Below are positions 1 through 36,545 of a DNA stretch of 36,545 nucleotides, piece after piece (within the stretch, counting starts at the first letter, position 1; each line of letters starts with the position of its first letter). The notes beneath the pieces were generated by a model that saw only the letters and a program-made list of their open reading frames with translations, was not told where the DNA came from and did no database searches. Both the position numbers and the translations under genes were made by a program. This DNA comes from Candidatus Gastranaerophilales bacterium (GTDB lineage Bacteria; Cyanobacteriota; Vampirovibrionia; Gastranaerophilales; Gastranaerophilaceae). Location of the stretch: positions 1 through 36,545 of the forward strand of contig CANPYW010000020.1 in the NCBI GenBank assembly GCA_947588745.1, written 5' to 3'.

Positions 1-3000
1 TCCACCGGAAGCATAATTATTGGCGAAATCGTTATTTGTTAATGTAGTAATCGTTCCATTCTCATCATTATAAATGGCACCACCCTCTGATACTTCCGTA
101 CCTGAAACATAATTATCCGCAAAAACATTTCCGTCAAATGTTGTAATTGTACCTTTGTTATATAAAGCTCCGCCTTGAGTTGTTTTGCTCGTTGCATAGT
201 TACCCGCAAAGGCACTGCTTTTCAAATTATCAATTGTTTTTTCATTATATATAGCACCGCCTTGTGCATTAATTGTACTATTTGTGTAATTATTAAGATA
301 AGTGTTATTACCGATAGTTCCAATATAATTTGCATTATATAATGCACCGCCTTGTGCATCATAACTATTAAATCTTTCTTTTTCTGTATAGTTGCCGACA
401 AAGTCGCTGTTTATCAAATTTGTAATTGTTCCCGAATTATGAACGGCTCCACCCTGAGAAGATTCAATTGATATCAAATAATTATTCAAAAAAGTATTTC
501 CGTCGATACTGCCAATTGTACCTTCATTATGTAAAGCACCGCCGTAAGAATGAAATCCGAATGTGAAATTCTCGACAAAAGCATTGTTTTGCATATTGCC
601 GATTTCGTTTTGATTATAAACAGCACCACCTTTTCCTGATGAAGTTCCATCGGCGTGATTTTTCCAGAAAGTATTTCCTTCAAATGTTGTGATTGTACCG
701 AAGTTATATAAAGCACCGCCATTTGCATAATATTCAGAACCGTTTTCAGTGCTGTTTTCAACAAAATAGTTATTGGTTAATGCTGTGATTTTACCTTCAT
801 TATATATAGCACCGCCTGCTTCATCGAACATTCCGGTTGCATAATTCTTTATATAACTGTTTGAATCGATTGTTTCAATTGTTCCGGCATTATATATAGC
901 ACCGCCGTATACTATGCTTCCATAGTTGATAATACCGTTGCTGACAAAATCATTGTTTGTTAATGAGGTAATTGTTTTTCCTACATTATTATATAAAGCA
1001 CCGCCTTTTATGTCTGAACCTGCTTCAATTTTATTATTCAAAAAAGTATTTCCGTCAAATGTTGTAATTCTACCATCATTATATAAAGCACCACCCTGGG
1101 CAGAAGAAAAATAGTGGTTTATATAGTTACCGACAAAGATGTTGTTTGTAAACTCTTCAATTCTTCCTGCATTATAAACGGCACCACCTTGTGATAATTC
1201 CGAACCTGAAACATAATTATTCAAAAAAGTATTTCCGTCAAATGTTGTAATTGTACCGGAGTTATATAAAGCACCGCCTTGTGTGTTTGCACTCTCTACA
1301 TAGTTACCGACAAAGCCGTTACTTAATAATTCGGAAATTTTTCCGCTTGAATATATAGCACCGCCTTTTGCTTTGTCTTCGCCGCTCGAATAATTATTTA
1401 AATATAAATTATTATCCATGGTTCCTATATTGGCAGCGTTATATATAACACCACCATAGGTGTTTTCAGATGTTGTATAATTTTCTACAAAATTATTGTT
1501 TGATATCCTTTTTATATTGGTCCTTCCCGATGTGCCGCAATTATATATAGCACCGCCTATGGATGCGGAATTAGCTTTGAAAGTTGAATTAAATATTCCA
1601 CCGTCATCTTCGATTCCTATGCTTGAATCATTATATATAGCACCGCCTAACCCGTTTCCGGTAACTTTTGCGGAATTTTCCACAAAATTACAATCTGTGA
1701 TTTTGTTTATTGTTGCATACCAATTGTATATTGCTCCCGCCTGGTTATACCGGCTGTCTCCATTTGTGTAGTTACCGATAAAATTGCTGTGTTCTATTGT
1801 TCCTATACTACCTTCATGATTATATATAGCACCGCCGTATATTTCAAAACCGCCTTCTACATAATTATTTACAAAATTACTGTTTGTTATGTGATCAATG
1901 CTACCATAATAATTATATATAGTACCGCCATGTGCATTTGTGTCTGTTGCATGATTACCCACAAAATCATTGTTTGCTAACTCGGTGATTGTACCAGTAT
2001 TATAAATAGCACCACCTCTTTCGGCATAGTTACCGACAAAGTCGTTGTTTGTAAGCTCTTCAATTTTATTCTCGTTATAAATGGCACCGCCATCTGAGGT
2101 GTAACTTTCGCCAGTATAGTTCTCGATAAAATTATTGTTTTCTAACTTTGTGATTGTACCTTCATTATAAATAGCACCACCTCTTGATGAATAGTTACCT
2201 ACAAAGTTGTTGTTTGTAAGTTCTTCAATCTTATTCTCATTATAAATGGCACCGCCATAGAATGCTGAACTCCCGTTAGAATAGTTCTCGATAAAATCAT
2301 TGTTGTCTAACTTTGTGATTGTACCTTCATTATAAATAGCACCACCTTTTGAGGAATAGTTACCTACAAAGTCATTGTTTGTTAATGTGGTAATTGTTCC
2401 ATTCTCATCATTATAAATGGCACCGCCTCGTGAATTTGTACCGGTACTATAATTCTTTAAAAAAGTATTTTCTTCGATTTTATCAATTGTTCCCTGATTG
2501 TACAAAGCACCGCCAAAGGAGGCAATAGAAGCGTAGTTAGCATGGTTTTCGACAAAGTCATTGTTTGTAAACTCTTCAATTCTTCCTTCATTATAAACGC
2601 TGCCGCCTTTTGATTCTGTAGTTCCTTGAACGTAATTTTTCAAAAAGGTATTACCGTCGAATTTTGTAATTGTACCTTCGTTATATAATGCACCACCTGC
2701 TGCTACCTTGTTATCAGCTTTGGCATAATTGTTCGAAAAAATATTTTCGCTGAATGTTGTAATAGTACCGGCATTAAATAATGCACCGCCATTTGATAAT
2801 CTTCCACCTTGTGTGTAATTATCCACAAATTTATTTGATTTGAAATTTTCAATTTTATTTTTATTATATACAGCACCGCCTTTTGCTGCCGGCCCTGATG
2901 TATAGTTGCCGGCAAAGTTGTTACTTAAGAAATCGGTGATTGTTCCTTCATTATATACGGCACCACCACGTGATTCATCAATACATTGAGCGTAATTATT

Positions 3001-4932
3001 TAAAAAGGTATTTCCGGTGAAAGTTTCAATTGTACCTTGATTATATATAGCACCGCCGTATGCTTTGTATCCGGCGTTTTTAGTATAGTTTCCGACAAAA
3101 TCGTTGTTTGTAAAGGTTGTAATTGTTCCATTCGACTCGTTATATAATGCACCACCTCTTGCTACTGATTCACCTTCTGTATAATTATTCAAAAAAGTGT
3201 TTCCGTCAAAAAGTTCAATTGTTCCTTTATTATATATACCGCCGCCGTATGCTGCCCAGCCTTTTGCATAATTGCCGACAAAATCGTTGTTTTTCAAATT
3301 TTTGATGTTATGCCCCGACTCGTTATAAACAGCTCCGCCCAATGATTCCGAAAAACTTTGTGCATAATTATTCAGCAAAGTATTACTCTCGATGTTTTCA
3401 ATTGAACCGTTATTATATAAAGCACCGCCTCTTGCATAACTTTCTTTCTCATTTTCTCCTTTGACATAGTTTCCGACAAAGTCGTTGTTTGTCAATGTTG
3501 TAATTATTCCATTCTCATCATTATAAATGGCACCACCTCTTGCAAAGGTTTGTGCTGCGGAATAATTATTCAAAAAGGTATTTTCGTCAAGTTTTTCGAT
3601 TGTACCTTTATTATATAATGCACCACTGTATGAAGAAGCTCCTTCTGCATAGTTGCCGACAAAATCATTGTTTGTCAAATTGGTGATTTTATCATGGTTA
3701 GAAATGGCACCGCCTTTTCCTTCTGATGTTCCTTTAGAATAATTATTCAAAAAGATATTTTCATTAAGATTTTCAATACTCTCTAAGTTATAAATAGCAC
3801 CGCCTTCTGAAAGAACTCCGTTTTCATTTAAAGCGTAGTTTTCGACAAATTGGTTTTTTGTTAAATTTGTGATTGTACCGTTATTATAAATAGCACCACC
3901 TGCTGTGTATTGGCTTCCCTTTGAATAATTTTTTATAAATTTATTTGATTCGACTGTTTCAATTTCGCTATTATTATATAACGCACCACCTTGTGAAGTT
4001 ACCCCGTCGGTGTTGTTACCTACAAATTCATTGTTTGTTAAACTGCCAATTTTTTTATGATTATATACGGCTCCTCCGTTTGCATCTTGATGACTTTTAA
4101 CGTAGTTGTTTAAAAAGGTATTTTGGTCAATTTTATCCATTGTACCTTTATTAAATAAAGCACCGCCTTCAGCTTCCTTTCCTCCGATATTTATAGTGTA
4201 GTTACCTACAAAATCACTGTTTAATAACTCTGTGAGTGTATTTTTATTGTAAATTGCACCGCCGCCGCCATAGGAATCTCCTTCGTACTGTGTTACTTCG
4301 GTATAATTATTCAAAAAAGTACTTCCGTCGATTTTAGTAATTGTATTTGTGTTATATATAGCACCGCCTTGTGCAATATTTCCCAATGAGTAGTTGCCGG
4401 AAAAATAGCTGCTTAATATCTCCTTAATTGTTCCGGTATTATGAATAGCTCCACCATTAGCATCAATATTACTTTTAACAAAGTTATTTAAAAATGTATT
4501 TTTTTCGATTTTATCAATTGTACCATCATTAAATATAGCACCGCCATCAGCGTTATAACTATGCATATTTTCTGCATAGTTGCCTGAAAAATTGCTGTTG
4601 GTTAAATTTGTTATTGTGCTATCTTTATCATTAAAAATAGCTCCACCTGCAGCATACTCATTTTCTGTTTCAGAAGTCGATGTTACCGTTGAATGGTTAT
4701 TCACAAAAGTACTTCCATCAATATCTTCGACAACATTGTTGTTAAATATAGCACCACCTTGTACTGTTGAGCCTGAAGTGCTGTTACCGGCGAAATTATC
4801 GCCAGTTACTTTTGTAATTGTACCTGAATTATAAACGGCACCACCTTTTGCAAAGTTACCATTTGCGTGGTTTTCCACAAAAACGTCCGTTCTCAGTTCT
4901 ATATTTTTGTCGGTATTTTCAATTGCACCGCC
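1..4932 (-). repeat. Array of about 54 coding repeats, about 91 bp each, in an alternating two-type pattern
   Basis: On the plus strand the landmark is gc(a/t)cc(a/g)cc, encoding GGA on the minus strand. It recurs about every 91 bp from near 76 to near 4922. Consecutive units alternate. One type reads like GTITxLTNNDFVGNY, the other like GTIDKIEENTFLKNY, so the true period is about 180 bp or 60 residues. Spacers between NY and GGA vary in length and sequence, while the GGA-YN and F..NY cores are kept. Count made by eye. Confidence 0.85.
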
Positions 4933-5250
4933 AGTTGCGGTTTCAGTACCGCTTGGAAGATTTGAAAAAGTCTTATCTTCTATTACTTCAGGAACATTGT
5001 TTTTGTCATATCTTTGTTCACTTGTGGATGAATATTGAACTACAATTGACTCATCAGTTTTCTCTTCCTGCTTTTTTAATACTGTATGGTTGTTTTCATC
5101 CTGTTCCCAATTGTAATAAAGTTCTTTATCCTTAACACTTCCGCTCTCAGCCGTTTGTGCCAGGGCTTGATTTATATTAAATGTGCTAATTCCAAAAATA
5201 GCAAATGCTGAAACCAACATTTTCTTATATTTTGTTCCGTTAGTACTCAT
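1..5250 (-). CDS. Giant secreted/surface protein with Pmp-like GGAI/FxxN repeats (C-terminus beyond window)
   Basis: The frame is open for 1750 codons from an ATG at 5250 and leaves the left edge without a stop. Residues 1-32 look like a signal peptide (basic MSTNGTKYKK start, hydrophobic core, likely cut after INQALA). A polar, non-repetitive segment follows to about residue 110. The rest is about 54 repeats of roughly 30 residues, each with GGA(I/L/V)-Y-N followed by a TI..(I/L)..N.F.(G/N)NY stretch. This is the GGAI + FxxN signature of the chlamydial polymorphic membrane protein middle domain, which folds as a beta-helix. The fold and an adhesin role are inferred from that family. The secretion or anchoring domain (autotransporter barrel or other) would lie outside the window. 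Upstream of the ATG there is only a loose purine-rich RBS (AGAGAAAGAG). Confidence 0.85.
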   Translation of the reverse strand, partial: MSTNGTKYKKMLVSAFAIFGISTFNINQALAQTAESGSVKDKELYYNWEQDENNHTVLKKQEEKTDESIVVQYSSTSEQRYDKNNVPEVIEDKTFSNLPSGTETATGGAIENTDKNIELRTDVFVENHANGNFAKGGAVYNSGTITKVTGDNFAGNSTSGSTVQGGAIFNNNVVEDIDGSTFVNNHSTVTSTSETENEYAAGGAIFNDKDSTITNLTNSNFSGNYAENMHSYNADGGAIFNDGTIDKIEKNTFLNNFVKSNIDANGGAIHNTGTIKEILSSYFSGNYSLGNIAQGGAIYNTNTITKIDGSTFLNNYTEVTQYEGDSYGGGGAIYNKNTLTELLNSDFVGNYTINIGGKEAEGGALFNKGTMDKIDQNTFLNNYVKSHQDANGGAVYNHKKIGSLTNNEFVGNNTDGVTSQGGALYNNSEIETVESNKFIKNYSKGSQYTAGGAIYNNGTITNLTKNQFVENYALNENGVLSEGGAIYNLESIENLNENIFLNNYSKGTSEGKGGAISNHDKITNLTNNDFVGNYAEGASSYSGALYNKGTIEKLDENTFLNNYSAAQTFARGGAIYNDENGIITTLTNNDFVGNYVKGENEKESYARGGALYNNGSIENIESNTLLNNYAQSFSESLGGAVYNESGHNIKNLKNNDFVGNYAKGWAAYGGGIYNKGTIELFDGNTFLNNYTEGESVARGGALYNESNGTITTFTNNDFVGNYTKNAGYKAYGGAIYNQGTIETFTGNTFLNNYAQCIDESRGGAVYNEGTITDFLSNNFAGNYTSGPAAKGGAVYNKNKIENFKSNKFVDNYTQGGRLSNGGALFNAGTITTFSENIFSNNYAKADNKVAAGGALYNEGTITKFDGNTFLKNYVQGTTESKGGSVYNEGRIEEFTNNDFVENHANYASIASFGGALYNQGTIDKIEENTFLKNYSTGTNSRGGAIYNDENGTITTLTNNDFVGNYSSKGGAIYNEGTITKLDNNDFIENYSNGSSAFYGGAIYNENKIEELTNNNFVGNYSSRGGAIYNEGTITKLENNNFIENYTGESYTSDGGAIYNENKIEELTNNDFVGNYAERGGAIYNTGTITELANNDFVGNHATDTNAHGGTIYNYYGSIDHITNSNFVNNYVEGGFEIYGGAIYNHEGSIGTIEHSNFIGNYTNGDSRYNQAGAIYNWYATINKITDCNFVENSAKVTGNGLGGAIYNDSSIGIEDDGGIFNSTFKANSASIGGAIYNCGTSGRTNIKRISNNNFVENYTTSENTYGGVIYNAANIGTMDNNLYLNNYSSGEDKAKGGAIYSSGKISELLSNGFVGNYVESANTQGGALYNSGTITTFDGNTFLNNYVSGSELSQGGAVYNAGRIEEFTNNIFVGNYINHYFSSAQGGALYNDGRITTFDGNTFLNNKIEAGSDIKGGALYNNVGKTITSLTNNDFVSNGIINYGSIVYGGAIYNAGTIETIDSNSYIKNYATGMFDEAGGAIYNEGKITALTNNYFVENSTENGSEYYANGGALYNFGTITTFEGNTFWKNHADGTSSGKGGAVYNQNEIGNMQNNAFVENFTFGFHSYGGALHNEGTIGSIDGNTFLNNYLISIESSQGGAVHNSGTITNLINSDFVGNYTEKERFNSYDAQGGALYNANYIGTIGNNTYLNNYTNSTINAQGGAIYNEKTIDNLKSSAFAGNYATSKTTQGGALYNKGTITTFDGNVFADNYVSGTEVSEGGAIYNDENGTITTLTNNDFANNYASGG
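2011..2340 (-). repeat. Two tandem 165-bp units, a recent internal duplication in the repeat protein gene
   Basis: The landmark accacc recurs at 2011, 2176 and 2341, exactly 165 bp apart (55 codons). Units 2011-2175 and 2176-2340 are mostly identical by eye. The differences concentrate in the spacer around 2090-2106 compared with 2255-2272. The duplication keeps the frame and spans one two-type superunit. Confidence 0.7.
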
Positions 5251-5329
5251 TATAAGACTCTTTCTCTTTTATATTCCAAAACTATATTTTCTTTATTATT
5301 AATTCCACAAATTGATAAATTTCTATTCA

Positions 5330-5357
5330 ATTATATAAAATTTTTAATAAACGATAA
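5330..5357 (-). promoter_or_regulatory. Candidate sigma-70-type promoter for the giant repeat protein gene
   Basis: Read on the minus strand there is a perfect -10 TATAAT (5335-5330). A poor -35, TTATCG (5357-5352), sits 16 bp upstream. Transcription would start near 5323, giving a leader of roughly 70 nt. The weak -35 and the AT-rich context keep confidence low. Confidence 0.3.
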
Positions 5358-5406
5358 TATTTTTAATAAAAAATGTCCGGTTTTATTGTATTTTATCTAA
5401 TAAAAT

Positions 5407-5431
5407 CCAAGTTACAAACTGTAACACTTGG
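5407..5431. promoter_or_regulatory. Inverted repeat CCAAGTTACA/TGTAAC(AC)TTGG
   Basis: A 10-bp arm pairs with its complement around an AAC loop, with a 2-nt bulge (AC) on one side. The inner 6 bp, GTTACA/TGTAAC, are perfect. On the minus strand it is followed by ATTTTATT, which is too interrupted for a confident terminator. It could be a weak terminator for the MFS gene or an operator for the giant gene. Confidence 0.35.
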
Positions 5432-5549
5432 AATTTAGAGAATTTTTTTCTGTAATCATAAATGATTGTAAAGATACATACTGATTTTTATTTATTAAAA
5501 TCGGAATATACCTGTACAAAATAAATGGTTTAATATGATATTGAGCAAA

Positions 5550-5754
5550 TTACATTTGAAGATATTTCATTGTACAGCTCAATCCTTTACCGCTCTTTGA
5601 GCAATCTTTGTCTATTTTATCTTTAGTTGCATTCGAATATGGTGTAACTATGCCTTTGCCGGGAACATAAAACAATGTAGAATATATCCTTACCTATCGT
5701 ATTTGGTTTCCTTATTTTAGTATATTAATTTGCATCAACATAATTTTTAAACTT
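5550..5754 (-). pseudogene. Frameshifted 3' relic of a pilin-like (type IV prepilin-type) gene
   Basis: Directly after the MFS stop, in the same frame, the minus strand reads KFKNYVDAN, a TAA stop, then KPNTIGKDIFYIVL. One frame over it continues YVPGKGIVTPYSN...DKDCSKSGKGLSCTMKYLQM to a stop at 5550-5552. Joined across one lost base, this reads as one sequence, D-N-x-x-PN-x-G-x-D-IF-Y..V, ending in a pair of cysteines. That matches the C-terminus of prepilin-type secreted proteins I associate with gut Melainabacteria. Only about 68 codons remain, with an in-frame stop, a frameshift and no N-terminal prepilin helix. The family call is from recall; the two-frame continuity is seen directly. 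The MFS gene may have been inserted or rearranged into this spot. Confidence 0.6.
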
Positions 5755-6966
5755 TTATACATAATAATATTTTCTTAACTTAAAAATAAAATATATGCAG
5801 CAAACGGATAAAATTAACCCCAGAAAAATAAAGGTTTTGGATATTCCTAGTGTGTGTGTAACCGTTCCCGCAAAAAAGTTGCTTATTGATTGTGTGCCTA
5901 AAAAACAGACGGAATGAATGCTCATTACTCTGCCTCTTATATCATTATTTACAACAGATTGAATTAATGTGTTTAAAGATGTTAACGTGCCTATGCTTCC
6001 GACACCCACAATAATCATAGCCAAAAAAGAATAAATTTCGGCATTTGTACGACCTAAAACAATAAACCCCAAGCTGAGCAATAATGTTGCACTAAACAGA
6101 AAATTTTTTAATCCTTTAACGGATGATTTAGAGGCAAGGTATAAGGACCCCGATATTGCACCTATTCCGCATACGCTCATCAATAATCCCATTGTATCGG
6201 CACCTTTATGCAGTACTTCTTCCGTATAAACAGGCATTAATAAGGGATATGTCATACCCAAAAAACTGAAAATCGCAATGTATACCAATAAAAGTCCTAT
6301 TTTAGGAGTGTTTAAAACGTATGTAATTCCTTCTTTTAAACCTTCAAAAACCGTTTCATTCTTTATTTTTTCGCCTTTTATTTCATTTATCGTCATAAAC
6401 TGAGTCAGTATATTGACCGGAATAAAACATAAAAAATTAATTAAAAAACAATATTTTATGCCTAAATATGCAATTAAAAGACCGCTGATTGCAGGCCCAA
6501 TCATTCTTGCGGCATTAAAACAGGTGGAATTTAATGCTATTGCGTTATTTAAATCCTCTTTATTATCTACGAGCAAAACGAACATGGATTGTCTTAAAGG
6601 CCCGTCTATTGAAGCAATTATGTTTAAGAAAACACCCATAATCGCAATCCAAATAATATTTATATGTCCCGTAAACGTTAAAACCGTCATTATTAAAGCC
6701 TGCATGGCATATAAATGTTGAACAAGCATAAGCAGTTTATGTTTATCGAATTTATCGGTTATAACTCCCGCAAACGGAGTAACAATAAACAAAGGCAAAG
6801 CACTAAGCCCCATTATCGTACCCATTACAAACGGAGATTTCGTAATATCGTACACAAGCCAGCTTATTGCAACATTTTGAGTCCACATGCCTATTTGTGC
6901 CGTCATCAAGCCCGGAAAAAATAATCTGAAATTTCTATATTTTAATGCTCTAAAAGTGCTTATCAT
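5755..6966 (-). CDS. Major facilitator superfamily transporter, EntS/MFS_3-like
   Basis: A 403-residue integral membrane protein with about 12 hydrophobic segments, the normal length for an MFS permease. The N-terminus FRALKYRNFRLFFPGL is the typical opening of the MFS_3/EntS-like group. The loop between helices 2 and 3 has an MFS signature-like GVITDKFDKHKLL (G-x-x-x-D-x-x-x-x-(K/R)). A later RGRVMSIHSVCFLG stretch also fits the family. Members export small molecules such as siderophores or drugs; the substrate here cannot be told. The gene is divergent from the M16 protease gene and followed directly by a pilin-like relic. Confidence 0.85.
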   Translation of the reverse strand: MISTFRALKYRNFRLFFPGLMTAQIGMWTQNVAISWLVYDITKSPFVMGTIMGLSALPLFIVTPFAGVITDKFDKHKLLMLVQHLYAMQALIMTVLTFTGHINIIWIAIMGVFLNIIASIDGPLRQSMFVLLVDNKEDLNNAIALNSTCFNAARMIGPAISGLLIAYLGIKYCFLINFLCFIPVNILTQFMTINEIKGEKIKNETVFEGLKEGITYVLNTPKIGLLLVYIAIFSFLGMTYPLLMPVYTEEVLHKGADTMGLLMSVCGIGAISGSLYLASKSSVKGLKNFLFSATLLLSLGFIVLGRTNAEIYSFLAMIIVGVGSIGTLTSLNTLIQSVVNNDIRGRVMSIHSVCFLGTQSISNFFAGTVTHTLGISKTFIFLGLILSVCCIYFIFKLRKYYYV

Positions 6967-7078
6967 AAATTTATATTAACACAAATTTTAATTATCAAAA
7001 TTAATTAATCCTTTTTACGTTTTATCGGGCTATAATGACTTATTGAATTTGTTATATAATATAATTATAAAAATTCAG

Positions 7079-7083
7079 AGGAG
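7079..7083 (+). promoter_or_regulatory. Shine-Dalgarno AGGAG fixing the M16 protease start at 7089
   Basis: AGGAG ends 5 nt before the ATG at 7089. The in-frame GTG at 7083 overlaps this site and cannot use it, so the ATG is the better start. Confidence 0.7.
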
Positions 7084-7088
7084 TGAAA

Positions 7089-9701
7089 ATGAAAAAAGTA
7101 TTTGTTGCAATTACGTTTGTATTTATCGGTTTAAATGCTTTTGCCGCTGATTTTTCAAGTTTTAAACTTGATAACGGGCAAAATGTAGTTATACAGGAGG
7201 TTCACGATAACCCGATAGTTATTATAGATACCTGGATTAAAACCGGCTCCGTTAACGAAACGGACGAAAATAACGGAGTTGCACACTTTTTAGAACATTT
7301 ATTCTTTAAAGGTACGGAAAAACATCCCGCTAAAGAATTTGACAGAATATTGGAAGCAAAAGGTGCCGTTACTAATGCTGCTACCAGCAAGGATTTCACT
7401 CATTATTATATATTAATTCCGTCACAATACTTTGAATTGGCACTCGATTTACACGCCGATATGCTTTTGAACCCCATGATACCTCGAAAAGAGCTTGAAA
7501 AAGAACGCAAAGTCGTTATTGAAGAAATAGCAAAAAATAATGATAAACCTTCAACGATATTGTACAGAAATCTTATTAAAGGTTTTTATGCAACTCATCC
7601 CTACAAAAGAGATGTAATAGGTACAAAAGATGTCATAGAGACCATTTCAAGAGAGCAGATTTTAGATTTTTACAACAAATGGTATTCGCCTCAAAATATG
7701 ACTACGGTTATAATAGGCGATGTTGATACTCAAAAGGCTTTAAATCTTGTAAAAACTAAATTTAATGCACAGGTATTACCGGAAACAAAAAGACTTAAAG
7801 TTGATTATAAAGCGGATAAAAAGCCTTCAACTCCCGTTGAGAATAAAACGTCTATGAATGTTGAAACGGGTTATTTATTAATCGGGTTTAAAGGGGCTCA
7901 TCCCGTAACTTCCAAAGATTCTTACGCTTTAGATGTGCTTGCGACAATTTTGGGAGAGGGTAAATCTTCAAGGTTATATAAAGAATTTAAAGAACAAAAA
8001 CAGCTTGTCCACTCGATTTCCGCAAGCAATTCATCAATGAAGGATGATTCAATTTTCTATATTTCAGCTAATTACACTACGGAAGATGTTGAAAGATTAA
8101 AAAACTTGATTTTCTGTGAAATTGAAAAACTTTATAAGTCGGATATTCCTGAAGATGAAATTCAAAAAGCCAAAAATATAATCGAACGTGATACTTTTTA
8201 TTCAAGAGAATCCGTTTCAAATATTGCTGAAGAAATCGGTTATACTATGACTATCACTAATGATACCGACTTTTATAAAAATTATCTTGAAAATATCAAT
8301 AAAGTTACCGCTGAAGACCTTAAACGAGTTGCAAAAAATTATTTAACAAAAGACTCCTCCGTTACTTCAATTATTACTCCGAAAACAAATGGTTATCACA
8401 ATATTGCTGATAAACATCAAAAAGATTATCAGGCAAAAGTTATAAGTAAAAATGAAAATACTACAAAGTATCAACTTGAAAACGGTGCAACACTGCTTAT
8501 TACTCAAAATACCGCAAATGATATTATTGCCATGGAAATAGCCTCCGTCGGCGGTAATAACCTTGAAAAAATACCCGGTGTTGCCGCAGTAACAGCTCAA
8601 ACAATGCTTAAAGGTACGCATAAATATACAAATCAGGAGTTATCTCAAATTCTTGAAGAAAACGGAATTATGCTTATTCCGCAAGCTCAGGGTGATTCGT
8701 TTAATGTTGAAATAAAATTTACAAAAAACGAAAAGGATTTGGCTTTGGATATTCTGGATGAAGTCACAAAATCCGCTTCCATGGATATGTATGAAGTGGA
8801 ACGTGTTAAAAATGACAAGCTAAATTCAATAAAAAATGTAAAAAATACCCCCGATACCCTTGCTTTTGACGAGTTCAGAACGGCGCTTTGGGAAGGTACT
8901 CCGTACGGAAATACAGCTAAAATACTTGAAAAAACCATTCCTCAAATACAAAAAAGCGATGTTGATGAGTTTTACAAAAATTTATTCTCCGCTCAAAATG
9001 TAATTATAACCATTAACGGGAATGTTAACAAGCAGGAATATATCGATTATTTCTCAAATTTATTCCAAAATACCGGCTCTCAAAAAATTAATTTGACTGA
9101 TTACAAATGTAAATATAAGCCTTTGCTTCAAAATAAAACGGTTAAAGTCGACAAACAATCTCAAGCCGATTGGCTGCTTTTGGGCTGGTTAACCGACGGC
9201 TCGGTTAACGAAAAAGATTGGGCAAGCTTGCAGGTTATTGATGCTATTCTGGGTTCGGGCATGAGTTCACGTTTATTTACAGATTTAAGAGATGAACAGG
9301 GGCTTGCTTATCAGGTTGGCTCAAGCTTTGCCGCAAATGTTAATCAGGGCGTATTTGCGGTTTATATAGCTACAAATCCCGAAACGGCAGCTACCGCAAA
9401 ACAAGGTTTATTGAATGAAATTGATAAACTTAAAAAAGAATTTGTGACGGATAAAGAGCTTGCAGAAGCTAAAGATAAATTACTGGGCAATTTCGTATTA
9501 TCCATGGAAACAAATATGGATAAAGCTTCAATTGTAAATTCGCTTGAAGTAACGGGCAGAAACTATGAATTTTTGGAAAAATATCCTCAATTAATAAATC
9601 AGGTTACAATTAAAGATGTAATTAAAACTGCAAATAAATATTTCAGCAAGCCTTATGTATTTACGGCACTAGGCCCGAAACAATCTATTGAAAAATTATA
9701 A
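7089..9701 (+). CDS. Secreted two-domain M16 (pitrilysin-family) zinc metalloprotease
   Basis: 870 residues starting MKKVFVAITF, with a signal peptide probably cut after NAFA (about residue 19), so it should act in the periplasm or outside. The N-terminal half carries the inverted zinc motif HFLEH (H66, E69, H70). The third ligand, E146 in KVVIEEIAKN, lies at the expected distance of about 76 residues. The C-terminal half, from about residue 450, repeats the M16 fold but has no HxxEH, as in two-domain M16 proteins where the second half is a structural, inactive partner. A GLAYQVGSSF stretch near the end matches the M16 C-terminal domain. Peptide substrates are unknown. The PilZ gene follows after 35 bp in the same direction. 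Confidence 0.9.
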   Translation: MKKVFVAITFVFIGLNAFAADFSSFKLDNGQNVVIQEVHDNPIVIIDTWIKTGSVNETDENNGVAHFLEHLFFKGTEKHPAKEFDRILEAKGAVTNAATSKDFTHYYILIPSQYFELALDLHADMLLNPMIPRKELEKERKVVIEEIAKNNDKPSTILYRNLIKGFYATHPYKRDVIGTKDVIETISREQILDFYNKWYSPQNMTTVIIGDVDTQKALNLVKTKFNAQVLPETKRLKVDYKADKKPSTPVENKTSMNVETGYLLIGFKGAHPVTSKDSYALDVLATILGEGKSSRLYKEFKEQKQLVHSISASNSSMKDDSIFYISANYTTEDVERLKNLIFCEIEKLYKSDIPEDEIQKAKNIIERDTFYSRESVSNIAEEIGYTMTITNDTDFYKNYLENINKVTAEDLKRVAKNYLTKDSSVTSIITPKTNGYHNIADKHQKDYQAKVISKNENTTKYQLENGATLLITQNTANDIIAMEIASVGGNNLEKIPGVAAVTAQTMLKGTHKYTNQELSQILEENGIMLIPQAQGDSFNVEIKFTKNEKDLALDILDEVTKSASMDMYEVERVKNDKLNSIKNVKNTPDTLAFDEFRTALWEGTPYGNTAKILEKTIPQIQKSDVDEFYKNLFSAQNVIITINGNVNKQEYIDYFSNLFQNTGSQKINLTDYKCKYKPLLQNKTVKVDKQSQADWLLLGWLTDGSVNEKDWASLQVIDAILGSGMSSRLFTDLRDEQGLAYQVGSSFAANVNQGVFAVYIATNPETAATAKQGLLNEIDKLKKEFVTDKELAEAKDKLLGNFVLSMETNMDKASIVNSLEVTGRNYEFLEKYPQLINQVTIKDVIKTANKYFSKPYVFTALGPKQSIEKL

Positions 9702-9736
9702 CTAAATTTTTATAATGAATATATAAGAGAAAAATT

Positions 9737-10318
9737 ATGCGAAATACGATAGAAAAAAATAAAGAGTTTAATATTATTTCAAGAAGCATTGATAACGCTT
9801 CAAAATGCACTGTAACAAGTGTACAGGAAGATTCTTTTTCGGTTAAAGTGCCAAAATCTTCAAGGTTTGAAACGGGTGAATCCGTTGAACTGTTTGCAAT
9901 GACTTCTAAAGGTCAATTATATTTTGAAACTCTTATAAAAGAAATTAATAATGATATTCTTACAATTTGGTTTCCGATTTCATATAAATACCTGCAAAGA
10001 CGAGAATATTCAAGAATTAAAACAGAACAAAATACCGAACTTACTTTCAATGATAATAAAATAAATGCTGTAATACTTGATATAAGTGCAGGCGGACTGA
10101 AATTAAAAACAGATGTTCAGCTAAAATTGCTAAATGAATATTCGATTACTGTTAATATAGATAATAAGCTAATTGACACTGTTTTTGAACCAATCCGCAC
10201 AGAAGCCTCTCAAGACGGTTTTATATCATCGGGCAGGTTTAAAAATTTAAATAACTACGATAGAATTAATCTCGTTCAATATTGCTTCATAAAACAGATT
10301 GAAAGAAGTAATAAGTAA
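9737..10318 (+). CDS. PilZ domain protein, YcgR-like, probable c-di-GMP receptor
   Basis: 193 residues. The N-terminal part (about 20-80) resembles the YcgR/PilZN beta-barrel that precedes PilZ. The C-terminal part has both c-di-GMP-binding motifs: QRREYSR (R88, R89, R93) and DISAGG (115-120, the D/N-x-S-x-x-G motif). All key residues are present, so ligand binding is likely. Such proteins link c-di-GMP to motility or surface traits; no flagellar gene is nearby to name the target. It may share a transcript with the M16 protease gene 35 bp upstream. There is no clear terminator before the convergent gene at 10340. Confidence 0.88.
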   Translation: MRNTIEKNKEFNIISRSIDNASKCTVTSVQEDSFSVKVPKSSRFETGESVELFAMTSKGQLYFETLIKEINNDILTIWFPISYKYLQRREYSRIKTEQNTELTFNDNKINAVILDISAGGLKLKTDVQLKLLNEYSITVNIDNKLIDTVFEPIRTEASQDGFISSGRFKNLNNYDRINLVQYCFIKQIERSNK

Positions 10319-10339
10319 ACTTTGCAACTTTATCGTTCA

Positions 10340-11392
10340 TTATAATTTCTTTATTTCAAATTGCTCGTCGACTGTAGCTGTTCCGTTTGCTTGTTCTGAT
10401 ACGGAATAAGATATCAGCCATGGTGTAAATTGATTAACGCCTGAGGCTATGAAGTTTGCATGGATTTTTTGTGAATTTATTTTATTTTCTTTTTTCACAA
10501 TTTCTCCATTTTGGTTATATGTAGTCACAATAGTTGGGCGTTCTGTCGGATCATAAGTAACCCAGCCGTATTTGTTATAATAAACTTCAACCCAATTGTG
10601 CTTTGTATCTCTATCTCTTGCAATTTGCCCTACAACAATACGTGCGGGAATTTTTTTAGCTCGGCATAAAGCAACCATTAATGCCGAAAACTCACTGCAT
10701 TTGCCTTTTCTAATCTCTAATGCTTTTTTTGCACCTATATTGCCCGGAATTGGAGTATAATGAATGTTCTTTGAAACGTATTCATAAATGTTGTTAACAA
10801 TTTCTTCCTGAGTTTTCCCTTTAATTTTTCTTGCTACAGATTTAATTATTGGGGCATTGGATTCGATTAACGGTTCTGCTGCTAAATATTTACTTAAATC
10901 TTTTTCTGATTTTTGTTTGGTATTAATTATTGAAGCTGTTGAATAATCATAAGTCCTTACTTTTGCCAGCCCTGATAATTCAATAACAAACGATTGGTTA
11001 TTCAAATTATCAAGATGAAATTCGGCTATGGTATTGTTCTTTTCGTTATATATTCTTGATGGTTTCATCGAGAAAGTGTATTCTGTGATATACTGTTTTT
11101 CATTGTCGTTATAAGGAATAGGCAGTTTAAAAATCACTCTTTTTATACGTCCTGCAACATTAATTGTATATGCGTATTTATATGAATATCTTGAGTAATC
11201 AGGTATTTTTACGGGTTTAATGCCGGATGAAAGTGCAGGCATTTCCATTTTTTCTTTATATGCATTTTCTGTGCTTTCCATAATCTGTGAAACATTTTGT
11301 TTCCCGCAAATAATGTAAAGTCCGGTAATTATTGAAATGAATATAATAATAAATACAATCTGGAAAATAATAGACTTATATGTTTTTTTCAT
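10340..11392 (-). CDS. Membrane-anchored transglutaminase-like (papain-fold) protein
   Basis: 350 residues with one N-terminal membrane helix (about 8-29) and the rest predicted outside the membrane. The transglutaminase-like core domain covers about 190-290. The catalytic triad is visible: C232 in GKCSEFSALM, H265 in KHNWVEVYY and D281 in WVTYDPTERP. The region before it (about 60-150) is beta-rich and unassigned. Bacterial members act as peptidases or transferases on surface or periplasmic proteins; the substrate is unknown here. It is the last of four minus-strand genes, 55 bp after the NVSFG-type small protein. Confidence 0.85.
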   Translation of the reverse strand: MKKTYKSIIFQIVFIIIFISIITGLYIICGKQNVSQIMESTENAYKEKMEMPALSSGIKPVKIPDYSRYSYKYAYTINVAGRIKRVIFKLPIPYNDNEKQYITEYTFSMKPSRIYNEKNNTIAEFHLDNLNNQSFVIELSGLAKVRTYDYSTASIINTKQKSEKDLSKYLAAEPLIESNAPIIKSVARKIKGKTQEEIVNNIYEYVSKNIHYTPIPGNIGAKKALEIRKGKCSEFSALMVALCRAKKIPARIVVGQIARDRDTKHNWVEVYYNKYGWVTYDPTERPTIVTTYNQNGEIVKKENKINSQKIHANFIASGVNQFTPWLISYSVSEQANGTATVDEQFEIKKL

Positions 11393-11447
11393 ATTTTAAG
11401 AACACCTTATTTTAATAATACTAACTTAAATTATATCATATATATTT

Positions 11448-11831
11448 TTATGATAAAAACGGTATTGAAAAATCGTCTATTTCAATAGACTCGCCATTTT
11501 CGGCACAAAAAGTATCTACAAGTAATGCCTTCTTTTGCATTAATCTGCTGATTTCATCAAAATCTTTTTTCTCTTGAGGCATTAAAGAAATTTTAGATTT
11601 AATTATTTCAGAAATTTTTTGGATGGGTGATAATTTAGGATGCTGTTCTACAAATTTATCGGCAACATAGCCTGAACAAGCACCTAACATACCTGCATTA
11701 ATCGAATAAAAAGTATCTTTAGGTTTTCCTGTAATATTTGAAAGCATTTCTTTGCTTACGGGAGCACCTCCTGCAATCATGGCAACTTCTCTTGTATTAT
11801 ATTTTGCCCCAAACGATACATTACTTATCAT
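11448..11831 (-). CDS. Small unknown protein with N-terminal NVSFG segment
   Basis: 127 residues when started at MISNVSFGAK. That ATG has a good Shine-Dalgarno (AAAGGAG, 9 nt spacing). A longer in-frame version adds 25 residues from 11906 but would overlap the upstream stop and has no such site. A glycine/alanine-rich stretch (about 17-60, IAGGAPVSKE ... NAGMLGACSGYVADKF) is followed by a charged helical part (about 65-110). I recognise no enzyme motif. Many proteins of the presumed taxon begin with an (N/I)-x-SFG segment, which supports the taxonomic guess but gives no function. It lies between the zinc-ribbon gene and the transglutaminase-like gene on the same strand. Confidence 0.7.
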   Translation of the reverse strand: MISNVSFGAKYNTREVAMIAGGAPVSKEMLSNITGKPKDTFYSINAGMLGACSGYVADKFVEQHPKLSPIQKISEIIKSKISLMPQEKKDFDEISRLMQKKALLVDTFCAENGESIEIDDFSIPFLS

Positions 11832-11840
11832 AAAATAAAT

Positions 11841-11847
11841 CTCCTTT
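11841..11847 (-). promoter_or_regulatory. Shine-Dalgarno AAAGGAG deciding the start of the NVSFG protein
   Basis: On the minus strand AAAGGAG is followed by 9 nt and the ATG at 11831. This is the best ribosome site in the local cluster and argues against the longer start at 11906. Confidence 0.65.
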
Positions 11848-11898
11848 GACACAATAAATAAATCACATAAAAATAAAAATTGCCATTTTACTTTATAT

Positions 11899-12114
11899 TT
11901 ATTCATAATCCCAGGAGTTTATACTGCCGCAATATTTACACACAGCGTGTCTGTTCATAAAGCTTAAATCGGGAATAAATGTATAACCGTCAACGGTGAT
12001 TTTAATATCATTATTAAGAGTATATTGATATTCAAACGTGCAAGACCCTTGATATTCAGGGTTAAACATCAATTCGAATTTATCCGAAGAATGACATTTC
12101 TTGCATTTAAACAT
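11899..12114 (-). CDS. Small zinc-ribbon protein
   Basis: 71 residues with two CxxC knuckles: CKKC at residues 4-7 and CKYC near residue 59. This is the layout of a four-cysteine zinc ribbon. Between them is a beta-rich insert with aromatic residues. Zinc binding is a fair inference; function is unknown. The gene starts 9 bp after the stop of the membrane protein gene on the same strand, so the two are almost surely co-transcribed. Confidence 0.7.
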   Translation of the reverse strand: MFKCKKCHSSDKFELMFNPEYQGSCTFEYQYTLNNDIKITVDGYTFIPDLSFMNRHAVCKYCGSINSWDYE

Positions 12115-12123
12115 AATTAAGCG

Positions 12124-13089
12124 TTAACCTTTTTTTGAGCGAGTTGCACGTTTAATAATTTCATCGGTTTCTTTTGAATATTCTTTAATTGTATTATTGT
12201 CAAAAATTCTGTACATATTTGTAAAACAACAACACCTGAAAGGAAGCGACAATGCTATAATCATGCCCGATATAACCGTTTGAGCCACATATTTTGAAAT
12301 CACTTCGGGGTTTATGGATATATTACAAAAACATGCCAATAATTCGTTAACTGTTTTAAAATTTTGCTCGGGCATTAAATTTATTAATTGCTCGATACTT
12401 AAAGACATATATTTTATTAACAATATTTTATTGAAAAACCAAACAAATACGGCGGGGAAGAATATATAAGTTGTTGAAATACATAAAATAAGCATTATTA
12501 ATGTCGGTATGAAATTGTTTCTAACCATTACGATACTTCTTGAAATTGCACCCGTTGCTGATGTATCAGGTTCAAGTGCAAATATTTGGAATGTTAAACA
12601 TAAAAATATCCAGGCAACAGGTGATACAAATATTAATGGAGGAATACACAAAATTAACGTTAATAAAAACATTAACACAATGTATCTTAATAATCTTCTT
12701 TTTATTACGCCTTTATTTGCTTTAAAATCAATATTTTTGACTTTCTTTTTATTGGAAACCGTATAAAACAGTATATTTAATGCGGAAAAGGTAATTATAT
12801 AATCGAATAATGCTTTTATAAAAATGATTAAAAATGGCAATAATACAATTAAAACAAGTATAAAATAATTTTTATCCGATTGAAATAACGGCAAATAATT
12901 TCTTATATTTTCTTCATTCAAACAAAAGAAGTACAATAAAGAAAACATTATCGTTAATGAAACAAGCTGCCCGAATATCGGAAAATCAATATATGACAAA
13001 CATTCATCAAAATATAAAAAATAAGTTTTTATACTTGCAAAAAATATTTGAAATACGCCTATAAAATTGTTAGATTTTTTCTTTGCCAT
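12124..13089 (-). CDS. Multi-pass membrane protein, unknown function
   Basis: 321 residues with about six hydrophobic segments and a positively charged C-terminus (IIKRATRSKKG), suggesting an inner membrane protein with a cytoplasmic tail. A middle segment, FQIFALEPDTSATGAISRS, then MVRNNF and another membrane helix, resembles the 'Al.rS' pattern of the membrane domain of glycerophosphodiester phosphodiesterase-like or DUF975-like proteins. That resemblance is weak and no catalytic domain is attached. It is first in a minus-strand run with the zinc-ribbon, NVSFG and transglutaminase-like genes, and divergent from the PHP gene. Confidence 0.7.
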   Translation of the reverse strand: MAKKKSNNFIGVFQIFFASIKTYFLYFDECLSYIDFPIFGQLVSLTIMFSLLYFFCLNEENIRNYLPLFQSDKNYFILVLIVLLPFLIIFIKALFDYIITFSALNILFYTVSNKKKVKNIDFKANKGVIKRRLLRYIVLMFLLTLILCIPPLIFVSPVAWIFLCLTFQIFALEPDTSATGAISRSIVMVRNNFIPTLIMLILCISTTYIFFPAVFVWFFNKILLIKYMSLSIEQLINLMPEQNFKTVNELLACFCNISINPEVISKYVAQTVISGMIIALSLPFRCCCFTNMYRIFDNNTIKEYSKETDEIIKRATRSKKG

Positions 13090-13140
13090 ACTTTCCCTTT
13101 TTCTTATTTTATATTAGCATATAAATGTATGGATTGAGAT

Positions 13141-13797
13141 ATGTTTATTATGAATAAAGAAGAATTAAAAAATTTATTATTATCATTTGAACAGGCTGAT
13201 TATTGCAAAAACGTGGATTTACATATTCACTCGTGCAATTCGGACGGGGAAATGACCCCCTACGAAATTGTGGAGCAGGCAAAAGAGCTTGAAAAAAAAT
13301 ACATCGCAATTTCTGACCACAATTGTATTGACGCTTATTTAACAACAAATATATTACGTGAACCCATTGTCATTCCGTCAGTTGAGTTTGATTGCTTTTT
13401 CAAAGGTGTTTTAATACATATTCTCGGATATGGAATAGATATAGATAACAAAGAATTAAAACCTTTATATGCAAAAAGCAGCTGTGGTAAAAAATGTAAT
13501 TTTTGCAGAATTTTTAAATTAAGAAATCCCAAAGATGTTATTGAAAAAATTAATAATGCGGGTGGAATTGCAGTTTTGGCTCATCCCGCTTGCTGTTGGA
13601 CTTCTGATTTAGACGGATTTATTAGAGATTTAATATCCTTCGGACTTTCGGGCGTCGAGCTCTATTATCATTACAGAGGCGTAAGAAAGTTTTTACAATT
13701 TCATTCAAGAAAAGAAATTGCCGATTTAGCCGAAAAATACGGACTGATAAAAACAGGTGGGACGGATTCGCATGGTAAAAAATTAATTCACGAATAA
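13141..13797 (+). CDS. PHP-domain metal-dependent phosphoesterase with a cysteine-rich short insert
   Basis: 218 residues. PHP metal motifs are complete: HIH (28-30), D35, SDHN (H60), E82, H93, AHP (H148) and GTDSHG (D209, H211). Related PHP phosphoesterases (YciV/RNase AM-like) hydrolyse nucleotide 3',5'-bisphosphates or trim RNA ends; this function is by family only. Those proteins run to about 280 residues with a helical insert after the H93 strand. Here the insert is only about 25 residues and holds C115-x3-C119-x2-C122, with C151 and C152 after the AHP motif. An ATG at 13150 (MNKEEL) is an alternative start with no clearly better RBS. The gene is divergent from 12124-13089. Confidence 0.85.
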   Translation: MFIMNKEELKNLLLSFEQADYCKNVDLHIHSCNSDGEMTPYEIVEQAKELEKKYIAISDHNCIDAYLTTNILREPIVIPSVEFDCFFKGVLIHILGYGIDIDNKELKPLYAKSSCGKKCNFCRIFKLRNPKDVIEKINNAGGIAVLAHPACCWTSDLDGFIRDLISFGLSGVELYYHYRGVRKFLQFHSRKEIADLAEKYGLIKTGGTDSHGKKLIHE

Positions 13798-13838
13798 TTT
13801 ACCATGTGGCAAAATACGTTTAATTTTTGAATTTCCTG

Positions 13839-15476
13839 CTATTTCTTCGAGCCTATTGCTTTCATATTATAAAGTTCTTCACGCCGTTTTTTTACGTTTT
13901 CACTTATCAGATAATCTTCATACTTCATTTGATAATTCAAATACCCGTATGGAGTAATTTCAATTATTCTGTTAGCAACAGTGTTTATAAACTGATAATC
14001 CTGAGAAGTAAAAAGAACAGTTCCAGTATAATCAATAAGTGCATTATTTAAGGATGTAATTGCTTCCAAATCCAAATGATTGGTAGGTTCATCAAATATC
14101 AGCACGTTTGATTCTTCTATCATTGCCTTTGCGAACATACAGCGTACCTTTTCTCCACCCGATAATACTTTTACCGATTTTTCCGCATCCTCACCCGAAA
14201 AAAGCATTCTGCCCAAATATCCACGTAAATAGTTTATATGCTGTTCTTTTGAATATTGTCCGAGCCAATTTATTATATTTTTATCCGTATTGAAAAATCT
14301 TGTATTATCTTTTGGACAATATGAATGTGTGGCAGTAATTCCCCATTTTACTTCCCCTTTATCCGGCTCGAGTTTGCCCTCTAGTATTTCAAAAAGAACG
14401 GTAACGGCATTTCTGTTTTGAGATATAAATGCAATTTTTTCACCTTGCATGACATCAAAAGATAAAGATTTAATTAATACTTCATTATTTAACGATTTAT
14501 TCAATGATTTAACTGATAAAACATCTTTCCCAGGAATTTTTGAATATTTAAAAACAATACTCGGATATTTCCTTGTGGATGGTTTGATATCCTCCAAGGT
14601 TAATTTTTCAAGCATATTTTTTCTTGATGTGGCTTGCCTTGCTTTAGATGCATTTGCACTGAATCTCGCAATAAACTTCCTGAATTCTTCCGCTTTTTCT
14701 TCTATTTTTTTATTTCGTTCTTCTTTCTGTTTCAGTATTAAGGCACTTGCCTGTGTCCAAAATGAATAATTCCCCGTATATAATTGTATATTTCTGAAAT
14801 CAATATCGGCAATGTGTGTGCATACTCTGTCAAGAAAATTTCTGTCGTGCGATACCACAATAACCGTATTCGGAAAATCTGCAAGAAAATCTTCAAGCCA
14901 ATTAATTGTACTAAAATCAAGGTGGTTTGTTGGTTCATCAAGCAGCAATATATCAGGCATGCCAAATAAAGCCTGAGCTAAAAGAACACGCACTTTTTCA
15001 TTGCCTGTAAGGTCTTTCATTAAAGAGTAATGCAAATCTTGAGAAATTCCTAAATCATTTAACAATGAAGCGGCATCGGATTCAGCCTGCCATCCGTCCA
15101 TTTGTGCAAATTCAGCTTCCAATTCCGCAGCTTTAATACCGTCTTGTTCATTAAAATCGGGTTTTGAATACAGTTTTTCCTTCTCTTTCATAATTTCATA
15201 AAGACGCTTATGTCCCATTATGACTGTATCCATAACACTGTATTCGTCAAATTCAAAATGATTTTGTTTTAAAACCGCAATGCGTGCTCCTTTTTTTATG
15301 TGAACAAATCCGCTTGAAGGTTCAATTTCACCCGAAATAACCTTGAGAAAAGTACTTTTGCCAGCACCGTTTGCACCTATTAAACCATAACAATTCCCTT
15401 GTGAAAATTTAATATTAACATTTTCAAATAGCGGTTCTTTTCCGAATTTTACCGTTAATCTCTCAGTTGTAATCAT
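13839..15476 (-). CDS. ABC-F ATPase, YbiT-type, with degenerate second nucleotide-binding domain
   Basis: 545 residues: two ABC ATPase domains joined by a charged linker, no membrane segments, so a soluble ribosome-associated ABC-F protein by family. NBD1 has Walker A GANGAGKST (34-42), a family-typical signature LTGNEKVR, Walker B LLLDEPTNHLD and switch histidine VVSHD. NBD2 keeps LSGGEKVR and IFDEPTNHLD. Its P-loop, though, reads ISQNRNAVT (351-359), lacking the Walker A glycines and lysine. Its switch histidine is replaced (FTSQDYQF). ABC-F proteins rescue or tune stalled ribosomes. It is the last gene of the ACT/UPF0210/TPR run, 42 bp after the TPR gene. Confidence 0.9.
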   Translation of the reverse strand: MITTERLTVKFGKEPLFENVNIKFSQGNCYGLIGANGAGKSTFLKVISGEIEPSSGFVHIKKGARIAVLKQNHFEFDEYSVMDTVIMGHKRLYEIMKEKEKLYSKPDFNEQDGIKAAELEAEFAQMDGWQAESDAASLLNDLGISQDLHYSLMKDLTGNEKVRVLLAQALFGMPDILLLDEPTNHLDFSTINWLEDFLADFPNTVIVVSHDRNFLDRVCTHIADIDFRNIQLYTGNYSFWTQASALILKQKEERNKKIEEKAEEFRKFIARFSANASKARQATSRKNMLEKLTLEDIKPSTRKYPSIVFKYSKIPGKDVLSVKSLNKSLNNEVLIKSLSFDVMQGEKIAFISQNRNAVTVLFEILEGKLEPDKGEVKWGITATHSYCPKDNTRFFNTDKNIINWLGQYSKEQHINYLRGYLGRMLFSGEDAEKSVKVLSGGEKVRCMFAKAMIEESNVLIFDEPTNHLDLEAITSLNNALIDYTGTVLFTSQDYQFINTVANRIIEITPYGYLNYQMKYEDYLISENVKKRREELYNMKAIGSKK

Positions 15477-15518
15477 AATACTAACAGTTTAACACAAATG
15501 AACTTAAATTTATTCAAA

Positions 15519-16169
15519 TTAATTCACTTGGGCATACTCTTTGTATTTTTCGTTGTCTTTTTCGGCTGCTTCTTCATTATTGAGCAATTTATAAGCACAA
15601 CTTCTCATATAATACAAATGTGCTTTATCGGGTTTTAATTTTATTGCCTGCGTATAGTCGTCCACCGCACTTTGGTAATTCTTTTGTTCAAACTCGTAAA
15701 AACCTCTTTGTGAGTATAAATCATACGATTTCTTATCTCTTAAGATTGCACCCGTATAATCGTTTATTGCACCTTGAACATCATTTATATAATATTTTAT
15801 CTGGGCTCTATATTGGTAATAAGGTATACAATTATCATCTATAGAAATAGCACTGGTATATTTTTCGATAGCAAGCTCGTATTCTTTTAAAATCCTGTAT
15901 AAATCTGCTGTCTGAGCAAATATAAAAGCATTGTGAGGGAATTTTTCGCACGCATCTTTAGCATAATCAAGTGCATCTTGATACTTTCTGCTTTTTTTAT
16001 TCAGTCTTATTAGTGTTTTATAAACCGATAAATTTTTATGGTCTAATGTAAGTGAAATTATAAATTCTTTAATTGCTTTGTCATATTCGCCTAAAAATTC
16101 TCTGTTCATTCCTTTGTTATAGGCTTTCCAAAATATAAAATATTTCTTTATGTTTTTATAATAAGTCAA
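15519..16169 (-). CDS. Tetratricopeptide repeat (TPR) protein
   Basis: 216 residues built almost entirely of TPR units of 34 residues. Typical pieces are NKGMNREFLGEYDKAIKEF, ADLYRILKEYELAIEKYTSAI and RGFYEFEQKNYQSAVDDYTQ, with about five to six units by eye. No signal peptide or enzyme domain is seen, so a protein-protein scaffold is likely; the partner is unknown. The best start is TTG at 16169, 6 nt after a strong AAGGAG that overlaps the stop of the UPF0210 gene. This suggests translational coupling. Confidence 0.85.
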   Translation of the reverse strand: MTYYKNIKKYFIFWKAYNKGMNREFLGEYDKAIKEFIISLTLDHKNLSVYKTLIRLNKKSRKYQDALDYAKDACEKFPHNAFIFAQTADLYRILKEYELAIEKYTSAISIDDNCIPYYQYRAQIKYYINDVQGAINDYTGAILRDKKSYDLYSQRGFYEFEQKNYQSAVDDYTQAIKLKPDKAHLYYMRSCAYKLLNNEEAAEKDNEKYKEYAQVN

Positions 16170-16175
16170 TATGAA

Positions 16176-16181
16176 CTCCTT
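16176..16181 (-). promoter_or_regulatory. Shine-Dalgarno AAGGAG overlapping the UPF0210 stop, serving a TTG start
   Basis: On the minus strand AAGGAG lies 6 nt before the TTG at 16169 and overlaps the UPF0210 stop codon (16182-16180). No ATG is in phase nearby. Confidence 0.65.
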
Positions 16182-17547
16182 AATTGTTCAGGCTGTGAAT
16201 AGGTGCAGGTATTCTGCCGCCCCTGTTAATGAATGTTTCCGAAGATAATTTATTTACGGGCATAATTGGAGCTTCACCCAAAAGTCCTCCGTATACGGCG
16301 TAATCACCTACTTTTTTTCCTGGAACGGGAATAATTCTTACCGCCGTTGTCTTTTTATTTATCATTCCTATAGCCATTTCATCTGCAATCATGCCCGAAA
16401 TCGTTGTTTCCGGCGTATCTCCCGGAATTGCAATCATATCAAGCCCGACGGAACAAACACAAGTCATAGCCTCAAGTTTATCAAAAGTAAGCACACCTTG
16501 TTTCGCCGCTTCAATCATGCCGGCATCTTCAGATACCGGAATAAACGCACCCGATAATCCTCCCACATAAGAGCTTGCCATAATTCCACCCTTTTTAACC
16601 GCATCATTAAGCATTGCAAGTGCAGCCGTTGTACCATGAGCACCTGCGTGTTCCAAACCCATTGCCTGAAAAATTCCTGCAACCGAATCACCTATTGCGG
16701 GGGTAGGTGCAAGTGATAAATCTATAATACCGAACGGGATATCCATTTTTTGTGCCATTCTTCTTCCGACAAGTTCGCCGGTTGAAGTTATTTTAAACGC
16801 AATTTGCTTGATTTTATTTGCGAGTGTACCGAAATCGGCATCTTTTGGTAAATTTTCAACTGCGGCTCTGACCACACCCGGCCCCGATACACCTATATTT
16901 AAAGCACACTCAGGTTCTCCGTAACCGTGAAAAGCACCTGCCATAAACGGGTTATCTCCGGGGGCATTGCAGAAACAAACAAGTTTTGCAGCCCCGATAC
17001 CGTCAGCCTCTTTAGTAAGCAAAGCGGTTTCTTTTATAATCCTGCCCATTTTTTTAACGGCATCCATATTAATTCCCGCTTTTGTTGAAGCCAGGTTTAT
17101 GGAAGAACATACTCTTTGAGTTTCTTTTAAAGCCTGAGGAATACTTTCCAACAGGGCAATATCACCTTTGGTACATCCTTTTTCAACAAGGGCAGAAAAC
17201 CCGCCTATGAAATTTACATTAACCTCTTTTGCAGCTTCATCAAGAACTTTTGCAAGATATACATAATCGTAATCCTTGGAAGATTCGCCTATTAACGATA
17301 TGGGGGTAACGGCTATTCTCTTATTGATAATCGGAATTGAATATTCGTCCTCTATTTCCTGTGCATATTTACACAAATTTTTTGCATATTTGAAAATTTT
17401 GTTTCTTATTTTGTATCCCGTATCTTTAACATTGTCGCAGCAACAATCTCTAAGACTCAATGACAGCGTAACGGTTCTGATATCGAGGTTATGAACCTTT
17501 ATCATATTTATTGTTTCAATAATTGAATTTTCATTAAAAAAAGTCAT
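16180..17547 (-). CDS. UPF0210/DUF711 (PFL-like fold) family protein
   Basis: 455 residues, the usual length for the UPF0210 family. Family-typical stretches include [13 protein letters not shown] near the N-terminus, [13 protein letters not shown], the glycine-rich [13 protein letters not shown] and the conserved C-terminal end [13 protein letters not shown]. The biochemical role is not established to my knowledge. The neighbouring gene 10 bp upstream encodes an ACT-domain UPF0237 protein, the classic partner in many bacteria, which points to ligand-regulated metabolism. Start ATG at 17547 has AAGGG about 8 nt upstream. Confidence 0.92.
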
Positions 17548-17557
17548 TTATAAACCC

Positions 17558-17836
17558 TTAAATAGTGTGCATTTTATCAAAAATTTCTTTTTTTTGAATC
17601 CAGATTTCCATTCCCAGTTTTTTACCCGTTTCCGTTGTTGCATCTTTAATTTCTTTAAAAGAATACTTTGATTTGCTGATATCACCGAGCAAAAACATCA
17701 TAAAACATCCCTGCATAATGGTTTGTCTAATATCTTCAATATTAACTTCATATTTAGCAAGTACGCTTGAAATTTCCGCAACTATACCAATACCGTCTTT
17801 ACCCGATATTGTAACGATTATCTTATCTTCGCTCAT
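17558..17836 (-). CDS. ACT domain protein, UPF0237 family
   Basis: 92 residues forming a single ACT domain. IIVTISGKDGIGIVAEISSVLA is the first strand, ligand loop and helix, followed by VNIEDIRQTIMQGCFMMFLL. ACT domains bind amino acids or similar small ligands, usually as dimers. The gene is first in the run with UPF0210 (10-bp gap), TPR and ABC-F. RBS TTGGAG lies 5 nt before the ATG. The upstream 100 bp contains a perfect 12-bp palindrome at 17887-17898 that could be an operator. Confidence 0.92.
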   Translation of the reverse strand: MSEDKIIVTISGKDGIGIVAEISSVLAKYEVNIEDIRQTIMQGCFMMFLLGDISKSKYSFKEIKDATTETGKKLGMEIWIQKKEIFDKMHTI

Positions 17837-17936
17837 TTTTACTCCAATTATACAATTTATAGGTATATTTTAGTTGTAAAGCCCGTTTATTGCAATAATG
17901 ATATTCACTCATTCAAGATTAAACAGGTTACGTTAT

Positions 17937-18947
17937 TTAAAATTCTTTATGTACGACTTTTGCAAGCACTTTTAATTCCTTATAAAGCTCTGCAAATTGT
18001 TCCGGATACAATGATTGAGCTCCGTCACAAACTGCGGTTTCGGGTGAATGATGAACTTCTATTATGAGTCCATCTGCACCTGCCGCAATGGCTGCTTTTG
18101 ACATAGGTGCTACTTTATCTCTTAATCCCGTAGCGTGACTAGGATCTACAACTATAGGAAGATGACTTATCTTTTGTACAACGGGAATTGCACTTATATC
18201 AAGTGTGTTTCTCGTAATATGTTCGAATGTTCTTATTCCTCGTTCGCAAAGAATAACTTCTCTGTTGCCTCCTGCTAAAAGATATTCCGCTGACATCAGC
18301 CATTCTTCAATTGTGGCACTTAATCCTCTTTTTAACAGTACGGGTTTTCTGATTTCTCCCAAACTCTTTAACAGATTGAAATTTTGCATATTTCTTGCAC
18401 CTACTTGCAAAATATCAACATATTTTAAGAATAAAGGAATTTGAGATACTTCCATAACTTCCGAAGTTACTGCCATATTATACTTATCAGCCACTTCTCT
18501 CAATATTTTTAAACCTTCTTCACCCAGCCCTTGAAAAGAATACGGTGATGTTCTCGGCTTAAAAGCACCGCCTCTTAAAATTTTAACACCGCATTCGCTA
18601 AGCAACTTTGCCGTTATATCCATCTGGTCATAAGTTTCAACTGTACAAGGGCCGGCTATCATGCCGGAAAACCCGCCGCCGAATTTTACGCCGTTAACAT
18701 TAATTATGGTATCTTCGGGTTTAAAAACTCTGCTAATGAGCTTATAAGGTGAAGTAATTCTGATAACTTCTTTTACACCGTCCAAAAGTTCAATATCTCG
18801 TTTATCCATGACTTTTCTTCCGACCGCTCCGATTACGGTGTGGTCAGCACCTTTTGAAACGTGTGCATCAAACCCTTTTTCCTTAATAAAATCTATAACT
18901 TTTTGAATTTTTTCATTCGTTGCATTTGACTGCATTACAATTAACAT
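17937..18947 (-). CDS. aroF: 3-deoxy-7-phosphoheptulonate (DAHP) synthase, type I beta with N-terminal regulatory domain
   Basis: 336 residues. It catalyses phosphoenolpyruvate + erythrose 4-phosphate to DAHP, the first step of the shikimate pathway. Residues 1-70 form a ferredoxin-like regulatory domain, as in the Thermotoga type, where it mediates feedback inhibition by aromatic amino acids. The TIM-barrel follows with metal ligand C101 in GPCTVE, substrate motifs KPRTSPYSFQG and LLKRGLSATIEEW, and the remaining ligands in VVDPSHATG, IIEVHHSPE and CDGAQSL. RBS AGAGAGGGA lies upstream of the ATG. The gene stands 100 bp before the ACT gene on the same strand; no terminator is clear between them. 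Confidence 0.95.
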   Translation of the reverse strand: MLIVMQSNATNEKIQKVIDFIKEKGFDAHVSKGADHTVIGAVGRKVMDKRDIELLDGVKEVIRITSPYKLISRVFKPEDTIINVNGVKFGGGFSGMIAGPCTVETYDQMDITAKLLSECGVKILRGGAFKPRTSPYSFQGLGEEGLKILREVADKYNMAVTSEVMEVSQIPLFLKYVDILQVGARNMQNFNLLKSLGEIRKPVLLKRGLSATIEEWLMSAEYLLAGGNREVILCERGIRTFEHITRNTLDISAIPVVQKISHLPIVVDPSHATGLRDKVAPMSKAAIAAGADGLIIEVHHSPETAVCDGAQSLYPEQFAELYKELKVLAKVVHKEF

Positions 18948-19014
18948 AATAAATCCCTCTCTTATCTTTCATTATATAATAGATATAAAAATTTAAAACT
19001 GACAGGTGAATTTT

Positions 19015-20598
19015 ATGAAAAGTTTTTTTGCGGATAAATCTTTATTTGTTATTTGTATCGTAGGTATACTTTTTGTTTCAGTATTTTTTTATATAGCTCA
19101 AAGTTATGCACTTGTTTTTGATGATTATAATTTTTCCTGTTATTTACATAACGAAAGACTTTTTGCACCGCTTGTTCCGTATAAACATGGCGGAGGATAT
19201 ATAGGATACCTTTTAAGTAAAATGCTGTCTTTTTATATCCCTGTAAAATTAGGTATACATCCTTGCGATTTTTATTTTCATTCTGTTTTAAGGGCCTGTT
19301 TTGCGTGTATTATATTCTTTTTAATCTCAAAATTTATTTGTATATATTTTAAATCGGCTAAATTGCAATCATTAGCTTATACTTTTATTTCGTTATACTT
19401 TTTGTATTTAGCTTTTAAGTACTCGCCTTTGATAATCGGGGTTAATTATAACTATTACCGATATGTTTTTTCTTTAATTTTTTTCTGTCCTTTTATCGGA
19501 TTTTTGTACAAAAATTTAATATCAAACCGCAAAATTTCGGTTAAACAATTGTTTTTATATTCGTTGTGTGCACTCGAATGCGGTTTTGCAAGTGAAATTG
19601 AATTTGTTTCTTTATCCGTTTTGTTTGTTTTAATCTTTTTATACAACATAATTTTTAAACACAACAAAACTTTTAAATTCAACTTAAATAAATCATTTTA
19701 TATTCCGTTTTTTACATTTTGCTTTGCGGTTTTATGTTTTACGGGTTCAAACGGGTTTCAAAAAGTGGCAAAATCAAGAGGAATAGGCAGTGTTGTTATG
19801 ACAAAAGATTTAATAACCGATTTTTTGTCACAATTTTACGATTTATACATTTCCGACTTTAAAATATATTGGATTTTATGCCTGATAATATTTATATCTG
19901 CCTTTATTTCTGCATATAAGAGAAAGGAAATTAAAAAAATTATATTTCCGTTTTTCCTGACTGTTTCAATAATAATATCTATATTATCGCTTGTTTTTTG
20001 CGGAAGAACATATTATAACCATACGGATTTTTGGCTTGTTCACACACAAATAAGAACTTTATACGGAATTTTGCTGTTAATTCCGTTATTTATAGCATTT
20101 AGTTATGCAATCAGAACAATTTTACCGAAAATGAAAAGCCATAATAAGCGTAAAACATTTGTGAAATCAGTTATAATTTTATCAATTTTCTTATGTATAT
20201 TACCCTTAGCGGGAATTTTTAAAATGAAAAACGATATTATTGAAGAAAACAATAAAGCATTAATGTTTAAACAAATATTATATAAAACCGAAAAAATGTA
20301 CCGTTTTTTCAGATTAAAGAATGAAATACCTTATCTGCCGAATAATTTAAGGCAAAGAAATATTTTTGATATGTATGAAAATCAAGATTATTGCATATAT
20401 GAGAAAAATAAATTCTTTTTGGGCTATTATCCGTTAATATATAACGATAAAAACATAGAAGAATTTCAAATGTACTGCGTGAAAAGCGGTTCATCTGAAA
20501 TATATAACACAATGGGAGGCACGTTTAACGAGGAAGAAATGAAACACATTAAATTTTCACGATTGTATGACGAAAATTTTGTTTTGAATAAAAAATAA
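19015..20598 (+). CDS. Polytopic membrane protein, GT-C glycosyltransferase-like
   Basis: 527 residues from the ATG at 19015, which has AGGTG about 7 nt upstream; an in-frame GTG at 19006 is less likely. About ten or more hydrophobic segments are separated by short loops. After the first helix, FDDYNF (D36, D37) falls in the first extracytoplasmic loop. GT-C enzymes that use lipid-phosphate sugars keep acidic residues in that position. The C-terminal ~110 residues form a soluble tail. A role in glycan or cell-surface polymer decoration is inferred from the topology and the DD motif only. No other glycosylation gene adjoins it. Confidence 0.6.
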   Translation: MKSFFADKSLFVICIVGILFVSVFFYIAQSYALVFDDYNFSCYLHNERLFAPLVPYKHGGGYIGYLLSKMLSFYIPVKLGIHPCDFYFHSVLRACFACIIFFLISKFICIYFKSAKLQSLAYTFISLYFLYLAFKYSPLIIGVNYNYYRYVFSLIFFCPFIGFLYKNLISNRKISVKQLFLYSLCALECGFASEIEFVSLSVLFVLIFLYNIIFKHNKTFKFNLNKSFYIPFFTFCFAVLCFTGSNGFQKVAKSRGIGSVVMTKDLITDFLSQFYDLYISDFKIYWILCLIIFISAFISAYKRKEIKKIIFPFFLTVSIIISILSLVFCGRTYYNHTDFWLVHTQIRTLYGILLLIPLFIAFSYAIRTILPKMKSHNKRKTFVKSVIILSIFLCILPLAGIFKMKNDIIEENNKALMFKQILYKTEKMYRFFRLKNEIPYLPNNLRQRNIFDMYENQDYCIYEKNKFFLGYYPLIYNDKNIEEFQMYCVKSGSSEIYNTMGGTFNEEEMKHIKFSRLYDENFVLNKK

Positions 20599-20610
20599 AA
20601 ATGAATTATA

Positions 20611-20639
20611 TTGTATTTATTGAAATCATTTGATAAGAT
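20611..20639 (+). promoter_or_regulatory. Candidate promoter of the OmpH-like gene
   Basis: TTGTAT (20611-20616), a 17-bp spacer and TAAGAT (20634-20639). Transcription would start near 20646, just ahead of the AGGAGG ribosome site at about 20652. Confidence 0.45.
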
Positions 20640-20662
20640 TTAAGTATAGTTAGGAGGTTTTA

Positions 20663-21115
20663 ATGTCAAAAATAAGATTAGTGATTGCGGCATTCTTAAT
20701 AATGGTTGCAACTAACATATCTGCAAATGCGGCAACAATAGGTTATGCTGATTTTCAAAAGGTAATAACAGAATATTCTTTTGCACGCAATGCATATAAA
20801 GATATAGATAACAAACTGCTTGAATTGCAGCAATATGCAATTGATAAAGATAAACAATTTAAAACCATAGAGTCACCATTACAGAAAAAAACATTTGAAG
20901 ATCAGGTTCAAAAAGAGTTTAAGTTAAAAGAAGATAGAATTTATACTTTAAAAGAGCAAAAAGAAAAAATTATTAAAGATAATGTTTTGGCTGCTTCAAA
21001 GGCTGTTGCTGCAGCTAAAAAGCTTGATGTTATTTTGGACTATGGCGTTGTTTATGCCGGCGGCGTTGATGTTACAAACGATATTATTCAATATTTGAAC
21101 ACTCAAAAACAATAA
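20663..21115 (+). CDS. OmpH/Skp-family periplasmic chaperone
   Basis: 150 residues with a signal peptide (MSKIRLVIAAFLIMVATNISANA, cut near residue 23). It continues with IGYADFQKVITEY, the usual first strand of OmpH/Skp proteins. A long charged helical hairpin (about 45-115) and the closing LDVILDYGVVYAGGVDVTNDII match the family. Skp chaperones escort outer membrane proteins, so an outer membrane is implied. A strong AGGAGG site lies just upstream, and a good terminator at 21134-21167 follows, making this a single-gene unit. Confidence 0.88.
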   Translation: MSKIRLVIAAFLIMVATNISANAATIGYADFQKVITEYSFARNAYKDIDNKLLELQQYAIDKDKQFKTIESPLQKKTFEDQVQKEFKLKEDRIYTLKEQKEKIIKDNVLAASKAVAAAKKLDVILDYGVVYAGGVDVTNDIIQYLNTQKQ

Positions 21116-21133
21116 TATATTTATTTTAATTGA

Positions 21134-21181
21134 AAGAGAAGCCATAACTGTTAATTGGGCTTCTCTTATTTTCTCTTTTTT
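21134..21181 (+). terminator. Intrinsic terminator after the OmpH-like gene
   Basis: A perfect 10-bp stem, AAGAGAAGCC (21134-21143) and GGCTTCTCTT (21158-21167), with a 14-nt loop, is followed by a U-rich tract to about 21181. Confidence 0.85.
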
Positions 21182-21203
21182 ACGGAATTCGGAGTATATT
21201 AAT

Positions 21204-22484
21204 ATGAAAATTGTCGATATCATAGAAAAAAAGAAACTCGGACAGAATCTTAATGAGGAAGAAATAAAGTTTTTTATATCGGGTGTTATGTCGGGTGCGA
21301 TTGAAGATTACCAAACAAGTGCTTTACTTATGGCAATTTATTTTAACGGAATGGATATCGATGAAACTACCCTGTTAACAAAATATATGGTTAATTCGGG
21401 TGAAATATTGGATTTATCGGATATTTCGGATAATATTGTTGATAAACACTCAACAGGCGGTGTAGGGGATAAAATTACATTGATATTCCTTCCTTTAATT
21501 GCCGCAGCGGGTGTTTACAGTGCAAAATTATCCGGCAGAGGCTTAGGTCACACAGGCGGTACTATAGACAAGCTGGAATCAATTCCGAATTTTAAAACGG
21601 ATTTGTCTGTTGAAGAATTTAAACAAAATGTAAAACTTCATAAAACGGCAATAGCAGCACAAACTCTTTCTTTAGCACCTGCCGACGGAAAGCTTTATGC
21701 ACTTCGTGATGTGACATCAACCGTTGATATTATTCCTTTAATCGCTTCATCCGTAGTATCAAAAAAAATAGCCTCGGGTGCTAATCATATTATTTTGGAT
21801 GTAAAGTATGGTTCGGGTGCTTTTTTAAAGACGGCAAAGGAGGCTGAAAAACTTTCAAAAATTATGGTAGAAGTCGGAAAAAGACTTAACCGTAATATTT
21901 GTGCGGTTATAAGCTCTATGGAACAGCCTTTGGGCAGGGCAATAGGAAATTCGGTTGAAATTCAGGAAGTTATTGAGTTCTTGAAAGGTAATATGGAGCC
22001 TGATTTAAAAGAAATAACATTTACTTTGGCTCAAACGGCTCTTGATAAGACAGGTAATTCGCAAAATTTGGAAGAACTTGTTACTTCAGGCATGGCACTT
22101 CAAAAGTTTCGTGAAATAATAAAGGCTCAAAACGGTGATGACGGTATAATCGATGATTATTCCAAACTGCCGCAGGCGGGCATAAAATATGAAGTAAAAT
22201 CGAAAAGTGACGGTTTTGTAAAAAATATAGATGCATTAAAAATAGCAAAAGCTTGTAAAAATTTAGGTGCGGGCAGAGAGAAAAAAACAGACAAAATCGA
22301 CTATTCTGCAGGTATTTATTTAACTCAAAAGTATGCTGAACCCGTCAAAAAAGGTGAAACAGTTGCCGTAATTTACACAAATAAAAAAGAAAGTGTAAAA
22401 GAAGCCGAAGATTTAATTCTTTCTGCTTATGAAATCACTAACGAAAAGCCTAAATCAAAATCTTTGATTTATAAAATTATTTAA
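21204..22484 (+). CDS. pdp: Pyrimidine-nucleoside (thymidine) phosphorylase
   Basis: 426 residues. It cleaves pyrimidine nucleosides with phosphate to the base and (deoxy)ribose 1-phosphate, a salvage enzyme in the cytoplasm. The family core VDKHSTGGVGDKITL and SGRGLGHTGGTIDKLES is complete (about residues 80-125). The lysine-rich motif near VSKKIASGA and KYGSGAFLKT is also present. The length fits Pdp/DeoA; I cannot separate the broad-specificity form from thymidine phosphorylase by eye. It lies 88 bp after the OmpH-like gene beyond a terminator, so it needs its own promoter. No other nucleoside catabolism gene is adjacent. Confidence 0.93.
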   Translation: MKIVDIIEKKKLGQNLNEEEIKFFISGVMSGAIEDYQTSALLMAIYFNGMDIDETTLLTKYMVNSGEILDLSDISDNIVDKHSTGGVGDKITLIFLPLIAAAGVYSAKLSGRGLGHTGGTIDKLESIPNFKTDLSVEEFKQNVKLHKTAIAAQTLSLAPADGKLYALRDVTSTVDIIPLIASSVVSKKIASGANHIILDVKYGSGAFLKTAKEAEKLSKIMVEVGKRLNRNICAVISSMEQPLGRAIGNSVEIQEVIEFLKGNMEPDLKEITFTLAQTALDKTGNSQNLEELVTSGMALQKFREIIKAQNGDDGIIDDYSKLPQAGIKYEVKSKSDGFVKNIDALKIAKACKNLGAGREKKTDKIDYSAGIYLTQKYAEPVKKGETVAVIYTNKKESVKEAEDLILSAYEITNEKPKSKSLIYKII

Positions 22485-22533
22485 AAACGTGAATAAAATC
22501 AACTTTTGAAAATCCATGTAATGCAAAAATATT

Positions 22534-23472
22534 CTATTCCTTTGTTAAATGGAGTGCATTTGCAAGAGCCGGAGTAATAACATCCCAAGCTGCTTCATTC
22601 GGGTGTCCGTCATTTGGAATTCTATATTTATCATCCCCCATATTTTTATTTGTTATTTTTTTAACATCAACTATAATAAAACCTTCGTCTTGTAATTCTT
22701 TCCACCTTTTAGTATTGTATATATCTGCTTCAAATTCGTGAAAAATTAATATTACAATTTTTGGATAAGGAGGGGTGAATTTTTTATGAACAATTTCTTT
22801 TGTTCTTTCAAAATGAAGTTTCATATAGTCAAATTTTTTATCAAAATCAATAAAGTCTATTTTATTAAACATATAATGATGTATTACATATCGAACTATT
22901 GGAAACCTGTAGAAGAAATAGAACGGTTTAGCGAGTTCCAGCCCGTCTTTGGTTTGTTTATAATGAACGTCATAATAAGCTTCATTAGGCCCCATTACCG
23001 GTCTGTATAATCGGTAAATATGGTTTTCTATGAAAACAAAAATGATATATTCCGGATTTGGAATTTCTTTTTCTAACGGATAAGTTTCAAGCATATAGGG
23101 CATATCTTGAATACCATAACTGGATATAGAACGATTATAAACGCTTCTTCCTGTTAAGTTTGCAAGTTTATAGGCTAAAGCTTGTTTTTCATCAAGCTTG
23201 TATCCGTATCCGAAAGAACATCCGAATATTAGAATAGGCGGCAACTTTGAATTCTCAATTATAGTATCCCGAAAATAGCCGTATTTTTTCTTATGGGCAT
23301 ATACAATGTCAAAATCAGCAATAATATGGCTTTTTATATAATTGAATAGATTACTTTTAAAGTCTCTTTTGTCTGTAGAAATACAATTTGTATAGAAAAA
23401 ATACTCAAAAATTATATATCCTAATATAAGTATAATTAAATTAACCGATATTATTATAAGTTTTTTCTTCAT
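22534..23472 (-). CDS. Membrane-anchored SGNH/GDSL-like hydrolase
   Basis: 312 residues with an N-terminal membrane helix (about 4-27) and a globular domain. Catalytic-type residues of the SGNH fold are visible: S86 in LIFGCSFGYGY and a C-terminal D288-x-H290 in NDGHPNEAAW. The block between them (LAYKLANLTG...YNRSISSYG) follows the usual block spacing. The nucleophile block is GCSFGYG, as in SGNH proteins involved in modifying cell-surface glycans. Enzymes of this type remove or transfer acyl groups; the substrate is not evident. It is convergent with the phosphorylase gene. Confidence 0.75.
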   Translation of the reverse strand: MKKKLIIISVNLIILILGYIIFEYFFYTNCISTDKRDFKSNLFNYIKSHIIADFDIVYAHKKKYGYFRDTIIENSKLPPILIFGCSFGYGYKLDEKQALAYKLANLTGRSVYNRSISSYGIQDMPYMLETYPLEKEIPNPEYIIFVFIENHIYRLYRPVMGPNEAYYDVHYKQTKDGLELAKPFYFFYRFPIVRYVIHHYMFNKIDFIDFDKKFDYMKLHFERTKEIVHKKFTPPYPKIVILIFHEFEADIYNTKRWKELQDEGFIIVDVKKITNKNMGDDKYRIPNDGHPNEAAWDVITPALANALHLTKE

Positions 23473-23509
23473 ACTATAATTTTATAACAAATGAACAAAA
23501 TTATATACC

Positions 23510-23827
23510 TTAAATATTTAAATATATTTCAAGTTTTTCAAATTGTTCACTTGTATCATCGAGCATATTTTTCAAAATAGAAAGTAAATTTTCGATATCG
23601 TTTTTCTTAAAATTTATTTCATCGTCAATGAATAAATCAATGCATTTGGTAAGGCTTTTTGTCATAGATAATATATTGCCGATAGAAACAATTAAAGATT
23701 CTAATTGTTCAGTATTATTCATTTTATTTTCAGAATAAGTTTCATTTTTAAAATTTTTGATATTAACCGGATTATTTGCTAATTCGATTTTTGTATTTTT
23801 TGTGAGTGTTTTTGCTGTTTTTTTCAT
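23510..23827 (-). CDS. Small unknown helical protein
   Basis: 105 residues. The first ~25 residues are basic and polar (MKKTAKTLTKNTKIELANN). The remainder looks like amphipathic helices, LESLIVSIGNILSMTKSLTK and NDIENLLSILKNMLDDT, with no membrane segment or known motif. An AAAGGGAG ribosome site is well placed before the ATG, so it is likely a real gene. It follows 37 bp upstream of the SGNH gene on the same strand and could be co-transcribed with it. Function unknown. Confidence 0.65.
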   Translation of the reverse strand: MKKTAKTLTKNTKIELANNPVNIKNFKNETYSENKMNNTEQLESLIVSIGNILSMTKSLTKCIDLFIDDEINFKKNDIENLLSILKNMLDDTSEQFEKLEIYLNI

Positions 23828-24061
23828 AATTTTTCTCCCTTTATCTACGGTTTTATAATAATTTCCTAAATTGAAGTTCTCTGAAATTAATTATACAAGC
23901 TCAAGAAGAAATAAAACAAACATATATTCATATTTACAAAATTTTACAAAAATATTTTTGTTAATCATCGTGAATTGTTAATTTTGCAATTTTTTCAGTA
24001 AATTTTTAATCTTTTTCTATTTATCTTCTTCTTTGTATAGTTTTGTAAACAAAATGAACTT
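23828..24061. other. Non-coding AT-rich region with two palindromes
   Basis: No gene is seen. It holds the perfect 16-bp palindrome ACAAAAATATTTTTGT (23946-23961) and the inverted repeat TTTTGT-AA-ACAAAA (24041-24054), the latter just upstream of repeat copy 1. Both could be operators, or chance in such AT-rich DNA. Confidence 0.4.
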
Positions 24062-24140
24062 AAAAACGCAATTATTTATTTTGTATATACTTTATATATG
24101 TGTAGATAATAAACAAAAAAAACCTAATTAAAAAAAATTA

Positions 24141-24231
24141 TATATTCATACTTACCTTACTTACTACCTTTACTAACACACGAGGAAATTGAAAAAGATT
24201 TCGGAGGAACTTTTAAAGTTCCTTTTTTTTT
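24141..24231 (+). ncRNA. Candidate small RNA, copy 1 (invariant core)
   Basis: The invariant part contains a long pyrimidine-rich stretch with little self-pairing (ACUUACCUUACUUACUACC and on). A small hairpin GAAAU/AUUUC comes next, then a strong intrinsic terminator. Upstream, in the repeat's 5' part, is promoter-like sequence (TTGTAT at 24081, GATAAT at 24105, 18-bp spacer), so the RNA may begin near 24115. No open frame with a ribosome site is present. The C/U-rich stretch could pair with purine-rich ribosome sites of target mRNAs; this is inference. Confidence 0.45.
24205..24231 (+). terminator. Intrinsic terminator in repeat copy 1
   Basis: Self-complementary AGGAACTTT/AAAGTTCCT (24205-24223) is followed by nine T residues. 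No plus-strand protein gene lies upstream, so it must end a non-coding transcript. Confidence 0.85.
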
Positions 24232-24260
24232 ATGTAATTCCATTTATAAGATTAAATTTT

Positions 24261-25943
24261 TTAGTTGTAATTTATATAAATTAAAAATAAATAAAAACAG
24301 TTAGAATCAATTGCAGTTATTGAATTATCGGAAGAATATGCCAGGGCTAAACGACCGTTTTTTAATGAAAAGTTAGTTGATGCAATTGAATTGGCAATTT
24401 TATTTTCGGTATCCAGATAATAAAGTATGGCATTATAATTCCCCGCCAAAATAAATCCTTTTTTGTAATTTGCAGAATGTATGAACTGAATTTCAGTACC
24501 GATATTTTTTATCCAATAATATTTTTCTGAGTTTGTTTGATTATATTCATAAACGGAAATTAAATTTTTTTCATCTTTTTCCGCTATTAATGTTGTGCCG
24601 TTTGATAGTCTTAAAGTACTTATTATATTTGTTTTCGGGTAGTATATATTATGCGAATAAACTTCATATTGAAGGTTTGCTTTATTTAATCTGCTTAATT
24701 GATTATAATCTGCGAAGTAGATATAGTTATAATCTTCGCCAGCTATAAAAGCACCTGTATTAACATTATTAATTTTTTCAATGGTATTAGTTCTGGTATT
24801 ATATTTTTCAACAAAGTTATTGTTTGTTTTACCTATAATTAAATTATTTTGTTTATCTAAAAAAGCGAAACTGTTTGTATTATCTAAATCAGTTTCTAAA
24901 CTTGGGCCAGGCGTAATTTTTGTCTTTTTAACGTCAAAAATTTCTGTTGATTTATCATTGCTACCTCCGTAAATTAAAACATTATTATTTGGAAGCAGGA
25001 ATAATCCCGGATTAATTTTCTCTGAATTTAGTTGAGGTGGAGCTCCATATCTGAATCCGTATGTTAGATTAAATAAATCCGTTAAATTAGAATTATTAAG
25101 GTTTGTTTCACGTGAATATTTGTGTTTTCCTCCTGCAATAAAGACTGTATCTTTGTTCAGATAAATTATGTTTCCGCTTTGTCTTAAGGAAGGAAATTTC
25201 GAATTGTGAGATTGAGTTGAAGTTACGGGGTAAATGCTTATTTCTTTTGTTATTATTTTTGGTAAGCTTGTATTTTCAGGATTATCTTGTTCTTTAATGA
25301 TTGATTTATCGGCGTAATCCTGCTTTTCAGAATATTTTAAAGATTTTTCAGGTTCTGTGAGGGTATATTCTTTTTTTGAAACGGTATTTTGAACGGTTAA
25401 TTTGTAGGGAATTAAGGGTTTGTTAGGATTTTGAAGTGTAAAAATAACTTTTTCGCTGTTTGCTGGAATAAAAGAGCCAATTAAAGATTGTTTGAATAGT
25501 TTTTGCTGATTTTTTTCTTTTCGGTTTTTTGCCGCTTTAAAAGGGGTTTTAGCGGCATCTTTAATTAAAAGCGGAATGGCTGCAACGATTAAAGGTGGAA
25601 ATACAATGGAACAAACACTATACATAAATGTATCATCAGACATTACAAATGAATTTTTTTTAAGTGACATAAGCAAGTTAAAATCGTCCTGATTGTACAA
25701 TTCACTTTCGTGAACGATTTTAAAATTATTGTTTGAGTTGTTAATTATAGAATATTTTTTGATAATAAACCGGTATGTATTTTCTTCAATATTTATATTT
25801 GTTTGATTAGGTTTTTTGATAACATAATTTATTTCTTCATCTTTTTGTAAATAAATATCATCATTTAAAACTTTCGCAAAAGAAGTTTGCGTACAAATGA
25901 AGCAAAATGCCAGTAATACAATACATCCTTTTTTTTTAATCAT
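24261..25943 (-). CDS. Secreted Kelch/beta-propeller-like protein
   Basis: 560 residues with a signal peptide (MIKKKGCIVLLAFCFICTQTSFA, cut near residue 23). Residues about 24-220 include a hydrophobic stretch (SIVFPPLIVAAIPLLI) that might be a membrane helix, then a beta-rich segment. From about 240 on there are repeated blade-like units with Kelch or galactose-oxidase character, such as TVFIAGGKHKYSRETN and VLIYGGSNDKSTEIFD, with further weak blades to the end. Kelch propellers bind proteins or glycans; no catalytic site is seen. It lies 34 bp after the OppF-like ATPase gene on the same strand, perhaps co-transcribed. Confidence 0.65.
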   Translation of the reverse strand: MIKKKGCIVLLAFCFICTQTSFAKVLNDDIYLQKDEEINYVIKKPNQTNINIEENTYRFIIKKYSIINNSNNNFKIVHESELYNQDDFNLLMSLKKNSFVMSDDTFMYSVCSIVFPPLIVAAIPLLIKDAAKTPFKAAKNRKEKNQQKLFKQSLIGSFIPANSEKVIFTLQNPNKPLIPYKLTVQNTVSKKEYTLTEPEKSLKYSEKQDYADKSIIKEQDNPENTSLPKIITKEISIYPVTSTQSHNSKFPSLRQSGNIIYLNKDTVFIAGGKHKYSRETNLNNSNLTDLFNLTYGFRYGAPPQLNSEKINPGLFLLPNNNVLIYGGSNDKSTEIFDVKKTKITPGPSLETDLDNTNSFAFLDKQNNLIIGKTNNNFVEKYNTRTNTIEKINNVNTGAFIAGEDYNYIYFADYNQLSRLNKANLQYEVYSHNIYYPKTNIISTLRLSNGTTLIAEKDEKNLISVYEYNQTNSEKYYWIKNIGTEIQFIHSANYKKGFILAGNYNAILYYLDTENKIANSIASTNFSLKNGRLALAYSSDNSITAIDSNCFYLFLIYINYN

Positions 25944-25977
25944 AATTTCCCTTTGATATTTTAATGTATTATATCAT

Positions 25978-26955
25978 TTATTGAAAATTATTATCGATTA
26001 AAAAACATCTCACTTTATGATTTTGATTAATCGGTTTTAAATCCGGGTGTTCGGTTCTGCATTTATCCGTAACGTAAGGGCATCTTGTGTTAAATTTGCA
26101 GCCTTTGGGTGGATTATTCGGTGAGGGTAAATCCTGTGCAGAGGATGATTTCATTTCATTTTTTGCTTTATTAAGCATGGGAACTGCATTTAAAAGTGCT
26201 TGAGTGTATGGATGTTTGTAATTGGTAAAAAATTCTTGTTTTGGTGCAAGTTCGACAATTTCACCCAAATACATTACCGCAATCCTGTCCGATATATATT
26301 TTACAACACTTAAATCGTGAGATATAAAAAGCATTGTTAAATTGAGGTGTTGTTTTAAATCAAGCAATAAATTTACAATTTGAGCCTGTATACTCACATC
26401 CAATGCACTTACGGGTTCATCCGCCACAATAAATTCGGGATTTAATATAACGGCTCTTGCAATAGCTATTCTTTGCCGTTGTCCACCCGAAAATTCATTC
26501 GGATACCTTAAAAGTGCTTCGGCTTGCAATCCTATTATTTCTAGTATTTTTTGAATTTTTTCATCAATTGTTTTTTTGTTTTTTATTCCGTTAACGATAA
26601 AAGGCTCTTTTAAAATATCATAGATTTTCATTCTCGGGTCTAAACTCGTATAAGGATTTTGAAATATAGGCTGGGCTTGTTTTCTGAATAGTTTTAAATC
26701 TTTTTTATTTTTTGTTAGTATATCTTCATTTTTAAATAAAACTTTTCCGCTTGTAGGTTTAATCAATTTTAAAATACAATTTCCCAGCGTCGATTTACCG
26801 CTTCCCGATTCGCCGACAAGCCCCAAAATTTCATTTTCGTATATTTCCAAATCAACGTTATTAAGTGCATAAACATAACCTTTTATATTCCCGAATAAAC
26901 TGTCTTTTACGGGATAATGCATATTTAATTTCTGTATATTAATAAGTTCTTTCAT
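25978..26955 (-). CDS. Oligopeptide/dipeptide ABC transporter ATP-binding protein (OppF/DppF type)
   Basis: 325 residues. Walker A GLVGESGSGKST, Q-loop FQNPYTSLDPRM, signature FSGGQRQRIAIARA, Walker B FIVADEPVSALD and the switch histidine in LFISHDLSVV are all intact. The C-terminal oligopeptide-transporter extension with a cysteine cluster (CKFNTRCPYVTDKC) is present and is typical of OppF/DppF. It should energise peptide import with a second ATPase and two permeases. None of these (OppA, B, C, D) is in the window, so it is an orphan here. There is no good ribosome site before the ATG. Confidence 0.92.
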   Translation of the reverse strand: MKELINIQKLNMHYPVKDSLFGNIKGYVYALNNVDLEIYENEILGLVGESGSGKSTLGNCILKLIKPTSGKVLFKNEDILTKNKKDLKLFRKQAQPIFQNPYTSLDPRMKIYDILKEPFIVNGIKNKKTIDEKIQKILEIIGLQAEALLRYPNEFSGGQRQRIAIARAVILNPEFIVADEPVSALDVSIQAQIVNLLLDLKQHLNLTMLFISHDLSVVKYISDRIAVMYLGEIVELAPKQEFFTNYKHPYTQALLNAVPMLNKAKNEMKSSSAQDLPSPNNPPKGCKFNTRCPYVTDKCRTEHPDLKPINQNHKVRCFLIDNNFQ

Positions 26956-27057
26956 ATTTTAATTATACATTAATTTTTATTTAAAAAAATTGTACAGGGG
27001 TTAATTCTTTTGTCCGATATTTTATCAAATGTTAACTTTTGTTAACTAAATTAATCC
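26956..27057. other. Intergenic region upstream of repeat copy 2
   Basis: Two GTTAAC palindromes lie 10 bp apart (27031-27036 and 27041-27046), one helical turn, just ahead of the repeat. No gene is seen. Confidence 0.35.
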
Positions 27058-27136
27058 AAAAAACGCAATTATTTATTTTGTATATACTTTATATATATGT
27101 AGATGATAAAACAAAAAGAAACCTAATTAAAAATTT

Positions 27137-27227
27137 TATATTCATACTTACCTTACTTACTACCTTTACTAACACACGAGGAAATTGAAAAAGATTTCGG
27201 AGGAACTTTTAAAGTTCCTTTTTTTTT
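27137..27227 (+). ncRNA. Candidate small RNA, copy 2 (invariant core)
   Basis: Same invariant core as copy 1: pyrimidine-rich single-stranded-looking part, short hairpin and terminator. The promoter-like elements are kept at the same spacing (TTGTAT, 18 bp, GATGAT in place of GATAAT), so this copy may be weaker. It lies between the divergent OppF-like gene and glmU. Confidence 0.45.
27201..27227 (+). terminator. Intrinsic terminator in repeat copy 2
   Basis: AGGAACTTT/AAAGTTCCT (27201-27219) followed by nine T residues, identical to copy 1. It insulates glmU from anything transcribed upstream. Confidence 0.85.
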
Positions 27228-27233
27228 ATGTAA

Positions 27234-27435
27234 AAGTAAAAGTAAAGGTAAAAATTTCCGGCTTGTCTGTGTTTACGCTATATTTAGCAAGTATTTGAAA
27301 AGTAGGTATTAATATCCTCTCTTTACATAATTTAGGTTGATTAAATATTAATTTTTATCAAGTAAAATTGCATTTATTGGAACAATTTTTAATGTTCATG
27401 ACAAAATAGAATTATTGATAGGAAAGAGTGGATTT
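27234..27435 (+). other. Leader region of glmU
   Basis: About 200 bp without a gene between repeat copy 2 and glmU. It must hold the glmU-prs promoter, but I find no convincing -35/-10 pair. TTGCAT with TAATGT at 16-bp spacing is the nearest. Confidence 0.3.
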
Positions 27436-28749
27436 ATGGTGAATAAAAAAGTAATATCTGTAATTCTTGCTGCGGGTAAAGGTACAAGAATGAAATCTTC
27501 TCTGCCTAAAGTTTTACATACCATTTTTAATAAGCCCTTATTGGGTTATGTTCTTGAAGCCGTTAATTCTACCGGTTATGTAAGTGATAATTTTGTTATA
27601 GTCGGGCATGAGGCACAAAAAGTTGAAGAATTCGTACGGAATAATTATTCTTTTGTCAAATGCATTTTGCAAATGCCTCAGCGTGGTACGGGTGATGCAG
27701 TAAACAGGGCTGTTCCGTTTTTAAAGAATTTTGACGGGTATGTAATTGTTGTATGCGGTGATACTCCTTTAATTACGGGCGAAACTCTTAAAAGTTTTAT
27801 CGAGTATCACGAAAATAGCAATGCCGATTTAACCGTAATGTCCGCTATATTTGACAATCCGCAAAATTACGGAAGAATAATCAGGGATGAAAATAACAAA
27901 TTTATTGCAATAGTTGAAGAAAAAGATGCGACGGATGAACAAAAAGCGGTAAAAGAGGTGAATGCGGGTTTATATTGTATCAGCTGGAAAAGTGTTAACG
28001 AAGCGTTTGCGTGTTTGAAAAATAATAATGCACAGGGTGAATATTATTTGACCGATATCGTAAAATGGGCGGTATTAAAAGGATTAAATGTTCAATCTTA
28101 TGTGTTAAACGATAATTCCGAAATATTCGGAATAAACTCCAAACAAAATCTTGCTCAAGCGTTTAAAATTATGAATAAAAAGTCGCTTGAAAGATTGATG
28201 TCAGAAGGGGTTCAAATTACGGATGCGGATTCCGTTTATATTTCGCCCGAAACAACAATAGGTGCGGATACGATTGTTCTTCCCAATGTTTATATTTCCG
28301 GTAAAAACGAAATCGGAAAGAATTGTAAAATAGGGCCTTTTGCACATATCAGAGATGGTGCCGTTATAGGAAATAATGTCAGAATAGGTAATTTTGTAGA
28401 AATAAAAAAATCGGTAATAAAAGATAATACAAATGTATCTCATTTAAGCTATATAGGTGATTCGGAGCTGGGTTCGCACGTTAATATAGGGGCGGGAACA
28501 ATAACCGCAAATTATAATCCGATTACAAAAGTAAAGAGTAAAACAATTATAAAAGACGGTGCAAATACAGGGTCGAATTCGGTTCTTGTTGCACCCGTTA
28601 CGATTAACGAAATGGCGTCAATCGGGGCAGGGAGCGTTATTACAAAGGATGTTGAAGAATATGCACTTGCGGTTACGAGAAGTCCGGTGAAAATAATATC
28701 AAATTGGGTAAAAAGAAAGATTGAACAATATGTTGGAGGTAATAAATAA
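27436..28749 (+). CDS. glmU: Bifunctional UDP-N-acetylglucosamine pyrophosphorylase / glucosamine-1-phosphate N-acetyltransferase
   Basis: 437 residues from the ATG at 27436, which has GGAAAGAG upstream; an in-frame TTG at 27415 is less likely. It makes UDP-GlcNAc for peptidoglycan and lipopolysaccharide. The N-terminal uridylyltransferase has LAAGKGTRMKSSLPKVLH (11-28), QRGTGDAV and VCGDTPLI. The C-terminal left-handed beta-helix acetyltransferase has hexapeptide repeats and the GlmU motifs KKSVI, HLSYIGD and NIGAGTITANYNP. Length is near the usual ~450. The prs start codon overlaps its stop by one base (TAATG), the conserved glmU-prs pairing. Confidence 0.96.
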   Translation: MVNKKVISVILAAGKGTRMKSSLPKVLHTIFNKPLLGYVLEAVNSTGYVSDNFVIVGHEAQKVEEFVRNNYSFVKCILQMPQRGTGDAVNRAVPFLKNFDGYVIVVCGDTPLITGETLKSFIEYHENSNADLTVMSAIFDNPQNYGRIIRDENNKFIAIVEEKDATDEQKAVKEVNAGLYCISWKSVNEAFACLKNNNAQGEYYLTDIVKWAVLKGLNVQSYVLNDNSEIFGINSKQNLAQAFKIMNKKSLERLMSEGVQITDADSVYISPETTIGADTIVLPNVYISGKNEIGKNCKIGPFAHIRDGAVIGNNVRIGNFVEIKKSVIKDNTNVSHLSYIGDSELGSHVNIGAGTITANYNPITKVKSKTIIKDGANTGSNSVLVAPVTINEMASIGAGSVITKDVEEYALAVTRSPVKIISNWVKRKIEQYVGGNK

Positions 28750-29759
28750 TGGAATTAGAATTAGCGTTTCCTCAGGGTACGAAAACGATTAATCCGACTC
28801 ATGATATAAAGTTATTTTCAGGTCGTTCCAATATAAAATTGGCAGAAGAAATAGCCGAATATTTAGGAACGACGGTAGGCCCGATGATTGTTAAAAATTT
28901 CGCTGACGGTGAAATATACGTTCAGGTTCAGGAAAGTATAAGAGGCGATGACGTATTTATTGTTCAACCCGTTTGTAATCCCGTAAACGAAAACCTGATG
29001 GAACTTTTAATAATGATTGATGCATTTAAAAGAGCCAGTGCAAAGTCAATCACTGCCGTAATTCCGTATTACGGCTACGCAAGACAGGACAGAAAAACAT
29101 CGGGCAGAGAAGCTATTACTGCAAAGCTTGTTGCCGATTTGCTCACGACTGCGGGTGCCGACAGAATTTTGGCAATGGATTTGCATACCGGACAAATTCA
29201 GGGCTTTTTTAATATATTGGTTGATCATATTTATGCTACATCGGTTATTGTGGATTATGTAAAAAGATTAAATATTCCGAAAGATGATTTGGTTGTTGTA
29301 AGTCCGGATATGGGCGGAGTTACACGTTCAAGATATTTTGCAAAACAGCTGGATTTACCTATGGCAATCATTGATAAACGTAGAAATCGTCATAATGAAG
29401 CAATTGCAGTTAATGTAATCGGTGATATTACAGAAAAGACCTGCATTATGTATGATGATATTATCGATACGGCAGGTACTATTTGCGGGGCGGCTCAATT
29501 ATTAAAAGAAAAAGGTGCAAGAGATGTATATGTTTGTGCTACTCATCCCGTATTTTCGGGGCCGGCACTCGAAAGACTCGAAAAATCTCCGATTAAAGAG
29601 GTTGTTGTTACAAATACCATTCCGCTGAATAAGAGTTTCTTACCCGAAAAAATCACACAACTCAGTGTAGCACCGTTGTTGGGTGAAGCTATTTCAAGAA
29701 TTCACGACGGCGAATCGGTAAGTTCATTATTCGGTTTTGAAAAAGAGTATGATAAGTAA
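28749..29759 (+). CDS. prs: Ribose-phosphate pyrophosphokinase (PRPP synthetase)
   Basis: 336 residues. It converts ribose 5-phosphate and ATP to PRPP for nucleotide, histidine and tryptophan synthesis. Visible motifs are FADGEIYVQV, VIPYYGYARQDRK (ATP-binding flexible-loop region), LDLHTGQIQGFF-type metal site (MDLHTGQIQGFF here) and the PRPP loop MYDDIIDTAGT. It carries a short N-terminal extension (about 20 residues before IKLFSG) compared with the ~315-residue norm. Its ATG shares one base with the glmU stop. GGAGGT about 8 nt upstream, inside glmU, provides the ribosome site. Confidence 0.96.
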   Translation: MELELAFPQGTKTINPTHDIKLFSGRSNIKLAEEIAEYLGTTVGPMIVKNFADGEIYVQVQESIRGDDVFIVQPVCNPVNENLMELLIMIDAFKRASAKSITAVIPYYGYARQDRKTSGREAITAKLVADLLTTAGADRILAMDLHTGQIQGFFNILVDHIYATSVIVDYVKRLNIPKDDLVVVSPDMGGVTRSRYFAKQLDLPMAIIDKRRNRHNEAIAVNVIGDITEKTCIMYDDIIDTAGTICGAAQLLKEKGARDVYVCATHPVFSGPALERLEKSPIKEVVVTNTIPLNKSFLPEKITQLSVAPLLGEAISRIHDGESVSSLFGFEKEYDK

Positions 29760-29816
29760 AAAAGTAATATGAACGAAATCTGAAATTTAGATGAAAGTTA
29801 GATGAAAGTAATAATA

Positions 29817-29850
29817 AAAGACCCGCATTTAATGCTTAATGCGGGTCTTT
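29817..29850. terminator. Bidirectional intrinsic terminator between prs and a convergent gene
   Basis: A perfect 13-bp stem, AAAGACCCGCATT (29817-29829) and its complement (29838-29850), with an 8-nt loop. T-rich sequence follows on the minus strand as well. It ends glmU-prs and the convergent gene at 29861. Confidence 0.9.
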
Positions 29851-29860
29851 CGGTTTAAAT

Positions 29861-30466
29861 TTATTTTTGATTTTTTTCTCTTAATTTTAAAACCACAACA
29901 CCGTTTTCTTCAATCAAAAAGTCATCACCTTTTTTAATATACGGCAGCGGAGTTGATTTATACAAATTTTGACCTGCCGATTTAATTCTTGTTTCATTTT
30001 CATTAGGTGAAAGAATACCCTTTGCTACGGCAACGCCTTGCGAAAATCCCGGAACTTTAAGTATTGCACCTGCTATTGTAACGCCGGCTTTTTCTGCCAT
30101 TTCCTGCATATCTTTAGGCTCAGAAATTCTCATTGTACCCGTAAATTTTTCTTTAACGGGTATATCATTGATTGCTTTAAGCTGAATTTTGAAGTATCCG
30201 TTGCGTTTGCCACGTTTCGGATGTATATATTCGGTTAATTCTATTGTTAATTTATCCTGTTTTTTTATGGTAATATCATTCAGTTCATAATCTTTAAAAG
30301 ATAGTAATTCTATTGTTTTATCGTTATTAACGTCCTGAATGCCAAAAGAAACTGGTGTTACGGCATATATATTTGTGGGAACAATATCTGCTTGAGCGAG
30401 TGCGGATTGATTTAAAATGCTGATAAAAGTGAATAAGAAACAAAAGACTTGTAAAATTTTTTTCAT
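29861..30466 (-). CDS. Secreted protein of unknown function
   Basis: 201 residues with a signal peptide (MKKILQVFCFLFTFISILNQSALA, cut near residue 24). A beta-rich segment (about 50-110) contains the basic patch HPKRGKRNGYFKI. A glycine/alanine-rich helical segment (about 125-155) follows, then a short C-terminal beta part. I recognise no catalytic motif. It is monocistronic: convergent with prs across a shared terminator and divergent from the radical SAM gene. Confidence 0.7.
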   Translation of the reverse strand: MKKILQVFCFLFTFISILNQSALAQADIVPTNIYAVTPVSFGIQDVNNDKTIELLSFKDYELNDITIKKQDKLTIELTEYIHPKRGKRNGYFKIQLKAINDIPVKEKFTGTMRISEPKDMQEMAEKAGVTIAGAILKVPGFSQGVAVAKGILSPNENETRIKSAGQNLYKSTPLPYIKKGDDFLIEENGVVVLKLREKNQK

Positions 30467-30541
30467 ATTTAACTACTCCAATAAAAAAATTATATCATCT
30501 TTATTTTATAATAGGAAGGGTAGAAATGTAAGGTAATAAAA

Positions 30542-31516
30542 ATGATTTATAAAAGCTGCCAGTGGGTAAACAGGGGTATAGAGTTCAGACGTGATTCTTT
30601 AAGAATATGCTGCTATGGATATTTGCAAGGGCGAGAAACCGAGTATCAGACGACAATTAAAGAAGATTACCATGGCGAGCTTTTAGATTGGAATGAAATA
30701 TTTAAAATAAAAGAAGAGCTGAAAAATCAGCATAAACTGGGTATTTATCTTGATGCTTGTAAGGATTGCATATATTTACACGAGGATGACTGGGATGAAG
30801 AAAATTATATCAATCATTTTACCTTAAATCATTGGTCAAAATGCAACTGTAACTGCATATATTGTTATACAAAAGATGATAAAAAAGCTTTTAATTCGTT
30901 TAAAGAGTATCCTTTGTATCCGATAATAAAAGATATGTTTAATAAAGAGGTAATCAAGAAAACGGAGAGTTCCTGTATCATATTCGGTGGTGGAGAGCCT
31001 ACCATATTAAAGGACTTTGATAAACTTATTGATTTATTTCTTGAAAAAGGCTGTAAGAATATAAGAATTAATTCTTCGGGTATAAAGTATTCAAAAAGTA
31101 TTGAAAAGGGGCTTAAACTTGGGGCAATAAGCCTTGTGATATCAACGGATGCCGGGTGTCAAAAGACTTATGAGCGGATTAAACAGGTTCGAGCATACAA
31201 AAAAGTTTGGGAAAATATACGTAAATATGCGGAAGCTCAATGCAAAGATAATTTGATGAAAGTTAAATTTATATTGTATCCGGATGTGAATGATACTTAT
31301 GAAGAAATTGATAAATGGTTTGATGAAGTTATAAAAAACGGAGTAAAAGCCGTCAGTTTAAGCGTTGAGCAGGATTGGTTCAATACTCACCAGCCTAAAT
31401 TTACGCCTAAAATATATGAACAGATAGCTTATATGGAAAAACGTGCAAAGGAATTAAATCTGGATATGGAGATTTATTGCGAGGCACTTGCGGTGTTAAG
31501 AGAGCATAAAAATTAG
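30542..31516 (+). CDS. Radical SAM protein with cysteine-rich N-terminal region
   Basis: 324 residues. The radical SAM cluster motif CxxxCxxC is C101-x3-C105-x2-C108, in KCNCNCIYCY. The SAM-binding GGGEPT motif lies at about 145-150, and the partial TIM barrel continues (IRINSSGIKYS, LVISTDAG). Before the core, residues 1-80 hold five cysteines (6, 23, 24, 73, 76), with a CKDC pair at 73-76. These could bind an auxiliary iron-sulphur cluster, here N-terminal rather than C-terminal as in SPASM proteins. No peptide precursor or other substrate gene is evident nearby. AAGG about 8 nt before the ATG serves as ribosome site. Confidence 0.85.
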   Translation: MIYKSCQWVNRGIEFRRDSLRICCYGYLQGRETEYQTTIKEDYHGELLDWNEIFKIKEELKNQHKLGIYLDACKDCIYLHEDDWDEENYINHFTLNHWSKCNCNCIYCYTKDDKKAFNSFKEYPLYPIIKDMFNKEVIKKTESSCIIFGGGEPTILKDFDKLIDLFLEKGCKNIRINSSGIKYSKSIEKGLKLGAISLVISTDAGCQKTYERIKQVRAYKKVWENIRKYAEAQCKDNLMKVKFILYPDVNDTYEEIDKWFDEVIKNGVKAVSLSVEQDWFNTHQPKFTPKIYEQIAYMEKRAKELNLDMEIYCEALAVLREHKN

Positions 31517-31581
31517 AGTTTTTAGTTTCTGTTATTTTTTATAAATATAGTAAATAATTTTTATAGCGTAATGCTTACAAA

Positions 31582-31935
31582 TCAGCATTCAATGATGTCG
31601 TTATTGTCATCAATTTGAACGATTGCGGGTTTAAATGTTGCGGCTTCTTCTTTTGTCATTTGAGCGTAGGCACAAATAATAATTTTATCTCCCACCTGAA
31701 CTTTTCTTGCAGCTGCACCGTTCAGGCAAAAATCTTTGTTTCCGGGCTTTCCGGCAATAATATAAGTTTGAAATCTTTCGCCGTTATTAATGTTTAGAAT
31801 ATCGACTTTCTGACCTTCCATAAGATTTGCTTTATCCAAAATGAGCTTGTCTATTGTAATAGAGCCAACATAATTAAGATTAGCGTCCGTAACGGTTGCA
31901 CGATGTATTTTTGAATATAAAAAATTAAGAAGCAT
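31582..31935 (-). CDS. panD: Aspartate 1-decarboxylase (pyruvoyl enzyme precursor)
   Basis: 117 residues. It decarboxylates L-aspartate to beta-alanine for pantothenate and CoA synthesis. The self-cleavage site is G24-S25 in NYVGSIT, where Ser25 becomes the pyruvoyl group. K9 and the NGAAAR segment are conserved. Length is normal (about 115-126). The other pantothenate genes (panB, panC) are not in the window. It is convergent with the radical SAM gene and 58 bp downstream of the pseudouridine synthase gene. Confidence 0.95.
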
Positions 31936-31993
31936 AATAATCTCGTATATAGTTTAATATTTGTAATTACAGAGATATTTTAACAAAAACAAA

Positions 31994-32740
31994 CTATTTT
32001 GAATTAATTTTGTTTAATTTCTTTAAATAATTTTTTATTTCCTGAAGTTGTTTGGGTTTTATATACTTAAATTCGCCTTTTTTGAGTCCCGAAAGGTCAA
32101 TCGGGCCGATTGCGGTTCTTTTAAGTGATATTACGGGATGACCCAAAATATCGAGCATTTTACGGATTTGACGGTTTAACCCCTGATACAAAACAATTTC
32201 CAGAACGGTATTTTTATCTTCAAAGTCAATAATTTGGGCATAAGCGTATGCAATTTGCCCTTTTTCGATTTCGATACCTTTTTCCATAAGAGTTAAATCA
32301 TTTAATGTTAATTTGCCTTTGGCACAAACTCTGTATGTTTTGGGAACTTTTACGGCAGGATGAGAAAGTTCGTTTATAAAATTGCCGTCATTAGTTAGAA
32401 CCAAAAGTCCGGTCGAGTCTTTATCCAGCCTGCCAACGGGTTTTAAATTTTGAACTTCTTCTGGGAGTATGTCATATATGGTTTTTCTGCCTTTTTCATC
32501 CTCCATTGTGGTAATGTAGCCGGCAGGTTTATAGTATCTTATATAAGTGAGTGTTTCAGGTTTTATCGGTTGATTTCCAATCATAACTCTGTCTTTTGTG
32601 CTGATTTGGCAGCCCAATTCGGTTATAACAATTCCGTTAACACGCACTTTGCCGCTTGATATATATTCATCGGCTTTACGTCTGGAACAAAATCCTGTTA
32701 ATGCTATATATTTATTTAATCTTATTTTTTCATTTCTCAT
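31994..32740 (-). CDS. RsuA/RluB/RluE/RluF-family pseudouridine synthase
   Basis: 248 residues from the ATG at 32740 (MRNEKIRLNKYIALTG). A longer in-frame start at 32830 adds a 30-residue hydrophobic stretch that does not fit the family and lacks a ribosome site. An N-terminal S4 RNA-binding domain (about 6-60, NKYIALTGFCSRRKADEYI) precedes the catalytic domain. The catalytic domain has GRLDKDSTGLLVLTNDG with the catalytic aspartate, and GLNRQIRKM. It isomerises a uridine in rRNA; the exact site (RsuA for 16S, RluB/E/F for 23S or tRNA) cannot be decided by eye. Confidence 0.92.
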   Translation of the reverse strand: MRNEKIRLNKYIALTGFCSRRKADEYISSGKVRVNGIVITELGCQISTKDRVMIGNQPIKPETLTYIRYYKPAGYITTMEDEKGRKTIYDILPEEVQNLKPVGRLDKDSTGLLVLTNDGNFINELSHPAVKVPKTYRVCAKGKLTLNDLTLMEKGIEIEKGQIAYAYAQIIDFEDKNTVLEIVLYQGLNRQIRKMLDILGHPVISLKRTAIGPIDLSGLKKGEFKYIKPKQLQEIKNYLKKLNKINSK

Positions 32741-32792
32741 GGTTTTTATGATACAGGGATAAAATTCAAATATCAAGAAAAATAAGATATAA

Positions 32793-32821
32793 TTGTTCAA
32801 ACTTAATAATCGTGATATACT
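32793..32821 (+). promoter_or_regulatory. Promoter of the PPIase-aminopeptidase-SpoU operon
   Basis: TTGTTC (32793-32798), 17-bp spacer, TATACT (32816-32821) with an extended -10 TG at 32813-32814. The start near 32828 gives a very short leader that carries AAGGAG at 32831-32836. Confidence 0.6.
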
Positions 32822-32842
32822 TTTTGACAAAAGGAGAAAAAT

Positions 32843-33127
32843 ATGACATCAATGGTAAAAGCCAGTCATTTACTGGTAAAGACTGAAGAAGAAGCTTTAA
32901 AAATAAAAAAAGAAATCGAAAACGGAAAAGAATTTGCCGTTGCGGCAAAAGAAGTTTCATTGTGTCCTTCTAGTAATAACGGTGGTGATTTAGGCTATTT
33001 TACAAAAGGTCAAATGGTTAAAGAATTTGAAGATGCCGCTTTTTCAATGAACGTCGGGGAGGTTTCAAATCCCGTAAAAACGCAATTCGGCTATCATTTA
33101 ATTTACTTAACGGATAAACAGGACTAA
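32843..33127 (+). CDS. Parvulin-type (PpiC) peptidyl-prolyl isomerase, single domain
   Basis: 94 residues consisting of just one rotamase domain: KASHLLVKTEEEA at the start, GGDLGYFTKGQMVKEFEDAAF in the middle and VKTQFGYHLIYL at the end. It has no signal peptide, so it is cytoplasmic, unlike SurA or PrsA. It assists folding by proline isomerisation. AAGGAG sits 6 nt before the ATG. Its stop overlaps the aminopeptidase start by one base (TAATG). Confidence 0.92.
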   Translation: MTSMVKASHLLVKTEEEALKIKKEIENGKEFAVAAKEVSLCPSSNNGGDLGYFTKGQMVKEFEDAAFSMNVGEVSNPVKTQFGYHLIYLTDKQD

Positions 33128-34782
33128 TGGATACCGAGCTTATTAAATATTTAAGAGAGTTTCTGTCAAAAAATGATATTGACGGATTAATTGTTAATTC
33201 CACAAACGAGTTTCTTGTTGAATATAACAAATTAGAGTTGAATTCGAGATATTATGTTACGGATTTTACGGGTTCAACGGGGGATGTTTTAATCACAAAC
33301 GACAGAATAATGCTGTTTGTTGATACAAGGTATCACGAGCAGGCAGATAATCAGGTTAATCATGATTATGTAGAGGTCGTAAAAATGACGTTATCGCAAT
33401 CTTTTTTGGCTGCATTAACGGAAAAAATTCCTTCTTATTTTAAATTGGGCTTAATTTCGTCAAAGACTTCAAAACGCTTTTATGATTTTCTCATAAAGAA
33501 TATGCCGTCAAAAAATGTGGTTGTAAAGCTGTTTAATTCCGACCCCGTTATTGAGTATAAAAAAGATGCGGTTTTAAAAATCAACTATAACATTTTTCAG
33601 CCGGATACAAGTATTACGGGCTTAACCGCAGATGAAAAATATGAGATGATTAAAAGCTATGCGGGTGAAAAATTCAAACTTATTGTAACATCTTTGGAAG
33701 ATATTGCTTATTTAACAAACATGCGTTCTTATGATTTTGATTATTCGTCAATATTTCCCGCTAAAGCTTTGATTACGGATAAAGACGTAAAAATTTTTTC
33801 GGATTGTAATATTCCTCAAATAGGGCAGGCTTTTGAGGTGCTTCCTTTGGCAAAATTCGAAGATTATGTTAAAAGCATAGATAAAGAAGATTTATATATT
33901 GACGAAAACAGTTTAACCATACACGATTACAAACTTATAAACACGAATAATACAATATTACCGAGCCGTTTGAACCTGTTAAAGACAGTCAAAAATGACA
34001 GCGAAATTGAGCATTTAAAGGCTTGTTTTAAAAGGTCGGATGAAGCTTTAAAAACGGTATACGAAATGCTTAATTCCGAAACCGTATATACGGAATACGA
34101 TTATTATGAAGCACTTGTTAAAGCGATGAAAGATAACGGTGCATTGTCGTTAAGCTTTAAGCCGATAGTTGCTGCGGGTTCAAATACATCAATAATACAT
34201 TATTCAATGCCGTCAAAGGAAAAGACGGTTAATGACGGCGATTTTTTGCTTGTTGATTACGGCGGGTACTATGAGGGCGGTTATGCAACGGATACAACAA
34301 GAACATTTGTAAAAGGCGTGCCGTCAAGTATTCAAAAACAGGCTTATACAACGGTATTAAAAGCATTTTTAAACTCATATTATAACGAGTATCGAAAAAA
34401 ATCATCATATTACGATATCGATAAAATTGCACGAGAAACCATAGAAAAGAATATTTCTTCCGAGTATGCGTTTGCTCATTCAACGGGGCATGGGGTTGGT
34501 ATTTCAGTGCATGAAACACCGCCGAGGGTTTCAAGTTCCGAATTATCCAAAACAAAGATAATTGAAAATACCGTATTTTCGATAGAACCCGGAGTATATA
34601 AAGAAAATTGGGGCGGTATAAGGCTTGAGAATACTGTTTATGCAAAATATGAAGAAGATAAAATCGTAATGCACTCATTTTCTCATTTTCCGTTTGAAAT
34701 AAGGCTTGTAGACCTTTCATTAATGAACGATTATGAAAAATATTATTATATGAAGTGGCAGGCGGGAGCATGCATGCAATAG
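33127..34782 (+). CDS. Aminopeptidase P family (M24) metallopeptidase
   Basis: 551 residues, the length of the long three-domain aminopeptidase P form. Two creatinase-like N-terminal domains (about 1-290) precede the pita-bread catalytic domain. The five metal ligands are visible in order: LLVDYGG (Asp), ATDTTRTF (Asp), TGHGVG (His), FSIEPGVY (Glu) and IRLENTV (Glu). It removes N-terminal residues before proline. A cytoplasmic location is expected as there is no signal peptide. It is translationally coupled to the PPIase gene upstream (TAATG), and its 3' end overlaps the SpoU gene by 13 bp. Confidence 0.93.
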   Translation: MDTELIKYLREFLSKNDIDGLIVNSTNEFLVEYNKLELNSRYYVTDFTGSTGDVLITNDRIMLFVDTRYHEQADNQVNHDYVEVVKMTLSQSFLAALTEKIPSYFKLGLISSKTSKRFYDFLIKNMPSKNVVVKLFNSDPVIEYKKDAVLKINYNIFQPDTSITGLTADEKYEMIKSYAGEKFKLIVTSLEDIAYLTNMRSYDFDYSSIFPAKALITDKDVKIFSDCNIPQIGQAFEVLPLAKFEDYVKSIDKEDLYIDENSLTIHDYKLINTNNTILPSRLNLLKTVKNDSEIEHLKACFKRSDEALKTVYEMLNSETVYTEYDYYEALVKAMKDNGALSLSFKPIVAAGSNTSIIHYSMPSKEKTVNDGDFLLVDYGGYYEGGYATDTTRTFVKGVPSSIQKQAYTTVLKAFLNSYYNEYRKKSSYYDIDKIARETIEKNISSEYAFAHSTGHGVGISVHETPPRVSSSELSKTKIIENTVFSIEPGVYKENWGGIRLENTVYAKYEEDKIVMHSFSHFPFEIRLVDLSLMNDYEKYYYMKWQAGACMQ

Positions 34783-35525
34783 AGAGCGTTTCCAATAAGA
34801 AAATAAAAGAAACGGTAAAGCTGCGTCAAAAAAAATATCGTGATGAGTCGGGTTTATTTATTGTAGAGGGTGAAAAAGCTCTTGAAGATTTAATTTCAAA
34901 CGGAATAAAAATCAGGGATATTTTTGTTCTGAGCGGTTATGATGCGTGTAAAATCAAGCAGGAATATACCCTTGTCAGCCCCGAGGTAATGAAAAAGATT
35001 ACAACGACGGAAGGTATTTGTAATATATTTGTGGTTGCCGAGAAAAAGCGGTATGATGTTAAATCTTTTAAGAGGTATAAAAGGGTAATTCTGCTAGAAG
35101 ATATTGCCGACCCCGGGAATTTAGGCACTATAATAAGAAGTGCTGCGGCTTTTAATTTTGACGGAGTGGTATTATACGGGAATTGTACGGATTTATATTC
35201 ATCAAAAGTGATACGCTCTAGTGCGGGTAATTTTTTTAAGCTTCCCGTAATAGAAATAAAAGATGTTGATGAACTGAAAGAGATTTTTAATGGATATATA
35301 AAGATATCAACGCTTCCTGGCAGTGAAAATACGGTTATGCCAAGGGATTGTGCCAAAGAGGATAAGCTTTTGATTATGATGGGCAGTGAAGCTAAGGGTT
35401 TAAGCGGGGATTTAAAATCTTTAAGCGATAAAAATATAACGTTAAAAATGGCAAAAGACGTGGAGTCATTGAACTTAGCTGTTAGTGCTTCAATTATTAT
35501 GTATGAAATATTTCTTTACATTTAA
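34770..35525 (+). CDS. SpoU-family (SPOUT) RNA 2'-O-methyltransferase, TrmH/RlmB-like
   Basis: 251 residues from the ATG at 34770; an in-frame GTG at 34755 lies deeper in the upstream gene. The N-terminal substrate-binding domain (about 1-95) starts IESVSNKKIKETVKL. The three SPOUT motifs are DPGNLGTIIRSA, IMMGSEAKGLS and the knot-forming ESLNLAVSASIIMYE. It transfers a methyl group from SAM to a ribose in rRNA or tRNA; the target is unspecified. It is the last gene of the PPIase/aminopeptidase operon, with a 13-bp overlap. Confidence 0.92.
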   Translation: MHAIESVSNKKIKETVKLRQKKYRDESGLFIVEGEKALEDLISNGIKIRDIFVLSGYDACKIKQEYTLVSPEVMKKITTTEGICNIFVVAEKKRYDVKSFKRYKRVILLEDIADPGNLGTIIRSAAAFNFDGVVLYGNCTDLYSSKVIRSSAGNFFKLPVIEIKDVDELKEIFNGYIKISTLPGSENTVMPRDCAKEDKLLIMMGSEAKGLSGDLKSLSDKNITLKMAKDVESLNLAVSASIIMYEIFLYI

Positions 35526-35542
35526 AATACAATATTGGTTTG

Positions 35543-35590
35543 AATTCTTGGAATAAAATCATATTTTCGAAGGAATTTGATATTTTTTTT
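35543..35590 (+). terminator. Weak candidate terminator after the SpoU gene
   Basis: AATTCTT (35543-35549) pairs with AAGGAATT (35570-35577) with one bulged base and a long loop, followed by a T-run at 35582-35590. The stem is weak. Confidence 0.3.
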
Positions 35591-35606
35591 TAGGTTTAAA
35601 AGTTGA

Positions 35607-35634
35607 TTGCTTGGGGAATATAAAAAAATATTAT
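35607..35634 (+). promoter_or_regulatory. Candidate promoter for the C39-like protein gene
   Basis: TTGCTT (35607-35612), 16-bp spacer, TATTAT (35629-35634). This would give a leader of about 80 nt before the ATG at 35720. Confidence 0.35.
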
Positions 35635-35719
35635 ATAGATAGGTGATTAGAAATGTAATATTTATCTTGAAATATGGTTATTTATTGTATTTGAAAATGA
35701 AGGTAGGAGAATATAAAAA

Positions 35720-36545
35720 ATGGCAACAACTAATTCCGCAGATAAAAAATTAAATTGTTTTCAATCAACCAGTGATGAAAACTCCGGTGTTGAAGATGCG
35801 TATATAATAAACACCGGAAATAAAAAGACTAAACTTGGCGAGCATGTTTTAAATGATACATATACATTGCAATCGAACGGCGGCGTAGCGGAAGTTAACG
35901 CAAAGCTTATAGGCTATAATGATATTGTATCCGTATCAGGCAGCGACATAATAGATAGTGTTGAAGGTCAAACAATAAGTGATGCAAATATAATAAACAG
36001 AGATCAGAGCTATACTATTATAGGGCAGCCAAATAAATGGGTTTATGATTACCAGCAAGAATACAGTAACTGCGGTGTAGATTCTTGTTTAAACGTATTA
36101 TCTATGGCTGGTAAAAAAGATATTGTTGAAATAACAAAAGAGTATGCTGAATATTTAGCAACACCTCAAATGAAAAATGAGAAATACGTATACTTTGACA
36201 ATGATACAAACGAATGGAAAACAGGTTATAGAAAAGTTGCTGTTATGCCGAAAGCACCTAACGAAACAGAAGATGAGCTGTTATTGTGGGCTGTTAAGCA
36301 TTCTAAAAATGATGAATTATGGTATCAAAAAGGATATACACCTGAAGATAACCCATATTCATACTATAATGACCCTGATTCATATTGTTTGCATAAAGAT
36401 AATTATACAGAATATGATTCAGTAAAAGATTTAAAAGAATATCCTACTCAAGTGGGGGGGACTTTTTATTGGCAGCAAGAAAACATATTAAGAGCAATGG
36501 GGGTAAAAGCCGATGCCGGTCTTTATAAATTTAATCAAATGATTA
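35720..36545 (+). CDS. Papain/C39-like cysteine peptidase domain protein (C-terminus beyond window)
   Basis: The frame is open from the ATG at 35720 to the right edge, 275 codons so far. A strong AGGTAGGAGA lies at 35701-35710. No signal peptide is seen. Residues about 25-100 are polar and beta-like (GYNDIVSVSGSDIIDSVEGQ), reminding of RTX-type or other repeat leaders. Then YQQEYSNCGVDSCLNVLSMAG (105-130) fits the active-site start of papain-fold C39-like peptidases: a Gln for the oxyanion hole (Q112 or Q113) and the Cys nucleophile C118. The His and Asp/Asn partners would lie beyond the window. Large surface or secreted proteins often carry such a domain; that role is inference. Confidence 0.65.
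   Translation, partial: MATTNSADKKLNCFQSTSDENSGVEDAYIINTGNKKTKLGEHVLNDTYTLQSNGGVAEVNAKLIGYNDIVSVSGSDIIDSVEGQTISDANIINRDQSYTIIGQPNKWVYDYQQEYSNCGVDSCLNVLSMAGKKDIVEITKEYAEYLATPQMKNEKYVYFDNDTNEWKTGYRKVAVMPKAPNETEDELLLWAVKHSKNDELWYQKGYTPEDNPYSYYNDPDSYCLHKDNYTEYDSVKDLKEYPTQVGGTFYWQQENILRAMGVKADAGLYKFNQMI

Follow-up and report, generated by a model that had tools for sequence, protein, structure and literature searches.

A repeated element of Gastranaerophilales that looks like a small-RNA gene and may pair with RNAs of its own promoter class

LhrC1-5 of Listeria monocytogenes are several homologous copies of a small RNA with redundant C/U-rich target sites, which impede translation of a target mRNA in an interaction that does not require Hfq (PMC4132741). 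The redundant sites are UCCC motifs in loops and single strands, and expression is under two-component system control (PMC4132741). Yfr1 of cyanobacteria is an RNA of 54–69 nt whose two stem-loops are separated by 16–20 unpaired nt, with the undecanucleotide ACUCCUCACAC in the unpaired stretch (PMC2190773).

The element examined here, sRNA-I, occurs twice in the window (the whole 36,545-nt stretch of DNA that was analysed). Like LhrC it is multicopy, mostly with 1–4 matches per genome, and its C/U-rich tract is proposed to block translation without Hfq. Where LhrC is under two-component control, one locus of sRNA-I has a histidine kinase gene as its neighbour. sRNA-I differs from LhrC in a core without UCCC (no TCCC on direct reading), in its two adjacent 3′ hairpins behind an unpaired 5′ half, in a proposed target that shares the promoter class of the sRNA, and in having a complementary partner sRNA. 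LhrC belongs to another phylum, and the two were set apart by Rfam thresholds. With Yfr1, sRNA-I shares a conserved unpaired stretch 5′ of a terminator hairpin and conservation across a whole related lineage, but sRNA-I is longer by prediction and its unpaired part lies on the 5′ side. The initial annotation had offered the Yfr resemblance as an analogy only, and so it remains: ACUCCUCACAC is absent from the window even when 1 mismatch is allowed. sRNA sponges and anti-sRNAs, where one sRNA pairs with another, are comparable at the level of general resemblance; the sponge proposed here, sRNA-III, shares its partner's promoter class and was seen in three genera.

The two units in the window (24062–24237 and 27059–27233) have an identical core of 95–97 nt, bearing out the duplicated element with an invariant core that had been described from the letters. 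A direct repeat of 105 nt (24133–24237 and 27129–27233) has 99% identity, and 5′ of it lies a diverged 80-nt pair (24041–24120 and 27038–27117, 84% identity). Searching the organism's own genome with the 95-nt core, as had been proposed, located a third copy at C15:16357-16451 on the minus strand (96%). The promoter-like sequence remarked on earlier is real as a motif, with GCAATT-N15-ACTTTATATA present at both window copies (Table 1).

Table 1. Predicted features of the two sRNA-I copies and a weak candidate target in the window
Feature	Position	Strand	Basis
Copy 1 promoter, GCAATT-N15-ACTTTATATA	24068..24098	+	repeat comparison, motif search
Copy 1 predicted sRNA-I transcript, ending in T-run 24223-24231	24104..24231	+	5′ end estimated to a few nt
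Copy 1 unpaired C/U/A tract (UUCAUACUUACC...ACACACG), proposed target-binding region	24145..24182	+	folding, conservation, pairing tests
Copy 1 hairpin 1 (GAAAUU..GAUUUC)	24185..24202	+	folding, covariation
Copy 1 intrinsic terminator hairpin and T-run	24204..24231	+	folding, covariation
Copy 2 promoter, GCAATT-N15-ACTTTATATA	27065..27095	+	repeat comparison, motif search
Copy 2 predicted sRNA-I transcript	27101..27227	+	5′ end estimated
Copy 2 unpaired C/U/A tract	27141..27178	+	folding, conservation, pairing test
Copy 2 hairpin 1	27181..27198	+	folding, covariation
Copy 2 intrinsic terminator hairpin and T-run	27200..27227	+	folding, covariation
Leader of radical SAM gene (30542-31516), weak candidate target	30505..30556	+	best complementarity among 326 background leaders

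The predicted transcript is about 125–130 nt long, with estimated 5′ ends, and folding and covariation give an unpaired 5′ half followed by two adjacent 3′ hairpins. Across 30 sequences, 97.6% of cells in these hairpins were paired, 9 of 13 base pairs showed double changes, and the covariation score was 0.740 vs 0.274 in shuffles. The terminator recognised in the initial annotation is thus backed by covariation; folding energy alone was unremarkable (z −0.4 to −1.3). The tract 5′ of the hairpins is G-poor, consisting of C, U and A, and hardly changes within the genus (g1), unlike the stem of the terminator. In other genera short units have been gained or lost and the G-poor character is kept. 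The end of the copy 1 tract is the start of the ACACGAGGA element, which is complementary to sRNA-III. A coding role was rejected: no conserved frame was seen by eye, and loop lengths differ by single bases.

It is very improbable that the core serves chiefly as an independent terminator or insulator, with the tract as an accessory. The terminator does covary, but the single-stranded tract is nearly constant and the element has its own promoter motif. Moreover, no co-directional gene lies directly upstream of either window copy (ORFs 23510–23827 and 25978–26955 are oppositely oriented), and the genes downstream differ between loci. The ORF that comes after copy 1 (24261–25943) is convergent with it, and a GlmU-like ORF (27415–28749) starts about 190 nt past the T-run of copy 2.

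The host belongs to Ca. Gastranaerophilales. Of 383 genomes sampled from this order, 332 gave a covariance-model match to sRNA-I, and when 194 genomes from across the phylum were searched, the matches fell inside the order only. Copy number was usually 1–4 matches per genome; one genome (G010) had no match by the model, and another (G019) had partial copies only, at contig ends. No Rfam 15 family reached its gathering threshold for sRNA-I; with E up to 10 allowed, MicF scored best, at 21 bits where its threshold is 79 (E 0.47). The literature searches turned up no work on small RNAs in this uncultured gut lineage related to cyanobacteria. The distribution, the covariation of both hairpins, two loci common to many species and the lack of a match in Rfam or the literature therefore support the earlier suggestion that sRNA-I is an undescribed sRNA family of the lineage. 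Judged from sequence, the repeat appears to be a true small-RNA gene that most of the sampled genomes in the order carry.

The two common loci also bear on the possibility of a terminator-bearing repeat that moves or recombines. The upstream ORF was read for 72 copies: it was a sensor histidine kinase gene for 21 copies (21 genomes) and a DUF2229 protein gene for 18 (18 genomes), and the histidine kinase neighbour was found again in genera g41 and g47. Such fixed positions, one of them also in distant genera, do not suit a mobile repeat, nor do substitutions that preserve structure. The phage and plasmid collections gave no sRNA-I match, and viral contigs no exact core pattern. What suits it is the usual 1–4 copies per genome, within-genome identity outside g1 that can span about 250 bp or more, and the window copies themselves, which lie at neither of the two loci common to other species, a point that also weighs against the regulatory explanation preferred below. 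On this balance we give the mobile repeat hardly any credence. Concerted evolution of the g1 copies was not supported: the terminator segment was shared by 4 of 20 within-genome A/B pairs vs 85 of 780 pairs between genomes.

The promoter motif was over-represented in the genus, with 3–11 sites in each of 39/39 genomes, whereas a reversed control motif had 3 matches in all 39 together. Besides sRNA-I, GCAATT-N15-ACTTTATATA marks two further sRNAs (sRNA-II and sRNA-III) and many small-protein genes, as judged from the part of the located sites that was fetched for reading. Neither this shared promoter class nor the complementary partner sRNA appeared in the initial annotation.

Our preferred explanation, which we hold to be somewhat better than even, is that sRNA-I acts as an antisense RNA without Hfq, covering ribosome sites, and is countered by a sponge RNA. 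A search for Hfq succeeded in 5 of 14 control genomes and in none of the 30 tested from the order, among them the organism's own. What the computation shows is the family, its structure and distribution, the promoter class and complementarity beyond shuffles; transcription, the direction of regulation and the sponge role are inferred. sRNA-I would be a multicopy trans-acting regulatory RNA made from its own promoter and ended by its intrinsic terminator. Its single-stranded tract would pair with small-protein mRNAs made from the same promoter, in their leaders, which are C-poor and GU-rich. Pairing would mask the ribosome site and start codon, most clearly for a protein of about 52 aa (MNPRLVKF.., MNP) in relatives, and sRNA-I would therefore most likely be a translational repressor of the mRNAs it pairs with.

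The tract is complementary to the MNP leader in relatives. Over 30 leaders (from 35 genomes with a match, starts set by tblastn) the mean energy was −20.35, against −15.03 (sd 0.97) for shuffled tracts; 0/300 shuffled tracts were as good, and each of the 30 leaders did better than the average of its own shuffles. This leader was picked once several leader classes had been looked at, and the related genomes are not independent. A control gene showed a slight effect (11/300 shuffled tracts as good, p 0.038). The MNP leaders of the window's own genome (−7.7) and of one relative, G007 (−6.2), did not pair with the tract. A general anti-ribosome-site role was rejected, as 326 background leaders, which include mutual orthologs and regulon genes, averaged only −9.9 kcal/mol. 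The best of these, the radical SAM leader, was rejected as a conserved target, since pairing was kept in 0/29 orthologs (−3.3 to −12.7). Long targets in the own genome were likewise rejected: a 21-nt reverse-complement pattern with ≤3 mismatches matched the three sRNA-I copies alone. The expectation that the C/U stretch pairs with ribosome sites is partly supported: pairing goes beyond shuffles for the MNP leader in relatives, is weak for background leaders and is absent for the organism's own MNP leader.

In Csr/Rsm sponge RNAs, GGA motifs serve as protein sites, and sRNA-I might similarly titrate an RNA-binding protein through its CUUAC/CUAAC/CCUAC repeats, with antisense pairing secondary. 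The gain and loss of short, still G-poor units in other genera fits repeated protein sites. So does the lack of a pairing advantage for own-genome tracts outside g1: on eight GU-type leaders outside the genus the own-genome tract ranked 5.25 of 7 on average (expected 4), and lineage-specific tract/leader matching there was not supported; on three g1 leaders the rank was 2.33. We nevertheless consider a protein decoy unlikely, given that the order of the tract matters for MNP pairing in g1 and that a decoy does not predict complementarity to sRNA-III.

sRNA-III has a highly conserved pyrimidine tract complementary to both sRNA-I and sRNA-II. Relative to shuffled tracts, pairing gave z −5.1 and −3.7 with two types of sRNA-I 5′ part, −3.7 with the sRNA-I core, −6.7 with sRNA-II and −5.3 with the 5′ parts that sRNA-I has in other genera. 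No more than 1/200 shuffled tracts did as well as the real one. Its 22-nt heart was exact in 38/39 genus genomes in a search allowing 3 mismatches. Invariance rests on the g1 searches with up to 4 and 3 substitutions, because the pattern of the cross-genus search contained the tract and that search alone cannot show it. Copy by copy, 68 of 73 transcripts were taken (5 without a recognised −10 box were dropped; contig-end copies L032, L071, L075, L076, L079, L081 and L082 had been left out earlier, as were stray matches L088 and L089), and for some of the copies the signal was weak (z −1.4 to −2). Among the four copies of genome G022, L011 paired with sRNA-III, L074 and L085 did not, and L077 was dropped. 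The sequence evidence suggests that sRNA-I pairs with RNAs of the same promoter class, including a second sRNA. The partners of the sRNA-III tract would be sRNA-II and, within sRNA-I, the ACACGAGGA element as well as the 5′ part, which is rich in purines; sRNA-III may soak up sRNA-I and is probably a sponge.

The roles could also be reversed, with sRNA-III as the effector on mRNAs with GA-rich ribosome sites and sRNA-I and sRNA-II as sponges through their purine 5′ parts, a possibility that overlaps the preferred explanation and differs in direction only. The very constant heart contains UAUCCUC, the complement of GAGGAUA. In other genera, 7 of 36 regulon leaders scored against sRNA-III as well as the top 5% among 63 background leaders, with about 2 expected, the 36 being hand-placed leaders from 7 genomes (those of G073, G105, G172, G235 and G260 were not scored). 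However, GA-type leaders there paired almost equally with the mirrored tract (−18.41 with sRNA-III vs −18.07). The g1 leaders showed no pairing (z +1.7, n=39, including L218, L233, L248, L254, L258 and L260, whose hand-set starts fall on triplets that are no start codon), and the sRNA-I tract has an mRNA match of its own. We regard this reversal as rather unlikely, though deserving of weight.

A wider and more tentative reading, which we would not yet bet on, is a self-contained, Hfq-free RNA circuit. One promoter class would drive both several pyrimidine-tract sRNAs and a set of small-protein mRNAs whose leaders match them in composition, the leaders being poor in C and the tracts poor in G. 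The sRNAs would sort mRNAs by leader type, and a highly conserved partner sRNA, kept across genera, would control the sRNAs. Because most genomes of the order carry sRNA-I in one or more copies, and because its promoter can be recognised and both a partner sRNA and a candidate target can be named, it offers a concrete entry to gene regulation in these gut bacteria. It also provides a case in which to test Hfq-independent antisense control, and a family of RNAs for annotation.

The two units of the duplicated small RNA element sRNA-I (predicted RNA ~125-130 nt) were recovered by a repeat comparison of the window at the positions first assigned to them. As the initial annotation described, they share an invariant 3′ core (95-97 nt) behind 5′ parts that have drifted. 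Neither copy has an adjoining co-directional gene upstream, and each therefore appears to form a separate transcription unit. The core search of own and related genomes proposed there gave a third copy elsewhere in the genome, with 96% identity. By BLAST the core was present, at least in part, in 34 of the 35 genomes of the genus, counting the own genome; a terminator-like stretch was the sole match in G010, and the matches in G019 were partial and at contig ends. BLAST gave no hit in any of 23 genomes of other genera. Among named genomes, 57 stretches matched a pattern search; their titles are Ca. Gastranaerophilales, Ca. Avigastranaerophilus faecigallinarum, 'Cyanobacteria bacterium SIG29' (two) and three bacteria, from the cecum of goat and the omasum of roe deer.

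A covariance model built from 8 sequences matched 113 of the 286 order genomes searched. One built from 30 sequences of several genera matched 332 of 383 and reached 37 of 52 genera (E ≤ 0.001). In a phylum search, 84 of 194 genomes matched (E ≤ 0.01), all within the host family; the 110 others (1 of the family, 3 of the class, 106 outside the class, assigned by listing order) are uncertain absences, as are all those from covariance-model searches, because strict filters were used. The 78 matches in the genus (58 distinct) had 98.1% of cells paired and double changes at 6 of 13 pairs, and the 30 sequences across genera had 97.6% and 9 of 13. The covariation score for 30 sequences from several genera was 0.740, against 0.274 for shuffles and ≤ 0.243 for slid controls, in alignments that were fitted to the model and so favour the structure. 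The tract, an unpaired C/U/A stretch before the two 3′ hairpins, was unpaired in predicted folds. It varied little in the genus and was G-free except in L068; in other genera it was G-poor, not strictly G-free. No Rfam family reached threshold at the loci scanned, and literature searches on small RNAs or sigma factors of this order gave either no paper or, among those listed, nothing relevant. The earlier suggestion of an undescribed sRNA family is thus supported and extended: sRNA-I is very probably a real, undescribed and order-wide family.

The likeness to Yfr-type sRNAs, offered as analogy only because the sequence differs, goes no further, since identity with Yfr1, as defined in PMC2190773, fails on motif and architecture. 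LhrC (PMC4132741) is the closest working model; its motif, architecture and lineage differ from those of sRNA-I. Hfq was found in 0 of 30 genomes of the order by a search that was positive in 5 of 14 control genomes.

Copies in the genus fall into two types by their 5′ part: type B, with ACGAGGA immediately before the core (25 of 80), and the other 55, which lack it there. Among the 72 genus copies whose upstream ORF was read, 21 (21 genomes; 15 type B, 6 not) directly adjoin a sensor histidine kinase gene (HisKA, HATPase_c), a neighbour also found in genera g41 and g47, and 18 (18 genomes, none type B) adjoin a DUF2229/HGD-D protein gene. The third own-genome copy lies at the DUF2229 locus and the window copies at neither. 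Downstream genes differ in the genus. Outside it, complete identity between copies of one genome can extend over at least 250 bp. The phage and plasmid records searched held no sRNA-I match, nor viral contigs the exact core pattern. From these absences and the shared loci, we read the copies as mostly vertically inherited with local duplication.

Most sRNA-I copies carry GCAATT-N15-ACTTTATATA, in this or a closely similar form; g41 and f7 copies have none that is recognisable. The motif occurred 3-11 times per genome in 39 genus genomes (control, 3 matches in total), and a shorter form at 6-27 sites in 12/12 genomes of 10 other genera (control, 3 matches). Of the eight own-genome sites, three belong to the sRNA-I copies, one to sRNA-II and two to sRNA-III, of which one is truncated at a contig end; the remaining two go with a small and a larger ORF. 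Many other sites in relatives precede small-protein genes; motif-led genes there include a ~52-aa MNPRLVKF (MNP) family, a 21-22-aa microprotein and a ~335-aa family. Of nine regulon proteins searched against Pfam, only two scored above cut-off, one as a ribbon-helix-helix and one as an HD-domain protein. Candidate pyrimidine-tract RNAs IV and V with the same promoter were read in g30, g39 and g47.

Features and loci in the window and in related genomes
Feature	Location	Remarks
sRNA-I units	24062-24237; 27059-27233	
Radical SAM protein	30542-31516	Family much expanded by paralogy: 39 matches (E ≤ 1e-20) in the 2-Mb own genome, 0-42 in the other genomes of the genus
Open frame, ≥ 1750 aa	1-5250, minus strand	GGAIYN..NNDFVGNY-type repeats; runs off contig; resembles a repeat adhesin by eye
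sRNA-II	L249, L257, L262, L083, L084, L086, L087	Similar tract, then GGAUAGUA..UUUUACAUUCCGAAUU; different 3′ end
Tandem sRNA-III pair	L253, L264, L217	~260 bp apart; 5/39 genus genomes (G006, G011, G018, G021, G025)
sRNA-III in IMG/VR contigs	L447, L448	Adjoins phage-like stretch with reverse-transcriptase-like ORF (by eye), possibly an integration site
Candidate sRNA, other genera	L392, L434, L377, L444, L406, L420	CUAACCUACCUAACUUCC-type tract, same promoter; L406/L420 more divergent
Candidate sRNA, other genera	L412, L433, L442	~55 nt, with GCUCUCUCUUCUUAUUU; same promoter
Microprotein, 21-22 aa	L224, L236, L242, L244, L307, L410, L431	MKALLNFINRRKRFSTFVLLNI type, same promoter; alike in two genera by eye

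The complementary 22-mer of the sRNA-III tract was exact in 38 of 39 genus genomes (≤ 3 mismatches permitted). The tract, CUCUCUCUUAAUAUCCUCGUGUUUAUUU, also occurs in g30 (two genomes) and, shortened by one T, in g51 (one genome), at loci found through labels containing part of it. Against shuffled tracts it paired with sRNA-I 5′ parts at z = −5.1 (type A, n = 40), −3.7 (type B, n = 17) and −5.3 (other genera, n = 14), with the sRNA-I core at −3.7 (n = 32) and with sRNA-II at −6.7 (n = 7); at most 1/200 shuffled tracts matched it on the sRNA-I/II sets. The mRNA leaders of the genus, a negative control, paired without advantage (z = +1.7). Pairing with sRNA-I reached −39.3 kcal/mol in a single copy (L013) and averaged z = −3.25 over 68 copies, some of them weak; L074 and L085 of G022, without ACACGAGGA, showed none.

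The sRNA-I tract paired with MNP leaders of 30 genomes at a mean of −20.35 kcal/mol, a value that none of 300 shuffled tracts reached (mean −15.03, sd 0.97), in related genomes that are not independent and with a target picked after inspection. Shuffled leaders gave −14.0 and the mirrored tract −10.2; a control radical SAM gene (30 loci, own genome included) gave −8.72, with 11/300 shuffled tracts as good. GGUUAG occurs in 23 of the 30 leaders, which are almost C-free (0.8%). By eye, collinear pairing (GUUAGU/ACUAAC, GGUAG-type words/CUACC, UAUGAAU/AUUCAUA) covers leader, ribosome site and start codon. The proposed pairing of the C/U stretch with ribosome sites is partly supported by these leaders, but in the own genome the MNP match is lost (−7.7).

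Outside the genus, regulon leaders resemble a GU or a GA type. Ranked against 63 background leaders, four of 36 came in the top 5% for pairing with their own sRNA-I tract and seven of 36 for pairing with sRNA-III (~2 expected in each case). The signal is weakened by two controls: for eight GU leaders the own tract ranked 5.25 of 7 on average, and with GA leaders the mirrored sRNA-III tract paired almost as well as the real one. An Hfq-free circuit of the order, in which the promoter class would join tract sRNAs, leader-matched small-protein mRNAs and a partner sRNA, is a tentative reading, made slightly less probable by these leader controls. The best-supported mechanism, and on sequence complementarity a fairly probable one, is that sRNA-I would act as an antisense RNA and sRNA-III as its sponge.
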